Of a DNA stretch of 64,000 bases, positions 1 through 64,000 are shown in pieces. The first letter of the stretch is position 1; each line of letters opens with the position of its first letter. The DNA comes from an uncultured SAR116 cluster alpha proteobacterium (GTDB lineage: Bacteria > Pseudomonadota > Alphaproteobacteria > Puniceispirillales > GCA-002684695): NCBI GenBank assembly GCA_902612965.1, contig CACMFN010000011.1, positions 1-64,000 on the forward strand. The letters run 5' to 3'. The notes under the pieces were generated by a model, which had not been told where the DNA came from, made no database searches, and worked only from the letters and a program-made list of their open reading frames with translations. Position numbers and translations under genes: made by a program.

Positions 1-509
1 TCCCAGTTCATTAAAACATAAAAGTAAAAGTCTGCAATCCCACAAGTTTTCCCAGATAAGAAACCGTCAACGTGGTTTTCCAAGATATCGTAACAAGCTT
101 TTCTATCTAACTCAGCTTTTTCTTTGATAACAATTTCAGTTTCACCATATCTATCTGGAAAGAAAAAACGATTGTTGGCATTTCCTAATGCTGTAGAAAG
201 AAAAGAAAGCCATTGAAAGCATGTAGCTCTATCTGGGTTGCCAATAGGGGCGATTAAATTGGTATCATGTGTTTCTAACAGAAAATTAATAATTGCAGGT
301 CCCTCAAAAATAGACTGCCCACTTGGGGTAATCAAAACAGGAACTAATCCTCTAGGTGAAATCTTTTTAAACTCTTCAGAACTTCTTTCCTCTGGAGTTG
401 TAAAAACAATGTCATATTTTATACCTGCTTCTTCCATTAATAATTCGATTGCCATAGAACCTAGATAAGGTATGCCATAAAGCTTATAAGAAGTTGTATT
501 ATTTCCCAT
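1..509 (-). CDS. Glutathione S-transferase family protein (partial, C-terminus beyond left edge)
   Basis: About 169 codons are visible from an ATG at 509, with no stop before the window edge. The N-terminus is a thioredoxin-like GST domain: a beta strand (YKLYGIPYLGSMA), then RGLVPVLITPSG, which carries the cis-proline loop of the family, then SIFEGPAILNFLLE, the usual position of the glutathione-contacting acidic/Ser pair (here Glu-Gly). The rest matches the all-helical C-terminal domain, including GIADFYFYVLMNW, where GSTs have the conserved N-capping Asp. Substrate unknown. It is unrelated in sequence to the GST at 60520. The family call is solid; the role is not predictable. Confidence 0.85.
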   Translation of the reverse strand, partial: MGNNTTSYKLYGIPYLGSMAIELLMEEAGIKYDIVFTTPEERSSEEFKKISPRGLVPVLITPSGQSIFEGPAIINFLLETHDTNLIAPIGNPDRATCFQWLSFLSTALGNANNRFFFPDRYGETEIVIKEKAELDRKACYDILENHVDGFLSGKTCGIADFYFYVLMNW

Positions 510-933
510 GATTTGAGCTTACATCAAATGGCAAACAAAGCAATAATATTTCCATTACCAGAAGATTTCTTAACTGTGAAAGATTATGTGCCTGTTGACG
601 CATACTACGTAAAACATAAACTGTGAGTATTGCTGAAGTTCAGTTGGAATGTGGTGCATATACAAGGCATAGAACTACTTCTCAGCCGCACCAAATACTC
701 TTCATCATCTAGTGTAACACGTTGATATATAAGCGTTTTGGTTTAATCGTCAATGTGGTGATGTACAAAATGATGCACAAAAATGATTTTAATTACTTAC
801 AATCTAGGGACAATATTTACTATTTTTTAAGAGGAATTCCTTCTTTTTATGGTTTCCAAAAACTTATAGACATCTTTGATTTTATATATATAACAAGAAA
901 ATTAATATATTCATGAAAACTTTATTCTAAATA
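510..933. other. Spacer of about 420 bases without a convincing gene
   Basis: It holds one tiny reading frame (528-626, listed separately) sharing a segment with another spacer near 2821. A 64-codon frame at 722-916 begins with TTG, has no ribosome site and no protein-like composition, so I do not call it. The promoter for the gene at 934 presumably lies in the AT-rich end, but no clear -35/-10 pair stands out. Confidence 0.5.
528..626 (+). pseudogene. 32-codon frame, probably a gene remnant
   Basis: An ATG at 528 opens a 32-residue frame ending TGA at 624-626. It contains FPLPEDFLTVKDYVPVD, which looks more like a slice of a protein than random translation. The segment 550-569 matches 2821-2840 at 18 of 20 bases, where the same peptide (FPLPENF) is cut by a stop. 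This suggests decayed copies of one gene in two spacers. It could also be an intact micro-gene. I recognise no family. Confidence 0.3.
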
Positions 934-1656
934 ATGCCCTCAATATCTAAAACAGTGTTAGTGGTCGGTGCAACAGGAAATACCGGTTTCCCTCTTGTAA
1001 AACAACTACTTGACCGTGGTTATAACCTTCGAATTATTGTAAGGTCATCTGATAAGTTTTCTAAAGAATTGCTTGAAAACTCAAACTTAAAAATCATACA
1101 AGCAAGTTTGCTTGACTTATCTGACAAACAGCTTCAGGAAGCTGTGAAAGGTTGTGGTAATGTAGTCTCTTGTTTGGGCCATACTATGAGTTTCAAAGGA
1201 ATGTTTGGCGAACCTAGAGCGCTTGTTCTAAAGGCAGTAAAGCGCTTGAGTAAGGCCATTAAAGTTTCTCGCTCAAAAGTTAAAATAAAATTTTTACTGA
1301 TGAATACTGTTGGCGTTCGAAATCCTGGCGAGAGAGTAACCAGAGGAGAAAAGTTTGTTTTATATCTGTTACGCAATCTTATTCCACCACATTATGATAA
1401 TGAAGCCGCCGCTGCTTTTTTGAGAGATGAAATTGGTACAGAAAATGAATTTATTGAATGGGTGGTGATACGACCAGATGGACTTATTAACGCTGAAATT
1501 TCTAATTATGAAATAGTAGTAACACCTCCTCGAACTATTTTTAATGGACTTACTACCACAAGAGCAAACGTGGCTCATTTTATGTGTGAGTTAATGGGAA
1601 AGCAAAATCTTTGGTCACATTGGCAAGGAAAAATGCCAGTGATTTTTAATAAATAA
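934..1656 (+). CDS. Atypical short-chain dehydrogenase / NAD(P)-binding NmrA-like protein
   Basis: A 240-residue protein with an N-terminal Rossmann fold: residues 8-16 read VVGATGNTG, the GxxGxxG nucleotide loop of atypical SDRs, followed by VRSSDKF, where Arg typically favours NADP(H). Residues 76-80 (SCLGH) and the LMNTVGV strand fit the family. The classical YxxxK pair is absent, so it may be a sensor or a reductase acting on a bound ligand. It sits four bases before the small secreted protein at 1661 and probably shares its transcript. Substrate unknown. Confidence 0.8.
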   Translation: MPSISKTVLVVGATGNTGFPLVKQLLDRGYNLRIIVRSSDKFSKELLENSNLKIIQASLLDLSDKQLQEAVKGCGNVVSCLGHTMSFKGMFGEPRALVLKAVKRLSKAIKVSRSKVKIKFLLMNTVGVRNPGERVTRGEKFVLYLLRNLIPPHYDNEAAAAFLRDEIGTENEFIEWVVIRPDGLINAEISNYEIVVTPPRTIFNGLTTTRANVAHFMCELMGKQNLWSHWQGKMPVIFNK

Positions 1657-1660
1657 TAAC

Positions 1661-1897
1661 ATGAAACAAACACTCCTCACCATATCCCTGATACTCTTTG
1701 CTCTGCCTAGTTGGGGTGAAGATAATATTGATAAACCATGGTCTAAAAAAAGCTGTACTGAAGTCTATAATGCAATAGCTATTTTTGCTTCTTTAGCAGA
1801 TAAAGAATGGAAAAAGGATGAGGAGAAGGCTGCACGTTATACTTTAGCAGCTGCTAACTATGCAACTATATATGAAACTGTTTGTAAGCAAAAATAA
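1661..1897 (+). CDS. Small secreted protein of unknown function
   Basis: A 78-residue protein with a clear Sec signal peptide (MKQTLLTISLILFALPSWGE, cleavage expected after the Gly-Glu region). The mature part is about 58 residues, helical in composition, with two cysteines (KKSCTEV and ETVCKQK) that could form a disulfide in the periplasm. The signal peptide closely resembles, also at DNA level, that of the unrelated protein at 6614. It starts four bases after the SDR gene. A run of eight cytosines follows four bases after its stop. No family recognised. Confidence 0.7.
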   Translation: MKQTLLTISLILFALPSWGEDNIDKPWSKKSCTEVYNAIAIFASLADKEWKKDEEKAARYTLAAANYATIYETVCKQK

Positions 1898-2002
1898 ACA
1901 CCCCCCCCTTACAGACTCCTACAAACAATCTCTGACTCACTTAAACTACTTCACCCTAATGTGTACATAAAAACCACAACATCCTCTGTATGAGTCAAGG
2001 AG

Positions 2003-2053
2003 AGACATTAAAATAGTTATTAATTTAATGGAGATATGTTTAACATTAATTTA
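2003..2053 (+). repeat. Upstream element, copy 1 (duplicated at 3357-3407)
   Basis: A 51-base block beginning agacattaaaatagtta that recurs at 3357-3407 with about four mismatches. Each copy ends 33-36 bases before the ATG of one of the two paralogous small genes (2086 and 3443). Conservation of the whole block, while the coding parts have diverged much more, suggests a retained promoter or 5' regulatory segment. Confidence 0.75.
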
Positions 2054-2085
2054 ATTTTCAATAATTTTATTTAAAGGACTTTATT

Positions 2086-2382
2086 ATGTATGCAAGGATA
2101 ATTAATTTAACAGCACAAAGTGAAACGCAACTCACAATGTGGCAAGAAATGTTTAAAAATATTGGTTCTAATCAACTAACTGAATTAGGAGCAATCCAAA
2201 TTACTATTGTTAAGATTGCTCCAAATAAAGCTGTTCAAATGAATGTATATCCCAATAAAGAAATAGCACTTAAAGTATCTGAAAAAGTAAAAACTAGGGT
2301 TTCTGAATTAGGTAAATTATTAAAAATGGAAATTAATGAAGGTGAAGTTGTGTTCAATCAAAATTCTTTGACACATCAATAG
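2086..2382 (+). CDS. Small dimeric alpha/beta-barrel-like (ABM-like) protein, paralog 1
   Basis: A 98-residue soluble protein starting MYARIINLTAQSE, the first beta strand typical of antibiotic-biosynthesis-monooxygenase-like or stress-responsive dimeric ferredoxin-like folds, and ending in a second strand (EGEVVFNQNSL). No signal peptide. It is a clear paralog of 3443-3739: both share the MYARI start, QLTMW, APNKA/SPNKA, LLKMEINEGEVVF/LMKMEFNEGEVVF and the QNSLT end. AAAGGAC precedes the ATG at 2086. A related start (MYVRINQVKF) is seen at 13176-13493. Such proteins may bind small organics or be oxygenases; no catalytic residue can be named. Confidence 0.65.
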   Translation: MYARIINLTAQSETQLTMWQEMFKNIGSNQLTELGAIQITIVKIAPNKAVQMNVYPNKEIALKVSEKVKTRVSELGKLLKMEINEGEVVFNQNSLTHQ

Positions 2383-2403
2383 TTAATTAAATTTCTATAA
2401 TAT

Positions 2404-2724
2404 TTAATCTTTTGTTGGTGGTGAAAAATCTACACTCCTTGCTACTTGTCTAACACTATCTATGTCAATTGCCTCCAATGTATCTATTTCACTAACTGTT
2501 CCTGCAGCTTTTGCTTTTAAATTCATTGCAGCAATCATATCAAATGTATCTGCTTCAACTGTTATACAAAAATCATATACACCTCTTGTAATGTGGTAAT
2601 CTATTAGTTTTGCTCCAACACTTTTTGTAAGCTTTTCCATAGCAGCTCTTCTATCTGAAGAACCATCAATTAGACCTTCAGCACCATTATTTGAATATTT
2701 TCCAAGACCTATATAAATAGACAT
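2404..2724 (-). CDS. GYD-domain protein
   Basis: A 106-residue soluble protein matching the GYD family by length and layout: N-terminal strand MSIYIGLGKYSNNGAEGL, then RRAAMEKLTKSVGAKLIDYHITRGVYDFCITVEAD (shown as a region, residues 26-60), which carries the family's G-x-YD strand (GVYDF) and VEAD. An AGGAG ribosome site lies just before the ATG at 2724. The fold is another dimeric alpha/beta barrel, so it belongs structurally with its neighbours at 2086, 2910 and 3443. Biochemical role unknown. Confidence 0.8.
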   Translation of the reverse strand: MSIYIGLGKYSNNGAEGLIDGSSDRRAAMEKLTKSVGAKLIDYHITRGVYDFCITVEADTFDMIAAMNLKAKAAGTVSEIDTLEAIDIDSVRQVARSVDFSPPTKD

Positions 2725-2820
2725 TTTATCTCCTTTCTAATATAATTTTAATTTATTTATCTTGTTTATATTAATATAATATTTGCAATGTTTAAATTGC
2801 ATTTCTCATATTAAGGTTCT

Positions 2821-2877
2821 TTCCATTACCAGAAAATTTTTGAGGGTGTATTCACAGGTGATGAGTTTGGTGGTAGG
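2821..2877. repeat. Decayed repeat in a spacer, copy shared with 550-569 and 6278-6329
   Basis: The first part (2821-2840) matches 550-569 at 18 of 20 bases. The second part (2849-2877) matches 6301-6329 at 25 of 29 bases and encodes, in one frame, VFTGDEFGGR. The two coding-looking parts are in different frames, so this looks like the frameshifted tail of a lost gene upstream of 2910. GDEFGG here is not a GGDEF cyclase motif. Confidence 0.55.
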
Positions 2878-2909
2878 ATTTTATTTATTAAAATACTTTA
2901 AATACAAAG

Positions 2910-3251
2910 ATGAGTACAAAAAACTCTGCAAAATTAATTAGTTATACTGTAGTCGATTTTACATCTGAAGCTGAAATGGAAATTTATTTAGTTTTTTTTG
3001 AAAAAAATGGTCCTCATCATTTTGAACAGTTAAGTACTTTAGGTTGTATACGATGGAGAATAAATCGTGTTTGGAATAAAACTGGTGGATTTTCAGTGTC
3101 CTTGATTTATGAATATGCAGATGAAAAATCGTATCAGGATTGCCAGATCGAAATAGGAAAATTTGTTAAACAAAATGAATCTTTTTATAAAAAACTGAAT
3201 ATAAAAAGAACTGCCAGTAGGGCTATAAATATACTTGATTATCAAAATTGA
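2910..3251 (+). CDS. Small ferredoxin-like-fold protein of unknown function
   Basis: 113 residues, soluble, no signal. The pattern LISYTVVDF (strand), SEAEMEIYLVFFEK (helix), GCIRWRINRVW (strand), GGFSVSLIYEYAD (strand), ESYQDCQIEIGKF-like helix resembles a dimeric alpha/beta-barrel monomer such as Dabb or ABM proteins, though I cannot assign a family. It is flanked by three proteins of the same apparent fold and followed by a hairpin terminator at 3317. Its spacer carries a decayed repeat just upstream. Confidence 0.55.
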   Translation: MSTKNSAKLISYTVVDFTSEAEMEIYLVFFEKNGPHHFEQLSTLGCIRWRINRVWNKTGGFSVSLIYEYADEKSYQDCQIEIGKFVKQNESFYKKLNIKRTASRAINILDYQN

Positions 3252-3316
3252 AATTTTTCACCTAACTAATAAATAATGTACCTATAGATAACATATAAAC
3301 TTGTGTATTCTTTACT

Positions 3317-3345
3317 GGATGAATAAAATTATTTCATCCTTTTTT
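3317..3345 (+). terminator. Intrinsic terminator after 2910-3251
   Basis: A 7-bp perfect stem, ggatgaa (3317-3323) with ttcatcc (3333-3339), a 9-base loop, and six thymines directly after (3340-3345). It separates the 2910 gene from the repeated upstream element of the next gene. Confidence 0.75.
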
Positions 3346-3356
3346 AAGACTGATAA

Positions 3357-3407
3357 AGACATTAAAATAGTTACTAATTTAATAGAGATATGTTTAATAT
3401 TAATTAA
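3357..3407 (+). repeat. Upstream element, copy 2 (duplicate of 2003-2053)
   Basis: Same 51-base block as at 2003, with about four mismatches, starting 12 bases after a terminator T-run and ending 36 bases before the ATG at 3443. Placement between a terminator and a paralogous gene strengthens the reading as a promoter region duplicated with the gene. Confidence 0.75.
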
Positions 3408-3442
3408 ATAATTATTTTAGAGCTTAACCAGAGGACTTTGAT

Positions 3443-3739
3443 ATGTATGCAAGAATTAATCATGTAATTGCTCAAAGTGAAATGCAACTAACAATGTGGA
3501 TAGAAACATTTAAAAGCATTGGAGCAAAAGTTGTTACTGAAGTTGGGGCAGTTCAGTTAACAATTACAAAAACTTCTCCTAACAAGGCAACTTTAATATC
3601 TGTTTTTCCAAATAAATCTATTGCAGATAAAGCGGCCAAAGCTGTTGAAAAAAATCGTATAGAAGCGGCAAAATTGATGAAAATGGAGTTTAATGAAGGT
3701 GAGGTTGTTTTTAGTCAAAATTCTTTAACTCAAGAATAA
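3443..3739 (+). CDS. Small dimeric alpha/beta-barrel-like (ABM-like) protein, paralog 2
   Basis: A 98-residue paralog of 2086-2382 with the same length, start (MYARI) and end (EGEVVFSQNSL). A GAGGAC ribosome site lies a few bases before the ATG. The middle, including the VEKNRIEAAK helix, has diverged, while strand residues and the PNKA turn are kept, suggesting a shared fold with changed ligand or partner. It has its own copy of the upstream element. The nucleosidase at 3766 follows 26 bases later and is probably co-transcribed. Confidence 0.65.
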   Translation: MYARINHVIAQSEMQLTMWIETFKSIGAKVVTEVGAVQLTITKTSPNKATLISVFPNKSIADKAAKAVEKNRIEAAKLMKMEFNEGEVVFSQNSLTQE

Positions 3740-3765
3740 TTCTATCTTAGAAAGATATTTAAAGA

Positions 3766-4323
3766 ATGAATAAAATCAAAAATAAACTTATTATTTTAGT
3801 TGCTTTAGAGGAGGAGTTACCAAAATCCATGCTTCCAGAATTAATAATAGAGTATACAGGTGTTGGCAAAATTAATGCAACCTATAGAACTTTAGAAGCA
3901 ATTCAAAAGTACAACCCTGAAATAATAATTAATTTTGGAACAGCAGGAACTCTTAATAAAAATATTTTTGGTCTGAATGAAATAAAGATTTTTATACAAA
4001 GAGATATGGATGCAAGTAAATTAGGCTTTAATTTAGGAGAAACGCCTTTTGACAACATTTCTACAATAAAATTTAGTGAAAAAGGTTTATCTTGTGGAAC
4101 TGGGGATAATTTTGTGACTGAAAGTCCCAATATCAAAACTGATTTAGTTGATATGGAAGCCTATGCTATAGCAAAAATTTGTTTAATTAAAAAAATTGAT
4201 TTTAAATGTTTTAAATATGTATCTGACAAAGCTGATGAAAATGCTGGAGACACATGGAAAGAAAATATAAATAAAGGGTGTCTTGCTTTTGTAGAAAAAA
4301 TAAAATCGACTTATAATATTTAA
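3766..4323 (+). CDS. MTA/SAH-type nucleosidase (PNP/UDP phosphorylase superfamily), short form
   Basis: 185 residues, shorter than typical MTAN (about 230). Catalytic landmarks of 5'-methylthioadenosine/S-adenosylhomocysteine nucleosidase are visible: ALEEEL near residue 15 (N-terminal Glu), NFGTAG at 57-61, VDMEAYAIA with Met130-Glu131 (ribose-binding Met-Glu), and YVSDKAD with Asp154 (the acid that protonates the adenine N7). The region between strands 4 and 6 is condensed. It would release adenine from MTA or SAH in the cytoplasm, though other nucleosides are possible. It lies 26 bases after the 3443 gene. Confidence 0.8.
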   Translation: MNKIKNKLIILVALEEELPKSMLPELIIEYTGVGKINATYRTLEAIQKYNPEIIINFGTAGTLNKNIFGLNEIKIFIQRDMDASKLGFNLGETPFDNISTIKFSEKGLSCGTGDNFVTESPNIKTDLVDMEAYAIAKICLIKKIDFKCFKYVSDKADENAGDTWKENINKGCLAFVEKIKSTYNI

Positions 4324-4415
4324 ATTATATGAATCAGATCCTATTTGCTTGGATATTAAGTTAAAGTATATAAAAAAATTAATTATCTACAAAAAAGAAA
4401 CTACTAGCATTTTTA

Positions 4416-4859
4416 TCACAATACAAAACAGGCTAATGGAAAGGTAAATATAATTATTATTGAGGCATAATAGGTATTTCTTTTACCAAATGTTTTTACT
4501 ATGTATTGAGTTAAGCCTGCCCCTTTCCCTTTTACTTGACTTAAATTATCTAATGCATCAATGCTCCAACTTTTTTCAATAGTTTCCCATGACATTTTAC
4601 CAGACCATAAACGATAGATACCCCAAAGCATTATCAAAAAAAGTATTCCTATTATATTCATTGTTCTATCAGTTGCGGTATCTGTAATAATTCTTTTAGA
4701 GAAAAAGAAAATATAACTAATAGAAAAATATAACCCCCATATATAAGGTAATTTTATCTTTCTTGAAACAATACCCCTGATCAATATGAATTGCCAAAAA
4801 AATACACTCATCAAAACTAAAAAAATTACTAAATATATTATGATTAAATCTAATGACAT
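4416..4859 (-). CDS. Small integral membrane protein of unknown function
   Basis: 147 residues with about four membrane segments: residues 4-24 (LIIIYLVIFLVLMSVFFWQF), 42-54, 68-82 and a C-terminal one around 133-147 ending in CFVL. A polar segment with SWSIDALDNLSQVKGKG lies before the last helix. The protein ends right after the last hydrophobic segment. No family recognised. Downstream of 4906-5502 on the same strand with a short spacer, so possibly co-transcribed with it. Confidence 0.55.
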   Translation of the reverse strand: MSLDLIIIYLVIFLVLMSVFFWQFILIRGIVSRKIKLPYIWGLYFSISYIFFFSKRIITDTATDRTMNIIGILFLIMLWGIYRLWSGKMSWETIEKSWSIDALDNLSQVKGKGAGLTQYIVKTFGKRNTYYASIIIIFTFPLACFVL

Positions 4860-4905
4860 ATTATGTAATGGTTTCCTTTAACAAAATTATCATAGAATAC
4901 AAATA

Positions 4906-5502
4906 CTAAAATTTTTCTTTACCATTTACCTTAATCAAGCCTTTTCTAGGACAGTACTCATAAATATTTTCGTCTATTACAGTGCCCTTTTGAGACGATT
5001 TCCAATTAAATTTCAAACAACTTTTGTCATTATTTTCTAAATTTAAGATAGTAATAGTTATAATTCTTTTATAATTTCCTTTTCTTTCATCAAAGTAATT
5101 TGACGTAAATGACCTACTCTCTCCTGGCTTCCAAAATCCAATCGGAAACTTACATCCATTTTCGATAAACCTTTTACCCCTGTCATCAAAAACTCTTCCT
5201 AGACATTGGTTATTATTTGTAATTGTCCAGAGTTGTGAAATCTCTTTATCTTCTTTCTTACTATAACGGGAACGAACATATACCTTGATGTTCTCATTTG
5301 TTTTTGAGTTTTTCCAAATAATAGGGCCTTTAATTTTATGTCTTTCTTTATAACCAAATTTAAAACTCACCTCTGGAAAAACTATTTTTTCTGACTGAGA
5401 AATATTTGCACCTAACCATAATTCTACAGGGATAAATATTTCATCAGCAAAAGAAATAATTGGAAGTATCAAAACAATTAAAACAGCCAATATTTTTTTC
5501 AT
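4906..5502 (-). CDS. Secreted protein of unknown function
   Basis: I place the start at the ATG at 5502: it gives a clean Sec signal peptide (MKKILAVLIVLILPIISFAD), whereas an upstream TTG would only add a charged extension. The mature protein (about 180 residues) is beta-rich with three spaced cysteines (NQCLG, NGCKF, SCLKF) plus YCPRKG near the end, enough for two disulfides. No enzyme motif, lipobox or anchor is visible. The next minus-strand gene is a membrane protein. Function unknown. Confidence 0.6.
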   Translation of the reverse strand: MKKILAVLIVLILPIISFADEIFIPVELWLGANISQSEKIVFPEVSFKFGYKERHKIKGPIIWKNSKTNENIKVYVRSRYSKKEDKEISQLWTITNNNQCLGRVFDDRGKRFIENGCKFPIGFWKPGESRSFTSNYFDERKGNYKRIITITILNLENNDKSCLKFNWKSSQKGTVIDENIYEYCPRKGLIKVNGKEKF

Positions 5503-5766
5503 AAATAATTTTATAACTTTATTTTTCAAATGCTAATGCATTCTTACAACTTTCTTGAAATATAATAACCTAGACATATAATAAAAATCTTAATCATAGC
5601 TTTATAATTGAATCAAAATAGCAAAAAATATGATCTTTATTAAAGGTTATTTATTTGCATGAAATGTTTTATTATATTTAATCAATTTTTTATATTAATA
5701 ATTAAATTTTTGATTCTTAATTAATTTATTATTATTATATAAATTAAAACTTAGAATATTAATTAG

Positions 5767-6222
5767 ATGAAATTAAAAACCAATCTTTCTTTGGATGTTT
5801 CTAACAATATAATAGATTTTGCCATAGAGAATGGAAGAGAACAAAATTTATTACCGCTCACTGTTGTTATTTTAGATTCAGGTGGAAAAATAATTGCAAG
5901 CAAAAGTGAAGATGGTTCAAGTAATATGAGATTTGAAATCGCATATGGCAAAGCTTGGGGTGCACTTGGCTTAGGTATGTCTAGTCGTTTAATAGCTGAC
6001 AAAATGTCATCACGCCCAACTTTTTTAAATGCTCTTGCTGCTTTATCAAAAGGGAAATTTATACCAGTACCTGGTGGCGTTTTGATTGAAGATGCTGAAG
6101 GTTTCACTATTGGAGCTATAGGAATTAGTGGTGACACATCTGAAAAAGATGAATATTGCGCAATAATAGCTATAAAAGAATCTGGTTTATTTCCTGAGCC
6201 TGCAGAAATAGATCCGAGTTAA
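5767..6222 (+). CDS. GlcG/HbpS family protein
   Basis: 151 residues matching the GlcG/HbpS (DUF336) family over the full length: PLTVVILDSGGKIIASK at 31-47, then FEIAYGKAWGALGLG, FLNALAALSKGKFIPVPGGVLI and the glycine-rich tail IGAIGISGDTSEKDEYCA with a C-terminal helix. Members bind haem or cobalamin-related ligands, or sit in glycolate or diol-utilisation loci; none of those genes is adjacent, so the partner is unknown. Cytoplasmic, no signal peptide. The ATG at 5767 follows a long AT-rich spacer. Confidence 0.88.
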   Translation: MKLKTNLSLDVSNNIIDFAIENGREQNLLPLTVVILDSGGKIIASKSEDGSSNMRFEIAYGKAWGALGLGMSSRLIADKMSSRPTFLNALAALSKGKFIPVPGGVLIEDAEGFTIGAIGISGDTSEKDEYCAIIAIKESGLFPEPAEIDPS

Positions 6223-6277
6223 AACTCTAAGCTACAGAAGTAAATTTTACTGAAATGTAAAGGATTTCAGGCAAAGG

Positions 6278-6329
6278 TTTTTTGAGTTAGTTTGTGAATA
6301 TATTCTCTGGTGATGAATTTGGTGGTAAG
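6278..6329. repeat. Decayed repeat in a spacer (matches 2849-2877)
   Basis: 6301-6329 matches 2849-2877 at 25 of 29 bases; both copies are preceded by ttttttgag (here 6278-6286). In one frame it reads IFSGDEFGGKF and then a stop. It lies ten bases before the ATG of 6339-6602. It looks like the 3' end of a lost gene, or a short dispersed element placed before small accessory genes. Confidence 0.5.
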
Positions 6330-6338
6330 TTTTAAGGT

Positions 6339-6602
6339 ATGAAATTTTATTGTACTATTTTTTTGTTAATTATTTTTTCTTTAAATGCAAATTCAAGTTC
6401 TGTTAGTGAAATTGAAACAAGTAGTAATATAAGTTCTATAGAGTGTTTAGAGGTTTTAGAGAATGGAAATATGATAAATTTAATAGATGGTATTTATCCA
6501 GTTATAGTTTACAAAGGGCACTCATATTTTAGCCAAACTGACTATATGGGAGGTAATAAGGCTTACATCTGTAAGTCAAAAAAGAAACTAATAACAAACT
6601 AG
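6339..6602 (+). CDS. Small secreted protein of unknown function
   Basis: 87 residues with a Sec signal peptide (MKFYCTIFLLIIFSLNANSS) and a short mature domain with two cysteines (SIECLEV, AYICKSK) likely to pair in the periplasm. An aromatic stretch (YKGHSYFSQTDYMGG) separates them. The ATG is preceded by aaggt, a plausible ribosome site. The next gene starts 11 bases after its stop, so both are probably on one transcript. No family recognised. Confidence 0.55.
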   Translation: MKFYCTIFLLIIFSLNANSSSVSEIETSSNISSIECLEVLENGNMINLIDGIYPVIVYKGHSYFSQTDYMGGNKAYICKSKKKLITN

Positions 6603-6613
6603 TTGAATAACCT

Positions 6614-7390
6614 ATGAAAAAAGCACTCTTTAATATATGCCTGATACTTTTTGCTTTGCCAACTTCGGGTCAGGATTTGCAAAAAGCTATAAATAAATTT
6701 TTTCCAAAACAAATTGAAGTATATGGAGTTAAAATAATTGGTACAGAAAATACTCCATTAAACAATATTAAAAAAGCTGCTAATATTCTTAATCAATGGT
6801 TGGATAATAACAATGATGGAAACCCTGATAATTATCTTGTCATTGACGCATTAATTAAAAATAATGCTATTTTAGTTATGGGGCAATCAGAGGATGATTT
6901 AGAAAATTCTTTTGAAAACCTAATTGATGTTTTAGACGAAGCGAATATTGATATCGATAATTTTGAGAATTCGATTGTAGGTTTGATATCTGATGAACCT
7001 AACATAGCTTATCTTGAAGAAATCCTTCATTTAGTAACCCAAGTAGGGTATGCAAATGCTTATCCAGAAGTATTTGGTGAATTTAAAGGTACTAGGATTT
7101 CCATGGCAATGGATGTTGCAAGGGGTGGTTATTTTGAAACAGTGCCACAAATTTATCCAGAGAGTTCATGGTATCATTATTACGATCAAAGCTGTGACTA
7201 TGCTTGCATGATAACAGAATATTTTTATTGGTCTTTAACAAGCCTTTTAGGTGCACAAATTAATCGATTTGATGAGATTGCTGAAGAGTGGGAATTAAAC
7301 ACACCAAATAAAATGACAAAAGACAAACTGATAATGGGTCTTCTTCAGGACAAAAAATATCAATTACCAAATAGATTGCCATCATTCTAG
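6614..7390 (+). CDS. Secreted protein with EF-hand-like loop, unknown function
   Basis: 258 residues, signal peptide MKKALFNICLILFALPTSGQ nearly identical in its middle to that of 1661-1897. Residues 61-72 (LDNNNDGNPDNY) form a DxNxDGxxD calcium-loop-like sequence. Residues about 137-150 read YLEEILHLVTQVGY, an acidic/His helix that could bind a metal, followed by a well-ordered region ending CDYACMITEYFYWSLTSLLGAQ (residue runs around 195-217). From memory, similar secreted proteins occur in marine Flavobacteriia, which would fit transfer, but I could not search. Metallopeptidase activity is only a possibility because HExxH is absent. Confidence 0.65.
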   Translation: MKKALFNICLILFALPTSGQDLQKAINKFFPKQIEVYGVKIIGTENTPLNNIKKAANILNQWLDNNNDGNPDNYLVIDALIKNNAILVMGQSEDDLENSFENLIDVLDEANIDIDNFENSIVGLISDEPNIAYLEEILHLVTQVGYANAYPEVFGEFKGTRISMAMDVARGGYFETVPQIYPESSWYHYYDQSCDYACMITEYFYWSLTSLLGAQINRFDEIAEEWELNTPNKMTKDKLIMGLLQDKKYQLPNRLPSF

Positions 7391-7518
7391 ATAAAATAAG
7401 ATTCTAATTAATCCTTCAAACCTTTTATCTATTTTCAACTATCTATGTAATTATATCTATTTTGTAATCATAACAACTTTTTTTGATTTAATATCATTTA
7501 CAACTTTTAAAAGCTTAT

Positions 7519-8187
7519 TTAATTTTTAATTTGTTCATAAGCTAATGCAGCAACAATATGTGTTCTTGTTTCTTCACCCCCATTTAAAGCGGTATGGTAT
7601 CCTCTTGTATCTGTGAAATAAACTGAACCATCTGCTGGTAAGTGTGTTAAATGGTGGTTTACAATAAATAGGGAACCTGGGTTTGTTTCAATTGGAATAT
7701 GGATTCTAGGTTCAGGGTCCCTGTGCCATGAATTACAATTATAAATTCCTTTTGATAAAACTCTCATTCGACCAATTGGGAACCTTTTTATCAATTCAGT
7801 GTAAACTTTCTCAAAGTAGGTTCCTTTAAGTTTTGGATTAAACTCAGAAAATTGTTTTTCTTCAATTAATTCTTCTCTGGGTTCTTCTTTGTAGTGTTTA
7901 TCACCTCTAATCCAATACCTTCCAGATAAATCATTTTCTGTCCATTCCTTTTGTCCTGGCCTTTGTGTCAAAGAAAAAACACTAAACCCATAATCGTTTT
8001 TTTTATTCTGAGTTATATTTTCTAACTTCAATTTGTGAAGACAATCCCTAAGTTTATTGATATCAAACTTGAGCTTTAATTTATGAATTCCTGGTCCAGG
8101 AATAAATTCAGTAACTCTACTATGATCAGGGATTTTTGACATAGCATTTTTTATAAATATAACGTCTTCATCTAAATCATCTCTCAT
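7519..8187 (-). CDS. Putative Fe(II)/2-oxoglutarate oxygenase, aspartyl/asparaginyl beta-hydroxylase-like
   Basis: 222 residues, cytoplasmic. Residues about 158-172 carry WHRDPEPRIHIPI, an HxD metal pair in a double-stranded beta-helix strand; further on YFTDTRGYHTALNGG supplies the distal His, and EETRTHIVAAL a conserved Arg suitable for the 2-oxoglutarate carboxylate. That order (HxD...H...R) fits the aspartyl/asparaginyl hydroxylase-type cupin fold. The first 90 residues look like a substrate-recognition module. Substrate unknown; could be a protein side chain or a free metabolite. It stands alone between an accessory stretch and the helicase gene. Confidence 0.7.
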   Translation of the reverse strand: MRDDLDEDVIFIKNAMSKIPDHSRVTEFIPGPGIHKLKLKFDINKLRDCLHKLKLENITQNKKNDYGFSVFSLTQRPGQKEWTENDLSGRYWIRGDKHYKEEPREELIEEKQFSEFNPKLKGTYFEKVYTELIKRFPIGRMRVLSKGIYNCNSWHRDPEPRIHIPIETNPGSLFIVNHHLTHLPADGSVYFTDTRGYHTALNGGEETRTHIVAALAYEQIKN

Positions 8188-8381
8188 ATTTAACTTCCTA
8201 ATTTATTTTAAATAAATGCTAATTGAAATTGTTTGCTATTAACAATTTAGAAGATAAAGGTAAATATTAAAAATATTACTTTTAGATCTTTCTAAGCAAC
8301 AAAAATAAATTAAAAATCCAAAGTAAAATTAAAATATATATTAATGATATTAATAAATAGTATTTTCTGTTACTAAGCGTG

Positions 8382-9794
8382 ATGGAAAATATTTATAAAA
8401 TAAATAAAACACTTTTTGAAAATATAAGAAATAAGGGGTTTACTAGTTTCACAGATGTTCAAAAAAATGTAATTAAAAAAAATAATTATAACTGTGATTT
8501 ACTCGTAAGTTCTAAAACTGGATCTGGTAAGACTTTAGCTTATTGTTTATCTATATCAGATGATGTTTTGAAAAAAAAAATAAAAATTAATTCAGCACCT
8601 ACTGGATTAATAGTTGCGCCCACAAGAGAACTTGCACTTCAAGTTTTTGAAGAAATACAATGGTTGTTTAAAAACACAAAATTAATTGCTGTTACTTCAA
8701 TAGGGGGTATGGATATAAGCAAAGAACGAAAAAAAATCTCTAAAAAGTTTAATTTATTAATTGGTACACCTGGTAGAATAAATGATCATCTAAGAAAAAA
8801 GTTTTTAAATCTATCACAATTGTCTTTTTTGGTTTTAGATGAAGCTGACGAAATGCTTGATTTAGGTTTTAAGGAGGATTTAGAAGCTATTATTCAGTCT
8901 TGTTCAATAAACACAAGAAAACTTTTATTTTCAGCAACTTTGCCGAAAAAAATAATATTTTTGGCAAATAAGTATTTAACAAATCCAAAAAAAATTGAAG
9001 TGTCTAATCAAGATATTCCTCATTCAGATATTGAGTACGAAACCTTTTTTATAAATAAAAAAGACAATGAAAATGCTATTTTTAATTTATTAAGATACTA
9101 CGATAACAAAAATGTTTTAATTTTCTGTTCAACAAGAGCTTCCGTTACTCATGTCCATACAAGGTTACTTAATAGAGGATTTAAAGTTGTGTGTCTTTCT
9201 GGTGCGCTGAGTCAATCTGAAAGGTTTAAAGCTCTTCAAGACATGAAAAATGGAAGGTCTAAAATTTGTGTTGCAACCGATGTGGCTGCCCGAGGTATAG
9301 ACTTAGTTGATTTAGACATAGTCATTCATGCTGATTTGCCCAAAAATAGGGAAAATCTTTTGCATAGAAGTGGAAGGACTGGTAGAGCAGGTAAAAAAGG
9401 TAAATGCATTTTATTCTTTTCACCTAAAGAAATTAAGTTTTATGAGAATTTAATTTTTGAAGCTAAAATAAAACCTAGGCTCAAAAGATTTTTTCAAAAA
9501 GAGGAAATAGAAAATAAAGATAATGAAAAAATTATTAATAATATCTTTTTAAATGAAAGAGTTCCAGATAATGAAGAAATCATTTTAAAAGAAATTATTG
9601 ATAAATTTTCTATAAGAGAAATTGCTTTAGCTTATATAAAAAATATAAAGAAGGATTTATCACCAATTGAAGATGTAGAGGATATATATAATTCACTTAA
9701 TGAATTAAGATCTATTCAAAAAAAATATAAATATAAAAAAAAGGGAAAAAAAAGAAGTTTTAAATTTAAAGACAGAAAAAAAAGTAAAAGATAA
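8382..9794 (+). CDS. DEAD-box ATP-dependent RNA helicase
   Basis: 470 residues from the ATG at 8382 (a GTG three bases earlier is less likely). All motifs are present in order: Q motif (FTSFTDVQ), motif I SKTGSGKT, Ia PTRELALQ, TPGR, II DEADEM, III SAT, then ATDVAARGID and HRSGRTGRAG (VI). The C-terminal 90 residues are Lys/Glu-rich and end in a strongly basic tail, typical of CsdA/RhlE-like helicases that unwind structured rRNA or mRNA, often during cold growth or ribosome assembly. The poly-A-rich codons make several lysine runs. It stands alone with no clear operon partner. Confidence 0.93.
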   Translation: MENIYKINKTLFENIRNKGFTSFTDVQKNVIKKNNYNCDLLVSSKTGSGKTLAYCLSISDDVLKKKIKINSAPTGLIVAPTRELALQVFEEIQWLFKNTKLIAVTSIGGMDISKERKKISKKFNLLIGTPGRINDHLRKKFLNLSQLSFLVLDEADEMLDLGFKEDLEAIIQSCSINTRKLLFSATLPKKIIFLANKYLTNPKKIEVSNQDIPHSDIEYETFFINKKDNENAIFNLLRYYDNKNVLIFCSTRASVTHVHTRLLNRGFKVVCLSGALSQSERFKALQDMKNGRSKICVATDVAARGIDLVDLDIVIHADLPKNRENLLHRSGRTGRAGKKGKCILFFSPKEIKFYENLIFEAKIKPRLKRFFQKEEIENKDNEKIINNIFLNERVPDNEEIILKEIIDKFSIREIALAYIKNIKKDLSPIEDVEDIYNSLNELRSIQKKYKYKKKGKKRSFKFKDRKKSKR

Positions 9795-9900
9795 ATATTT
9801 GATAATACAATCATCAAGAAATATGTGTTATAAATTATATTTATCATTTTAGAGCTCTCATATTAAATATCTGTATAAAATATAAGAGATTTGCAAATTT

Positions 9901-10767
9901 CTACTTTAGAGCTAATTTCCTTTCTCGCCATATAGTATAGTAACCAGCTACTACAATAATTATTGCACCCAAAAGAGTAATTTTGTCAGGTCGTTCTCCC
10001 AAAACCATCATAGCTAACAAAATTGCAAAAATAAGCCTTGAGTACCTAAATGGAGATATAACTGATATATCACCTTTTCGAGTAGCAAGCACTAACATAA
10101 AATATGAAAAGCAACCAAATATAGTTATCATAAAAACTACAAGCCATTGAAAGTTTGTTAGAGCAATAAAGTCTCCAAAGAAGGGTATTGAGATAATGCC
10201 GCCAATAGTAGTTAATATAAATGCATATAAGGAAACAGTTATTGAATGAACTTCTTTACTTATATTTTTAGTAACTATATCTCTTAATGCCAAACATGCT
10301 ACACCCAATAAAACTATCAAGGAAGAAGTATGAAAACTATTAAGCCCAGGCTTCAATATCAATATAACTCCTAAAAAACCAAAAAAAACTGCGCTCCACC
10401 TGCGCCAACCTACAATTTCTTTGAAAATTAAAACAGCTCCAAGAGTTATGAATAGTGGGAGTGCCTGTAAAATAGATGACACTATTGATAAAGGTAACAA
10501 AGAAATAGATGTTACAATCAATACAGCTCCCATCATATCTGCAATACAACGAATTATGAAAAATTTATTTTTTATAATATTGTTTTCCAAAATTGGGATA
10601 TCTTTTATTATTGATATAAAACCCAGTAAAAATGTTGTAGAAAGACCAACATAAACTAAAATCTGAGAAACGGGGATTGTTTCTGATAAGATTTTTAAAA
10701 ACAAATCCTCAATTGCAAACCCACCCATAGAAAGTGTCATAAATATTATTCCTCGGAGATTTTCCAA
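9901..10767 (-). CDS. EamA/DMT family transporter
   Basis: 288 residues with ten predicted membrane helices and two EamA repeats; the pattern SPFRYSRLIFAILLAMMVLGERPDKITLLGA near the end (residue region 236-266) is the conserved second-repeat signature with the E of LGE. I start at a TTG (10767) because AAAGGA sits at the right distance; the next option is ATG at 10740. DMT proteins export amino acids, nucleobases or other small metabolites; substrate unknown. Two other paralogous DMT genes lie at 20512 and 24743. Confidence 0.88.
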   Translation of the reverse strand: MENLRGIIFMTLSMGGFAIEDLFLKILSETIPVSQILVYVGLSTTFLLGFISIIKDIPILENNIIKNKFFIIRCIADMMGAVLIVTSISLLPLSIVSSILQALPLFITLGAVLIFKEIVGWRRWSAVFFGFLGVILILKPGLNSFHTSSLIVLLGVACLALRDIVTKNISKEVHSITVSLYAFILTTIGGIISIPFFGDFIALTNFQWLVVFMITIFGCFSYFMLVLATRKGDISVISPFRYSRLIFAILLAMMVLGERPDKITLLGAIIIVVAGYYTIWRERKLALK

Positions 10768-11161
10768 TTGATATTCCTTTTTTATTTGTAGTTTGCGTGT
10801 TAGTAGATAATTAACAGAAGATTAGTACTTTTAAAATCTAATGAGTTTAACAATGATATTAATTATTGATAAGTATAAATTAAATGAAAATTTAGATTAC
10901 TATATTTCAACATGAAAATAAAACTTTTAGTTTTATTAAAGCAAACTATACGTTCTATAATTATATGCTTTTGGAAAACATTTTTAGATCAAAAAGAAGT
11001 CTATGATCAAATTATTTGAGCATCTTTAATAATAACTGGCTTTATAGAAAGTTTAATTAAAGATAAATAAATTTATCTAATTTAATTATTTGGTGTAAAA
11101 CTGAACCATCATTATTTGTTACTGATTGTACATATAATTTAGAGATAAAAAATAAAAATTT
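10768..11161. other. Spacer of about 390 bases, no firm gene
   Basis: A 35-codon frame at 10912-11019 on the plus strand (starting MKIKLLVLLKQTIRS) has a hydrophobic stretch but no ribosome site and no recognised family, so I leave it uncalled. The remainder is AT-rich. The start region of the minus-strand DMT gene lies at the left end. Confidence 0.4.
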
Positions 11162-11578
11162 TTAAATAAATAACTTGTCCCTTAGGCCAATTATTAAAGT
11201 TAAATAAACAAATACTTTAAAAATTGATGCATACATGGCCTCTGGTGCTACTTTATATTTGTCTCTACCAAGTGTGAATGCAAACCCAAAATAAGCTCCA
11301 GTATTATAAATTAAGTTTGCAATAAAAACTATTAAACCCAAAGTAAAAAAAGCCCAATTTCCTTGAGGGCCAATAAAAAGAATTAGAATGCCAGTCAGTG
11401 ACTCTGCTGTGGGCCATGCTGCTGCAAATCTTTGTACTAGGGTGGCTGATTCATCAATATTATATCTTCTAAAAATGCCTTTCGCTTCCCATAATTGATA
11501 TGCATAAAAACCAGGTGTAAGAACACAACCAAAAGCAAAAAGTAAAAATAAATAGATATTATTAAAATTATCAATCAT
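11162..11578 (-). CDS. Four-helix integral membrane protein of unknown function
   Basis: 138 residues with four membrane segments: about 8-28, 60-70, 73-92 and 115-135. Between helices 1 and 2 lies a soluble loop (AKGIFRRYNIDESATLVQRFAA) that looks amphipathic. Architecture resembles small DoxX-like or DUF4345-like proteins, but I cannot assign a family. It follows the YeiH-type exporter on the same strand with a 32-base spacer, so co-transcription is likely. No signal peptide or lipobox. Confidence 0.6.
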   Translation of the reverse strand: MIDNFNNIYLFLLFAFGCVLTPGFYAYQLWEAKGIFRRYNIDESATLVQRFAAAWPTAESLTGILILFIGPQGNWAFFTLGLIVFIANLIYNTGAYFGFAFTLGRDKYKVAPEAMYASIFKVFVYLTLIIGLRDKLFI

Positions 11579-11610
11579 ATGAATATAATACCTTAAACTA
11601 GATTTAAATT

Positions 11611-12597
11611 TTATATATCCAAAACGTTAATCAACACAAGTGCAGATATCAACAAAAATAAAGTCTCTAAAACAAGAATTACTGAGTAGCTAAAACTAAC
11701 TTTAGAAAACTCTTGCAGGTTTGTTTTTATCCCTAAAGCGGATATCGCAATTATTATAAACCATATTGAAATTTCATTTATGTAATCAATAAAAAATTCA
11801 GGCAGATTAAAAATATTTCTTACTATAGCAAAAAATATAAATAATAATATAAACCAAGGTAAGGTAACTTTGCTATTTTGAGAGCCAGGAAATGTATACA
11901 TTACAATTATCATCACAACTGGTAGTAATGTTACCCTAATCATTTTGATTACAGTTGCAATGATGCCACTTTCTTCACTTATTGAATAACCGGCTCCAAC
12001 TACTTGAGCTATGTCATGAATTGTAGCTCCAATCAGATACCCACTTTCAATTTCATTCATCCCTAAACTTTTAAAGAGTATAGGATAAATAATCATAGAT
12101 ACTGTTGATAAAATGGTTACTCCAATTACAACAAACAAAACATCTTTAGTTCTGTTTTTATTGTATGGTAAGACAGATGCAATTGCTAAAGCCGCCGAAG
12201 CACCACAAATAGCAACAGAGGCTCCAGCAAGTAAACCAAATGCCAGCTTTCTACCAAAAATATAAGATAGCAAAGTGCCAAATCCAAAAGTTAGAATTAC
12301 TAGGATGATCAATGCAACTATAGGAAAATATCCAATGCTTTCTATTTCACTTAAAGTTAATTTTAGGCCTAAAAGGGCAACTCCCATTCGGAGTATAGTG
12401 CCAGAAGCAAATTCAATTCCTTCTTTACAATTTTTTTCATTATTTAAAAAATTAAAAGCAATTCCTATTAGTAATGCAAAAAGTATAACAGGTGCATTAT
12501 ATTGATTTGATAAAAAGTTTGATGAAATTGCTATTAGAACAACAAGTGCAAATCCACCACTAACTTCTTTTAATTTTTCTTTAAAGGAAAGAAGCAT
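11611..12597 (-). CDS. YeiH family putative sulfate exporter
   Basis: 328 residues with about ten membrane helices. It matches the YeiH/Cons_hypoth698 family: residues 65-80 (ASGTILRMGVALLGLKL), 124-145 (AGASVAICGASAALAIASVLP), and the conserved IGATIHDIAQVVGAGYSIS around 189-207. The family is annotated as putative sulfate exporters, related to systems expressed during taurine or cysteate desulfonation, but the transported ion is rarely proven. No sulfonate genes are adjacent. The downstream partner at 11162 is a small membrane protein. Confidence 0.88.
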   Translation of the reverse strand: MLLSFKEKLKEVSGGFALVVLIAISSNFLSNQYNAPVILFALLIGIAFNFLNNEKNCKEGIEFASGTILRMGVALLGLKLTLSEIESIGYFPIVALIILVILTFGFGTLLSYIFGRKLAFGLLAGASVAICGASAALAIASVLPYNKNRTKDVLFVVIGVTILSTVSMIIYPILFKSLGMNEIESGYLIGATIHDIAQVVGAGYSISEESGIIATVIKMIRVTLLPVVMIIVMYTFPGSQNSKVTLPWFILLFIFFAIVRNIFNLPEFFIDYINEISIWFIIIAISALGIKTNLQEFSKVSFSYSVILVLETLFLLISALVLINVLDI

Positions 12598-12734
12598 TCG
12601 ATTTTACTACATTATTATCAGATTAATGTAAAATGCGTTCAGAATTTTCTTGTAGTTAATTAAAATTAATATTTTCATTATGTCTCAATGGAAAGAAATA
12701 GCTTGCTCTTTCTAAAGAGTTTGCAATTTTTTTT

Positions 12735-13142
12735 CTAATATATGAAAGTGATAATTTGTATTGATAATATTATCAAACCAACCCAAGAAAGTAAGAAAAA
12801 ACCAGTTCTCAACCATGGAACAGCAAATAAATAACACAAATAATGTAAAAGACGAGAATAAAAGAATATTATTGATCCTAATTGTGTTTGACTATTACTT
12901 AAATCCAAAAAAGTAATTATAAAAATTAAAATACCAAATAATGGGAGGTTCTCAATTAAATTTAAATGTGCAGACTTAGCCCTGATAGCCCAATTTGGAA
13001 TGTTAATGGTATTGTCTTCGTAACCACAAGTGTTTTTAATACCAAATCTAAAAAATCTTTCAGTTACATAAGGAATCCATAGTAGACAACAAAATATTGT
13101 TGTCAAAAATAAATAAAATAATTCAGTTGTTATTAATATCAT
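12735..13142 (-). CDS. MAPEG family membrane protein
   Basis: 135 residues from the ATG at 13142, which has GGAG six bases upstream; a TTG four codons earlier is less likely. Four membrane helices. The family signature is visible: RAKSAHLNLIENLPLFG (residues about 55-71; Arg and Glu-Asn of MAPEG helix 2) and FYSRLLHYLCYLFAVPWLRT (about 95-115, Arg-x-x-His-Tyr). MAPEG proteins are glutathione transferases or peroxidases of membranes in eukaryotes; bacterial members are uncharacterised. It follows 13176-13493 closely on the same strand. Confidence 0.88.
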   Translation of the reverse strand: MILITTELFYLFLTTIFCCLLWIPYVTERFFRFGIKNTCGYEDNTINIPNWAIRAKSAHLNLIENLPLFGILIFIITFLDLSNSQTQLGSIIFFYSRLLHYLCYLFAVPWLRTGFFLLSWVGLIILSIQIITFIY

Positions 13143-13175
13143 ATTTAACTCCAATTAAATTTTATGGCCTTTAAT

Positions 13176-13493
13176 TTATTTTTCTTCAAAAATACCTTTG
13201 TCAAACATTTTAGATATTTCACCAGAAGCTTCACCCTCTGAAAAACTTACCACCGCCCCCATTTCTTTTTCCATTTGAATAAATTTATTTATTTCATCAA
13301 CACCATATTTTTTAAATGTCTCTTTGTCTTTCCAGATTGAAATTACAGAGTGGCTAATTTCTGAAATATTTACAGTAAGTCTTGCAATTCTTCCATTTAC
13401 TCCAAAATTTGATAATGTACTTTTAGCGTGTTTCTGAACTGCTTCTTTAGCCATTTTATTCGGAAACTTTACTTGATTAATTCTTACATACAT
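13176..13493 (-). CDS. Small dimeric alpha/beta-barrel-like protein
   Basis: 105 residues, cytoplasmic. It begins MYVRINQVKFPN and continues with a helix (KEAVQKHAKSTLSNFG), strands (RIARLTVNISEISHSVISIWKD) and a second helix, the usual layout of ABM/Dabb-type proteins. The MY(A/V)RI start is shared with the paralogs at 2086 and 3443, but overall similarity is low. Its stop lies 33 bases before the MAPEG gene ATG. Role unknown; a sensor or oxygenase for small lipophilic molecules is possible. Confidence 0.6.
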   Translation of the reverse strand: MYVRINQVKFPNKMAKEAVQKHAKSTLSNFGVNGRIARLTVNISEISHSVISIWKDKETFKKYGVDEINKFIQMEKEMGAVVSFSEGEASGEISKMFDKGIFEEK

Positions 13494-13600
13494 AAATTAG
13501 CTCTATTTAATCCTTTTCAAAAAATTCATTTTATAATTGTTAACTTATATATAAAGATCAAGCTATATTCAAAATTAAATATATATATATACTATAGTTT

Positions 13601-14173
13601 ATGATCACATACGTTGTTATAGATGCTGAGTTTGATGGGCCATTGCCAGGTATAAATTCTATGATAAGTTTAGGAGCTGTAGCAATTAATAAAAACGGTG
13701 ATACTTTAGGTGACTTTGAAATTAATTTATTACCATTAGAAAATTCTATTTCTGATCCAGTCACAATGGATTGGTTTAAAAATGAAGCAAAAGAAGCATA
13801 TGATTATTGCAAAAAAAATCAGATACCACCAAATGAAGCAATGACCAAATTTGGTAATTGGCTTATGAAACTGCCAACTCCGAGGATTATGGCAGCTCAT
13901 CCGGCACCAATAGACTTTGCATGGATCAATTTTTATTTATTAAAGTTTCTTCGTGATAGGTTAGATCAATATCCTTTACACTATCCCTTTTTTCAATCTA
14001 TGCCAGCTTTTGATATTAAATCTTATGCTGTGAGAGTTCTTCAAAAAGATTATACGGACATTAATAGAAATAATTACCCTATTGAATTACACGATAATAA
14101 AAATCATACGCATAAAGCAATTGATGATGCCAGAGAATACGCTAGTTTATTAGTAAAACTACTTAACATTTAA
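13601..14173 (+). CDS. DEDDh-type 3'-5' exonuclease
   Basis: 190 residues. The DnaQ-like motifs are visible: ExoI as VIDAEFDGP (residues 6-14, Asp-x-Glu), ExoII region MAAHPAPIDFAWI (about 105-117, with an Asp), and ExoIII as HKAIDDAREYASLL (about 171-184, His followed five residues later by Asp). That is the DEDDh set of RNase T/oligoribonuclease/DnaQ-epsilon relatives. It would trim RNA or DNA 3' ends using two metal ions. Too distinct to name the orthologue. It stands alone. Confidence 0.82.
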   Translation: MITYVVIDAEFDGPLPGINSMISLGAVAINKNGDTLGDFEINLLPLENSISDPVTMDWFKNEAKEAYDYCKKNQIPPNEAMTKFGNWLMKLPTPRIMAAHPAPIDFAWINFYLLKFLRDRLDQYPLHYPFFQSMPAFDIKSYAVRVLQKDYTDINRNNYPIELHDNKNHTHKAIDDAREYASLLVKLLNI

Positions 14174-14195
14174 AATAACTTTGAATGGAATACTC

Positions 14196-15572
14196 TTAAA
14201 TAACTGATAAATAGCCAATCATACCGGATGCATGATGTTCTAGCATATGGCAGTGAAACAACCATTTACCCGGATTGTTTGCAACAAAAATTAAATCTGC
14301 TTTTTCATCAGGTTGCATCAGATACGTGTCTCTCAATAGATCAATTTCTAAATTCTCAAATTCTTTTGAATTAACCCAAAAATGGTGTCCGTGAAGGTGC
14401 ATAGTGTGTGGCCATCTAGTATCATTCCAACATCTTAAGATAACAATTTCACCAAGTTTCAAATTTGCTATTTTATAGTTGTAGTCACCAACATTTTTAT
14501 TAAACGCCCATAATTTTGTTTCATTTAGTGCTAAGTCTCTAAATTCTCTTCGTTCACCATTGAAAATGGCACTTTTTAAATTACCCATAGCTCCTCCTTG
14601 CATATGTATATTAATAACTTTTGCATTATTTAATGACGGGAAAGGGTAATAAGGTTTTTTGTTAAAATCTAAAACACTAACACTTTGGTTTTTTGGTTCA
14701 AATGTAGCTGCAACTAGCTCATTGCCTGTACTAACTTCTTTTAGGTGATTTAGCTTTGAGGTTTCATCAATAAGAATATCAATTCTCTGTCCCGGACCAA
14801 GCACCACTTTATTTGTTTTGAATGGATTGCAGGGTGAACCATCAGCAGCTATAACTCGAAAATATATATCATCATTAAGCATAAATTTCAAAACTCTTGC
14901 ATTTGCTGTATTTAAAAATCTTAATCTTGCTTGACCACTACTAAACACCTCAATATTAGGTTTAAAAACACCATTTATAGTAAGGCGATTTCCGTAGCGT
15001 CCTGCATGTGACCAATCGTGCAAGTTTCCTAAAGATGAAACATCCATTTGCAGATCTTCGTTAAGTAGCCAATCATCTGCTAGAACTAAAATATCATTTT
15101 TCTCTTTTAATTGATCATTATCAGAAACTATTAATGGCCCGTACAATCCACGTGTAACTTGCTCCCATGCTTTGTTGTGAGCATGATACCAAAATGTCCC
15201 TGCGTCCTTAACGGGAAATCGATAAACAAAACTTTCTCCAGGTTCGACTAATGGTTGAGATAAAACTGGTACGCCATCCATTGAATTAATATTACGAATT
15301 CCGTGCCAATGCACTGCCGATGGTTCATCAAGTTGATTATTGAAAATTATTTCAATTACATCATTTTTATTTGCTGTTATTAATGGTCCAGGACAATTAT
15401 TATTAAAAAGCCAGAGGTCAGTTTTATTTTGATTTTTTTCAAAACTATATTTTGACTTCTTGGCAGTCAATTCATATTTTTTTATATTATTAAGAGCGTT
15501 CGTAGTATACGGAATAGCTGTTAGAAATAATCCTGCACCGGTATTTTGAATAAATTTTCTTCTGGAAATCAT
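14196..15572 (-). CDS. Periplasmic multicopper oxidase (CopA/CueO-like)
   Basis: 458 residues with a Tat signal (SRRKFIQNTGAGLFLTA). All four copper-binding strings are present: HWHGI (about 83-87), FWYHAHNKAWEQ (about 127-138), HTMHLHGHHFWV (about 392-403) and FHCHMLEHHASGM (about 440-452), where Cys and the two His plus the final Met form the type-1 site. It likely oxidises Cu(I) to Cu(II) in the periplasm with O2 as acceptor. No Met-rich insert is obvious. Last gene of the CueR-controlled operon, directly abutting the CopD gene. Confidence 0.93.
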   Translation of the reverse strand: MISRRKFIQNTGAGLFLTAIPYTTNALNNIKKYELTAKKSKYSFEKNQNKTDLWLFNNNCPGPLITANKNDVIEIIFNNQLDEPSAVHWHGIRNINSMDGVPVLSQPLVEPGESFVYRFPVKDAGTFWYHAHNKAWEQVTRGLYGPLIVSDNDQLKEKNDILVLADDWLLNEDLQMDVSSLGNLHDWSHAGRYGNRLTINGVFKPNIEVFSSGQARLRFLNTANARVLKFMLNDDIYFRVIAADGSPCNPFKTNKVVLGPGQRIDILIDETSKLNHLKEVSTGNELVAATFEPKNQSVSVLDFNKKPYYPFPSLNNAKVINIHMQGGAMGNLKSAIFNGERREFRDLALNETKLWAFNKNVGDYNYKIANLKLGEIVILRCWNDTRWPHTMHLHGHHFWVNSKEFENLEIDLLRDTYLMQPDEKADLIFVANNPGKWLFHCHMLEHHASGMIGYLSVI

Positions 15573-16457
15573 CTAATCGTACATAGTTGAATTGTACATT
15601 GGCAACATGAAAGATGTAGTTAATAAGCTTGTCAAGATCAGCACAAATATTGTTAGCATGATTTCATAATTGATAGAGGAATATAATTTCCCAACGCCTT
15701 TTTCTGGATGAGTTTCTATCATGGGAACATATCTAAATTTATTTAATGCACCTATCAAAAGTAAAAAATTAACTGAAATAAATTTAATTAGTAATATTAC
15801 TCCGTATGACGTCGAAAAAATATTTCTTATATCTCCAAGAAGTATGTAACTGTAAAAGATACCTGACAATACTAGCAAACCAACATAACTGACGGCATAA
15901 ACTCCAAACTTATGAGCCACATCACCTACAACTTTATAATTTGAATATTTGCATAATTGACGTAAAGGAATAAAAGAACCAAGCCAGTAGGATATACATG
16001 TTAAGTGTATTAGTAATAATAATTGTGCTAAATAACCGTTAGTGCTTGAATGACCAACCATTGCAAAAGATAACACTATACCAATAGTGCAAATAATAAG
16101 TATTATTCGTCCAACTTTATTAACTGTAAAGATTGTACAACAAACTAAAGTATGAGCTATAATTGTCAAAATGGCAACTTGCCCTACTGTTGTATTTGAT
16201 GCCAATTTCAATAATTCAAAATTAAATGCACTCATGATATCACCACCAAAATTTCCGGCGATTGAAAAAAAATAAAAAATACAAACAAAAATACCTAATC
16301 CTGACGAAGTAAGCATTACTTTATTGCAAAATAGAATATTTTCTTTTTCCATTAATTTTCTAAAATGAAAGATAAACAGTGCAGTTCCTGCAGTTCCAAC
16401 AACTGATACATAAAAGAATATTTTTAAAATAGGGTTTAAAAAAGTCCACAGCTCCAT
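15573..16457 (-). CDS. copD: CopD family copper-resistance membrane protein
   Basis: 294 residues with eight predicted membrane helices, no signal peptide. The CopD-domain signature is present: a His-containing helix (FAMVGHSSTNGYLAQLLLLIHLTCISYWLGS, residues about 131-161) and NKFRYVPMIETHPEKG at 240-255, typical of CopD/YcnJ. It would move copper across the inner membrane or hand it over with CopC. Its ATG at 16457 follows AGAGG, and its stop abuts the oxidase start, so translation may be coupled. Confidence 0.9.
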   Translation of the reverse strand: MELWTFLNPILKIFFYVSVVGTAGTALFIFHFRKLMEKENILFCNKVMLTSSGLGIFVCIFYFFSIAGNFGGDIMSAFNFELLKLASNTTVGQVAILTIIAHTLVCCTIFTVNKVGRIILIICTIGIVLSFAMVGHSSTNGYLAQLLLLIHLTCISYWLGSFIPLRQLCKYSNYKVVGDVAHKFGVYAVSYVGLLVLSGIFYSYILLGDIRNIFSTSYGVILLIKFISVNFLLLIGALNKFRYVPMIETHPEKGVGKLYSSINYEIMLTIFVLILTSLLTTSFMLPMYNSTMYD

Positions 16458-16483
16458 TGATATACCTCTTAATAAACTTCTTC

Positions 16484-16831
16484 TTAATAAACTTCGAATG
16501 TAAATTTACCTTTTATAACATGACCATCAGAAGCCATTGCTCTCCAGTCTGTTTTGTATTTACCACTACCTAAATCAGGCAGTTTAATTGTGTGCTTGTC
16601 TGACAGAACCATTAAAAACTCTTTAGGCAAATCTACTTTCTCGTTATTATTTTCTGTATTAATTATCTCAAACTTTGTAAACATTGCCGGGTTGACAAAC
16701 TCGATTTGTATTTCTTTAGGTGCATCCGTTAAAACTGCACCATCACTTGGGATCAAATTAGCAATTGGTGAATGTGCAGAAGCTGATAATGGTAAAATAA
16801 TGAAAATGATAAATAAAATTTTTTTAAACAT
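16484..16831 (-). CDS. copC: CopC family periplasmic copper-binding protein
   Basis: 115 residues with a Sec signal (LFIIFIILPLSASA) so that the mature protein would start HSPIANLIPSDGAVL, giving the N-terminal His of the CopC Cu(II) site. DGHVIKGKFTFEVY at the C-terminus supplies the second conserved Asp and His. The Met-rich Cu(I) loop of Pseudomonas CopC is missing, which is usual for Cu(II)-only members. GGAG precedes the ATG. It lies between the cytochrome c and copD in the operon. Confidence 0.92.
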   Translation of the reverse strand: MFKKILFIIFIILPLSASAHSPIANLIPSDGAVLTDAPKEIQIEFVNPAMFTKFEIINTENNNEKVDLPKEFLMVLSDKHTIKLPDLGSGKYKTDWRAMASDGHVIKGKFTFEVY

Positions 16832-16840
16832 AAAGTCTCC

Positions 16841-17320
16841 TCAATTTAATTTGCTCCTTGTATTTATGTTATTATGTATCTCTTGAATTTGACTTGGCCA
16901 TGTGCTCTTTATAAATGAGAGTACTGAAACTATTTCTTTGTCTGTCAAAATATTTTCATAGGCTGGCATGTTATTAAGATATTTTTTGCCAATAATTTTT
17001 TCGATACCGTATTTAGTCATTTGAAAAAGATATTCATCTGAATGGTGCCAAGTGTGCCCAGTTTCGTCATGTGGTGGTGCAGGGAGATAACCTTCATCAT
17101 CTCTATTTTGCCAATTTTTCTGGCCTTCTAAATTTATGCCGTGACATGAAGCACAATTTTCTGAATATATATTTTGGCCTAATGTGACTAATGATAAATC
17201 ATTAGGTAAAAGTCTTATTTCGTTATCTTTATTCATATAATTTGTGTAAATAAGCCAAACTAAAAGTATTGAAAAAACAAAAAAAAACATAATAGAAATA
17301 GTCCTAGTACTCACTTGCAT
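16841..17320 (-). CDS. Membrane-anchored cytochrome c of the copper operon
   Basis: 159 residues: an N-terminal membrane anchor (IMFFFVFSILLVWLIYT), then one haem motif CASCH (about residues 56-60), and a distal Met likely in NNMPAYENILTDKE. Between them is a conserved-looking PAPPHDETGHTWHHSDEYLF stretch, rich in His, that I know from cytochromes next to multicopper oxidases in other Alphaproteobacteria. It could pass electrons from Cu(I) or the oxidase to the respiratory chain. It begins directly after the DUF4396 stop. Confidence 0.88.
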   Translation of the reverse strand: MQVSTRTISIMFFFVFSILLVWLIYTNYMNKDNEIRLLPNDLSLVTLGQNIYSENCASCHGINLEGQKNWQNRDDEGYLPAPPHDETGHTWHHSDEYLFQMTKYGIEKIIGKKYLNNMPAYENILTDKEIVSVLSFIKSTWPSQIQEIHNNINTRSKLN

Positions 17321-17776
17321 TTAGTGGCAGGATTTCCCTAGTGCCTTCAATCGCCAGTAATTGTAAGGCAGAGGCGTAAGAAAACCAACAATCAGCATTA
17401 ATGGAATAACCCACCAAGTCAGTTTAGCACCTCCCGTAAGTATTACGTCAGTAACATTCATAGCAACTTCCATAGATATCATAGAGATTAGAGACATGCC
17501 TATAGCAGTTTTAAATGCAAGTGAAAGCGTCATTTGTCTTATTAGGATTATAGTCTCTAAAATAATTGACGTTAATATACCGTTAAAAATAGCGAGTGAC
17601 ATAATTGCTAAAATAGGCCAATCAATCTCTGAAAATTGAAAAAAAGCAATTGTACCAAAATCACCAATTGAGCAACCTAATAGGCACCAAAAAGTATTAT
17701 AACCTGATCTCTTCCATGTGTGCTTACATTTCCAATTAATAGAAATTTGTTCTTTAAAAGCTAAAACATTTTCCAT
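17321..17776 (-). CDS. DUF4396 membrane protein, first gene of the copper operon
   Basis: 151 residues with four membrane helices. It matches DUF4396: CKHTWKRSGYNTFWCLLGCSIGDFG near the N-terminus (residue run 17-41) with three Cys and a His that could bind Cu, then helix pairs ending PLPYNYWRLKALGKSCH. The DUF4396 family often accompanies copper or heavy-metal genes. The ATG (17776) is seven bases after the -10 of a CueR-type promoter, so its mRNA is probably leaderless. Likely a metal transporter or binding protein; no transport data known to me. Confidence 0.85.
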   Translation of the reverse strand: MENVLAFKEQISINWKCKHTWKRSGYNTFWCLLGCSIGDFGTIAFFQFSEIDWPILAIMSLAIFNGILTSIILETIILIRQMTLSLAFKTAIGMSLISMISMEVAMNVTDVILTGGAKLTWWVIPLMLIVGFLTPLPYNYWRLKALGKSCH

Positions 17777-17782
17777 AGATGG

Positions 17783-17813
17783 TATATAATCGTTCCTGTA
17801 AGGGGAAGGTAAA
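17783..17813 (-). promoter_or_regulatory. CueR-type promoter of the copper operon
   Basis: On the minus strand: -35 TTTACC (17813-17808), a 19-base spacer (17807-17789) and -10 TATATA (17788-17783). The long 19-base spacer is the mark of MerR-family promoters. An imperfect dyad, ACCTTCC-N7-GGAACGA, spans the spacer as expected for CueR. The predicted transcription start falls on or near the first base of the ATG at 17776. Confidence 0.8.
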
Positions 17814-17945
17814 GTATTTTTTTATTTTTTTTTCATTATAAAAATTTTAAAATAAACAATTCAATTTTACAAAGAGTATATATTGATATTTTATAAATTC
17901 TTTTAATATAAATGTATTAATAATAATATTAATAATGGATTCAAA

Positions 17946-18347
17946 ATGAATATTGGAAGTGCAGCAAAATTATCAGGTTTAACAGTTAAGTCAGTTCGTT
18001 ATTACGCAGATATAGATCTCGTCAAACCTGTTATTAATGAAAAAAATGGTTATCGTGATTATAATAATGACGATGTTGCAAAGCTTGGTTTTATAGGCCA
18101 AGCTAGAAAGTTTAATTTTAGTATTAGAGAATGTAGAGATTTATTGTCGCTTTATGAAGATAAAAACAGATCAAATAAAGAAGTTAAAAAGTTAACTATA
18201 GAAAAAATAAATGAAATTGATCAAAAATTAAAAGAATTAACTCTTTTGCGAAAAAAATTGTCACATCTTGCAGATAATTGCAAGGGAAATGGAAGGCCAG
18301 ACTGCCCAATATTAGATGAGTTATCTAAACTTCAAAAAAAATCATAA
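17946..18347 (+). CDS. cueR: CueR, Cu(I)-responsive MerR-family regulator
   Basis: 133 residues. MerR helix-turn-helix at the N-terminus (MNIGSAAKLSGLTVKSVRYY), dimerisation coiled coil, and the metal loop with Cys112 and Cys120 at exactly the E. coli CueR spacing (CKGNGRPDC), followed by PILDEL. Ser76 aligns with the Ser77 that distinguishes Cu(I) sensors from divalent-metal MerR proteins. Divergent from the copper operon, whose promoter has the matching 19-base spacer. Its 3' end overlaps a large inverted repeat. Confidence 0.95.
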   Translation: MNIGSAAKLSGLTVKSVRYYADIDLVKPVINEKNGYRDYNNDDVAKLGFIGQARKFNFSIRECRDLLSLYEDKNRSNKEVKKLTIEKINEIDQKLKELTLLRKKLSHLADNCKGNGRPDCPILDELSKLQKKS

Positions 18348-18390
18348 ATCTCTTTGATTAATAAGAGGAAACACTAAAGAGATTTATGAT
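18341..18390 (+). terminator. Perfect 15-bp inverted repeat at the end of cueR
   Basis: Arms 18341-18355 (atcataaatctcttt) and 18376-18390 are perfect reverse complements, with a 20-base loop. The left arm includes the last codons and stop of cueR. No T-run follows, so it may act as a bidirectional barrier or stabilise the 3' end rather than a classic terminator. A second repeat, aggaaac (18366-18372) with gtttcct (18409-18415), overlaps it and could form a competing hairpin. Confidence 0.6.
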
Positions 18391-18506
18391 ATTAAATGGG
18401 AGTATTGAGTTTCCTTACTAATAATAAACAGAAATTAAAATTGTAAAATCTTAATTTCATCTATGATAATTTTGCATATAACTTTACAAAAAAAATTTTT
18501 TATTCC

Positions 18507-18962
18507 TTAGATCCATCGCCGTACCTTTGAGAGATATTCATCATATCTTGGACCGTAAAGATCCTTGAGTGCTTCCTCCTCAGGTATAATTTGTAAGAAA
18601 TTAATAGTGAATATAAATAATGGAATAATAATAATACTAATTACATTTCCAAGGTATACTGAAGAGCCTAAAATTATTAAAAGGTATCCAAAATACATTG
18701 GGTTACGAGAATATTTATAAATATCATTCGTAATAAGAGAAGTACTTTTAAATGGTCTTAATGGATTTATACTAGTTTTTGCTTGTGCAAAAAGTCTACT
18801 GGATCGAATGATTATATAAAATCCAAAAATAAGTAATAAAGTTGTAAAAAAATATTTATAAGGGATTTCAATTTTCAGAAAATTAAAACTTAAAATATAA
18901 TTAAAGATTAAAAATAACAATGTTAAAATTGTTGGTGGTATTTTATTTTTAAACTTATCCAT
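18507..18962 (-). CDS. Isoprenylcysteine carboxyl methyltransferase (ICMT/PEMT)-family protein
   Basis: 151 residues with four membrane helices. The family signature is clear in the second half: YKYSRNPMYFGYLLIILGSS (residues 82-101, the RNPMY(F/V)G motif) and PEEEALKDLYGPRYDEYLSKVRRWI at the C-terminus (127-151; E-E-x-L...G-x-Y-x-x-Y). The family methylates lipids or small thiols with SAM, and the bacterial substrate is mostly unknown. Stands alone between the cueR hairpin and the cold-shock gene. Confidence 0.88.
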   Translation of the reverse strand: MDKFKNKIPPTILTLLFLIFNYILSFNFLKIEIPYKYFFTTLLLIFGFYIIIRSSRLFAQAKTSINPLRPFKSTSLITNDIYKYSRNPMYFGYLLIILGSSVYLGNVISIIIIPLFIFTINFLQIIPEEEALKDLYGPRYDEYLSKVRRWI

Positions 18963-19174
18963 AATTTTTTCTTATCTAGAAAAATTATAATATCCATTCA
19001 TATATTGAAAGCTTTGTAGAATTAACCACTATTATTTATTTTTTTTTTGATCTATTTCAGACTAAATTTCAGATAGAATATTAAAAAAACACAGCTATGA
19101 ATTTATATTTATATTAAAAATATATTTTACAGCAAAGAACTTGCATGACATTTTTTTTCAATTTGAATTAAAGT

Positions 19175-19384
19175 TTATTCAACCATTTTTATATTTACAG
19201 CTGAAGTCCGACCTTTATTTTTAGCAATGTTATAACTAACTTTTTGACCCTCTATTAAAATTCTAATACTTGATTTTTCTAATGCACTTGAATGCACAAA
19301 TATATCTTTCGATTCATCTTCTGGTGTAATAAACCCATATCCTTTGTTTGGGTTAAACCATTTTACTTTTCCAATATTTGACAT
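19175..19384 (-). CDS. Cold-shock-domain protein
   Basis: 69 residues from the ATG at 19384, which has AAAGGGGAA just upstream; an upstream in-frame start would only add 18 unlike residues. Typical CSD: GKVKWFNPNKGYGFI (RNP1 KGYGFI) and DIFVHSSA (RNP2 DIFVH), then GQKVSYNIAKNKGRTSAVNIK. Binds single-stranded RNA or DNA and melts structure. The upstream region is only about 75 bases before the divergent HugZ-like gene, so no long cold-shock leader is present between them. Confidence 0.95.
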   Translation of the reverse strand: MSNIGKVKWFNPNKGYGFITPEDESKDIFVHSSALEKSSIRILIEGQKVSYNIAKNKGRTSAVNIKMVE

Positions 19385-19459
19385 AAAATTCCCCTTTAAT
19401 TTTATGTTATAACATAAAATTTGATTTTGTAATTTCAAAATGCAAGATAAATTGTAAAT

Positions 19460-19990
19460 GTGTCAAAAAAAAAGATATTGTATGGGAAAATTGTTTTGGA
19501 TCCTAAAATAAATAAAATTAAAAAAATTAAATCTAAATTAATAGATTCTTGTCAATCTCTTGTAATTACAGTTTCTGATAATGATCATCCAGATATTGGA
19601 TATGCACCATATATTTATAAAGATAATTATTTTTATATTTTTTCAAGTGAACTTTCATCTCATATAAAATTGTTAATTAATAAAAAAGTTGGAACATTTA
19701 TGCTTATAAAAGATGAACAAGATACAAAAAATATTTGGGCTAGAGTGAGAATGAAATTCCAAGCAAAAGTTTCAATAATAAGAAGGAATATCTCAAATTT
19801 TCAAGAAATTACAGATATAATTTCAAATAAACACGGAAATACAATTGATATTATTAAAGAATTTAAAGACTTTCACTTAATAAAAATAATTCCAATAAAA
19901 GGAACTATTATAACAGGCTTTGGAAGCGCTTATAATTTAATTGGCATGAGCTTGGAAGTAAAAAGTAAAATAATGGGTAATTTAAATTAG
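19460..19990 (+). CDS. HugZ-like haem/FMN-binding (pyridoxamine-oxidase fold) protein
   Basis: 176 residues. Split-barrel fold with DNDHPDIGYAPYIYKDNYFYIFSSELSSHIKLLINKKVG in the first half (residues 38-76) and HLIKIIPIKGTIITGFGSAYNL near residues 146-166, which matches the HugZ C-terminal signature. HugZ-type proteins bind or degrade haem for iron. I use the GTG at 19460. No haem-uptake genes are next to it. It could also be a plain flavin-binding pyridoxamine-oxidase-like protein. Its last bases overlap a small minus-strand gene. Confidence 0.78.
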   Translation: MSKKKILYGKIVLDPKINKIKKIKSKLIDSCQSLVITVSDNDHPDIGYAPYIYKDNYFYIFSSELSSHIKLLINKKVGTFMLIKDEQDTKNIWARVRMKFQAKVSIIRRNISNFQEITDIISNKHGNTIDIIKEFKDFHLIKIIPIKGTIITGFGSAYNLIGMSLEVKSKIMGNLN

Positions 19991-20140
19991 TTTAAAAACA
20001 ATAAAACCAAATATAAACCCTAATAAAATACCTTCTATATAGCTTATCCATAACATTGAGTAATTTGATAAATTGAATTGCTTTTGAAATCTATAAATTA
20101 GACCAATATGAAAATTTTTTAACATTTTTTTTATCATCAT
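19982..20140 (-). CDS. Small membrane protein of unknown function
   Basis: A 52-residue frame (or 47 from the ATG at 20125) starting after two adjacent ATGs. The sequence has a soluble half with FHIGLIYRFQKQFNLSNYS and then MLWISYIEGILLGFIFGFIVFKLI, a membrane helix at the C-terminus. Tail-end overlap of 9 bases with the HugZ-like gene is antiparallel. From memory, similar short proteins with a Y-x-MLW-S pattern occur in pelagic Alphaproteobacteria, but I could not check. No ribosome site is visible. Confidence 0.45.
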   Translation of the reverse strand: MMIKKMLKNFHIGLIYRFQKQFNLSNYSMLWISYIEGILLGFIFGFIVFKLI

Positions 20141-20258
20141 TATTAATTAAATTATTTTTAACATAGTAATTTTCTATAATTTTTTTAACATAATTTATTA
20201 AAGACTTTTCATACTAAATTATCTAATGTGAGTAATTAATAATTCTTTAATTATTGTA

Positions 20259-20534
20259 ATGAAAAAACTAAACGGCACAAAATTTCAGATAAGTGTTTGG
20301 GAGGAAATAAAAAAAATTCCTAAAGGCCAAACTAAAACATATAAAGATATTGCCCTCGCGCTTAAAAAACCAAAATCATCACGAGCTGTGGCAAATGCAT
20401 GTGGAAAAAATCCTTTATTAATTGAAATTCCTTGCCATAGGGTAATTAGATCTGATGGTAAACTTGGAGGCTACAGTGGTAAAGGAGGGATAAAACAAAA
20501 AAGAAAACTGCTTAAGGAAGAGGGCGCTTTATAA
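20259..20534 (+). CDS. Methylated-DNA-protein cysteine methyltransferase (MGMT)
   Basis: 91 residues, essentially the catalytic domain alone. The active-site IPCHRVI is at about 67-73, with the helix-turn-helix SSRAVANACGKNPL before it and the Lys/Tyr-containing KGQTKTYKDIAL. Repairs O6-alkylguanine by transferring the alkyl group to Cys. Full Ada/Ogt proteins have an N-terminal ribonuclease-like domain of about 80 residues that is absent here; such short forms are known. Its 3' end overlaps the minus-strand transporter by 23 bases. Confidence 0.93.
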   Translation: MKKLNGTKFQISVWEEIKKIPKGQTKTYKDIALALKKPKSSRAVANACGKNPLLIEIPCHRVIRSDGKLGGYSGKGGIKQKRKLLKEEGAL

Positions 20535-21372
20535 TTTTAAAAAAATATTCATCAATGTTTTGAGATATTATTATACCTAATATAACGATAATAAAAGATA
20601 TGCACATTACTAAAGTTAAGTTTTCATTAAGAAATAAAATTCCAAATGAACAAGTAACTAAAGGCACTAAATAGCCATTTATTGAAGTAAATACCGCTCC
20701 TGCTCGCCTAATTAATAACACTCTTGCTAACCCTCCCAAGGAGGTACTCAAAATGCCTGCTAATAAAAGACCCATTAATGGTTTGCCAAAATTAATTTCT
20801 TCAGGTTTCAAAAAGAAAAAGATTGGTAAAGAAATAATAAGTGCAATTAAAAAAGAACTTGCACTGAACGAAATAGGGTCACATTTAGGCATTTTTTGAA
20901 TAATAATTCCTCCGCTGGCTAAACAAATGCTTATACAAATACATATGAAAGACGCAATGAGTTCGTTAAAATTTTCAATCATAAATTTATGTGGTTCTGA
21001 TAAAAAAATTAATCCAATAATTCCTATAAAAAAACCAATCCATTTTTTTAATGTGATTATTTCTTTGAGTATTAACTTTGCCAGAATAAGAACAAATAGT
21101 GGAATAGAAGCTAAGTAAATGGCTAGTTCACTAGTTGTTATAAAATTGAGTGCTAGTGGTACCATTAAAAATGGTAACGATATGGAAAAAAAACTGTAAA
21201 TTATAGAAAATTTCCAGATGGTAAGATCTTTTGGAAGTTTTTTTCCTGAAATAAAACAAAACAATATGGTCGCACAAGATGCTATAATAATCCTTCCAGC
21301 TCCAGATGAGATGGAATTAAATTCCGAGAGTGACCAAATAATAAACATTGGGCTACTGCCAAAGCATGTCAT
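20512..21372 (-). CDS. EamA/DMT family transporter
   Basis: 286 residues with about ten membrane helices; second-repeat signature GAVFTSINGYLVPLVTCSFGILFLNENL (about 232-259, with the conserved ExL end). The first ATG is at 21372, but the frame upstream continues hydrophobic (reading NILLLFII) without a stop for about 20 codons and without ATG, GTG or TTG. The first helix therefore begins before the ATG, and the true start may be a rare codon. Overlaps the MGMT gene end-to-end by 23 bases. Substrate unknown. Confidence 0.85.
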   Translation of the reverse strand: MTCFGSSPMFIIWSLSEFNSISSGAGRIIIASCATILFCFISGKKLPKDLTIWKFSIIYSFFSISLPFLMVPLALNFITTSELAIYLASIPLFVLILAKLILKEIITLKKWIGFFIGIIGLIFLSEPHKFMIENFNELIASFICICISICLASGGIIIQKMPKCDPISFSASSFLIALIISLPIFFFLKPEEINFGKPLMGLLLAGILSTSLGGLARVLLIRRAGAVFTSINGYLVPLVTCSFGILFLNENLTLVMCISFIIVILGIIISQNIDEYFFKIIKRPLP

Positions 21373-21469
21373 TATAATAAAAAGTAATAATATATTTGTA
21401 ATTTTGTTTCTTTTTATTTTACTTGCCTTTAATGATTACTGAAGACCCAAAAGATTAAATGTATGGCAC

Positions 21470-21934
21470 ATGAATTTTAAATTTATTAAATATTTTTTAT
21501 TTATAATAATCACACTTCTAATAGGGCACAAGTTATTAGCACATGATTACTATTTAGGAAAGTTGACTATAGATCACCCTTACATAACCAAACCAATGCC
21601 AGGCATGAAACATGCAGCAGGCTATATGGTTATAAAAAACAAAGGAACAAAAAGTGACGCTCTTGTGAAAGTTGAAACACTTTTCTCTGATAATGTTGAG
21701 TTTCATGCAATGTCTATGAAAAATAATATTATGAAAATGAAAAAAATAGATGGTGGTTTGAAAGTGCCTGGTGGAGATGAATTGGTTTTAAAGCCTGGTG
21801 GGTATCACATAATGTTTAAAAAATTATTGAAAAATTTAGAAGTTGGAAAAACTGAAAAAGCAATTTTATATTTTGAAAAAACTGGCAAGATAATTATAAA
21901 ATTTGAAATTCATGATATGAAACATTCACATTAG
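21470..21934 (+). CDS. PCuAC-type periplasmic copper chaperone
   Basis: 154 residues with a Sec signal (FIKYFLFIIITLLIGHKLLA). The Cu(I) motif is visible: MPGMKHAAGYMVIKNKG, then VEFHAMSMKNNIMKMKK, giving the H-M-x10-M-x21-H-x-M pattern of DUF461 proteins, followed by a His-containing tail (HDMKHSH) that could add a Cu(II) site. It delivers Cu to cytochrome oxidase CuA/CuB. It lies just past the CueR region but not within that operon. Followed by an exported pentapeptide protein. Confidence 0.9.
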   Translation: MNFKFIKYFLFIIITLLIGHKLLAHDYYLGKLTIDHPYITKPMPGMKHAAGYMVIKNKGTKSDALVKVETLFSDNVEFHAMSMKNNIMKMKKIDGGLKVPGGDELVLKPGGYHIMFKKLLKNLEVGKTEKAILYFEKTGKIIIKFEIHDMKHSH

Positions 21935-22036
21935 TAATTTAAAAATTTTTAAATCTTTAAAATGAAATTTTGATTTATTTTAGTTAAATAAAGAATTTAT
22001 ATGATAATGTATGATTAAATAAATTTGATAACTTGT

Positions 22037-22906
22037 ATGAAAAATATACTGTTTTTAATTTGTATTTTTACATTTGTTCCTTTTGTTGTTTACTCATTTG
22101 ATGAAAAACAATTACTTCGTTTCAAAGTAATCAAAATGTGTAATAATTGTGATTTGTCATCTTCGACACTTTCTAAAACAGATTTAAATGACTCAATTAT
22201 ATCAGATACAGATTTTTCTAACTCTAAGCTAGATAAAGTAAATTTTCATAAATCAAAATTTAAAAACACAAATTTTGAAAATAGTAATTTAGAAGCTATT
22301 AATTTTAGTAAAAGTGATATGAATAATTTAAACTTTTCAGATGCCAAGCTTAAAAAAGCTAATTTAGAAGGAATTAATTCTAATAGCTTAATATTTTCAA
22401 ATTCAACTGTATCTTTTGCAAACTTCTCAGGTTCTATTTTTAAAAATAGTGAATTTATAAATATTATTTTCTTAGAAACAAATATAAACAACACTAAATT
22501 TTTAAACTCAAAATTTAAAAATACAGTGATTAAAGATCAATTCTTGGAAAATATTTCTTTTATTAAGTCTGATATGGATCTAATGAATTTTGAACTTGCA
22601 GAAGTAAATAATATGAAAATTGAGAACTCTTCCTTAATTGGAGCAAATTTAAAATCAGCAAAATTCAGTAATTCCAAAATTACAAACACTAATATGGAAG
22701 GCACTGTCTTAACTGATGCTAAAATTACTAATACTGATCTAATTGGTGTCAACTTAAAAGGAGCGAATTTAGAAAATGCAACACTGATTAATGTTGATTT
22801 AACAAATTCAAACTTAGAGCAAGTTAATATTATTAACTTAAAATTAGAAGGTGTTATTTTTTGTAATACTGTAATGCCTTCTGGTATTAGAAATGACCAA
22901 TGTTAA
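22037..22906 (+). CDS. Exported pentapeptide-repeat protein
   Basis: 289 residues from the ATG at 22037 (an upstream TTG is less likely), with signal peptide (MKNILFLICIFTFVPFVVYS). From about residue 38 to the end the sequence is a long array of five-residue repeats of the type A(D/N)LxX, many with Ser/Asn in place of Ala and with Phe or Leu at the centre (NFSxSxF, TNxLxG), forming a right-handed beta-helix. Two Cys pairs cap the ends (MCNNC and FCNT...DQC). Role unknown; periplasmic rather than gyrase-mimicking. Overlaps the next gene by 14 bases. Confidence 0.85.
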   Translation: MKNILFLICIFTFVPFVVYSFDEKQLLRFKVIKMCNNCDLSSSTLSKTDLNDSIISDTDFSNSKLDKVNFHKSKFKNTNFENSNLEAINFSKSDMNNLNFSDAKLKKANLEGINSNSLIFSNSTVSFANFSGSIFKNSEFINIIFLETNINNTKFLNSKFKNTVIKDQFLENISFIKSDMDLMNFELAEVNNMKIENSSLIGANLKSAKFSNSKITNTNMEGTVLTDAKITNTDLIGVNLKGANLENATLINVDLTNSNLEQVNIINLKLEGVIFCNTVMPSGIRNDQC

Positions 22907-23465
22907 TTTAATTCAACCTAAATTATTTAATTTAAATAAAGTTTTAAAATTTTGGTTTAATGAATGCAAACCACAACAGTGGTTTGTTAAGGATAAAAAA
23001 TTTGATCTTATAATAAATAAAAGATTTTATAATTTAGTTTGCGAAGCACTAGAAAATAAACTTGATGACTGGACAGTTAATCGAGATGGCTCAGTTGCTT
23101 TAATATTATTACTTGATCAATTTACCCGCAATATATTTAGAGGGAGCCCAAAATCATTTTCAGGTGATGAAAAAGCACTTAATATCACATTTCAATTTCT
23201 TAAAAGCTGGAGAATTGTAGACTTAGATAAAAGAAAAAGACAATTTCTACTAATGCCTATGATGCATAGCGAAGATATTAAAATACAAGAAAAATCTTTA
23301 CCTCTATTTAAAAATTATACTAATGACCGTGTATACAAATTTGCTATAAGTCATAGAAATATTATTCATCGCTTTGGACGTTTTCCGCATAGAAATAAAA
23401 TTTTAAGTAGATTATCTACAAATGAAGAGATTGAATTTTTAAAGCAAAAAGGTTCATCATTTTAG
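22893..23465 (+). CDS. DUF924 family protein
   Basis: 190 residues matching DUF924 over full length: LKFWFNECKPQQWFVKDKKFD at about 19-39, DGSVALILLLDQFTRNIFRG at 64-83, FLLMPMMHSEDIK, and HRNIIHRFGRFPHRNKILSR near the end. This is an all-helical family with TPR-like arrangement and no known function. Begins inside the end of the pentapeptide-repeat gene, so translation is probably coupled. Confidence 0.92.
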   Translation: MTNVNLIQPKLFNLNKVLKFWFNECKPQQWFVKDKKFDLIINKRFYNLVCEALENKLDDWTVNRDGSVALILLLDQFTRNIFRGSPKSFSGDEKALNITFQFLKSWRIVDLDKRKRQFLLMPMMHSEDIKIQEKSLPLFKNYTNDRVYKFAISHRNIIHRFGRFPHRNKILSRLSTNEEIEFLKQKGSSF

Positions 23466-23487
23466 AGAGGAATAAACAATTAGTATT

Positions 23488-24702
23488 ATGCCTGAGTTTT
23501 CTGAAAAAAAATTAGAATTAATCTCAAAAAAAATGCAATCACTTTGTGATATTGGTTTTTATAATGATATGGCTTGGGAGGTTGGAACAAGTTGCAGTGG
23601 AAAAAGAAAAATTATTTTCAAAGATTTTTTAGGTAAATCAGATGTAAGAGCTAGTGAAGATTCAATATGGCGTATTTTTTCAATGACAAAACCCATAGTC
23701 ACTATAGCTGCCTTAAAACTTATTGAGGAGGGTAAATTACGGTTGTTTGACCATGTCAGTAGATTTCTTCCAAAATTTAAAAATCCTAAGATTCTCAAAA
23801 TAATCAATAATAACGAAAAATATTTTGATACTTACTCTCCGATGACAATTTTTCACTTGCTTACGCACACATCGGGACTTAGTTATGGATTTTTGCCAGA
23901 CAATATTGCAAGTATATATAGATCAAAAGAAATACTATTGCACTCTTCAGTATCCCTCAAAGATGAGGTAGAAAATATCTCTTGTTGCCCATTACTTTTT
24001 GAACCAGGTAGTAAATGGAACTATTCTGTTTCTACAGACATTCTTGCATACATTATTGAATGTGCAGCAGATATGGAATTAGAAGATGTTTTAAAAAGTT
24101 ACCTTTTCAAAAAAATTGGTATAAAAGATATTTCCTTTAAAATTGATGAATCAAAAATATTAAATTTAATGACATGCTATGGTGATGTAGATATTTTTAG
24201 CAAGGATTTGGCAATAAGAAATACAGATATTTTTTCAAACAATCCATCTTTAAAAGAAGTTAATCTATATAATACCTATCCAACCAATGATAGCAAATTT
24301 AGAAGAGGGGGACACGGGCTTTTTTCAACATTAGATGCTTACTCAACTTTTGCATTTTTTTTATTACAAAAAAGTAATTTAATTCTATCAAGGAAATCAT
24401 TTGAGCTGATGTTAACAGATCATACAAAATCTGAGATGAAGCCTTTAGGAATAAATAATATCTTCAAGCCATCTCCAGGGCTTGATGGCGACGGTTTTGG
24501 GCTTGGGTTTAGAATAAGAGGCTCAGGATCAGGGTCATTATTATTTGGTTCAGTTGGAGATTTTGGTTGGGCTGGTGCTGCAGAAACCATGTTTTTTGTT
24601 GATCCATTAGAAGAATTTTACGTTGTATTTATGGCTCAAAATCTAGATCAACCTGGAGCCTCTGCATTATTTAAGCAAATGATTTATTCCTCTCTCATTT
24701 AA
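23488..24702 (+). CDS. Serine hydrolase / class C beta-lactamase-like esterase
   Basis: 404 residues, no signal peptide. Ser65-x-x-Lys68 in IFSMTKPI is the nucleophile motif; WNYSVSTDILAY near 175 gives the Tyr of the YxN-like motif (YSV here, so the third position is not Asn); GSVGDFGWAGAAET near 361 replaces the third HxG/KTG motif. That combination fits EstB/penicillin-binding esterases rather than drug-hydrolysing lactamases. Substrate unknown. The previous gene ends 22 bases upstream. Confidence 0.88.
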   Translation: MPEFSEKKLELISKKMQSLCDIGFYNDMAWEVGTSCSGKRKIIFKDFLGKSDVRASEDSIWRIFSMTKPIVTIAALKLIEEGKLRLFDHVSRFLPKFKNPKILKIINNNEKYFDTYSPMTIFHLLTHTSGLSYGFLPDNIASIYRSKEILLHSSVSLKDEVENISCCPLLFEPGSKWNYSVSTDILAYIIECAADMELEDVLKSYLFKKIGIKDISFKIDESKILNLMTCYGDVDIFSKDLAIRNTDIFSNNPSLKEVNLYNTYPTNDSKFRRGGHGLFSTLDAYSTFAFFLLQKSNLILSRKSFELMLTDHTKSEMKPLGINNIFKPSPGLDGDGFGLGFRIRGSGSGSLLFGSVGDFGWAGAAETMFFVDPLEEFYVVFMAQNLDQPGASALFKQMIYSSLI

Positions 24703-24742
24703 AAAGATTGTAAATTAGAAAAATAAAAATTATTAAAACATC

Positions 24743-25627
24743 ATGAATAATTTGAGTTTAAGGTATAACTTTGCTTGTTTCTCAGCAATGTTCCTTTGGG
24801 CATTTGGTTTCCCAGCTGCAGAAGTTTTATTAGAGAGTTGGGGTTCAGTCACATTAATTTTCATAAGATTTTTTGTTACAATTCTTATTTTAATGCCTGT
24901 ATGGCTTTTTATTGAAGGAAAAAAAGTTTTTATAAAAGCGCCTATATATAAATCAATTATAATAGGTTTTATAGGATGGGGACTTGGAGCAAATTTCCTT
25001 CTTATTGGCCAAAAATTATCTGACCCAGTGACAACTGCAATTTGTGCTGCAATGATGCCGATTTTTGGAGCAATTGTTGAACTTATTTACGATAGACGCA
25101 AGATGTCATTTAATATTCTTATTGGTGTTTCACTTGCTTTAGTTGGTGGTTATTTAGCTACTGGAGTTCAATTTTCTGATGGTCAATTTGGCTTAGGAGC
25201 AATTATTTGTATAATGGCAGTTATTCTGTTTGCCTGGGGCACGCGTGCTTCTACAAAGGGTCTCAGCAATTTAACTTATCTTGGCCAATCTGCATTGACT
25301 ATGACAGGTGGGATGATTGCTTCATTAGTCTTTTATTTAATTTCACTTTTTTTTGGATTAGGTGAAACGCAAGTCGGAAATGCAGATTATTATCATATTG
25401 TCTTGTTATTTATTTTTGTTTTAGTTTCTCAAACTATTTCTCAAACTATTTGGATACTTGGGGCAGGTCAGTTAGGAGTATTATTAGCGTCTCTTCATTC
25501 TAACGGCTTGCCATTTTATGTTATGTTAATCATAGTATTTTTCTTTGGAGGTTCATGGAATTGGATACAAGCATTAGGCGCTTTTGTAGTTGGTTTAGGA
25601 GTAATTGTTGCTCAAAGAAGAAAATAA
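24743..25627 (+). CDS. EamA/DMT family transporter
   Basis: 294 residues, ten membrane helices in two EamA repeats. First-repeat signature MFLWAFGFPAAEVLLESWGSVTLIFIRFFVT near residues 17-47; the repeat end DPVTTAICAAMMPIFGAIVE follows. Distinct from the DMT proteins at 9901 and 20512. Substrate unknown. It stands between the serine hydrolase and the PhyH dioxygenase on the plus strand with 40-46 base spacers, so one transcript is possible. Confidence 0.88.
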   Translation: MNNLSLRYNFACFSAMFLWAFGFPAAEVLLESWGSVTLIFIRFFVTILILMPVWLFIEGKKVFIKAPIYKSIIIGFIGWGLGANFLLIGQKLSDPVTTAICAAMMPIFGAIVELIYDRRKMSFNILIGVSLALVGGYLATGVQFSDGQFGLGAIICIMAVILFAWGTRASTKGLSNLTYLGQSALTMTGGMIASLVFYLISLFFGLGETQVGNADYYHIVLLFIFVLVSQTISQTIWILGAGQLGVLLASLHSNGLPFYVMLIIVFFFGGSWNWIQALGAFVVGLGVIVAQRRK

Positions 25628-25673
25628 GGTTACTTTTCCAATTAGGTAATTCGCAACTGATACAACTATTTTA

Positions 25674-26492
25674 ATGATAGATGAAAAGCAAATAGATTTT
25701 TTTTCAAAAAAAGGTGCTATTTTTTTGAAAGGTTATTTTACAGATTGGATAGAAGTTCTTAAATCCGGTATTGAAAAATTAATTGATAATCCCAGCCCTA
25801 GAGAAAGATCATACACACCAAAAGACGGAACTGCTCCTTTTTTTCAAGATTTATGTAATTGGCAGAGAATTCCAGAATTTGAGAAATTTATTTTTAATTC
25901 TGATATTGGTGAAGTTGCATCCAAGCTAATGCAATCGAACGTATCAAGATTTTTTCATGACCATGTATTAGTAAAAGAGCCAGGTTCTTCGATTGTAACA
26001 CCTTGGCACCAAGATCAATCCTATTATTGCACTTCTGGAAAACAGACAATTAGTTTTTGGATACCATTGGATAATATTAGTTTGAATAATACTTTAAGTT
26101 GTATTTCTGGGTCACATAAATGGGGTAAATTGCATAAACCTAAGAGGTTTGACGGCACTGATCTATTTGAGAATGATAACTCTGAGGATGTTCCTGACAT
26201 TGATAATAATTTAGATCAATATGAAATTTTATCTTGGCCAATGGAGCCTGGAGATGCCATCGGTTTCAATTTTAAAACTTTGCATGGTGCACCTGCTAAC
26301 ACTGGCTCAAAATTTAGAAGAAGGGTTTTCTCAGCTAGGTGGGTTGGCGATGATGCAATCTTTGTTGACAGGAAGGGAAAAGGATCACCTCCATTCGATC
26401 ATATTACTTTAAAAGATGGTGACAAACTTATGGGAGATGATTTCCCTGTTGTTTATGAAAATTCAAAATATATTAAACAGAAAATAATTTAA
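25674..26492 (+). CDS. Phytanoyl-CoA dioxygenase (PhyH) family oxygenase
   Basis: 272 residues. Fe(II) facial triad visible: H112-x-D114 in TPWHQDQSYY and His204 in KTLHGAPANTG; downstream Arg around 215-217 would bind 2-oxoglutarate. PhyH relatives hydroxylate small molecules such as fatty acids, ectoine or methylated phosphonates; no partner here tells which. Its stop (TAA 26490-26492) overlaps the ATG of the next gene by one base, a TAATG junction, implying coupled translation. Confidence 0.9.
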   Translation: MIDEKQIDFFSKKGAIFLKGYFTDWIEVLKSGIEKLIDNPSPRERSYTPKDGTAPFFQDLCNWQRIPEFEKFIFNSDIGEVASKLMQSNVSRFFHDHVLVKEPGSSIVTPWHQDQSYYCTSGKQTISFWIPLDNISLNNTLSCISGSHKWGKLHKPKRFDGTDLFENDNSEDVPDIDNNLDQYEILSWPMEPGDAIGFNFKTLHGAPANTGSKFRRRVFSARWVGDDAIFVDRKGKGSPPFDHITLKDGDKLMGDDFPVVYENSKYIKQKII

Positions 26493-26791
26493 TGGGTAAG
26501 AATATGGAATTTAAAGACTGGTATGATAGGAGTTCGTCTTCAGAAAAAGGTGGTTTGGATAGGGATGGTTTTATCAGAACTGCAGATAGATTTGTAAATT
26601 TAGCTAACACTCTTAATAAAAGAACAATTGCGACAGACATTCAATATACAATGTTGTATGCTTCTGCTCGATACGCAGCCCATGTTGGAAAAAATGTAAT
26701 AGAAGTCGAAAATCAAGAGGACTTTATTAACCATCTTACAAATCAATATAGGGATATGTTGCGTGAAAATTTTGCTGATCCTGCAGTATAA
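26492..26791 (+). CDS. DUF3144-like small protein
   Basis: 99 residues. The core DGFIRTADRFVNLANTL, then MLYASARYAAHVGK and LTNQYRDMLRENFADP, fits the DUF3144 pattern (helix with ADxxIxLAN, ASARY/AARF, YxxMLxxN) as I remember it. Function unknown, cytoplasmic. Starts inside the stop codon of the PhyH gene and ends 17 bases before the cytochrome c gene, so it is probably in the same transcript as both. Confidence 0.7.
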   Translation: MGKNMEFKDWYDRSSSSEKGGLDRDGFIRTADRFVNLANTLNKRTIATDIQYTMLYASARYAAHVGKNVIEVENQEDFINHLTNQYRDMLRENFADPAV

Positions 26792-26808
26792 TTAATAGGT
26801 AAAAGTAA

Positions 26809-27204
26809 ATGAACTTATTATTAAAAATAATACTAATAAAAACATTAATTTTCCTCTCAATTGTATCAAAAGCTGATACTGCGCCAATGTCTGAGGCAGC
26901 ACTGAGAGGGCTAGAAATTGCACAAGAACATTGCAGTCGATGCCATGTAGTTGGCAATGAAAATAGGTATAGTAGTATAGAAACTACCCCATCTTTTTTT
27001 GGGTTAAGAGCAATGAAAGATTGGCGAATAAGATTTACTGAGTTTTACATAAGACCTCCTCATCCTGCTTTGGTAAATATTGTAGATGTCACTGAAAGGT
27101 CTAAAAAGTTACCAGCTTTTGTTTCTGAAATAAATTTAAAACTTGATCAAATCGATGATTTAATTAGTTATTTGGAACAATTAAAGAAAATTGATAAAAA
27201 ATAA
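26809..27204 (+). CDS. Periplasmic cytochrome c
   Basis: 131 residues with a signal peptide (ILIKTLIFLSIVSKADT) and one haem motif CSRCH (about 44-48). A mono-haem class I type but without an obvious distal Met strand; PAFVSEINLKLDQIDDLISYLEQL ends it as a C-terminal helix. Conserved ERSKKLPAF suggests a family seen near respiratory dehydrogenases. It opens the stretch leading into the formate dehydrogenase locus and could accept electrons downstream of it; that link is inferred from place only. Confidence 0.85.
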   Translation: MNLLLKIILIKTLIFLSIVSKADTAPMSEAALRGLEIAQEHCSRCHVVGNENRYSSIETTPSFFGLRAMKDWRIRFTEFYIRPPHPALVNIVDVTERSKKLPAFVSEINLKLDQIDDLISYLEQLKKIDKK

Positions 27205-27224
27205 ATTATAAGAGAGGAAAAAAC

Positions 27225-27434
27225 ATGTCTGACGAAGAATTCACTACCAGCATAAGAAAATTTTTAAAGCATTTGGGTGTTACTGGGCACCAATTAATTG
27301 AAGATGAACTAAGAAAAGCTGTTAAGGATGGGAAGATTGATACAGGATCAAAAGTTGAGGTTGATGCAGAGATAACTATAAAAAATTTGAATGTATCTCA
27401 TAAACTTAATGGAACATTAACAGCCCCAGATTAA
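27225..27434 (+). CDS. DUF6494 family small protein
   Basis: 69 residues, cytoplasmic: SDEEFTTSIRKFLKHLGV (helix), then GHQLIEDELRKAVKDGKI and a beta tail VDAEITIKNLNVSHKLNG. Length and layout match DUF6494, found in Alphaproteobacteria next to Mrp-like genes. GAGAGGAAA precedes the ATG. Two bases separate it from the mrp gene, so translation is coupled. Function unknown. Confidence 0.8.
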   Translation: MSDEEFTTSIRKFLKHLGVTGHQLIEDELRKAVKDGKIDTGSKVEVDAEITIKNLNVSHKLNGTLTAPD

Positions 27435-27435
27435 T

Positions 27436-28524
27436 ATGAACTCTTTGAGTGAAGCTGATATAGTCGATGTTCTGTCGAAAATAAATGATTTATCACGTGG
27501 TAAAGATATTTACAGTCTTGGAATTGTTACTAACATCCATATCAAAGATAATAACGTTCAAATTACTTTAGAGGTTGAGAGCCATCGAGCCAATGCATTT
27601 GAGGTCATTAGAAATAAAGTAGAGAAATCAGTAAGATCTTTACCGAATGTTTCAAACTGTATCGTTATACTTACAGCTCACTCTGAAAAAATTTCAAATA
27701 GTTCTAATAATAGTGATATTGCAGATGAAAGTTCAAAATCTAATCCAAAAAAAAGTATAGTTGTTGAAAGTAATGTTAAGAAATTTGTTGCAATAGCATC
27801 TGGTAAAGGAGGTGTAGGTAAATCAACGACTGCAGTTAACATTGCAGTTTCACTTGGGATAGAAGGATATAGAGTTGGCTTATTAGATGCTGATGTCTAT
27901 GGTCCATCACAGCCTAGAATGCTTGGTGTTTCTGGAAGGCCAAAAGCAATCCATGGTGATATGGTTTCACCTATTAAAAACCACGGTATTTCACTTATGT
28001 CCATGGGTTTATTAGTTCCTGATGAAACTGCGATGGTATGGCGTGGCCCTATGGTTCAGTCTGCTCTAACTCAAATGTTAAATAATGTTGTATGGGGTGA
28101 TTTAGATGTAATGGTTATTGATTTACCACCGGGTACAGGAGATATTCAGATTTCATTAGCTCAGCAAGTTAAATTATCTGGTGCTGTAATTGTATCTACT
28201 CCTCAAGACATCGCTTTGTTAGATGTAATAAAAGCAATGACAATGTTTGAAAAAGCAGGAGTAAAAGTTCTCGGAATGGTACAAAACATGTCTTTTTGGG
28301 AGTGTCCAGATTGTGGCAGGAAAGATCATATATTTGGTGAGGACGGTGTGTCATTGGAAGCATCAAAAAGAAAACTTGAATTATTAGGGCAAATACCTCT
28401 TAATACAAATATAAGGCAAGCTTCTGATTCAGGTTCGCCGGTTGTTATTTCATCACCTGGTTCAACTGAAGCAAAATGTTATCGTGATATAGGAAAAAAA
28501 CTTATTAAAGATTTGGAAATTTAA
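27436..28524 (+). CDS. mrp: Mrp/ApbC-type Fe-S cluster carrier ATPase
   Basis: 362 residues. N-terminal MIP18-like domain (1-100), then the P-loop ATPase: IASGKGGVGKSTTA (about 117-130, deviant Walker A with signature Lys), LDADVYGPSQPRM, VIDLPPGTGD, and ECPDCGRKDHIFG near 288, whose CxxC binds a bridging 4Fe-4S cluster in the dimer. It delivers clusters to apo-proteins. Position directly before the ligase-like, DUF6505 and DUF6352 genes suggests service to formate dehydrogenase and the polyferredoxin, an inference from context. Confidence 0.94.
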   Translation: MNSLSEADIVDVLSKINDLSRGKDIYSLGIVTNIHIKDNNVQITLEVESHRANAFEVIRNKVEKSVRSLPNVSNCIVILTAHSEKISNSSNNSDIADESSKSNPKKSIVVESNVKKFVAIASGKGGVGKSTTAVNIAVSLGIEGYRVGLLDADVYGPSQPRMLGVSGRPKAIHGDMVSPIKNHGISLMSMGLLVPDETAMVWRGPMVQSALTQMLNNVVWGDLDVMVIDLPPGTGDIQISLAQQVKLSGAVIVSTPQDIALLDVIKAMTMFEKAGVKVLGMVQNMSFWECPDCGRKDHIFGEDGVSLEASKRKLELLGQIPLNTNIRQASDSGSPVVISSPGSTEAKCYRDIGKKLIKDLEI

Positions 28525-28571
28525 TTTAAGTTTATTGATTAATTTAGGTAATTTAATTTAAAGAGAATTTT

Positions 28572-29339
28572 ATGTCAGAACATTTTGAATTTTACGAATT
28601 GGATCCACCAAAAGAGGGTGATCAACCTCAACTGCCACCTATGTTCAGTTCACAGGAGGTTTTAAATGGTCAAAGTGTATTTAATAAAGCAGTTACTGCA
28701 GCAAATTCAGGTGATGTTGGTACTGTTTTCTATTCCTGTGATGAGGGAATACTAAATGTTGCAATAACCCTTAATCCTGAAGTCATAAAATCTAAAGCAA
28801 TTCAAGTTCACTACTTAATGACATTAGGATTAAGTGATACTCTTGCTGCTTTAGTCCCCCCCGAAATTGAGATATCACATATTTGGCCTAATTTAATGTT
28901 TATGAACAGAGGTGTAATGGGTCAAGTATTGCTTTATACTTCGGGTGAAGAATTAAATGAAGTTCCCTCTTGGATAGTGACAGGTGTTCAAATTAGACGT
29001 GAAGTCGAATGCTTAAAATTTCATGAAACAATTGAAGCAACATCTTTTGAAGATGAAGGCGCTTCATTCTTATCAAATGTTCGAGTTATAGAAGCAATTA
29101 CAAGACATTTCTTTGTTTGGCTGAGTACTTGGCAAGAAAAGGGCTTTAAACCAGTTTACGATACATGGATGGAAAGAATAGTTCCAAAATTTACAGTAAA
29201 AGAAGTATCTAAACAATTCAAAGGCACTTGGATAGGGTTGGATGAAAATGGATTAGGACTTTTCAAAAACAATAAAGACCACTTTTCTCTATCTTTAAAT
29301 GATATTAATTTGAAAAATGAAATTTCCAAAAACAATTAG
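28572..29339 (+). CDS. Biotin/lipoate protein ligase-like protein
   Basis: 255 residues with the LplA/LipB/BirA-like fold: ALVPPEIEISHIWPNLMFMNRGVMGQVLLY (region 94-123) and PSWIVTGVQIRREV, where BirA-like enzymes have the KWPND and adenylation loops. The catalytic Lys of KWPND is replaced (HIWPN), and GxGxxRG is not seen, so ligase activity is doubtful. I know such proteins as constant companions of alphaproteobacterial FDH loci with DUF6505, DUF6352 and DUF3305/3306. Possibly a cofactor-binding chaperone. Overlaps DUF6505 by 23 bases. Confidence 0.8.
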   Translation: MSEHFEFYELDPPKEGDQPQLPPMFSSQEVLNGQSVFNKAVTAANSGDVGTVFYSCDEGILNVAITLNPEVIKSKAIQVHYLMTLGLSDTLAALVPPEIEISHIWPNLMFMNRGVMGQVLLYTSGEELNEVPSWIVTGVQIRREVECLKFHETIEATSFEDEGASFLSNVRVIEAITRHFFVWLSTWQEKGFKPVYDTWMERIVPKFTVKEVSKQFKGTWIGLDENGLGLFKNNKDHFSLSLNDINLKNEISKNN

Positions 29340-29799
29340 ATTTGATAATTCAGATTTAAATATTTTTGAAAATCCTTCTGAGGAAGGAGAATGGGCAATT
29401 TCAGGAGCATTTGAATTCTCAAATGATACTAAAGAAAATTTAAAGGGAAAAAGAAAACAAAGCTTTTCAAATGGTTTCCTTGGTTTAGATTCCTTTGGAA
29501 GATCAACTTTCGTTTCAATTTCAAGTATTGATGAACCTGAAAAAGTAATAATTGTAAAAAAATTAGCTGAATTATTTGTGCAAAGTTATGGAGCTCCTGA
29601 CATAATTAAAGCTTCAAGTGTTGCTGAAGAAGAGGTTAATTTCATGATAGACGTTTGCAGTGACCATGATTTAGGTTCATTATTGACTGTTTTTAGAACA
29701 TTGGAAAATGATGGCATTCATGAAAAATTCAGGCATATACCTAAAGGTGACGCCTGTTCAAACCAAAAAATTTGGACTACAGTCACAGATGAAAATTAA
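29317..29799 (+). CDS. DUF6505 family protein
   Basis: 160 residues, cytoplasmic. The start KFPKTIRFDNSDLNIFENPSEEGEWAISGAFEF (residues 2-34) and GKRKQSFSNGFLGLDSFGRSTFV are what I recall for DUF6505, always beside the ligase-like protein and DUF6352 in formate dehydrogenase loci. Charged ends and a middle helix (PEKVIIVKKLAELFVQSYGA). Enzymatic motifs are absent. Overlap with the previous gene and 21 bases to the next argue for one operon. Confidence 0.78.
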   Translation: MKFPKTIRFDNSDLNIFENPSEEGEWAISGAFEFSNDTKENLKGKRKQSFSNGFLGLDSFGRSTFVSISSIDEPEKVIIVKKLAELFVQSYGAPDIIKASSVAEEEVNFMIDVCSDHDLGSLLTVFRTLENDGIHEKFRHIPKGDACSNQKIWTTVTDEN

Positions 29800-29820
29800 T
29801 TAATAAAAAAAAATTGTATA

Positions 29821-30819
29821 ATGGTTTTACTTGGTCAAGATTTTTGGAAATCCTCAGGGTGGCATCTTTTAGATAAAAATGACGAAGGTTATCTTAATGT
29901 AACTGAAGATTTTATTGCTGCTTATTTTGAGAGGCCTGAACTCGTACCAATTGAAGAATCTTGTAGTAATGAGAGAGACCTTCATAAAAAACTGACTTTA
30001 AACCCTACTATGAAAGTAGAGAATAAAGATCTTGAAAAATTTAAGGATAAAGACTCAGCGTTTAATTATCAAATGGTCTTAAACTTTAGAGATTTTATAT
30101 TGCAACAATTGACGCTTGAAACTGCTCTTGTAAATATTTCAAAGGGTGAAAAAATAAATTTTCCACCTCTTTTTGTTAGTCAAATTGTACATGTAATTGT
30201 CAGATCAATTGTAGATGGCTGGGTTGACCCAATACACTTAAGGGCCTCAGAAATACTTTTTAGGGAACAAAGCGTAACCTTAGATAATGGGCGAATTATG
30301 GTCGCAGACCGTTCTACTGTTCAATTTCAAACACAACAAAGTTCTCTAAATACTGAAAAAAATCCATCAAATATGACACAAATTGATATTCTTACTGAGG
30401 ATAGCGGCAATGAGTATTGGGGAAGATCAGATAATTTTGATACAGCAATTGATATTGCTTTTGGTCAACCAGGACTAGATGGTTTGTGCAGAGTATATGA
30501 AGCATGGATAGCACATTTTTTAAAATTTTCTTGTCAGATCAGACCGATGTCAAAAATTGAGGATGATAAATGGAAGTGGCATATTGGATTGGATGTTTCA
30601 TCAAACTCAATATTAAACGATTTATACAATGGTAAAGAAGTTTCTGAACAGCAACTTAAGCAAATTCTAGCTTTGTTTTCTTTAAATCCTGATAATAAAA
30701 ATATTTTCAAAGAAGATATGAGGGGGTATCCAGTTTATCTTGGTTTATCAATGAATGAATTCGGAGTTATAAGTTGTAAACCTCAAAATTTACTGGTTAA
30801 TTTGCCTATTCTAAATTAG
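29821..30819 (+). CDS. DUF6352 family protein
   Basis: 332 residues, cytoplasmic. Begins LGQDFWKSSGWHLLDKNDEGYLNVTEDFIAAYFERPELVPI (residues 4-44), matching DUF6352 as I remember it, and has a mixed alpha/beta body with WVDPIHLRASEILFREQ near 136. The C-terminal region YWGRSDNFDTAIDIAFGQPGLDG (about 200-222) is strongly patterned. Function unknown; membership in the FDH assembly locus is the only clue. Its stop shares two bases with the stop of the convergent polyferredoxin gene. Confidence 0.78.
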   Translation: MVLLGQDFWKSSGWHLLDKNDEGYLNVTEDFIAAYFERPELVPIEESCSNERDLHKKLTLNPTMKVENKDLEKFKDKDSAFNYQMVLNFRDFILQQLTLETALVNISKGEKINFPPLFVSQIVHVIVRSIVDGWVDPIHLRASEILFREQSVTLDNGRIMVADRSTVQFQTQQSSLNTEKNPSNMTQIDILTEDSGNEYWGRSDNFDTAIDIAFGQPGLDGLCRVYEAWIAHFLKFSCQIRPMSKIEDDKWKWHIGLDVSSNSILNDLYNGKEVSEQQLKQILALFSLNPDNKNIFKEDMRGYPVYLGLSMNEFGVISCKPQNLLVNLPILN

Positions 30820-32828
30820 TTATAATCATCTGTTGTCCTTGGTTTAGGTCTTTCGCCTACATCCATAATTTTATCATCTTGTTTAAATTGTTCTTCAACT
30901 CTACAATCTTCGCACATTAAAATTAGATCAATTCTTTTCTCATCAACAAACATTGAATGATTTGATAATCGTTTTTGAATAGACTCAATAGATTTCTGTG
31001 TCCCAAAAATCTTTCCGCAAACTTTACATGGAAATGGTTTGTCCTCAACTTTTAACTCACTTGACATTGAACTATCGGCTAGATTGATTTGGGGCTTAAG
31101 TGAAATCACTTTTTCAGGACAGGTTTTAACGCATATACCACACTGAATGCATGCGTCTTCTCTGAAAAGTAGTTGAGGTGTTTCAGGATTGTCCTGTAAA
31201 GCTCCCGCAGGACAAGCACTTACACAAGCCAAGCATAAAGTACAATTATTTTCATCAATGGTCACATTACCATAGGGTGACCCCTGTGGTAATTCTATCA
31301 CATCAGTTTTGAATTTATTCTCTTTAGATAGGCCTTTAAGGGCTGTACGAACAATGTTTTTATTTGTGCCAGTGGCAACATATTGTGTATGGTTAAACTT
31401 CTGGGGTTTTTCCAGTTTAAGAAGCTCATCGTTCAATTTTTCTGGATCATTTGTTTCTATAGCTTTGTAAAAAGCCTTTCCATTAGAAATTTCTCCAACC
31501 ATGGCATTGGCAAGGTTTATTTGATCATAAAGAGTTTCATTTTCTATATTTTTCTGAGGATTACAGAGTACCAAAACATTTGAAAATCCTACAGCTGTGG
31601 CTCCTACAAGTAAATCATGGCCTACTCTTCCAGTTGAATGAATTTCTATTGGAATTAGATCATGGGGGAGACCATCATATATTCTTGATAAATAAGAAAT
31701 AATTCCTGCCCCATGTGCGCTGTCATGAAACAATAATTTTGGCATTTGATTTTCAATTCTTAGGTAATTACTAGAGATTTTTTGCAATCTATTCAACAAA
31801 TGGCTTGATGAAGGCCATATCACATCAGCTGCCCCAGATGGGCATACTGCACCGCATAAACCGCATCCACCACAAACAGCAGTATTTATATCAACAGTAT
31901 CTCCATTGATTTGAATTGCATTGGCTGGACAAACTTCTAAGCATTTCGAACATCCAGTGATTTTATTTCGAGAATGCGCACATAAATTTTCATCAAAATT
32001 TACGTAAATTGGCTTCTCAAATTCACCAATTTTAGTTTGAGCATCAAGTATGAGCTTTTGAAGAGCTGTTTTGTCTTCAGGATTAACTTTATAGTAACCA
32101 TCCCTCTTTTCATGAGAGCTAATTAAAGGATCGCTGCCAGATAAATCAATAAAGATATCGCACTCAGATGATACGTCTTGGCTAACATCTCCAAAAATAA
32201 TTTCATCTTTACTTTGTGGAAGAGCTTCAGCAAAATTGTTAATTTTCACTTCAAAATTTCCAAAATACCCCTTTAAGCTTTTAACTTTACCAATTAATAT
32301 ATTAAAATTAGTATTTGTTGGTGGTATAATTGATATGTTTTTAGTAAGAAGTGCGCTAACACCCAAATATTCAGACAATGCTTCTGCAACTTCAATAACT
32401 CGTTCATTGTCTCCGTATATTAAGCACCTGCCAGCAGAATTAAATGATAGGCTCCTAGAAGTGTTTTTAGAATTCAACATTTCAACTGCATCTAAAATTT
32501 GGGAAGAGATTTTAGCAGATGCCTTTTTAGATGATTTTGACCATCCTGATGTTTCCCGAATATTAAAAAAATATGGTATTTCTTGATTATTCTCTTCTGC
32601 AATTTCAGTAAAAAGTTTTGTTTGTTGGGTGCAAGCAACTGCAATTTTTTTGTTATTTTCCGAAGAATTTATAAGCGCACTTTCAAATTCATTAATTTCA
32701 TTTGTGCACAATGAGTTAAAAATTTTTGGTTTGCTTTCTAAATTACAACCATCTCCAATCTTTTTTGGATCAAGTGGCATTGTTTCACCACAATTACATA
32801 TCAAGACTTCTGTTTCGTTGATTTCCAT
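30816..32828 (-). CDS. Large 4Fe-4S polyferredoxin-like protein of the formate dehydrogenase locus
   Basis: 670 residues. N-terminal Cys-rich start (ICNCGETMPL), central ferredoxin pair near 293-330 (CSKCLEVCP, CGGCGLCGAVCP), a middle domain, a second pair near 529-570 (CTLCLACVSACP, CIQCGICVKTCP), and a zinc-ribbon-like end (CKVCG ... CEDC, 601-641). At least four 4Fe-4S clusters are predicted. Cytoplasmic. Such proteins stand next to DUF3305 in many FDH loci, transcribed the opposite way. Likely an electron or sulfur carrier for enzyme maturation; unproven. Confidence 0.88.
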   Translation of the reverse strand: MEINETEVLICNCGETMPLDPKKIGDGCNLESKPKIFNSLCTNEINEFESALINSSENNKKIAVACTQQTKLFTEIAEENNQEIPYFFNIRETSGWSKSSKKASAKISSQILDAVEMLNSKNTSRSLSFNSAGRCLIYGDNERVIEVAEALSEYLGVSALLTKNISIIPPTNTNFNILIGKVKSLKGYFGNFEVKINNFAEALPQSKDEIIFGDVSQDVSSECDIFIDLSGSDPLISSHEKRDGYYKVNPEDKTALQKLILDAQTKIGEFEKPIYVNFDENLCAHSRNKITGCSKCLEVCPANAIQINGDTVDINTAVCGGCGLCGAVCPSGAADVIWPSSSHLLNRLQKISSNYLRIENQMPKLLFHDSAHGAGIISYLSRIYDGLPHDLIPIEIHSTGRVGHDLLVGATAVGFSNVLVLCNPQKNIENETLYDQINLANAMVGEISNGKAFYKAIETNDPEKLNDELLKLEKPQKFNHTQYVATGTNKNIVRTALKGLSKENKFKTDVIELPQGSPYGNVTIDENNCTLCLACVSACPAGALQDNPETPQLLFREDACIQCGICVKTCPEKVISLKPQINLADSSMSSELKVEDKPFPCKVCGKIFGTQKSIESIQKRLSNHSMFVDEKRIDLILMCEDCRVEEQFKQDDKIMDVGERPKPRTTDDYN

Positions 32829-32979
32829 AATTATACTAACTTACTGATTTTGTTTATTAAAAAATAAAATTTTAATTTTTTGCAAATTTATTGCATTATT
32901 CTAACATAGAAGAGGGGTACAAACTGTCAATGTTCAAATTAAATAATTAACGTTGAATTGATGGTAATTGGGAAAAGTG

Positions 32980-33576
32980 ATGTCAGAAATAAAACCTGAG
33001 TTTAAACATGTTTTAATGCCTGTTAGAGTAATTTTAAAACGTAGTGTCTCAAATAATAAATGGATTGACCACACGTGGTCTGTAGTTGATGTCCTTCCAG
33101 GAAGTGGAAATAATGACAGCACAATAAAGCCTATATTTGAAGATAAAAAAAATGATAAGTATGACTTATTTAAAGTTGAAACTGAAATTGATCTTCACAG
33201 AGCAGAAGCTGAAGCATATGTTGAGAATTTAGGTTCAACAGATCCAGCCATTTACGTTGTTTTAAGTCCTGATGCGCCTGATAGCGATCCTACTGATTAT
33301 GGCGTTACTCTTGATAGTGTTTGCCTATCTCCCTATAGAATTCAAGACTATGAAGATATTGGTGAAGATATAATTGAAAAATTTAAATTAGAAGGTGCTA
33401 TAGCAAATTTCTTAGAAGACTTTGTAAAAAATCACTTTAAGCCTGAAAAATTTATTAAAAGGAAAAGGGATCGAAAAGATAAAACAGATCTAGTTGTTGA
33501 AGGTAAGGGTGATCCAAGAATACGTCAAAAGTCTGATGTTTACAGAGCGCCAAAAAGAAATATTAAAAAAAATTGA
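32980..33576 (+). CDS. DUF3305 protein of the formate dehydrogenase locus
   Basis: 198 residues from the ATG at 32980 (TTG four codons earlier is less likely). Core: MPVRVILKRSVSNNKWIDHTWSVVDVLPG (about 13-41), VETEIDLHRAEAEAYVENLGSTDPAIYVVLS, and SVCLSPYRIQDYEDIGEDIIEKF, all as in DUF3305. The last 40 residues are basic. Together with DUF3306, TorD and FdhA this order is conserved in Alphaproteobacteria. It probably helps mature or load FdhA. The divergent polyferredoxin shares the 150-base promoter region. Confidence 0.9.
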   Translation: MSEIKPEFKHVLMPVRVILKRSVSNNKWIDHTWSVVDVLPGSGNNDSTIKPIFEDKKNDKYDLFKVETEIDLHRAEAEAYVENLGSTDPAIYVVLSPDAPDSDPTDYGVTLDSVCLSPYRIQDYEDIGEDIIEKFKLEGAIANFLEDFVKNHFKPEKFIKRKRDRKDKTDLVVEGKGDPRIRQKSDVYRAPKRNIKKN

Positions 33577-33589
33577 GAACAATTAACAT

Positions 33590-34348
33590 ATGAAAAATAA
33601 TGATAAAGATGATAATTTGGGAAATGATTCCAGTTTTTTAACTAGGTGGTCTAAAAGAAAGTCTGAGTCAAACGAAGTTTCTTCAAAAAGTGAGCAAAAT
33701 GAAAAAAACACTCTTGATGTTAAGGATGAGTTAAAAGAAGAAGAGAATAAACTCTCAAATGATGAGCTTGCTGAAAAATATGAAGTCACAAATCCTGAAA
33801 AAATAGATAATCCACTAGATCTTAAGAAGATATTAAAAGAAAATCTTCCTGATAGACTGAAACAAGTTGCATTAAGAAAATTATGGAAATTAGTCCCTGC
33901 CTATGGAGAAATTTCAGAATTAGTTGAGTATGGTGAAGATTTTACTGATGCTGCAACTGTTATAGAAAATTTACAGACATCTTATATTGTTGGGAAAGGT
34001 TACATAGATAAAGTCGTAGAAAAAAGTAAAGACTTAATTACAGACGATGATAATTTATCACAAGAGGATAAAGTTTCAAATAATAAAGTTTCAAATAATA
34101 AAACTTCAAAGAAGAAAAGTGCTAAAGCAAAAAATTCTCAATCTAATGAAGAAGTTGAAAAACATAATAAAAAAATTGATAAAACAAACAAGTATGAAGA
34201 AACAAACCGCATTTCAGAGAAACATCATAATTATGAAGATGAAAGTGAAAATAAAGTAAGTTATAAAGAGAAAGAAAATATATCGTTAGAAACTGATTCC
34301 AATAGTAAACCATTAAAAGCGTCTAGAATGGTCTTTGTTAAAAAATAA
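33590..34348 (+). CDS. DUF3306 protein of the formate dehydrogenase locus
   Basis: 252 residues. N-terminal FLTRWSKRKSES, then a central folded part PDRLKQVALRKLWKLVPAYGEISELVEYGEDFTDA (about 83-117), the DUF3306 core with LRKLW. The second half is a low-complexity Lys/Glu/Asn tail with a short repeated unit (KVSNN, twice at about 163-172). No membrane segment or signal, so cytoplasmic. Fourteen bases after DUF3305. Probably an assembly factor for FdhA; the tail is longer than usual, which I cannot quantify. Confidence 0.88.
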   Translation: MKNNDKDDNLGNDSSFLTRWSKRKSESNEVSSKSEQNEKNTLDVKDELKEEENKLSNDELAEKYEVTNPEKIDNPLDLKKILKENLPDRLKQVALRKLWKLVPAYGEISELVEYGEDFTDAATVIENLQTSYIVGKGYIDKVVEKSKDLITDDDNLSQEDKVSNNKVSNNKTSKKKSAKAKNSQSNEEVEKHNKKIDKTNKYEETNRISEKHHNYEDESENKVSYKEKENISLETDSNSKPLKASRMVFVKK

Positions 34349-34440
34349 AATTTTAATTTTAATTAAATATATCTCAAATTTAAATCTGATCCTTAAATCT
34401 TTAAAACCAATTATTCTTAGTATTCCAATAAATATCAAAA

Positions 34441-34459
34441 CAGTACAAAAATAGTACTA
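34441..34459. promoter_or_regulatory. Repeated dyad element, copy 1, upstream of torD
   Basis: cagtacaaaaatagtacta matches 34573-34591 at 16 of 19 bases. Each copy holds two AGTAC-type half sites 11 bases apart, one helical turn. It lies 153 bases before the torD start. A protein-binding operator is the simplest reading; the regulator is unknown. Confidence 0.5.
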
Positions 34460-34572
34460 TTTGTAATAAAATTTATATCGATATTTATATTTTTTTTGGA
34501 ATAAAAAATGCTTGTAGGGTCGCTAAAATTGTGGTTAAGTGATTCTTAAGTACTTGATTTTATTATATAAAT

Positions 34573-34591
34573 CAGTACTGAATTAGTACTA
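34573..34591. promoter_or_regulatory. Repeated dyad element, copy 2, just upstream of torD
   Basis: cagtactgaattagtacta, ending 20 bases before the ATG of torD at 34612, with two AGTACT palindromes 11 bases apart. A lone AGTACT sits between the copies at 34549-34554. Placement next to the start suggests it overlaps the promoter or early leader and could be a repressor site. Confidence 0.5.
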
Positions 34592-34611
34592 ATTAGTTTA
34601 AATGTTTAAAT

Positions 34612-35223
34612 ATGCATAATTTAAAGAACGACAATAGTATATCTGAAGAAGATAAAATTCGCTCAGATATGTATTGTTTTTTAGCTGGAGTTCTTCAAAG
34701 AGAGCCTTCTGACGATCTCGTTAGAGGATATAATGATTTGAAAGGTGACAAATCAGATATTGGTAAAGCATTTAGCGTTTTATCAGATTTATCTAAAAAG
34801 GTTAGTTCAAATGATATCAGGAATGAATATCAAAACTTATTCATTGGTGTCGGAAGGGGTGAGTTATTACCGTTTGGATCATTTTACATCACTGGTTTTT
34901 TACATGATAAGCCACTCGCTTCTATTAGAAGAGATTTAAACGCAATGGGAATTAAAAGAGGTGACGATTTCAAAGAGCCCGAAGATCATATTGCTTGTTT
35001 ATGTGAAATCATGTCGGGAATGATTACTGGTGAATATGGTAAATATTTTTCAGTTCCCGAGCAAAGAAGTTTTTTTAAAAAACATATTCAGCCTTGGGCT
35101 GAGCATTTTTTTACAGATTTAGAAGGAGCAAAGTCTGCAATTTTTTATTCACCTGTTGGAACAATAGGTAAGTTGTTTATTAAAATTGAAGAGGAAGCTT
35201 TTTCAATGGATGCATCAAGGTAG
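34612..35223 (+). CDS. TorD/DmsD family chaperone for formate dehydrogenase
   Basis: 203 residues, all-helical, cytoplasmic. Family signature DEDKIRSDMYCFLAGVLQREP-like start, EYQNLFIGVGRGELLPFGSFYITGFLHDKPLA (residue region 73-104, where TorD has E-Y-x-x-L-F and PYxSxYL-like), then EPEDHIACLCEIMSGMI (123-139), which is the conserved E-P-D-H. TorD proteins hold the Mo/W enzyme, proof its Tat signal and help insert cofactor. Precedes the Tat peptide and FdhA, the likely client. Confidence 0.92.
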   Translation: MHNLKNDNSISEEDKIRSDMYCFLAGVLQREPSDDLVRGYNDLKGDKSDIGKAFSVLSDLSKKVSSNDIRNEYQNLFIGVGRGELLPFGSFYITGFLHDKPLASIRRDLNAMGIKRGDDFKEPEDHIACLCEIMSGMITGEYGKYFSVPEQRSFFKKHIQPWAEHFFTDLEGAKSAIFYSPVGTIGKLFIKIEEEAFSMDASR

Positions 35224-35280
35224 CGTTGGCCCTTGTTGTTTAATTGCCTTTTAGGCGACATTAATTAAGGAGACAGGTAA

Positions 35281-35466
35281 ATGTCAAAAAATAAAGAGAA
35301 AGTCGATAGAAGAAAATTTCTAAAGATGTCGGCTGTGGGTGCTGCTGGTGGAGCTGCTGTTATTGCTTCAAAATCAGTTTCTGCAGACACAAAAAGTTTT
35401 AGTAATAAGACTGGTTACAGGGAAACTGAACTAGTTAAAACTTATTACTTATCAACAAGATTTTAA
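35281..35466 (+). CDS. Small Tat-signal protein of the formate dehydrogenase locus
   Basis: 61 residues. Residues 9-31 form a Tat signal (DRRKFLKMSAVGAAGGAAVI), leaving only about 30 mature residues (TKSFSNKTGYRETELVKTYYLSTRF region). AGGAG precedes the ATG. It is the formate-dehydrogenase-region Tat-target family, always between TorD and FdhA. It may be a small subunit or a decoy that keeps the chaperone free. FdhA itself also has a Tat signal, so it is not the only export route. Confidence 0.88.
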   Translation: MSKNKEKVDRRKFLKMSAVGAAGGAAVIASKSVSADTKSFSNKTGYRETELVKTYYLSTRF

Positions 35467-35496
35467 TTGCAACAAAATTTAAAAGGAGAATAGATT

Positions 35497-38388
35497 ATGT
35501 TGAGAAAGAAGACGAATGGGGTGGCGATTGGCTCCCGTACATCATCTTTCATTGGTAAAGTTGCTTCAAAGGTTGTCGATAGAAGAACTTTTTTAAGAAG
35601 TTCTGGTCTGGCAGTTGGCGGTATTGCGGCAGTTACAGCTTTATCTGGAAAAATGGTTAAACCAGCATTAGCAACAACAGCTGGTGGAAACATATCAGTA
35701 AAAAAATCAGTTTGCTCACACTGTGCAGTTGGTTGTACGGTAATGGCCGAAGTCCAAGATGGTGTTTGGACTGGACAAGAGCCTGGATGGGACAGCCCGA
35801 TAAACCTTGGTGCACATTGTGCAAAGGGTGCATCTGTTAGAGAAACTGCTCAGGGCGAAAGAAGATTAAAATATCCTATGAAATTAGTTGCTGGTAAGTG
35901 GCAAAGAATTAGTTGGGATGAAGCCATTAATGAAATTGGCGATAAAATGCTCGATATAAGAAAATCATCAGGTCCAGATTCAGTTTACTGGTTAGGCTCA
36001 GCGAAGCATGGAAATGAACAAGCATATTTGTTCAGAAAGCTATATGCCTACTGGGGTTCTAATAATGGTGATCACCAAGCAAGAATTTGTCACTCTACAA
36101 CTGTTGCAGGGGTAGCAAATACTTGGGGTTATGGTGCAATGACAAATTCATTCAATGATATCCATAATTCAAAAGCAATTTTTGTAATTGGTGGTAATCC
36201 TGCTGAAGCTCATCCAGTATCATTAGTGCATTTGATGAAAGCTAAAGAGCAAAATAATGCACCTCTAATCGTTGCAGATCCTAGATTTACTAGAACTGCA
36301 GCTCACGCTGACGAATATATTAGATTCCGTCCAGGTTCTGACGTTGCTTTGATTTGGGGTATTTTGTATCACATTTTTGAAAATGGATGGGAAGATAAAG
36401 AATTTATTCGCCAGCGTGTTTGGGGAATGGATCAAATTAGAGAAGAAGTTGCAAGATGGACCCCTGAAGAAACAGAAAGAGTTACTGGCGTTCCAGGATC
36501 ACAGTTAAAACGTGTAGCTAAGGTAATGGCTAACAACAGACCTGGCACCTTTATTTGGTGTATGGGTGGAACACAACATACAACTGGTAATAATAATACC
36601 AGAGCATATTGTGTTTTTCAGTTAGCTCTTGGAAACATGGGAGTAACAGGTGGCGGAACAAATATTTTCCGTGGACACTGTAACGTTCAAGGTGCTACAG
36701 ACTTTTGTGTTTTATCACACTCACTACCTGGATACTATGGTCTTTCAGGCGGTGCTTGGGCTCACTGGTCTAGGGTTTGGGGCGAAGACCTTGATTGGCT
36801 GAAAGGCAGATTTGATAAAATCAAGGGCAAAGACGGCAAAGAGAAGTCGTTAATGAACCTAAAAGGCTTTCCTGTTTCGAGATGGATCGATGGAGTTCTC
36901 GAAGACAAGGAAAATATGGATCAGCCTGATAATTTAAGGGCGATGGTTTTTTGGGGTCATGCTCCTAACTCTCAAACAAGACTTCCTGATATGAAAAAGG
37001 CAATGGAAAAGCTTGATTTGATGGTTGTTATTGATCCTTATCCAACAATGTCTGCTGTACTTTCAGATAGAACAGATGGCGTGTATTTGTTGCCAGCATG
37101 CACTCAGTTTGAGACATACGGCTCTATTACAGCCTCTAACAGGACAATTCAGTGGAGAGAGAAGATTATAGAACCTTCTTTTGACTCACTTCCAGATCAT
37201 ACGATTATTTATAAGTTTGCAAAAAAACTTGGTTTTGCTGATCGTATGTTCAGAAATATTAAAGTGGAAAATGATGAGCCGCTAATTGAAGACGTTACTC
37301 GCGAATGGAACAGTGGAATGTGGACAATTGGATATACTGGTCAGTCTCCAGAGCGTCTAAAAGCCCATATGAAGTATCAGCATACATTTGATAAGACAAC
37401 ACTTCAAGCTGTTGGTGGTCCATTAGATGGTGAATATTATGGTATGCCATGGCCTTGCTGGGGCACACCTGAAATGAAACATCCAGGAACACCTAATTTG
37501 TATGACACATCAAAGCCAGTTGCTGAGGGTGGGTTATGTTTTAGAGCTCGTTTTGGAGTTGAGCGTGATGGTGAAAATCTTCTTGCAGAAGGATCATATC
37601 CAGTAGGTTCAGAGATCAAAGATGGTTACCCGCAATTTACAATGGGCATGCTTAAAGATCTTGGATGGGATAAAGATCTTACCACAGATGAAAGAAATTT
37701 CATTGAAGGTTTAGCTGGAGATAAAACAAACTGGAAAACAGACCTTACTGGCGGTATTCAAAGGGTAGCAATTAAACATGGTTGCGCACCATTTGGTAAT
37801 GCTAAAGCAAGAGCTGTTGTATGGACATTTCCAGATCCAGTTCCAATTCATAGAGAGCCACTATACACTAATAGACGTGACTTAGTAGCTGACTATCCAA
37901 CATATGAAGATAGACACGCTTATAGACTTCCAACAATGTATAAGTCTATTCAAGATGTTGATCATTCTAAGAACTTTCCTATGATTTTAACATCAGGTCG
38001 CTTAGTAGAATATGAAGGTGGTGGTGATGAAACGCGTTCAAACCCGTGGCTTGCAGAATTACAGCAAGATATGTTTGTCGAAATTAATCCTAGAGATGCA
38101 AATACAATAGGAATAAGAGACGGAGACATGGTGTGGGTTAGAACTCCTGAAGGTGCTAGCATTAAGGTTATGTCAATGGTAACTGAACGTGTTGCAGCTG
38201 GTGTGGCGTTTCTCCCTTTTCATTTTGGTGGACATTACCAAGGTGAAGATCAAAGGCATAAATACCCAGAAGGGGCAGATCCATACGTATTAGGTGAGGC
38301 TGCAAATACAGCGATGACCTACGGATATGACTCAGTAACTCAGATGCAGGAATCTAAGTGTTCCCTTTGTCTGATTGAACGTGCGTAA
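35497..38388 (+). CDS. Formate dehydrogenase alpha subunit (Mo/W-bisMGD)
   Basis: 963 residues. Tat signal at 28-46 (DRRTFLRSSGLAVGG), 4Fe-4S ligands Cys73, Cys76, Cys80 and Cys108 (CSHCAVGC...HC), and the active-site Cys198 followed by His199 (RICHSTTV) where selenocysteine enzymes have Sec. GHAPNSQ and the late molydopterin-binding region ILTSGRLVEYEGGG follow. It oxidises formate to CO2 in the periplasm. A TupA-like binding protein nearby raises the chance of tungsten rather than molybdenum. The ATG has AGGAG upstream. Confidence 0.95.
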   Translation: MLRKKTNGVAIGSRTSSFIGKVASKVVDRRTFLRSSGLAVGGIAAVTALSGKMVKPALATTAGGNISVKKSVCSHCAVGCTVMAEVQDGVWTGQEPGWDSPINLGAHCAKGASVRETAQGERRLKYPMKLVAGKWQRISWDEAINEIGDKMLDIRKSSGPDSVYWLGSAKHGNEQAYLFRKLYAYWGSNNGDHQARICHSTTVAGVANTWGYGAMTNSFNDIHNSKAIFVIGGNPAEAHPVSLVHLMKAKEQNNAPLIVADPRFTRTAAHADEYIRFRPGSDVALIWGILYHIFENGWEDKEFIRQRVWGMDQIREEVARWTPEETERVTGVPGSQLKRVAKVMANNRPGTFIWCMGGTQHTTGNNNTRAYCVFQLALGNMGVTGGGTNIFRGHCNVQGATDFCVLSHSLPGYYGLSGGAWAHWSRVWGEDLDWLKGRFDKIKGKDGKEKSLMNLKGFPVSRWIDGVLEDKENMDQPDNLRAMVFWGHAPNSQTRLPDMKKAMEKLDLMVVIDPYPTMSAVLSDRTDGVYLLPACTQFETYGSITASNRTIQWREKIIEPSFDSLPDHTIIYKFAKKLGFADRMFRNIKVENDEPLIEDVTREWNSGMWTIGYTGQSPERLKAHMKYQHTFDKTTLQAVGGPLDGEYYGMPWPCWGTPEMKHPGTPNLYDTSKPVAEGGLCFRARFGVERDGENLLAEGSYPVGSEIKDGYPQFTMGMLKDLGWDKDLTTDERNFIEGLAGDKTNWKTDLTGGIQRVAIKHGCAPFGNAKARAVVWTFPDPVPIHREPLYTNRRDLVADYPTYEDRHAYRLPTMYKSIQDVDHSKNFPMILTSGRLVEYEGGGDETRSNPWLAELQQDMFVEINPRDANTIGIRDGDMVWVRTPEGASIKVMSMVTERVAAGVAFLPFHFGGHYQGEDQRHKYPEGADPYVLGEAANTAMTYGYDSVTQMQESKCSLCLIERA

Positions 38389-38400
38389 AGGAGGTATATC

Positions 38401-38994
38401 ATGGCACGAATGAAATTTTTATGTGATGCAGAAAGATGTATTGAATGTAACGCATGTGTAACTGCATGTAAAAATGAAAACGAAGTACCTTGGGGTGTTA
38501 ACAGAAGAAGAGTTGTAACAATTCAAGACGGTAAACCTGGCGAGAGGTCAATCTCTGTTGCATGTATGCACTGTTCAGATGCACCATGTATGGCAGTTTG
38601 CCCAGTTGATTGCTTTTATCAAACAGACCAAGGGGTAGTTCTACATTCAAAGGATTTATGTATTGGATGTGGATACTGCTTTTATGCATGTCCTTTTGGA
38701 GCTCCTCAATTTCCACAATCCGGGAATTTTGGTTCAAGAGGTAAAATGGATAAATGTACTTTTTGTGCAGGTGGACCAGAAGCTGATATGTCTGATAACG
38801 AATTCCAAAAGTATGGAAGGAATAGACTTGCTGAAGGAAAGTTACCTATATGTGCAGAAATGTGTTCTACCAAAGCACTCCTAGCTGGTGATGGCGATAT
38901 CGTCTCTGATATTTTTAGAGAAAGAGTTGTTGCTAGAGGATTTGGTGCTGGAGCATGGGGCTGGGGAACAGCTTACTCCATGAAAGGTACTTAA
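38401..38994 (+). CDS. Formate dehydrogenase beta subunit (FDH3 type, four 4Fe-4S)
   Basis: 197 residues. Four cluster motif sets: CIECNACVTACKNE (start), CMHCSDAPCMAVCPVDC, CIGCGYCFYACPFG, and CTFC with CAEMC further on. This is the electron bridge from FdhA to the membrane subunit. No membrane anchor of its own, unlike FdnH, in agreement with FDH3-type complexes. Starts 12 bases after fdhA behind AGGAGG. A perfect hairpin follows at 39004. Confidence 0.95.
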   Translation: MARMKFLCDAERCIECNACVTACKNENEVPWGVNRRRVVTIQDGKPGERSISVACMHCSDAPCMAVCPVDCFYQTDQGVVLHSKDLCIGCGYCFYACPFGAPQFPQSGNFGSRGKMDKCTFCAGGPEADMSDNEFQKYGRNRLAEGKLPICAEMCSTKALLAGDGDIVSDIFRERVVARGFGAGAWGWGTAYSMKGT

Positions 38995-39003
38995 TATAAA
39001 TTT

Positions 39004-39030
39004 ATATGGGGCCAGATTTTGGCCCCATAT
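39004..39030 (+). terminator. Strong hairpin after the beta subunit gene
   Basis: Perfect 11-bp stem: atatggggcca (39004-39014) with tggccccatat (39020-39030), loop of five, followed by ttattcttat. It may terminate partly or protect the fdhAB message, because the lipoprotein and gamma subunit follow on the same strand. Confidence 0.75.
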
Positions 39031-39075
39031 TTATTCTTATAAATTAAATAATTTGAAAATTTGAGTGTTGGATTA

Positions 39076-39273
39076 ATGAAAACTATATCTAAAAATATAA
39101 TTTATTTATATATGGTTTTATTTTCTTTGACTTTATATGGATGTAAAAAAGAGGAGCAGGGAAGGCCTTTGTCATATAATAAAGGTGTGTATGAAGGTAT
39201 CCCAGACTCATCATTAGACGAAAATTCAGTAATAATACTTAAACAAAGAACTTCAGGTCAATCCTGGTATTAA
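39076..39273 (+). CDS. Small lipoprotein of the formate dehydrogenase locus
   Basis: 65 residues from ATG 39076 (a TTG 15 bases upstream is the alternative). Signal peptide with a lipobox-like TLYGC ending at Cys23, giving a 43-residue mature lipoprotein with YNKGVYEGIPDSSLDEN in its middle. No family recognised, though a small protein at this place in FDH loci is common as I remember. The gamma subunit starts 20 bases after its stop. Could anchor or stabilise the periplasmic complex. Confidence 0.7.
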   Translation: MKTISKNIIYLYMVLFSLTLYGCKKEEQGRPLSYNKGVYEGIPDSSLDENSVIILKQRTSGQSWY

Positions 39274-39292
39274 TATAATTTGGAGCCTATAA

Positions 39293-40387
39293 ATGATTTT
39301 TAAAAATATTTCTGTTAAAAATTTTTATATTTTAATTTTTTTGTCATTATTCATTGTCTTAAACTTTAGTTTTAATTCTTTCTCACAAACAGCAGGTCAA
39401 GTACCTGGTTCTTCTTTAGGATTAAATTCAGATGCTGATTTATGGAGATATATCAGGCAAGGTAATTCTGGTGACTCGCAAATAGGTCAATTAGGATCAG
39501 AATTGTCCGCCGTTATGATACAATCAGAAGGTGACAATTGGAGATCAATTAGAAACGGACCCTTATCAAGATATGGTGCATATGGGTTAATAGGAATGCT
39601 TGTTTTATTAGCATGGTTTTATTCTTATCGAGGAAGAATAAAAGTTGCTAAAGGCTTTTCAGGTGAAACAATCACTAGGTTTAAAGCAATAGAAAGATTT
39701 TCACATTGGTTAATGGCAGGCTCCTTTGTTATTTTAGCAATTACTGGTTTAAATATGGTATACGGAAAATTTGTTCTTCTTCCTATTTTAGGACCTGATG
39801 CATTCTCAGCGTTAACTGTTGCTGGTAAATATTCACATAACTTTTTAGCATTTGCATTTATGATTGGTTTGGTGATGTCATTTTTTTGCTGGGTAACACA
39901 CAATATACCTTCAAAATTAGATATTGAATGGTTAAAACAAGGCGGTGGTTTGTTTAGTGATGATGCTCATCCACCAGCAAGAAAGTTTAATGCTGGTCAA
40001 AAGATAATTTTTTGGGCTGTAATGTTAGGTGGTTTATCAATCAGTTTATCAGGTTGGGCACTTTTGTTTCCATTTGAGACCAAAATGATGGCAAAAACTT
40101 TTGGTATTCTTAATATGGTTGGTTTTAATCTGTCTACAGATCTAACCCCTTTACAAGAACAACAACTTCAAACAATATGGCACGGTATAGTTGGGTTAGT
40201 TCTCATAATTATTATTATTGCACATATTTATATCGGTTCATTAGGTATGCAAGGTGCTTTTGATGCGATGAATAGTGGTGAAGTTGATAGAAATTGGGCT
40301 AAAGAACATCATGGTTTATGGGTTGAAGAAGAAGATCAAAAAGCTAATGATACTGGTAAAGACGGTATTAAACAACCCGCTGAATAA
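39293..40387 (+). CDS. Formate dehydrogenase gamma subunit (cytochrome b)
   Basis: 364 residues. N-terminal signal or first helix (FYILIFLSLFIVLNFSF), a periplasmic segment, then four core membrane helices with haem-b histidines: ERFSHWLMAG, KYSHNFLAFAFM, IWHGIVGLVLIIIIIAHIY. It takes electrons from FdhB and gives them to quinone. The extra periplasmic segment of about 80 residues between the signal and the core is larger than in FdnI. Its end overlaps the WD40-cytochrome gene by 41 bases. Confidence 0.92.
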   Translation: MIFKNISVKNFYILIFLSLFIVLNFSFNSFSQTAGQVPGSSLGLNSDADLWRYIRQGNSGDSQIGQLGSELSAVMIQSEGDNWRSIRNGPLSRYGAYGLIGMLVLLAWFYSYRGRIKVAKGFSGETITRFKAIERFSHWLMAGSFVILAITGLNMVYGKFVLLPILGPDAFSALTVAGKYSHNFLAFAFMIGLVMSFFCWVTHNIPSKLDIEWLKQGGGLFSDDAHPPARKFNAGQKIIFWAVMLGGLSISLSGWALLFPFETKMMAKTFGILNMVGFNLSTDLTPLQEQQLQTIWHGIVGLVLIIIIIAHIYIGSLGMQGAFDAMNSGEVDRNWAKEHHGLWVEEEDQKANDTGKDGIKQPAE

Positions 40388-41741
40388 TCAAAAAAAGAAT
40401 TTTTTAAAATCTGAAGGAAGTTTTTTAAACTTTCTTCAGTTATACTTTTTATTTGGGTTTTTAATTGTATGCCCGTTTATTTCATTTTCACAAGAAAAAA
40501 TTATTGGTCATGGTGGGCCGGTTAAAGGTTTAACTGTTTCTAAGACAGGGCTATTAGTAAGTACAAGTTTCGATTACTCATCTATCGTATGGTCCGTTGA
40601 CAAAATGAATGAGTTAGCCTCATTGACTGATCATTTGGCAGCAGTAAATGTAGCAAAATTTTCTCCAGATGACAAAAAACTAATTACTGGTGGAGATGAT
40701 ATGAGAGTTCTTGTTTATGATGTTGAAAAACTCTCAATTAACTCATCTGCGCGTGAACTTGGTTCACACTTGGGTAAGGTTTCTGATGTAGAGTTTTCTA
40801 AAAATGGTGATTTAATGGCTTCTTCTGGTTGGGGAGGTAATGTAATTATTTGGGACATGCATAATGAGAAGGAATATTTATCAACAAATGCAGGTCACAG
40901 GGGTCCAATAAATGCTGTTCAATTTTCAAATGATGGAAAATATTTATATACATCTGGATATGATGGCACAATTCGGAAATTTGATATTTTCAATAATAAT
41001 TCTAAGGGAATAGTCGTGTCCCATGGGTGGGGTATAAATGTATTCTTTATAGATGAAGAAAAAAATTCAGTAATTTACGGAACAACAGACGGCTCTGTTA
41101 TTTTATATGATTTTAATGAAAATAAAGAAAAATTAAAAATAGGAGATGAAAGAACACCTGTTTTAACAATGTGCATAGACAATGGGGAAACAACAATAGC
41201 TCTAGGAAATGCAAAAGGCCGAGTTATAATGATTAGTCTTGAAGATTATTCACTGGTTAGAGATTTTAGAGCAGCTCATGGTCCAGTTTGGGCTTTAGCT
41301 CTAAAAAATGATACGACAATGCTATATGTTGGAGGCTTGGACGATTTTATAAATCAATGGGATTTAGTAACATATCCTCAACCAGTTATTGTACCTCCAG
41401 GCCCAGCTCGAAGATTTAATCCAAGTCTTGCAATGACTAATGGTGAAAAACAATTTGCTCGAAAATGTAGTGTTTGTCATACTCTTGAACCTGATGGTAA
41501 AAGAAGAGCCGGGCCTACATTGTATAAAGTGTTTGGGAGGATGGCTGGAACACTTGAAGGATATAAATTTTCTCAGGCATTAATAGATAGTACAATAGTT
41601 TGGAATGAGCAAACTATTCATCAATTATTTACTGAAGGTCCTGATGTTGTTTTACCCGGAACTAAAATGCCTATTCAAAGGATGAAAAGTTCTAAAGATA
41701 GAGTAGATTTAATTAAGTTTCTAAAAAAGGCTACAGAATAA
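40347..41741 (+). CDS. WD40-repeat protein fused to cytochrome c
   Basis: 464 residues from ATG 40347, which overlaps the gamma subunit by 41 bases. The signal peptide is LYFLFGFLIVCPFISFS. About seven WD40 blades (SIVWS, VLVYD, VIIWD, IRKFD, VILYD and so on) give a propeller, and the C-terminal 100 residues are a mono-haem cytochrome c with CSVCH, ending FLKKATE. Periplasmic. It is probably an alternative acceptor or electron outlet for formate dehydrogenase, inferred from place and fusion. The frame stays open upstream to a GTG at 40275, but that is an unlikely start. Confidence 0.85.
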   Translation: MILVKTVLNNPLNNQKKNFLKSEGSFLNFLQLYFLFGFLIVCPFISFSQEKIIGHGGPVKGLTVSKTGLLVSTSFDYSSIVWSVDKMNELASLTDHLAAVNVAKFSPDDKKLITGGDDMRVLVYDVEKLSINSSARELGSHLGKVSDVEFSKNGDLMASSGWGGNVIIWDMHNEKEYLSTNAGHRGPINAVQFSNDGKYLYTSGYDGTIRKFDIFNNNSKGIVVSHGWGINVFFIDEEKNSVIYGTTDGSVILYDFNENKEKLKIGDERTPVLTMCIDNGETTIALGNAKGRVIMISLEDYSLVRDFRAAHGPVWALALKNDTTMLYVGGLDDFINQWDLVTYPQPVIVPPGPARRFNPSLAMTNGEKQFARKCSVCHTLEPDGKRRAGPTLYKVFGRMAGTLEGYKFSQALIDSTIVWNEQTIHQLFTEGPDVVLPGTKMPIQRMKSSKDRVDLIKFLKKATE

Positions 41742-41810
41742 AATAAAAAATAATATTTGAAAAGTTTTTATAAAAAAACTAAGATGTATCAAACTACAAA
41801 AGGTTAAAAA

Positions 41811-41933
41811 ATGAGAGTAATTATATTAAGTTCATTAGTTGCAATAGGAATAGCTATAGTTTCCTATTACGTTCTTAATGGAATAGCTGTCGATACTGCT
41901 ACAGCACTTTCAGGCTCCTCTGTTAGATTATAG
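41811..41933 (+). CDS. 40-residue membrane peptide
   Basis: ATG 41811 to TAG 41931-41933, 40 residues: one N-terminal membrane helix (IILSSLVAIGIAIVSYYVL) and a tail ending GSSVRL. The coding frame ends four bases before the stop of the convergent oxygenase gene. AGGTT lies just before the ATG. From memory, similar short peptides with an SSVRL end are found near FDH loci of other Alphaproteobacteria, unverified. Below the size most gene finders keep. Confidence 0.6.
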   Translation: MRVIILSSLVAIGIAIVSYYVLNGIAVDTATALSGSSVRL

Positions 41934-41936
41934 TTC

Positions 41937-42566
41937 TTATTTAGGTAAGTATTCTTTTTTCCACTTAAGTACTATATTGAAAGACACAGATATTCTTTCA
42001 ACATGGCATAAATTAGGATGGACAAAATGATGTAAAAATGCTGGCCAAAGAAGTAGTTCTCCAGATTTAGGATTGTGTCTGAATTCAGGGTCAACTTGTT
42101 TGTCACCATTTATTGATATCATATTTGCCTGTGGTCTTGGGTCATAAAAACTAATATTGTTTGGATTTAGATCATTTCTGCTACCAATACTTGGATCATC
42201 CGAAGGAACAGATACATAGTATGTGCCACTAAGCCAAGAATGTGGATGGTTGTGGAGGTTGTGGTAGTCTCCAAATCTATTTATATTTGGCCAAGCTTGA
42301 ATATGAAAATCAACATCGTATTTAATACCAGCATTTTTTGTATAATCAAATGTAGCTCTTCTAAAACAATCGCTAAGCCATTTTATAACAGGATGATCAA
42401 TTTCAAGAAATTCTTGATCTAAATACTGAGTTGTTAGGTCACTTCTTTCATCATCTAATTCATTTATAAATTCACTTAAAACCTGATTAGCCATCTCAGA
42501 TCCAGGAAGTATCACAGACATTATTGTGGTTGGCCAAAGATTATGAAATACTGGACTGGTACTCAT
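41937..42566 (-). CDS. Putative 2OG-Fe(II) oxygenase (TIGR02466 type)
   Basis: 209 residues from ATG 42566, with GGAGAG upstream (a TTG four codons earlier is less likely). The core reads FGDYHNLHNHPHSWLSGTYYVSVP (His residues near 110-117) and LLLWPAFLHHFVHP with VERISVSFNIVLKWKK at the end. This fits the TIGR02466 family of putative 2-oxoglutarate oxygenases. Substrate unknown. It starts 24 bases from the divergent protease gene. Confidence 0.82.
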   Translation of the reverse strand: MSTSPVFHNLWPTTIMSVILPGSEMANQVLSEFINELDDERSDLTTQYLDQEFLEIDHPVIKWLSDCFRRATFDYTKNAGIKYDVDFHIQAWPNINRFGDYHNLHNHPHSWLSGTYYVSVPSDDPSIGSRNDLNPNNISFYDPRPQANMISINGDKQVDPEFRHNPKSGELLLWPAFLHHFVHPNLCHVERISVSFNIVLKWKKEYLPK

Positions 42567-42589
42567 TTTACTCTCCAAAGGATGTTCAC

Positions 42590-43285
42590 ATGAAGAATAC
42601 CATTTTTATATTAAATTATAAAATAATTACTTTTAGTTGTTTGATCATTTTGTTTATCTCACCTTCTTATGCAGACTTTAGTAAAACATGGGAAATTGCT
42701 TCACCATCAGTTGTCTCTGTCTTACCGACATGGCCAGGTTACAATAAGCCAGGTTTCGGCGCTCCTGCTGGTACTGCACCAGAAGGATCTGGTGTAATAG
42801 TATCAAATAATGGTTTAATTGTAACAGCCTCTCATGTTGTTAGTAGAGCTACTGATGTTATTGTTCGTGATATCAATGGGAATAAGTTTAATGCAGAAGT
42901 TATATTTGATGATCCACTTACAGACTTAGCGCTTTTGAAAACTAAAATTAATAATAATAAAATTAATATAAATTTAAAAAGACCAAAAATTGGATCTAAT
43001 ACCTGTCTAATAAGTAACTCGTTTGGTCTTGACTTGAATATTACTTGTGGAATTGTCTCATCAAATAGAAAGTCTGGTATAGGCTTTAACTCTAAAGAGG
43101 ATTTTATTCAGATTGACGCCGCAGCTAACCCTGGATCTTCAGGTGGAGCCGTTGTAAATGAAAATGGAGAATTGATTGGTATTATGAGTGGAATTTTTAC
43201 AAAGCAAAGTGATACAAATGTTGGTGTTAACTTTGCTATATCATCAGAACTCTTAATTGAAACGATTTCGCATTTATTAAAATGA
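42590..43285 (+). CDS. Exported trypsin-like serine protease without PDZ domain
   Basis: 231 residues from ATG 42590. Signal peptide (IITFSCLIILFISPSYA). Triad: His82 (TASHVV), Asp112 (TDLALL), Ser184 (GSSGGAV). Two cysteines (TCLIS, TCGIV) likely pair. HtrA/DegP-like core but the PDZ domains are lacking. Periplasmic. It overlaps the subtilase gene by four bases (ATGA), so the two proteases are co-translated. A third protease lies convergent at 44523. Confidence 0.9.
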   Translation: MKNTIFILNYKIITFSCLIILFISPSYADFSKTWEIASPSVVSVLPTWPGYNKPGFGAPAGTAPEGSGVIVSNNGLIVTASHVVSRATDVIVRDINGNKFNAEVIFDDPLTDLALLKTKINNNKININLKRPKIGSNTCLISNSFGLDLNITCGIVSSNRKSGIGFNSKEDFIQIDAAANPGSSGGAVVNENGELIGIMSGIFTKQSDTNVGVNFAISSELLIETISHLLK

Positions 43286-44526
43286 GTATAATTATAAAAA
43301 TATTATTAATTTTTATTTTCAATATTTTTATTCTGCATCAATCATTTGCTTTAAATTTAGATCTTAAATTCCATAAAGAAACAATAAATAATTATTGTGA
43401 TTTCTTATATAACAAAAAAGATAATTTATTTTCGAGTGATCATTGGAGAGTAGAAGAAATAGATAATATCAAAGAGTACTTTCATCTTTCTAGTAAAATT
43501 AAAATAAAAATATTTCCATTTATTAGAGGAGAAAAAATCAATGGTATAAGATTTACTTTTTATAATGAAAACGAGGAGCCATTACTTTTAGTTAATGTCG
43601 ATAAAAACTGTAATATAATGGTATCAAGACTAATTCAAAGAGATATGACTGGTAAAATTTTTTCAATTGATAATCTCTCTTCAGATCTCTCTGAAGTTAA
43701 ATCTTCTGAGTATTTTAACCCACCTTTGAAAAAACAAAAACCATTTAAGGGCATTAAGGTTGCAATTGTTGACACCGGTGTAAATTATAATCTCGGTATT
43801 ATTGCTGATAAAATATCTAGAATGGATGAGTCAAATTTGACTGGTTATGATTTTGAAGATAATGATAGCCTGCCTTATGATATAGATACTGGTCGTTCTA
43901 TTTTTTTCCCAATGCATCATGGCACATCAGTATCAAGTATAATATTACGTGAAGCACCTATGTCGGAGTTAGTTGTTTATAGATTTCCAAGGTCAGAAAT
44001 GTGCAAATTTGAAAATTTAGTAGAGCATATATCTGTAAATAAAATTAAAATAGTTAATCTTTCTATGGGGTCAGTCAATAAAGATGACTGGCAATGTTTT
44101 TATAGAGCAGCAAAAAGTAATAAAAATATTTTATTTTTTGTTTCTGCAGGAAATGATGGGAAGAATATTGATTTTGATAAAATTTATCCAGCTTCATTTG
44201 ATCTTGAAAATATAATTGTTATAACTTCATCTGATATTTCTGGGAACCTTGCACAAGGGTCAAATTTTGGCAGTGTATCAGTTGATTTTTTGATACCTGG
44301 TGAACAAATACCTGTTATTGACCACAGGGGAGTAAAGACAAATGCATCTGGATCAAGTTTTGCTGTTCCAAGAGTTGTTGCAATGGCAATAAGAATTTTA
44401 TCAAAGAATCCTAATGCAAATATATTTGATATAAAGTCAAAATTAATATCAAGAGCTATTCGATCGAATGAAAAAGTGAAATATGGCTGGATACCTGACC
44501 CACTTGATAATTATTTATTAAATTAA
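43282..44526 (+). CDS. Exported subtilase (S8) family serine protease
   Basis: 414 residues with a signal peptide (IIKILLIFIFNIFILHQSFA). An N-terminal domain of about 140 residues precedes the catalytic domain: Asp164 (AIVDTGVN), His213 (HHGTSVSS), Asn291 (SAGNDG) and Ser359 (ASGSSFAVP). All four catalytic residues present. The N-domain (with FYNENEEPLLLVNVD) is not a recognised propeptide. Probably periplasmic. Partners: the trypsin-like gene before it and the trypsin/TPR gene convergent after it. Confidence 0.9.
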   Translation: MSIIIKILLIFIFNIFILHQSFALNLDLKFHKETINNYCDFLYNKKDNLFSSDHWRVEEIDNIKEYFHLSSKIKIKIFPFIRGEKINGIRFTFYNENEEPLLLVNVDKNCNIMVSRLIQRDMTGKIFSIDNLSSDLSEVKSSEYFNPPLKKQKPFKGIKVAIVDTGVNYNLGIIADKISRMDESNLTGYDFEDNDSLPYDIDTGRSIFFPMHHGTSVSSIILREAPMSELVVYRFPRSEMCKFENLVEHISVNKIKIVNLSMGSVNKDDWQCFYRAAKSNKNILFFVSAGNDGKNIDFDKIYPASFDLENIIVITSSDISGNLAQGSNFGSVSVDFLIPGEQIPVIDHRGVKTNASGSSFAVPRVVAMAIRILSKNPNANIFDIKSKLISRAIRSNEKVKYGWIPDPLDNYLLN

Positions 44527-45653
44527 TTTAATGCGTTATCTAAAAAATCTTGAGCCAGTGAAACAGCTCCTGGATTATGAATTTTCATTAAAGAAATTGC
44601 ATAATTTCCAAAGGCTTTATTTTTTGTGAAAGCTGCAGCCTGAACAGAAAGACGCAAGACTTGAGGATCTTCAGGAATAATTTCTAATAATGTTTTTAGT
44701 ATTGGAATTTCTCTTTCATAGGATTTATTTAAGTGCAAAGCTATTGCTAAGGAGTGAAGGCTTGTAGGGCTTTGAGGATCTAGATTGGTGCTTTTTTCTA
44801 AAAAATATATAGCATCATTCAATAAACCAACTTTGCCAAAGGCTTGACCAGCCATATCTAACAAAAATTTATTATTAGAAAACTCACAATTATTTTGAAT
44901 TTTTTTGATAAGTAAATTACTTGGAGATTGTTGATATTCTTTTATTTCTTCTAATCCATCAGCACAAAGACGGATGCTTTTCCCTCTCTCATAAAATTTT
45001 TTACTTTCATTATTATTTAGTTCATAAATATCTTTTAATAATATTGCAGGAATAGCTTCATTATATTGACCACCTCCAGAAGCAATTATTCCTATAAGGT
45101 TCCCTTTATTATCAATTAATGCACCACCACTTGTTCCAGGGAGATTTCTAGTAGAAGAGTGTATCCTAGCTTGTTTATTTATTTTATTAGGGAAAGATAA
45201 AGTTTTACTTCGCTCAAAAATTCTAATACTATTTCTTCCTATATCAAAAGCCACCATTATTACTTCTTTAGGCTGAAATTCGATGGTTTCGAATTCTATT
45301 TTTTGGGATCTGTCAGATAATGACAAAAATATTATATCAGCTGGATGGTCATTTGGAATAGGGATGGCTGCTACAATCTTTTTATCTGGCATTCTAACCA
45401 ATACTTTTTTACTATCCTCAGCTACATGCTTATTTGTTACAATCAAATTATCTGATAATAGAATACCACTTGCAACCATGGTAGGTGTTTTTATAGCAAC
45501 AACTTTTTTCATCCAATTACAAATTTCATCTTCTTCCAAACAACTTTCGTTTTGAGAAAAAGCTTGTTGGGAGAGTATAAAGATGACAAATATACTTGAG
45601 ATTATGAAAAATTTTAATTTAATTATAATTTGAGAATTTGAAAAATATTCCAT
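44523..45653 (-). CDS. Exported trypsin-like protease with TPR domain
   Basis: 376 residues, signal peptide (FFIISSIFVIFILSQQAFS). Triad His76 (VTNKHVAE), Asp106 (PADIIFL) and Ser175 (PGTSGGAL). The C-terminal half (residues about 265-370) contains TPR-like helix pairs (KVGLLNDAIYFLEKST, SLAIALHLNKSYEREIPILKTLLE). The TPR may dock a client in the periplasm. Stop overlaps the subtilase stop. It stands divergent from the ModE-type HTH gene. Confidence 0.88.
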   Translation of the reverse strand: MEYFSNSQIIIKLKFFIISSIFVIFILSQQAFSQNESCLEEDEICNWMKKVVAIKTPTMVASGILLSDNLIVTNKHVAEDSKKVLVRMPDKKIVAAIPIPNDHPADIIFLSLSDRSQKIEFETIEFQPKEVIMVAFDIGRNSIRIFERSKTLSFPNKINKQARIHSSTRNLPGTSGGALIDNKGNLIGIIASGGGQYNEAIPAILLKDIYELNNNESKKFYERGKSIRLCADGLEEIKEYQQSPSNLLIKKIQNNCEFSNNKFLLDMAGQAFGKVGLLNDAIYFLEKSTNLDPQSPTSLHSLAIALHLNKSYEREIPILKTLLEIIPEDPQVLRLSVQAAAFTKNKAFGNYAISLMKIHNPGAVSLAQDFLDNALN

Positions 45654-45692
45654 ATTAAATAGTTAGTTTAAAAATTAAAAAGTACAATTTAA

Positions 45693-46058
45693 ATGAAAAT
45701 AAAAAATAATAAAACTAAAAAACCAGGCATTAGATTAAAAGTATATGTAAGAGAGGATATGGTTGGTGGAGGAAAGCTAGAATTACTTCGAATTGTAGGT
45801 GAAACAGGTTCAATTTCTTCTGCAGCTAAAAAAATGGGACTTGATTATAAAAGAGCGTGGTTTCTTCTTGATACTTTGCAAAGGTGTTTTAAAGATCCTT
45901 TATACGTCACAAGTAGAGGTAGAGGAGTTTCTAGGGGTACTGTTTTAACACAACTTGGCTCTCAGTTAATAATTAGATTTAGTAAGACAGATAAAAAAGT
46001 AAAAGAAGTTACATCAAGTTTTTTAAAATGGTTAGAAGAAAATCAAAGATTAAAATAA
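45693..46058 (+). CDS. ModE-type winged-helix DNA-binding protein, no metal-binding domain
   Basis: 121 residues. KLELLRIVGETGSISSAAKKMGLDYKRAWFLLDTLQRCF (about residues 27-65) is the LysR/ModE-type helix-turn-helix, followed by GRGVSRGTVLTQLGSQLI, the winged part. ModE in E. coli has two molybdate-binding TOBE domains after this; none is here, as in the alphaproteobacterial short ModE. It ends one base before the convergent MoaA gene. Likely tunes Mo/W genes nearby; ligand unknown. Confidence 0.88.
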   Translation: MKIKNNKTKKPGIRLKVYVREDMVGGGKLELLRIVGETGSISSAAKKMGLDYKRAWFLLDTLQRCFKDPLYVTSRGRGVSRGTVLTQLGSQLIIRFSKTDKKVKEVTSSFLKWLEENQRLK

Positions 46059-47066
46059 TTAACCACCTGTGACATTCATATGTCTTGCAACTGACTTTGT
46101 GCCTGATCTTCTATCAATAATAAAATCATGACCTTTAGGCTTACGGTTAATTGCATTATAAACAGCCTCTTTAAGAGCTTCCTCTCCTTTTTCTCTAAGT
46201 ACAGTTCTTAAATCAGCATTGTCATCTTGGCCAAGGCACATAAAAAGTTCACCTGTGCAAGTCATTCTTACTCTATTACATGATTCACAAAAATTATGTG
46301 ATAATGGTGTAATGAAGCCAAGTTTACCACCAGTCTCTTGGACTTTGACATATCTAGCTGGACCAGCAGTTCGCTCTGGTATGTCGATTAAGTTAAATTT
46401 TCGTGACAAGTTTGATCGTACAAGAGAAAGAGGTAAATACTGGTCAAGCCTTCTTTCACTGCCTATATCACCCATAGGCATTACTTCAATGATAGTCATA
46501 TCAAAGCCTTCTTGACCACACCAAGTAATCATATCTGCTAATTCTTCATCATTGACACCCTTTAGAGCAACGGCATTTATTTTTATTTTGAGGCCTACTC
46601 TTTTTGCTTCTTGTAACCCACTTAAAACTTGGTCCAGTTTGCCCCATCTAGTTATTGCAGCAAATTTTTCTTTATTAAGAGTGTCTAATGAAATATTTAG
46701 CCTTCTAACTCCTGCATTATATAATTCAGCAGCCATTTTAGATAGTTGACTTCCATTTGTAGTAATAGTTAGTTCTTCTAAACTATTGCCAACTTCACTT
46801 CCCAAATTATTTATTAATTGCATTATATTTTTTCTTACAAGAGGCTCACCTCCCGTAAGTCTAATTTTTGAAACACCCATTGATATAAAAGTTTTACACA
46901 CAAACTCTAACTCTTCTAGAGTTAGAAGGTCTTTTTTTGGCAAAAATGTCATGTTTTCGGACATACAATAAACACATCTAAAATCACATCTATCAGTTAC
47001 AGATATTCTGAGATAAGTTACGGCTCTTCCATAAGGGTCGATCAGTTTTTCAGTATTATTATGCAT
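46059..47066 (-). CDS. moaA: GTP 3',8-cyclase MoaA, molybdenum cofactor synthesis
   Basis: 335 residues. Radical-SAM CDFRCVYC near residues 27-34 and C-terminal GTP-site cluster [18 protein letters not shown] (about 261-278). The protein ends in the essential Gly-Gly (NVTGG). It converts GTP to 3',8-cyclo-GTP, first step of Mo/W pterin cofactor synthesis. The nearby FdhA needs this cofactor. Divergent from the TupA-like gene with an 86-base spacer. Confidence 0.96.
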
Positions 47067-47099
47067 AATATTTTATTCGATATTTAACAAAATTTGTAA

Positions 47100-47117
47100 T
47101 ATGTTGACTATAACATA
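47100..47117. promoter_or_regulatory. Inverted repeat between moaA and the tupA-like gene
   Basis: TATGTT-N6-AACATA, perfect 6-bp arms, in the middle of the divergent spacer between the cofactor gene and the oxyanion-binding protein. Candidate site for the ModE-type regulator encoded at 45693; no proof. Confidence 0.4.
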
Positions 47118-47152
47118 AATAAATATTACCACAATTTATAATTAGGTTTTAA

Positions 47153-47995
47153 ATGTTATATAAGTTAAGTTTATCTAATTTAAATATATATCTGATAAAA
47201 ATTTGTTTATTTTCAATATTAATCAATATTTTTTGTTATAAACAAACTTTTGGTAAGGAATATATAATACTACAGTCTACAACTTCTACCCAAAATTCTG
47301 GTTTGTATGATTATATTTTGCCTAAATTCACTGAGAAAAATGATATTGACGTTCGAGTTGTCGCTGTAGGAACAGGGCAAGCAATAAAAAATGCTCAGAA
47401 TTGTGATGGAGATGTTTTAATAGTCCACTCAAAAACATCGGAAGAAATTTTTGTTAAAAGCGGTTATGGCATATACAGAAAAGATCTCATGTATAATGAT
47501 TTCGTAATTATAGGTCCAGAAAATGATCCAGCTAAAGTAAAATCATCAGATAATGCTTTTGAAGCATTTAAAAAAATATTTAATGAAAGAGCTATTTTTG
47601 CATCAAGAGGAGATGAGAGTGGAACTCATAAAGCCGAGATTAAGATATGGAATAATTTGAACATGAACACAAATGATTTTAGTGGAGGTTGGTATCGTGA
47701 ACTCGGTCTTGGAATGGGGGCTACTTTAAATGTTGCTGTTCAAATGGACGCCTATGTTTTGAGTGATAGAGCAACATGGCTTGCATTTAAAAATAAACGC
47801 CAACATTTAATATTATTTGAGGGAGATGAAAGCTTATTCAATCAATATGGTATAATTCCTGTAAATCCAAACAAATGTCCATCTGTTAAAACAAATCTTT
47901 CCAAAATATTTATTGATTGGATGCTTTCAATGGAAGGACAAAATTATATTTCATCATATAAAAAGAATGGCCAACAACTTTTCTTTCCAAATTAA
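47153..47995 (+). CDS. TupA-like tungstate-binding periplasmic protein
   Basis: 280 residues, long signal peptide. Mature part starts EYIILQSTTSTQNSGLYDY, where TupA has the TTTS-like oxyanion motif (STTST), then ASRGDESGTHKAEI (about 143-156) and LGMGATLNVAVQMDAYVLSDRATWL (185-209), all TupA family features. It binds tungstate (or molybdate). The usual permease and ATPase (TupB, TupC) are not adjacent. With moaA and FdhA this suggests a W or Mo enzyme. Confidence 0.88.
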   Translation: MLYKLSLSNLNIYLIKICLFSILINIFCYKQTFGKEYIILQSTTSTQNSGLYDYILPKFTEKNDIDVRVVAVGTGQAIKNAQNCDGDVLIVHSKTSEEIFVKSGYGIYRKDLMYNDFVIIGPENDPAKVKSSDNAFEAFKKIFNERAIFASRGDESGTHKAEIKIWNNLNMNTNDFSGGWYRELGLGMGATLNVAVQMDAYVLSDRATWLAFKNKRQHLILFEGDESLFNQYGIIPVNPNKCPSVKTNLSKIFIDWMLSMEGQNYISSYKKNGQQLFFPN

Positions 47996-48012
47996 TATTA
48001 TATTTATCTTAT

Positions 48013-48426
48013 ATGTTACATTTAAAAAAGTTATGTGTTGGAATAAAATCTTTTGAAATGCTTCAAGAATGGCAAGATAATGAATTGAAGTGTAATAGAC
48101 AATTATTTCATACTACAAGAATGAAACCAAAAAAAATAAATGAAATTTTACCAGATGGTTCTATATATTGGATTGCTAAAAATAAATTTTTTGCTCGGCA
48201 AAAAATTATTGAATTCCAGGATGTCATAAGAAGAGACGGCAAAAGTGCTTGCAAAATAATTTTTGATAAAAAACTATATAAAGTTGCTGGTATTGCCCAC
48301 AGACCCTTTCAAGGCTGGAGATACTTAACACAAGAAAAAGTACCACAAGATATTTTTTCTGATAAAAATAATAATGAAATACCATCTTCGATGATGGCAG
48401 AATTAAATGAGTTTGGCATTTTATAG
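48013..48426 (+). CDS. DUF1489 family protein
   Basis: 137 residues, cytoplasmic. LHLKKLCVGIKSFEMLQEWQ at the start, TTRMKPKKINEILPDGSIYWIAKN, FARQKIIEFQDVIRRDG and HRPFQGWRYLTQEKVPQD match DUF1489 throughout. A conserved alphaproteobacterial family without known function. The tupA-like gene ends 17 bases before it, so they may share a transcript. The stop is two bases from that of the convergent phosphatase. Confidence 0.92.
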   Translation: MLHLKKLCVGIKSFEMLQEWQDNELKCNRQLFHTTRMKPKKINEILPDGSIYWIAKNKFFARQKIIEFQDVIRRDGKSACKIIFDKKLYKVAGIAHRPFQGWRYLTQEKVPQDIFSDKNNNEIPSSMMAELNEFGIL

Positions 48427-48427
48427 A

Positions 48428-49237
48428 TTAAGCAGCTATTTTTGGGCTTATAAGTCGAGGTTTAGTATTAAAATTTTCTAAAAGCTCTTTAATTTTTTTA
48501 GAACAAGACCAATTAACGAGCTGCATATCACCATTAATATTCTCAACTAATGCAGTGCAAGATTCTACCCAGTCTCCACAATTCAAGTAATCAACTTTAC
48601 CAATTTTTCTAGATTCTGCATGGTGAATATGGCCACAAATTACACCATCCATTTTTCTTTTAGATGCAGCTTCTGAAATTCTTTTTTCAAAATCTGATAC
48701 AAAATTTACTGCAAGCTTAATCCTTCTTTTTAACCACGCTGATAAAGCAAAATATTCATAACCGAAGAAGGATCTAATAGAATTGAGGTAGCGATTTAAC
48801 TTAAGGGTAAAATTGTATAAAACATCACCTAATATGGCAAGCCATTTTGCATGATTAACGATGTTGTCATATTGGTCGCCATGGATTACCAAATATTTCT
48901 TTTTCTTCAGGGTTCTATGAGTGATTTCAGAGCAAAATTTTATTCCACCCATACTAAAATTACCAACTTTTCTAAGAAAATCATCGTGATTTCCTGATAC
49001 GTAAATTACTTTTTTACCTTCTTCAGAAAGCTTGATCAATTTATCTAATACTTTTCCATGGCTATCAGGCCAATGCCATTTTTTATTTAATTGCCAGCCA
49101 TCAATTATATCACCTACTAAATAAATAGCTTCAGCAGTAGATTTATTCAAAAAATCCAATAACTTATCAGCTTGAGCACCCTTACTTCCTAAATGTGCAT
49201 CAGAAATAAAAATTGATTTAAACTTTAGTTTATTCAT
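48428..49237 (-). CDS. LpxH-like metallophosphatase (UDP-diacylglucosamine diphosphatase family)
   Basis: 269 residues from ATG 49237, with AAGGATT upstream. Calcineurin-like motifs: ISDAHLGSKG (start), GDIIDGW (about 42-48), GNHDDF (about 80-85), HGDQYD, and GHIHHAE with the late His. This fits UDP-2,3-diacylglucosamine diphosphatase or a close relative; Alphaproteobacteria often use LpxI for that step, so a different phosphoester is possible. Confidence 0.88.
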   Translation of the reverse strand: MNKLKFKSIFISDAHLGSKGAQADKLLDFLNKSTAEAIYLVGDIIDGWQLNKKWHWPDSHGKVLDKLIKLSEEGKKVIYVSGNHDDFLRKVGNFSMGGIKFCSEITHRTLKKKKYLVIHGDQYDNIVNHAKWLAILGDVLYNFTLKLNRYLNSIRSFFGYEYFALSAWLKRRIKLAVNFVSDFEKRISEAASKRKMDGVICGHIHHAESRKIGKVDYLNCGDWVESCTALVENINGDMQLVNWSCSKKIKELLENFNTKPRLISPKIAA

Positions 49238-49315
49238 CAATAATCCTTACAAACTTTCGTATTTTATTTGTGAATATATATATATTATTTTCATTTTTAT
49301 CAATCTAATTAAAAA

Positions 49316-50569
49316 TTATTTGTTATTTTCATTTTCTTCATTTATCTCAATTTCTGGGTTCAAAGAAACAGAAATTGGTGTGCTTTTAATTGGTACAGAA
49401 ATAAAAGGCCCTTGGCCTTCTTGCGGTATTGCGGCCCTCCTAGTCATTCTCCAAAGTGCATAGATGCCAAGAGAAAAATGTATTACACCCATAACAGGTA
49501 GGAAACCATTTAAACCAAAAATTTTTATACTTACTGATGCAATTGGAGGTCCTGCAATCATGCCTAATCCACAAGCAAAAATAAGAGTTCCTGCTGCTGA
49601 AGTCATTTGCTTTGGAGTAAGAAAGTCATTGGCATAACTTACACATAATGAATACATAGGGTTACATGTCCCACCATATAAAATTATAAAGACAATAAAC
49701 CAAAACAAATTTGAAGGTGAAATTATTCCTGCTAAAATTACGAAACTACAAGAAAAAAAAGCTGTTACAGTTATAATTAATCTTCTATCGAAGATATCTG
49801 ATAATTTACCAATGGGCCATTGAAATATTACTGCACCAAATGTCCAACAACCAAAGAGAATTCCAGTCAATTGATTGTCTATTCCAGATTGAGTTGTCCA
49901 AACTGAAAACATTCCAAAAAACATTGCATTAGCAATGCCATAAATAATAATTGCAACAACAGCTAGTGGGGATACACTATACATTTTTTTAAGAGGCATG
50001 CTCTCTAAAACCTCAAAATCAGGTACTTTAGCAGCAGTAATTAGAATTGGAGCAGCAGCTACTGATATAATTATTGAGGTTAGTAAAAATAGATCAAATT
50101 TCATAGGGTTTGAAATACCGAGTAGTAATTGACCCACAATTAAACTGCCCATTTGTACTATCATGTATATTGATAATATTTGTCCTCTATTTTTATTATC
50201 TGAAGCATTGTTCAACCAACTTTCAGCAACGAGATATATCCCTGAGAATGATAACCCAGTTAAAACCCTCATAAAAAACCATAAAATTGGATCAGGAAAA
50301 AGAGAGTGCATAAGTATTGTTGAACTAGCAATAGCTGAAAATGCACCAAAAACTCTTACATGACCTACTTGTTGAACTAATCTAGGCCCTAATTGAGAGC
50401 CAATTAAAAATCCCCAGTAATATCCAGATATTACAATACCAGTTGTAAAGGTGCCAAAATCTTCTAATGACGCTCTTACACCAAGTAGTGAGGCTTGTAG
50501 ACCGTTTCCAGATTGTATAAGTGCAATTCCCAAGAATAAAGGCCATATGGTAATAATAGCTCTAAGCAT
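49316..50569 (-). CDS. MFS transporter
   Basis: 417 residues from ATG 50569. Twelve membrane helices. MFS landmarks: an N-half with LGPRLVQQVGHVRVFGAFSA (motif A region, about 60-79), FSGIYLVAESWLNNASDNKNRGQ (Y-x-x-x-E-S-W-L pattern), and GKLSDIFDRR in the C-half. The YLVAESWL pattern resembles the YcaD/sugar-transporter-like group in my memory. Substrate unknown. The acidic tail is unusual (EINEENENNK). Confidence 0.88.
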   Translation of the reverse strand: MLRAIITIWPLFLGIALIQSGNGLQASLLGVRASLEDFGTFTTGIVISGYYWGFLIGSQLGPRLVQQVGHVRVFGAFSAIASSTILMHSLFPDPILWFFMRVLTGLSFSGIYLVAESWLNNASDNKNRGQILSIYMIVQMGSLIVGQLLLGISNPMKFDLFLLTSIIISVAAAPILITAAKVPDFEVLESMPLKKMYSVSPLAVVAIIIYGIANAMFFGMFSVWTTQSGIDNQLTGILFGCWTFGAVIFQWPIGKLSDIFDRRLIITVTAFFSCSFVILAGIISPSNLFWFIVFIILYGGTCNPMYSLCVSYANDFLTPKQMTSAAGTLIFACGLGMIAGPPIASVSIKIFGLNGFLPVMGVIHFSLGIYALWRMTRRAAIPQEGQGPFISVPIKSTPISVSLNPEIEINEENENNK

Positions 50570-50683
50570 TTTCAACTTTTTTTAAATATTGATGGATCAT
50601 TATTTATAAAATTAGTGTAGACTAAAATTAATATAAATCTTATGTATCTATATAATTTTTTTATAAGAATTACACTAAATAAA

Positions 50684-51352
50684 ATGACTATTAATGAAGA
50701 TTATTTAATTAATTATTCCTCGGGAATAAATAAAATTTTGTCTCAGTCAAAAATAATACCAATACTAGTTATTGATGATTTAGATGATGGACTTAATATT
50801 TGTGATGCACTTTTGAAAGGTGGTATAAATGTTATTGAAATAACTCTTCGAACACCAAATGCTTTTAAAATTTCAGAGCAAATTATAAGAAAAATTCCTG
50901 AAATAAATGTTGGTATAGGTACAGTCATTAACAAAGCTCAAATAATAGAAGCTTTTTCAATAGGATCCCATTTTGCTGTTTCTCCAGGATACAATGAAGA
51001 AATTATTGATTTATGTTTAGATGAGCTCAACAATTTCCCTTTCCTGCCTGGCATTTCTTGCCCAAGTGAAATAATAAATTGTTTAAATAAAAATGTTCAA
51101 ACAATGAAATGCTTTCCAATATCCTCAATGGGCGGTGTTGACTTCATTAAACAAATGTATTCAGTATTTAGTAAAGCTAAATTTTGTCCTACGGGTGGGA
51201 TCGATGGTGATAGTTATTCTAGTTATATAAAATTACCTAATGTGCTTACTGTTGGTGGATCTTTTATAGTAAATAAAGAAATTATAAAAAATAAAGAATG
51301 GAATTCCATAACTGAAAATGCAAAACTTTTTCTAAAAAAAGCAAATGATTAG
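50684..51352 (+). CDS. eda: KDPG/KHG aldolase
   Basis: 222 residues from ATG 50684; an upstream ATG at 50642 would add 14 unlike residues. Motifs: NVIEITLRTPNA (Glu near residue 44, catalytic acid), GIGTVI, SPGYN, LPGISCPSE, and MKCFPISSMGG with the Schiff-base lysine (KCFP; usually KLFPA). Cleaves 2-keto-3-deoxy-6-phosphogluconate to pyruvate and glyceraldehyde 3-phosphate (Entner-Doudoroff) and could also act on KHG. No edd is adjacent. Change at the third position is mild. Confidence 0.9.
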   Translation: MTINEDYLINYSSGINKILSQSKIIPILVIDDLDDGLNICDALLKGGINVIEITLRTPNAFKISEQIIRKIPEINVGIGTVINKAQIIEAFSIGSHFAVSPGYNEEIIDLCLDELNNFPFLPGISCPSEIINCLNKNVQTMKCFPISSMGGVDFIKQMYSVFSKAKFCPTGGIDGDSYSSYIKLPNVLTVGGSFIVNKEIIKNKEWNSITENAKLFLKKAND

Positions 51353-51374
51353 TTTTTATTAATAAGGTTCGTTA

Positions 51375-52631
51375 ATGCTTAAATTATTTGTATTAAATTT
51401 ATCAAAATTTTTGATAGCTTGCTTTATACTAGCAGCAGGAGTGTTTGGTTTTTTATGGTTGAAAAATACAGAAGATGAAGTATCCGTAGAGAAGTTGGAG
51501 GAAACTAGTTTTTTTGTTCAAACTCAATCAGTAGTATTTAATAATTATAATCCAGAAAATATAGCCTTTGGCTCTGTCTCATCATCTAGGCAAGCAAATT
51601 TAAAATTTCCTATATTTGGTGAAGTTTTGAGTATTTCTAAAGATTTTAAATCTGGTGGATATGTAAAAAAGGGAAGTATATTAGCCCAACTTGATAATTT
51701 TACTCAATTATCAAATTTAAATGATTTAGAAATTCAATTATCTTTAAACAACTCTCAAATAAACGAGATAAATTCCGAAATTCAATCAGATAAGTTACAA
51801 CTTAATGAATTAAACAATCAACTTAACATAAGAGAAAAACAAAAGACTAGAATCATTAAAATGATAGATGGCAAGGCAAGTACTGATAGTGCTTTAGATG
51901 AAATATTATTGGCAGTGTCAAATGCCAAAAGCTTAATTTTAAGTAGAGAACAAAATATCAGACGATTAACTTTTAAGAAAGATCAAATAAATCTATCAAA
52001 TAAGAGACTAAAAATATCAATAGATAAAGCCAAAAGAGCAATTAATGATACTATTTTAAAAGCGCCTTTTGATGGATCTTTAAGTAGTGTTAATATTGCA
52101 TTAGGAGAAAATTTATTATCTTCACAGTTAATTGGTAGGTTAAGCGATTTAAACTATTTAGAGGTTTCATTTAATGTTCCATCACAAGTTTTTGCAAATT
52201 TTGAAAACATCATAAGTAAAGATGTTGAGGTTATTTGGGAACAGGGCTCAAATGAAGTTTCTACTCTAAAAGGCACTATCTCAAGAAGAGACTCAATAGT
52301 TAATCCACAGGATGGAGGAGGGAAAGTTTTTGCGTCCCTGCCAAGTCCTTCTCAGAATTTTTCATCTATACCCCCAGGTGCATTTGTTAAAGTTAGGTAT
52401 CCAATAGGCACATTATATAATGTAGTAAAACTCCCTGAAGAAGCAATTTACGAAGGTAATTCAGTTTTTATTATTAAAAATGGTCGGGCTCAAAAAAGAT
52501 TAGTGTCAATATCTCATAAAGAGCCTGGTTATATATACTTAAACGGTGGATTAAGTAAAAATGATGAAGTGGTAATTTCAAGATTGGCAGGAATTGGTGA
52601 AGGGGTAAAACTACGAAGTAAGTATGAATAA
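51375..52631 (+). CDS. RND efflux membrane fusion protein
   Basis: 418 residues. An N-terminal membrane anchor (FLIACFILAAGVFGFLWL), a barrel-sandwich hybrid (GEVLSISKDFKSGGYVKKGSILAQLDN), a long coiled-coil hairpin (about 120-215), DTILKAPFDGSLSSVNI, and a beta-barrel domain ending with GLSKNDEVVISRLAGIGEGVKL. It is the HlyD/AcrA-type adaptor, partner of the next gene, which starts eight bases before its stop. Confidence 0.93.
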   Translation: MLKLFVLNLSKFLIACFILAAGVFGFLWLKNTEDEVSVEKLEETSFFVQTQSVVFNNYNPENIAFGSVSSSRQANLKFPIFGEVLSISKDFKSGGYVKKGSILAQLDNFTQLSNLNDLEIQLSLNNSQINEINSEIQSDKLQLNELNNQLNIREKQKTRIIKMIDGKASTDSALDEILLAVSNAKSLILSREQNIRRLTFKKDQINLSNKRLKISIDKAKRAINDTILKAPFDGSLSSVNIALGENLLSSQLIGRLSDLNYLEVSFNVPSQVFANFENIISKDVEVIWEQGSNEVSTLKGTISRRDSIVNPQDGGGKVFASLPSPSQNFSSIPPGAFVKVRYPIGTLYNVVKLPEEAIYEGNSVFIIKNGRAQKRLVSISHKEPGYIYLNGGLSKNDEVVISRLAGIGEGVKLRSKYE

Positions 52632-55600
52632 TTTTTCAATATTAAGTTTTTTTGCCAAGCATAAAACTGCAGCAAATTTATTAATGGTATTTCTTATCGT
52701 CTTTGGGCTCTTGTCATTAGAAAGATTAAATAGACAACTTTTCCCAGATTTAGATATTGAAATAATAGTAATTTCAACGATTTGGCCTGGTGCATCCGCT
52801 GAAGATGTTGATAAAAATATCGTTCAAAAACTTGTTCCAGACTTAAGGCCATTATCTGGTGTAAAAAAAGTAAAATCAACGTCATCTGAGAACCTTGCTG
52901 TTCTTCAAATTGAGTATGATTTTGGAACCAATATGCAAAATGCACTATCGGATGTTGAGGCGGTAGTAAATGACACTGATTTGCCCGAGGATTCAGAAAA
53001 ACCGAGAGTATTTAAAGCCGAATTCAAAGATGAAGTGACAAATATAGTTTTATCAGGGCCATTTTCAATTCAATCTTTAAGATCACAAGCAAAAATTATC
53101 AAAGAAGATTTATTAGCTTTAGGTGTTGATAAAATTGATATAGCACCAAATCCAAGTGAAGAAATATTAATTGAGATACCTGAGACTGAGTTAGCTCGAT
53201 TAAATTTATCAATGAATGATATATCAAGGATTATTTCATCATCTTCAGTAGATGTTCCTGCTGGCAGTTTTGCTGATGGTGCATTGAGGGTCCGTTCACT
53301 TGGTTTAAAAGAAATTGGAAAGGATTATGCACAAATAGAAATTATTGTTAAACCTGATGGTACAAGAATTCTATTAGGTGACATTGCAAAAATATCAGAA
53401 ACTTTTTCTGATCCGATGGTTGAGGCATACAGAAACGGTGAAAATGCAATAAATTTAAAAGTTCTTCGTAGTAAAACTAATGATGCCCTAAAGGTAAACG
53501 AAACTGTTCAAAATTATCTAATAGAACAAAAAAATAATTTCCCAAAAAGTTTAAATGTTGAACAATTTGGAACTGTAGCAAACTTGATTTCAGATAGAAT
53601 TAATCTATTAACTCGCAATGCTACTAGTGGATTAATAATCGTTTTGATAGTTCTTTTTATTTTTTTAACTTCAAGAACAGCATTTTGGGTAGCATTGGGA
53701 ATTCCAGTTGCTTTTGCAGCTACATTCGGTGTGATGTTATTAACTGGCCAAACTATAAATATGATTTCTTTATTTGGACTTATAATGGCCCTGGGTATAG
53801 TTGTTGATGATGCAATTGTCGTTGGAGAGCATTCTGAGCATTTAGAAGAAAATAGAGGAATGGATGCATCTAAATCTTCAATTTTAGCAGCCACTAGAAT
53901 GTCACCACCCGTAATTTCAGCAATGTTGACAACAGTTGCTGCTTTTTTACCACTATTTTTTATTAAAGGTATTATTGGTCAGATTATTTTCGCCATACCT
54001 GCTGTTGTTTGCGCAGTTCTTGCTGCTAGTCTTTTAGAGGTGTTCCTAATAATGCCCGCACATTTGAGACATGGCGTCCATCCTATAATATCAAATATTT
54101 TTTCCCCATTTGTATGGTTACTAGATAAAATTCAAAAACCATTTAATAGAGGCTTTAATTGGTTTAAAGAGAAAATTTTTAAAAAACTGGTTACAATTTC
54201 ATATAATTGGCGATATGCCACTATATCTTCAGCTTTAGCTTTATTGATTTTTTCTGTAGGAATGGTTTCCTCGGGGAGAGTACCATTTGCTTTCTTTAGT
54301 GGACCTGAAGGAGACATTGTTTTTGCAAATATCACAATGACATCAGGTTCATCAAGATCTCAAACATCAAAAATGCTTAATGAAATGGAAAAAGCATTAA
54401 AGCAAACAGAATTAGAGCTTGTAGGTGAGGAAGGTAAATTGGTATTGATGTCTTTCAATCTTTTAGGTTTTGGTTCAGCCAATAATACTGAGGAGAATGA
54501 TGCATTTGGTGCGTCTTATGATAGGGCTAGTGTCACAGTTGAATTAATTACTGCTGATAAAAGAGATGTTAGAGTTGAAGAATTAATATCTACATGGAAA
54601 AAAAATATAAATCCAGTACCTGGTCTTGAAAAAATTTCTATTAGAGCTCCAGTTGGAGGCCCTCCAGGAAGAGATATTGATATCAGAATTACAGGCGACG
54701 ATTTAAACTTAATGAAACAGGCTTCTGATAAAGTGATGGACTTAGTTAAAACATTGCCCGGTTCTAGTGATGTTACAAGTAATCTTAATTATGGTGCTGA
54801 GGAAATACATATTGAACTTACACCCAAAGGAAAATCATTAGGTTTTAGTACTTTTGAAATTGGAGTGCAAGTAAGGTCAGCTCTTGAGGGAGCAATTGTA
54901 AGGCGCTTCGCAAGAGGTGATGAAGAGGTTACTGTTAGAATAAAGTTACCTAGTGATGAAATTGAGAATGATAATTTAGCACAGTTAAAATTAATTGCAC
55001 CTAATGGATCTTTGATAAGATTAGAAGAGGTTGCATCATTAAAAAATAATCTTGGTTTTTCTGTCATAAGAAGGACTGATGGTTCTCGAGAGGTCAAAAT
55101 CACAGGTGATTTAGATGAAACATTATTGAATACATCTGGAGCAAAAGAAAAACTTGAAGAATTAGGCATCAAAAATATCATTTCTTCTTATGGTTTAAAT
55201 TATCGTTATTCCGGAAGAGATGAGGAACAACAAGAGGCATTTGCAGACATGAGAATAGGGGGGACTATTGGCCTTTTGTCAATCTATATAGTTCTTGCAT
55301 GGGTATTTGCAAGTTGGCTGAGACCTCTTGCTGTAATGATCATGATTCCTTTTGGTTTCATAGGTGCAGTAGCAGGCCATTATATTTTAGGACTTACAAT
55401 GTCAATTTTGTCGATGTTTGCAATTATTGCTTTGGCGGGAATTGTTGTGAACAATTCCATTATTCTTGTTGCTACAATTGAAAGAAGACTAGCTGAGAAC
55501 CCAGATAGACCTGAAGAAGCAATAATTTCTGGTGTTTGTGATAGATTAAGGCCTGTAATACTTACATCTTGTACAACAATTGGAGGCCTGTCTGCATTAA

Positions 55601-55773
55601 TGTTCGAAACTTCGTTACAAGCTCAATATCTCATACCAATGGCTGCAACTATAACATTTGGTCTAGGTGTGACTACTTTTCTTGTATTATTTGTAATCCC
55701 ATCTACTCTAGGCATAGGTTCTGATATATCTCGTATATTTAGTAGAATATTTTCAAAATTTTCGAGAGTTTGA
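52624..55773 (+). CDS. RND efflux permease (AcrB/HAE1-like)
   Basis: 1049 residues, twelve membrane helices in the RND arrangement with two large periplasmic loops. GIVVDDAIVVGEHSEH (about 397-412) carries the two Asp residues of the proton path. Other landmarks: AVPGGASAEDVDK-like porter start, VFLIMPAHL and GGTIGLLSIYIVLAWVFASWLRP. Drives efflux of drugs, lipids or metals with the adaptor before it. No outer-membrane TolC-like gene is next to it. Ends in TGATG overlap with rlmE. Confidence 0.94.
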   Translation: MNNFSILSFFAKHKTAANLLMVFLIVFGLLSLERLNRQLFPDLDIEIIVISTIWPGASAEDVDKNIVQKLVPDLRPLSGVKKVKSTSSENLAVLQIEYDFGTNMQNALSDVEAVVNDTDLPEDSEKPRVFKAEFKDEVTNIVLSGPFSIQSLRSQAKIIKEDLLALGVDKIDIAPNPSEEILIEIPETELARLNLSMNDISRIISSSSVDVPAGSFADGALRVRSLGLKEIGKDYAQIEIIVKPDGTRILLGDIAKISETFSDPMVEAYRNGENAINLKVLRSKTNDALKVNETVQNYLIEQKNNFPKSLNVEQFGTVANLISDRINLLTRNATSGLIIVLIVLFIFLTSRTAFWVALGIPVAFAATFGVMLLTGQTINMISLFGLIMALGIVVDDAIVVGEHSEHLEENRGMDASKSSILAATRMSPPVISAMLTTVAAFLPLFFIKGIIGQIIFAIPAVVCAVLAASLLEVFLIMPAHLRHGVHPIISNIFSPFVWLLDKIQKPFNRGFNWFKEKIFKKLVTISYNWRYATISSALALLIFSVGMVSSGRVPFAFFSGPEGDIVFANITMTSGSSRSQTSKMLNEMEKALKQTELELVGEEGKLVLMSFNLLGFGSANNTEENDAFGASYDRASVTVELITADKRDVRVEELISTWKKNINPVPGLEKISIRAPVGGPPGRDIDIRITGDDLNLMKQASDKVMDLVKTLPGSSDVTSNLNYGAEEIHIELTPKGKSLGFSTFEIGVQVRSALEGAIVRRFARGDEEVTVRIKLPSDEIENDNLAQLKLIAPNGSLIRLEEVASLKNNLGFSVIRRTDGSREVKITGDLDETLLNTSGAKEKLEELGIKNIISSYGLNYRYSGRDEEQQEAFADMRIGGTIGLLSIYIVLAWVFASWLRPLAVMIMIPFGFIGAVAGHYILGLTMSILSMFAIIALAGIVVNNSIILVATIERRLAENPDRPEEAIISGVCDRLRPVILTSCTTIGGLSALMFETSLQAQYLIPMAATITFGLGVTTFLVLFVIPSTLGIGSDISRIFSRIFSKFSRV

Positions 55774-56480
55774 TGAATAAAAAAAAAGTAGATCTCCAAA
55801 AAAATAAGTTTGCGAGTTCTAGATCTTCTAAACAAAAGTTGAAAAAGTCTAAACGAACAGAGTCATCTAAACGTTGGATATCAAGGCAACTTAATGATCC
55901 TTATGTCTCTGAGGCCCAGAAAAGAGGTTATCGATCACGTTCAGCTTTTAAATTACTTCAAATAAATGAAAAATTTAATTTATTTAAATCAGGTATGGTA
56001 ATAATTGATTTAGGCTGTGCTCCAGGTGGATGGCTTCAAGTAATTACTGATATAATTAATAAAAATAAGAAAGGCCAACTAATTGGCATTGATTTATTAG
56101 ATACAGATATATTACCCAACGTTGAAATTTTAAAAGGTGATATCAATGATGAAAATATTCTTTCTCAAATAAATAAAATATTAAATGGCAAAAAAGTTAA
56201 TGGTGTAGTTAGTGATATGGCAGCAGATACAACTGGGCATAGACCAACAGACCACTTAAGAACTACTATGCTCTTAGAGAGTGCAATTGATATTGCAAAA
56301 GATTTCCTTGATGAAGATGGTTTTTTTCTTGGAAAATGTTTTAAGGGTGGTGCAGAGGCAGGTGTCCTAGAAACTTTGAATAAATCATTTAAAGTGGTAA
56401 AACATGTAAAACCAGACGCTAGTAGAAAAGAATCTGTGGAGTCATATGTGCTGGCAATGCACTATAAAAGTAAAACCTAA
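55773..56480 (+). CDS. rlmE: 23S rRNA (uridine-2552) 2'-O-methyltransferase
   Basis: 235 residues from ATG 55773, which overlaps the permease stop as TGATG; a TTG three bases earlier is less likely. SAM loop [16 protein letters not shown] (about 71-86), then [21 protein letters not shown], and [11 protein letters not shown]. The K-D-K-E catalytic set is present. The basic N-terminal extension of about 35 residues is normal in Alphaproteobacteria. It is unusual to see it in a drug-efflux operon. Confidence 0.94.
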
Positions 56481-56485
56481 AAACT

Positions 56486-58045
56486 ATGAATAGTAATCTT
56501 GAAAAGTTATTAATTATTGATTTTGGAAGTCAATTTACACAATTGATTGGGAGGAAGCTGAGAGAATTAAATGTTTTTTCAGAGATAATTCCATATCAAA
56601 ATTTATCCAAAAAAACTTTAGAAAATTATAATCCTAAAGCTGTAATATTATCTGGTGGTCCTTCTAGTGTTTTAGGAAAAAAATTTCCTTTGCCACCTCC
56701 AAATCTCTTTGATCTAGGCATTCCTATACTTGGAATATGTTATGGGCTTCAAATAATGATGAAACTATTGGGAGGCAAGGTTGATAGTGGCAGTGGTACA
56801 TCAGAATTTGGAAGAGCAATGCTCAAAAAAACAGGCAGTAATTCAAAAATAATTAATGACTTGTTTTTTAAAGGCCAAGAACAAGTATGGATGTCTCATG
56901 GAGATCACGTAAGTGGGTTATCCGAAGGTTTTGAGGCTATTGCTTCTTCTGAGGGTGCTCCATTTGCTATCGTCGCTAATGAAAATAAAAAGTTATATGG
57001 GGTCCAATTTCATCCTGAAGTATATCACACTTTAAATGGCTTAAAACTTCTTAATAATTTTTTATTAATATCTGGATTTAGTAAAAATTGGTCAATGGGT
57101 TCCTTTAAGGAAGAAAAAATTAATGACCTAAAAAACCAAATTGGAAATAAAAAAGTCATATGTGCATTATCAGGAGGGGTTGATTCTTCTGTAACTGCAG
57201 CACTCATTCATAAAGCAATAGGAAATAAACTTACATGTATATATGTAGATCACGGTTTAATGCGATTAAATGAAAGTGAAGAAATTATTCACATGTTTAA
57301 AAATAATTTCAAACTCAATTTAATTCATGCAGATGAAAGAGATTATTTTTTAAAATCATTAAAAGGTGTATCTGATCCAGAATTAAAAAGAAAAATAATT
57401 GGTAATCTTTTTATAGAAGTTTTTACTAAATATTCAGAAAAATTTGGTGACATAGAATACCTAGCTCAAGGCACGCTTTATCCAGATGTGATTGAAAGTG
57501 TCAGTTTTACTGGCGGGCCCTCCGAAACGATTAAATCACATCATAACGTTGGCGGTTTACCAAAAAAAATGAAACTAAAGCTTGTTGAGCCATTACGTGA
57601 GTTATTTAAAGATGAAGTTAGACAGCTTGGTTTTGAGTTAGGATTGCCAAAAGAATTTATTGGCCGACATCCATTTCCTGGTCCAGGATTAGCGATAAGG
57701 TGCCCTGGAGAAGTAACATCTTATAAAATAGATATTTTAAGAAAAGCAGATTCAATTTTTATAGATCAAATTAAAAAGTATAATCTATATGATAAAATTT
57801 GGCAGGCATTTGTTGTGTTGCTACCTGTAAGATCTGTAGGTGTTATGGGAGATGGAAGAACATACGATTTTGTTTGTTCTTTGAGAGCTGTAACTTCTGT
57901 TGATGGAATGACAGCAGATTTTTATCCTTTTGATAATGATTTTTTAGGTGAGACATCAAATAAAATTATTAATGAAGTTAAAGGGATCAATAGAGTTACT
58001 TATGACATTACATCAAAGCCTCCAGGAACTATAGAGTGGGAATGA
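56486..58045 (+). CDS. guaA: GMP synthase
   Basis: 519 residues. Class-I glutaminase domain with GICYGLQIM (catalytic Cys near residue 86) and QFHPEVYHT (His-x-Glu near 173-175), then the ATP-pyrophosphatase P-loop [13 protein letters not shown] (about 228-240) and the dimerisation domain ending [11 protein letters not shown]. Makes GMP from XMP. The gene starts five bases after rlmE, so the message can be shared. Confidence 0.97.
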
Positions 58046-58093
58046 TTAAAAATCATATAAAATCAACAACTTAAATAATAAAGGCAATATCGC

Positions 58094-58288
58094 ATGTACT
58101 GTTTAAAAATAGATATACCAGAAGAAATATGCAAAATAGACGACGAACTGAAAGCAATATATCATAGCAGTAATACAGTTTGCATATGGGTATTTAAGAC
58201 AAGAGATGATAGAAATAATTTTATGGATGAAACCAAAGGAATGATGAAAGCAGATAGAGAAAACCATTATAATATGAATTACGCTTAA
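58094..58288 (+). CDS. Small protein of unknown function
   Basis: 64 residues, cytoplasmic, acidic: DIPEEICKIDDELKAIYH then strand NTVCIWVFKTRDDR and a helix (NFMDETKGMMKADREN). The strand-helix order suggests a small alpha/beta fold. It begins 48 bases after guaA. No family recognised; possibly real given its regular composition. A 245-base spacer follows with no clear gene. Confidence 0.5.
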   Translation: MYCLKIDIPEEICKIDDELKAIYHSSNTVCIWVFKTRDDRNNFMDETKGMMKADRENHYNMNYA

Positions 58289-58533
58289 GTGCTTTCAAAG
58301 TAGTTTCAAATTATTAAAAATTTAACAAAATCAATATTTTACATCAACAGTATTATTGAGCGGGAGTAAAAAAATTATATATTATTTGTTTATTAAATTC
58401 ACACCTCTCAACTGGTTAATAAATGGCTACTCTAAATCACCGTTAAAAATAAAATTATTAGGATCTTGAAAGTCTACACAAGTTGCACATGCCCTAATCA
58501 AATTAAACGCTATTAATTGAGAGAAGTTAAATA

Positions 58534-58878
58534 ATGAATTTTGTTAAAATGGAAGAAAAAGAAATTTTAAGAATTATAGAACCTATGATGGATAATTGCC
58601 TAAGAGGATCTAATGAAGATAATTATGCTAAACATACTAGAGATTTTACTGAAAGAATGAAAAAAATTGTAACGCCTGAAAATCTTAAATTACAGTTATC
58701 AAAAGAACCACGTGCTTTTTTTACCCAAAGAAAATTTATTCATCTTTTTAGAAGAAAAAATTCTATTGGTATCATATGGAAACAATTCATTTCATCATCA
58801 AAAGATGAACTAATAAACCAAGCAATATTTGTTGAGAGAAATAAAACAATTTTAATTGATCATTGCATTATATGTTAA
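58534..58878 (+). CDS. Small protein of unknown function
   Basis: 114 residues, no signal peptide. GAGAG precedes the ATG at 58534; the ATG at 58549 (MEEKE) is an alternative. Helical start (EILRIIEPMMDNCLRG, then NYAKHTRDFTERMKKIV) followed by a beta-rich part (FFTQRKFIHLFRRKNSIGIIWKQFISSSKDE and the ending LIDHCIIC). Could have an SnoaL/NTF2-like layout, but I cannot support that. Two Cys at the very end. Confidence 0.5.
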   Translation: MNFVKMEEKEILRIIEPMMDNCLRGSNEDNYAKHTRDFTERMKKIVTPENLKLQLSKEPRAFFTQRKFIHLFRRKNSIGIIWKQFISSSKDELINQAIFVERNKTILIDHCIIC

Positions 58879-58917
58879 AATTAAATATTTTATGGTCTGC
58901 AAAATAAGCAAGCGAAT

Positions 58918-59439
58918 ATGAAAAATAATAACAATTCAAATCAAAATTACAGTTCTCTAGCAAAATGGTTACATTGGTTTTTTGTCATTTTGTTTGCTTA
59001 TGGAATATATAAACAAGTTGAAGACTTAAGTGATTTAGAAGATCTTTCTCTACTAAAATTTGAAATCTTTTTTGCATTTATTTTTTTATTATTTCTTGCA
59101 TTTCGATTTGTATACATGACAAAAACTCAAAGCTCTTCATTGCCTGATAATACCTCTAGAGTTCAAAAATTAGCTGCTAAGCTGGTGCATTTTTCAATGT
59201 ATTTTTGTCTTTTTGGCATTGTCTCATCAGGACTTATGATAGGGTTTTTATATTGGTTTGGAATAAAAGAAGGTTACTTAATTGAATTTTCTATCTTTGT
59301 TCATGAAAGTTTTTTTTCAATAATCTACTGGTTAATATCTTTGCATGTAATTGCTTCAATATATCACAGGTTTAAACAAGATGGTGTTTGGAATTCAATG
59401 GTACCTTTTTTAAAAGAAAATAAAACAGAGATTAAGTAA
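58918..59439 (+). CDS. Cytochrome b561 family membrane protein
   Basis: 173 residues with four membrane helices. Haem-ligating histidines in the expected places: KWLHWFF (helix 1), KLVHFSMYF (about 90-98), VHESFFS and SLHVIASIYHRFKQD near the C-terminus. It is the YceJ/CybB-like type and moves electrons between quinol and periplasmic acceptors. Forty bases after the previous gene. No partner of obvious kind next to it. Confidence 0.9.
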   Translation: MKNNNNSNQNYSSLAKWLHWFFVILFAYGIYKQVEDLSDLEDLSLLKFEIFFAFIFLLFLAFRFVYMTKTQSSSLPDNTSRVQKLAAKLVHFSMYFCLFGIVSSGLMIGFLYWFGIKEGYLIEFSIFVHESFFSIIYWLISLHVIASIYHRFKQDGVWNSMVPFLKENKTEIK

Positions 59440-59464
59440 AAAAATAAATTAGATTTAGAATTAT

Positions 59465-60040
59465 ATGTCTCATAAATTAACAATGCTTTTTGATGGTGAT
59501 GATAGTTTATTTAAGGATGTGTTGAAGACTTCAAAAATTTTTGGAGAGTATGGTTGTGGTTCATCAACAGAGTGGGTTTTAAAAAACACAAATGCTGACA
59601 TAGTATCTGTAGATTCATCAAAAGTTTGGGTAGATAGAATAAGTTCAGGAAATGCTGCATATAAAAAAAGGCTAAAATTAAAATACGTAGATTTAGGTGA
59701 AGTTGAGAATTGGGGACGACCAGTTGGTTATGAAAAATCGTATAATTTCATTAATTATTTCAACTGGATATGGAACCAAGATATTTTACCAGACACTGTT
59801 TTAATAGATGGAAGATTTCGAGTTTGTTGTTTCTTGACATCTATAAAATATGGTAAAGAAAATACAAAAATCATATTTGATGATTATAATAATCGTCCTT
59901 ATTACCATGTTATAGAAAAATTCATTAAAAAAGAACAAACATGTGGGCGGCAGGCACTTTTTATTGTTGAAAATAAAAAAAATATAAATATTGATCTGCT
60001 TAATATTGAAATTAATAATTTTCGTTATGTTATGGATTAA
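59465..60040 (+). CDS. SAM-methyltransferase-like protein of unknown substrate
   Basis: 191 residues, cytoplasmic. IFGEYGCGSSTEWVLKN (about 26-42) is a class I SAM motif I variant, VSVDSSKVW motif II, and DTVLIDGRFRVCC near 118 motif IV; KIIFDDYNNRPYYH near 140 follows. It lacks a typical substrate domain. I think a Methyltransf_24-like protein, possibly for sugars or small acids. Five bases separate it from the GGCT-like gene. Activity is untested. Confidence 0.7.
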   Translation: MSHKLTMLFDGDDSLFKDVLKTSKIFGEYGCGSSTEWVLKNTNADIVSVDSSKVWVDRISSGNAAYKKRLKLKYVDLGEVENWGRPVGYEKSYNFINYFNWIWNQDILPDTVLIDGRFRVCCFLTSIKYGKENTKIIFDDYNNRPYYHVIEKFIKKEQTCGRQALFIVENKKNINIDLLNIEINNFRYVMD

Positions 60041-60045
60041 TTCTA

Positions 60046-60498
60046 ATGATTAATTCTCAGCATCATCCTCTTTTTTTCTATGGGACTTTGAGATCTCAAG
60101 AGGTCAGACATGCTGTTTTAAGTAAATTAGAATGTAGTTTAACTTTAGTTAAGGGTTTTATACTTGGGTATGATGTATTCAGGGTAAAAAATACTAATTA
60201 TCCATTAATCCTAAAAAATACACATTCTCAAAAGCGCATTTTAGGTTTCATTGTATATAACCATAATCAAGAAATAATTAATAAATTAGATTTGTTTGAA
60301 GGGGAAAATTATTCAAGATTTAAGGCTCAAGCCTTTAGATTATCTGATGAATTAAAAGTTGAGGTAGAATTGTATATGCCTAATAAAAAACTTGACTATT
60401 GCGAGCCATGGATATTTGAAAATTGGCTTAAATTAGAAAAAGAAAGTTTTTTCATGAAGGATTTTAATAAAGACGGTATAAAAAAACCTATTTATTAG
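60046..60498 (+). CDS. Gamma-glutamylcyclotransferase-like protein
   Basis: 150 residues. FFYGTLRSQEVRHAVL (about 9-24) is the YGSLR-type substrate loop; GFIVYNHNQEIINKLDLFEGENYSRFKA (about 66-93) carries the Glu that acts as acid/base in GGCT proteins (FEGENY). AIG2/GGCT fold. Could release pyroglutamate from gamma-glutamyl compounds or be a tyrosine-like hydrolase. It precedes a GST gene, a sensible thiol-metabolism neighbour. Confidence 0.88.
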   Translation: MINSQHHPLFFYGTLRSQEVRHAVLSKLECSLTLVKGFILGYDVFRVKNTNYPLILKNTHSQKRILGFIVYNHNQEIINKLDLFEGENYSRFKAQAFRLSDELKVEVELYMPNKKLDYCEPWIFENWLKLEKESFFMKDFNKDGIKKPIY

Positions 60499-60519
60499 CA
60501 TAAAATCAAGGAAGTATAA

Positions 60520-61323
60520 ATGCCAGAACTAGAACTATATCATAATGATATGTCAAGTTGCTCTCAGAAAGTAAGATTAACTCTGGAAGAAAAAAATCTT
60601 ACTTGGAAAGGGCATCACATGAATTTAAGAAAAGGTGAAACAAGATCAAAAGAATATATCGCGAAATTAAATAAGAATGGAGTTGTCCCTACTTTAGTAT
60701 ATGGAAGTGATATAATCATAGAATCAACAGTTATTATAGAATATTTAGAAGATCAATTTCCTGAAAATCCATTAAGACCTTTTAAACCAGAGTATAAAGC
60801 TAAGATGAGATTATGGAATAAAAAATTAGATGAAGTTTTACATTCTTCTGTTGCGATTATTAGTTCTTGTGTGGCATTTCGATATCAATTTTTAGAAAAA
60901 TACGATAAAGGAGAAATTAATAATTTAATTGATAAAATACCTGATGAAAAAAGAAGAGAAATTAGCAGGGATACTATTTTTAATGGATTAAATTCAAACT
61001 TTTTTGAAGGTGCTATTTTTGAATTTATTAAAATATTCGATGAATTAGATAAACATTTATCTAATTTTAAATTTTTATCAGGAAATAATTATACTTTAGC
61101 AGATGCCGCTTATACACCGTACCTTACAAGATTTGAGCATTTGCAATTATCTTTTCTATATCAAGAAAAAAAATATCTCTCAAAGTGGTTCTCAATGATT
61201 AAAGAAAAAGAAAATTACAAAAAAGCTATTTTGAATTGGAATAATGATGATTATTTAAATTTAATGAGTTTAAGAGGAAAAGAAAGTATTAAAAAAATAA
61301 AAAAAATTATTTCAAAAACTTAA
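60520..61323 (+). CDS. Glutathione S-transferase family protein
   Basis: 267 residues, longer than classical GST (about 210). N-terminal thioredoxin fold: LELYHNDMSSCSQKVRLTLEEKNL with Ser/Cys at the catalytic turn, NGVVPTLVYG (cis-Pro), IIESTVIIEYLEDQFP (Glu-Ser). A helical C-domain has an insertion (residues about 125-165, with DKIPDEKRREISRD). It starts behind AAGGAAG. Substrate unknown. Partner of the GGCT gene by position. Confidence 0.9.
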   Translation: MPELELYHNDMSSCSQKVRLTLEEKNLTWKGHHMNLRKGETRSKEYIAKLNKNGVVPTLVYGSDIIIESTVIIEYLEDQFPENPLRPFKPEYKAKMRLWNKKLDEVLHSSVAIISSCVAFRYQFLEKYDKGEINNLIDKIPDEKRREISRDTIFNGLNSNFFEGAIFEFIKIFDELDKHLSNFKFLSGNNYTLADAAYTPYLTRFEHLQLSFLYQEKKYLSKWFSMIKEKENYKKAILNWNNDDYLNLMSLRGKESIKKIKKIISKT

Positions 61324-61334
61324 TATATAAAATT

Positions 61335-62360
61335 TTAAAGACTTTTATGCAGTTCTAATATTTGTTTCCACGTTTTTTCGGGTACTTTAATATTTCCGTT
61401 AGAGTTTTTTCTATTTAATCTTTCCCTTTCTCCAGGAATTTCTACTTTATTAAAACCTTTTGCTGGCTTAGAAGTTCTTATTTCATTTAAAAGATCTTCA
61501 GAAGCTTCATATATTTCTGAGCTACGTCGATATTTTGATGTATCAATTGATACTAAAAGCCAATTCGCTTCTGTTGTAGACGGTCCAAGTAAGGCCTCGC
61601 CAATAAGCTCACCTATTAATGCAAGCCCGTAACCTTTCTGAGAGCCTGAAGGTAAAATTGCTCCACCATTAAAATAGTCTTCCGGCTTTCGAGTACTTTT
61701 CCCAAACTTATCTATTATACAATCTTTAGGAAGAAGAGCATTTGCAGATTGTGCAGCATAAATCCATCCACCAGCAATTTTGGATGTCGCAAAATCTAAA
61801 ACAACAGGACCAAGTTTTCCTCCGGGTACTCCTATACACCAAGGATTGGTTGGAAGTAATGCCTTTATCCCTCCATATGGAGCAACTTGCCTCCAAGTTT
61901 GTCTGTTACCGCCGCCAATGCAAATTGATAATACCCCCTTTTCAGCGGCAAAATCTGCAAAAGCTCCATGACGACCTGTATGCCCTACATCTCTAATTGA
62001 TAATGCTGAAATTCCATTTATTTTAGCGTCATTTACACCTGCCATATAAGCAAGCTTCATTACTGGTATGCCAATGCCTTCATTTCCACTTACTCTTTTA
62101 ATTCCTTTTTTGTCTAAAAATACCTTTGGTTTTGCTTTAGGGTTCATATACCCAGATTGAAATTGCTCTGCATATTGAAGAACTCTCATTATCCCATGAC
62201 TTTCCATTCCGCAAAGATTTGCATCCGATAAATGTGTTGATACTTCTTGGCTAACTTCATTAGAGCAACCTAATTTAAGAAAAATTTTTGTTAATACATC
62301 AATAGACTCGGTTAAATCTATTTTAACTCTTTTAGTTTTTAAGTATAATTTGCTTTCCAT
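61335..62360 (-). CDS. Ldh family (malate/L-lactate/ureidoglycolate) dehydrogenase
   Basis: 341 residues. Family motifs: HLSDANLCGMESHGIMRV (about 42-59), GHTGRHGAFADFAAEKGVLSICIGGG (region 126-151), PTNPWCIGVPGG, DFATSKIAGG, and LPSGSQKGYGLALIGELI (236-253; the conserved KGxGL). This is the Ldh_2 fold, NAD(P)-dependent oxidation of 2-hydroxy acids. Specificity unknown. It follows the aldehyde dehydrogenase on the same strand by 19 bases. Confidence 0.92.
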   Translation of the reverse strand: MESKLYLKTKRVKIDLTESIDVLTKIFLKLGCSNEVSQEVSTHLSDANLCGMESHGIMRVLQYAEQFQSGYMNPKAKPKVFLDKKGIKRVSGNEGIGIPVMKLAYMAGVNDAKINGISALSIRDVGHTGRHGAFADFAAEKGVLSICIGGGNRQTWRQVAPYGGIKALLPTNPWCIGVPGGKLGPVVLDFATSKIAGGWIYAAQSANALLPKDCIIDKFGKSTRKPEDYFNGGAILPSGSQKGYGLALIGELIGEALLGPSTTEANWLLVSIDTSKYRRSSEIYEASEDLLNEIRTSKPAKGFNKVEIPGERERLNRKNSNGNIKVPEKTWKQILELHKSL

Positions 62361-62379
62361 TTTTTAAGATACAGAAATC

Positions 62380-63858
62380 TTAAAAAGGACTTGGTTGATT
62401 AGGATTTGTTGATAGCCAAACAGATTTTGTTTGCATAAAGCATCTCATGCCTTCCCAACCATTCTCACGACCGTAACCTGATTGCTTATATCCTCCCACA
62501 GGACTTTGAGCGGCAGCATTGAAGTAATTATTTATATAAATAGTTCCTGCTTCTATATTATCAGCTATTTTCATAGCTTTTGTAATATCTTTAGACCATA
62601 TGCCAGCAGCTAAGCCAAAAATCGTATCATTTGCTGTTTTTATAACTTCATCTTCATTATCCCATTTTTCAGTTGATACAACAGGTCCAAAAATCTCATT
62701 TTGTGCTAAGTATGTAGTATTTGAAACATCTTTAAATATTGTTGGTCCGATATAAAATCCTTCATCTCTACATTGATTTCTTCCATCCAAGACTAAGTTA
62801 TGCCCCTCTTTTTGAGCTTTATCGATATTCTCTAAAATTCTTTCATAGTGAACTCTATTTGCAATAGGACCAATAGAAGTGCTCTCTTGTAAAGGATCTC
62901 CGACAGTAGCTCTTTTGCAAACTTTTACTAATTGTTCAGTAAATTTATCAATTATTGAAGAGTGAACTAATAAGCGTGATCCTGATATACAGCTTTGTCC
63001 ACCAGCTGGAAAAATTCCAGATGCAACACCATTTACGGCAAGATTAATATCAGCGTCCGGTAAAACAATTTGAGGTGATTTACCTCCTAATTCCATTACG
63101 ATTGGTTTAACTTGCTGTGAAGCTATTTTAGCAGCTGCTTTTCCACCATTAGTACCACCTGTAAATGAAACCATTCTAACATCAGGATGATTAATTAAAG
63201 GTTCTCCTGTTGTATGGCCATATCCTGTAACAACATTTAAAACTCCTGGTGGTATATCTGCATCTAAAAGTATGTCCATCAATTCCAAAATAGAACAACT
63301 TGCTTGTTCAGATGGTTTTAAAACCACGGTGTTTCCAGCTGCTAAACAAGGAGCAAGTTTCCATATTAATGTTCCAATTGGAGAGTTCCAAGGCAATATT
63401 TGAGCGACAACACCAAAGGGCTCCCACTTCATATAATTATGCATATCTGGTAACTCTGCAGGAATTAATTTTCCTTCAAACTTATCGCACATTCCCGCAT
63501 AATAATACCAACTATCTAAAAGCCATGCACCCTCTCTGAGTGAGGGAGTTATTTGTGATGGTAATTTGCCATTATCTCTTGTTTCAATAGAACCTATGCG
63601 GTCAGCATTTTTGCTAATAACATCACCTATTTTTCGAAGAACACGCCCTCTTTCTGCTGGCATTAATTTGCCCCAAGGCCCATCATAAAAAGCTTTTTTT
63701 GCAGCCTTTACTGCAATATCAATATCTTTTTTACTGCAATCAGGTACTGTTGCCCACACTTTACCATTTGCAGGATTTTCGCTATTAAACCATTTCTTTG
63801 AAATGGGTTCATGCCATTCGTTGGAATGAAAATATTTATACTTTTTAATATCAGCCAT
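62380..63858 (-). CDS. NAD(P)-dependent aldehyde dehydrogenase
   Basis: 492 residues. Motifs: ILPWNSPIGTLIWKLAPCLAAGN near 155-177, VMELGGKSPQIV (Glu near 255), GGQSCISGSR (catalytic Cys near 289), and NEIFGPV. A standard soluble ALDH. It stands between a GMC oxidoreductase and an Ldh-type enzyme, fitting oxidation of an alcohol to acid in one operon. The substrate is unknown. Confidence 0.95.
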   Translation of the reverse strand: MADIKKYKYFHSNEWHEPISKKWFNSENPANGKVWATVPDCSKKDIDIAVKAAKKAFYDGPWGKLMPAERGRVLRKIGDVISKNADRIGSIETRDNGKLPSQITPSLREGAWLLDSWYYYAGMCDKFEGKLIPAELPDMHNYMKWEPFGVVAQILPWNSPIGTLIWKLAPCLAAGNTVVLKPSEQASCSILELMDILLDADIPPGVLNVVTGYGHTTGEPLINHPDVRMVSFTGGTNGGKAAAKIASQQVKPIVMELGGKSPQIVLPDADINLAVNGVASGIFPAGGQSCISGSRLLVHSSIIDKFTEQLVKVCKRATVGDPLQESTSIGPIANRVHYERILENIDKAQKEGHNLVLDGRNQCRDEGFYIGPTIFKDVSNTTYLAQNEIFGPVVSTEKWDNEDEVIKTANDTIFGLAAGIWSKDITKAMKIADNIEAGTIYINNYFNAAAQSPVGGYKQSGYGRENGWEGMRCFMQTKSVWLSTNPNQPSPF

Positions 63859-63885
63859 AAATTAACTCCATCACAAAAATTTAAT

Positions 63886-64000
63886 TCATAAATTTTCTTT
63901 TAAGGGTGGTTTATCTAAAATTATATCTGCTGCTTTCTCTGCCATTGCTAAAACAGTTGCATACAAATTACCAGTTATTTGAGTTGGCATAGCGGAGGCG
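63886..64000 (-). CDS. GMC family oxidoreductase (partial, C-terminus only)
   Basis: The last 37 residues of a gene starting beyond the right edge. ASAMPTQITGNLYATVLAMAEKAADIIL is the GMC C-terminal motif (P-x-x-x-x-G-N-x-x-A-T-x-x-A-x-AEKAAD), where the conserved Asn near the flavin sits. Flavin-dependent alcohol or choline-type oxidation. It probably starts the operon with the ALDH and Ldh genes. Confidence 0.85.
   Translation of the reverse strand, partial: ASAMPTQITGNLYATVLAMAEKAADIILDKPPLKENL

Follow-up and report, generated by a model that had tools for sequence, protein, structure and literature searches.

What controls formate oxidation in an uncultured SAR116 bacterium? Members of SAR116 abound in sunlit ocean waters, where iron is scarce, and the window considered here (the whole stretch of DNA that was analysed, 64 kb) contains a torD-fdh operon preceded by repeated AGTACT words. 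From the comparison of this promoter with those of relatives, we consider that the dyads formed by these words are operators of an iron and Fe-S regulon of the SAR116 lineage, with the Rrf2-family SUF regulator as the most likely binder, a reading to which we would assign a probability of about 60%.

The torD-fdh Operon and Its Upstream Dyads

The presumed operon lies on the plus strand and opens with a gene for a TorD-type chaperone (Nitrate_red_del; 34612..35223), which matches the NCBIfam TorD model below its cut-off. Next comes a small ORF of 61 aa (35281..35466), the translation of which shows by eye a twin-arginine-like start, and which, to judge from its position between torD and fdhA, would belong to the same function. 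The molybdopterin catalytic subunit of formate-dehydrogenase type (35497..38388) has TIGR01591 (Fdh-alpha) as its best NCBIfam match, below the model cut-off, and its nearest named loci, mostly from SAR116, are at 84%. A 4Fe-4S ferredoxin-type subunit (38401..38994) and a cytochrome b561-type membrane subunit (39293..40387) complete the set. Ahead of the operon, positions 30816-34348 hold a ferredoxin-like gene on the minus strand and genes for DUF3305 and DUF3306 proteins.

The 19-mers at 34441-34459 (CAGTACAAAAATAGTACTA) and 34573-34591 (CAGTACTGAATTAGTACTA) are identical at 16 of 19 bases and lie exactly where the earlier note had placed them. Its other measurements hold as well: the half sites are 11 bp apart within each copy, a solo AGTACT is present at 34549-34554, and 20 bp separate the proximal copy from the torD ATG (34612). 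While the repetition stands, the division of each copy into two separate AGTACT operators does not, as each copy is better described as a single 19-bp dyad, TAGTAC-N7-GTACTA. Both copies, a candidate distal operator 152 bp 5′ of the ATG and a candidate proximal operator, are unstranded and deviate from this pattern by one mismatch. In both the outermost T is changed to C, and the same change is found in an iron-uptake promoter of a congener (G001). A third, degenerate site, also unstranded, may lie at 34548..34566; it keeps the left half alone (the solo AGTACT), starts 25 bp before the proximal operator and is not significant by itself. The position of the proximal operator suits repression of some kind. 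A search of the plus strand of the fdh promoter region for sigma-70-like promoters found none. By eye, the dyads match neither FNR nor ModE sites, in agreement with what had been remarked before, and an Irr site was likewise rejected.

Taken alone, a pair of 19-mers this similar (16 or more identities in 19) is unremarkable for a stretch of 19% GC, being matched in 8 of 60 dinucleotide shuffles, and bare AGTACT shows no significant enrichment over the 64-kb window, with 16 occurrences against 10.9 expected and 7 of 100 shuffles as high. The local arrangement is a different matter. The 263-bp torD intergenic region contains AGTACT four times, a count reached in none of 20,000 shuffles (mean 0.06); two dyads at no more than one mismatch are likewise found in 0 of 20,000, and at least one dyad in 21 of 20,000. 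In the entire window, the two torD sites are the only dyads at this threshold. From the repeat and the excess of dyads over shuffles, a regulator-binding operator with repeated sites is very probably present, as had been proposed. Of the further proposal that the operator is cooperative, the repeated sites are retained and cooperativity is suggestive only, in that the solo AGTACT lies 25 bp from the proximal copy, a spacing also found in two of the four tandem pairs described below for another promoter. In the window's own assembly (G000; 2.14 Mb, 83% complete), exact matches to CAGTACNNNNNTAGTACTA are restricted to the two window sites. The same search also returned one-mismatch sites at other places in the assembly, one of which has another dyad next to it, and it was the loci of these sites that revealed the symmetric pattern TAGTAC-N7-GTACTA, hereafter the box.

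Formate Dehydrogenase Promoters of Relatives

The earlier note had attributed the sites to a regulator of formate oxidation and had set the presence of the pattern upstream of orthologous fdh loci as the test. The pattern is absent there, since none of 108 other torD upstream stretches carries a site at one mismatch or fewer, these stretches being drawn from 79 of 80 named loci (L012 lacks torD) and 29 of 37 other torD-bearing genomes, with 8 genomes left out, some genomes in both sets, some stretches short and one (L075) wrongly cut. One of the 108 (L069) has a box with two mismatches. The box is kept instead before genes for iron uptake, heme degradation and a regulator of Fe-S assembly, and both observations argue against a regulator specific for formate oxidation. 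Formate use is probably tied to iron status rather than to such a regulator, and the best reading is that formate dehydrogenase joined an iron and Fe-S regulon in this genome. In the four congeners (61-88% complete) no torD was detected, which leaves a single genome with known fdh sites.

Both the TAGTAC box and a Fur-like box are missing from most torD promoters. A Fur-like 19-mer at shuffle p ≤ 0.02 is present in seven of 109 torD stretches (L011, L015, L091, L100, L103, L109 and L113), where about two would be expected by chance. The strongest are all from SAR116, with an exact 15-mer in L113 and L103 and one mismatch in L015. In the torD upstream stretch of the window's assembly (L089), the best match to a Fur box (TGATAATGATTATCA-like 15-mer) has five mismatches. 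Given the Fur-like boxes at some torD promoters, and given that another promoter of the order, that of DUF4856, is Fur-like in one genus (g4) and carries TAGTAC boxes in the window's genus, other members of the SAR116 order may also place fdh under iron control, with the regulator exchanged.

The Box in the Genus of the Window

Five genomes (G000-G004) represent the window's genus (g1). The most consistent occurrence of the box in them is a tandem pair in the promoter of a DUF4856-hydroxylase-FutA-FutB operon, seen in all four genomes in which this promoter is assembled (G000, G001, G002 and G004); in G003 it falls outside the contig examined. The spacings within the pairs are 25, 33, 26 and 25 bp, respectively, and the mismatches 0+2, 1+2, 0+0 and 0+2, so that the better member has 0-1 and its partner 0-2. 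In the window's assembly, the operon consists of the DUF4856 gene, a fatty-acid-hydroxylase-like gene, a ferric-iron-binding protein of FutA/FbpA type, which matches FbpA 1q35 at E 1.9e-87, and a permease. Where the genus has TAGTAC boxes, the same promoter in g4 has by eye Fur-like boxes (seven sequences), and none of 12 DUF4856 loci of g4, g13 and g17 has a TAGTAC box at two mismatches or fewer. In several g4 genomes (L276-L283), the DUF4856-futA operon has a bacterioferritin gene close by (the one examined matches TIGR00754) and Fur-like stretches in the vicinity.

An exact box also precedes hmuQ in both genus genomes that have the gene (G003 and G004), the HmuQ heme-degrading protein scoring above its curated model cut-off. 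Outside the genus, none of 14 hmuQ loci has the box at two mismatches or fewer (16 of 21 loci were parsed). Further boxes are found at a pair of SDR and aminotransferase genes in G000 and G002, and at a small G002 gene that resembles, by eye, the gene divergent from hmuQ in G003 and G004. Among 17 genus boxes, A at -5 and C at -4 occur in 34 of 34 half sites and T at -3 in 23 of 34, counts that are not independent, as the boxes were picked by hand and found through these very arms and spacing.

Another box lies in a convergent phzF/nudix interval, in L164 (G000 C32, about 570-660) and in L165 (G001 C9, about 8100-8535), beside a conserved stretch, GAGTAAGGAGAATAGTTGCCACCCA. This stretch could possibly be a small RNA under the same regulator; a search of Rfam at gathering level on three box loci, the phzF/nudix interval included, gave no match.

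The Box before rrf2 in Other Genera

The link to Fe-S metabolism comes from g4, a genus of the same order represented by 31 genomes. Here 22 of 27 exact sites lie directly 5′ of the rrf2 start in an hspQ-rrf2-sufB cluster. Considering the g4 genomes with an Rrf2 match, 22 of 23 have the exact box at rrf2 (in one of them, G042, rrf2 carries a stop), and the remaining one, G007, has it with one mismatch. In these boxes the arms are fixed and the N7 spacer is variable. Two other genera of family f4 have a box with one mismatch at the same rrf2 position (G031 of g11 and G058 of g17). The eight genomes of g13 have no Rrf2 match and no exact box, with SufB present in all three that were searched. 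In G028 (L315, C10), a remnant of rrf2 lies between hspQ and sufB and a one-mismatch box persists. A joint decay of box and gene was considered for this genome and rejected as uninformative, the box having just one mismatch as in G007; box and gene do not vanish together here, an observation that is neutral or mildly contrary.

Counts across 101 genomes of the SAR116 order follow the same division, with the reversed pattern as a control that is imperfect, as the words it contains may themselves occur more or less often than expected. In families f1 and f4 (47 genomes), exact TAGTAC-N7-GTACTA has 35 sites and the reversed control 5; in f2 and f3 (54 genomes), the numbers are 1 and 21. The genome-wide excess disappears once mismatches are allowed (18 against 31 reversed at one mismatch or fewer, 41 against 123 at two or fewer), and sites with one or two mismatches were accordingly rejected as regulon members on a genome-wide basis. 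As the control outnumbers them, weak sites are mostly chance, and it is conserved position and pairing that count. Some good sites are intragenic (L123, L127, L174 and L193).

In families f2 and f3, the rrf2 promoters carry a different word. Of 26 loci (30 examined minus 4 without a tblastn match), 24 contain GAC-N7-GTC, 1 contains the reversed control and none contains the TAC box at one mismatch or fewer. In several f3 promoters of rrf2-suf (L205, L206, L222 and others), a Fur-like stretch, TGATAATCATTCGCA, comes immediately after the GAC-N7-GTC box. The fdh dyads themselves have TAGTAC/GTACTA as arms and not those of GAC-N7-GTC. Since one form stands at rrf2 in g4 and the other at rrf2 in f2 and f3, with the geometry also known from RisR of Myxococcus xanthus, the box (TAGTACTAWWWTAGTACTA) looks like a variant, with changed arms, of the Rrf2-family box GAC-N7-GTC of other SAR116 families and RisR. 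In the rrf2 promoters of the window's genus (G000, G002 and G003), the box is absent and a conserved TTTAGA-N5-TCTAAA is found instead, which we take to be like an Irr box.

A Candidate Regulator

The window's assembly encodes an Rrf2-family SUF regulator before sufB (contig C7:40059-40445, minus strand). It is the sole Rrf2 match in the assembly, and it passes the SUF system regulator model TIGR02944 with 124.3 bits against a cut-off of 110.65, while failing the RirA model NF008886 (45.9 against 193 bits) and not passing the IscR models. Three cluster cysteines are arranged as C-x7-C-x5-C. In an unrooted Rrf2 tree of 33 rows, the proteins of f2 and f3, with GAC boxes, stand apart from those of f4 and g1, with TAC boxes (support 94/91). 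The recognition helices of the genus (LPVPTVAKV, LSIPTVAKV) differ from those of g4 (such as LALYTVQKL) and are like f3 at some positions. A rule that would relate the helix to T or G at the sixth position of the box was rejected, as the lineages are too few and Q at position 43 (E. coli IscR numbering) occurs with both box types.

Although the box, its excess, the genes that it precedes and its position at rrf2 in g4 are direct observations, binding by the Rrf2 of this particular genome is what we infer, because the rrf2 promoter of the genus has no box, its helix is unlike that of g4, and two box-bearing genomes, G001 and G004, show no true Rrf2 match. In these two genomes the rrf2-suf locus is probably unassembled, given that a SufB match is also missing from both.

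How the protein would act is a further question. A cluster-loaded Rrf2 dimer on the proximal box, near the presumed transcription start, would repress torD-fdh; iron or oxidative stress would then cause loss of the cluster and release of Rrf2 from this box, and the distal box could provide extra occupancy or looping. We hold the odds that control takes this direction, repression by the cluster-loaded form, to be about even. To repress an Fe-S-rich enzyme while clusters are plentiful would be odd. In addition, fdh expression in Clostridioides difficile follows iron supply and falls at low iron, partly through Fur (PMC6311696), which would speak against simple iron-loaded repression; the organism and the enzyme (FdhF) are different there, and no such box is described in the accessible part of that report.

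Relation to Known Iron and Fe-S Regulators

Features of the E. coli IscR type 1 site, which has an ACT-N5-AGT core, an AT center and G at the sixth position from the center, can be recognised in the box. Core and center are alike in both, and the sixth position is T here and not G. Control of iron and Fe-S genes by Rrf2 proteins is well established (PMC5863699, PMC4618611 and PMC11475020). RisR of M. xanthus is an Rrf2 protein encoded before suf that represses both suf and isc through the site TtGAC-N7-GTCC, so that it shares with the present case an rrf2 gene adjoining suf and the GAC-N7-GTC dyad geometry in AT-rich flanks (PMC9973013). It differs in that the arms of the box are TAGTAC/GTACTA and in that the genus has the box at iron uptake, hmuQ and, in one genome, fdh, and lacks it at rrf2. 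Rhizobial RirA is an Rrf2 Fe-S protein that represses iron-uptake genes, with suf under both RirA and Irr (PMC5863699). The likeness to RirA and its IRO box lies in the kind of regulator and the iron-uptake genes, and the candidate described here passes TIGR02944 and not the RirA model. Similarly, the Rrf2 protein IscR of the Rhodobacteraceae binds the Iron-Rhodo-box, a palindrome of 19 bp that precedes iron-uptake genes (PMC4618611); the box described here is like it in size, symmetry and position. IscR of Rhodobacter sphaeroides has a single Cys in its C-terminal part, compared to C-x7-C-x5-C in the candidate.

Among the best matches listed in open-access literature, nothing was found on this SAR116 box, on a SAR116 Rrf2 or on Rrf2 control of formate dehydrogenase. 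As far as that literature shows, three things are new: the TAC version of the box, its distribution over SAR116 and its position ahead of fdh. That one box is shared by ferric-iron uptake, the use of heme and a molybdopterin formate dehydrogenase rich in Fe-S would mean that C1 energy metabolism in these bacteria may follow iron status. A more extended scenario, which we rate at somewhat short of even odds, is that in part of SAR116 the word of the SUF regulator changed from GAC-N7-GTC to TAC-N7-GTA, and that the regulator, in the window's genus, then took ferric-iron uptake and heme degradation from Fur and, in one genome, formate oxidation. If true, this would be a recent rewiring of an iron regulon with its stages visible in living relatives. 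It would also offer a specific example, open to experiment, of co-evolution between a transcription factor and its site, and of control passing between Fur and an Rrf2 regulator.

Other Possible Binders

The strongest competitor, which we nevertheless regard as unlikely, keeps the iron-responsive operator and assigns it in the genus to another protein, be it a sensor of iron or heme that has escaped recognition or a member of the Fur family with a changed site, the link to Rrf2 existing in g4 only. The absence of the box at rrf2 in the genus and its different recognition helix would fit this idea, as would the TAGTAC boxes that stand, at the DUF4856-futA promoter, where g4 has Fur-like boxes, and the Fur-family genes found in the genus, some of which, in some congeners, are Fur- and Irr-like by eye. 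On the other hand, rrf2 in g4 is preceded by this very dyad of 19 bp, an unusual one, and its ACT-N5-AGT core is Rrf2-like. Moreover, G000 and G002 carry boxes and yet have just one Fur-family match of 38 bits each, beside zinc-type transporter genes by eye, in assemblies that are incomplete (83% and 88%). Binding by the Rrf2 SUF regulator stays the preferred reading.

Many sites of LysR-type regulators are ATAC-N7-GTAT dyads of equal spacing, often in tandem, and a protein of this type would account for both the spacing of the dyads and their arrangement. In G004 a lysR gene has a one-mismatch box 22 bp ahead of it, and its 98% ortholog in G003 has one with two mismatches. Nonetheless, the best matches to that LysR in the box-bearing G000 and G002 are merely 30% and 21% identical, the G001 ortholog (74%) has no box at two mismatches or fewer, and the box before rrf2 in g4 would be left unexplained, which makes this alternative improbable.

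It is less probable still that the fdh copies are chance products of AT-rich DNA and that the real regulon excludes fdh. Both sites do have one mismatch and are unconserved in relatives, but none of the 20,000 shuffles of the region contained two of them, and the T to C change shared by both copies recurs in the G001 iron-uptake promoter. About as remote is an RNA element, with the imperfect inverted repeat AGTACT-tGATTT..AAATC-AGTACT (34549-34579) or the dyads acting as a leader hairpin or as the terminator of an upstream operon: the folds of 34540-34601 (z -2.42, 3 of 200 shuffles as good) and 34431-34470 (z -1.86, 12 of 200) would favor it, whereas self-complementary AGTACT words alone produce such folds, no terminator-like site was found in the fdh promoter region, and the distance from box to start varies among the other genes, as for a DNA site.

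Finally, the ModE-type regulator encoded at 45693-46058 would couple fdh to molybdenum, and it deserves very little credence as the binder of the dyads. In its favor are a similarity to the ModE DNA-binding domain (53.4 bits to TIGR00637, short of the 98.5 cut-off), the molybdopterin nature of formate dehydrogenase and one AGTAC half site that precedes the ModE-type gene; against it, the boxes track iron genes, neither the ModE-type gene nor the moaA/tup-like promoter has a dyad at one mismatch or fewer, and a different word, TCGATATTTA, is common to the fdh and moaA/tup-like promoters. This word occurs exactly twice in the window, at 34478-34487 between the torD boxes and at 47077-47086 in the divergent moaA/tungstate-binding-like promoter, a count of two that 2 of 100 shuffles reach, and it is a candidate site of the ModE-type regulator.
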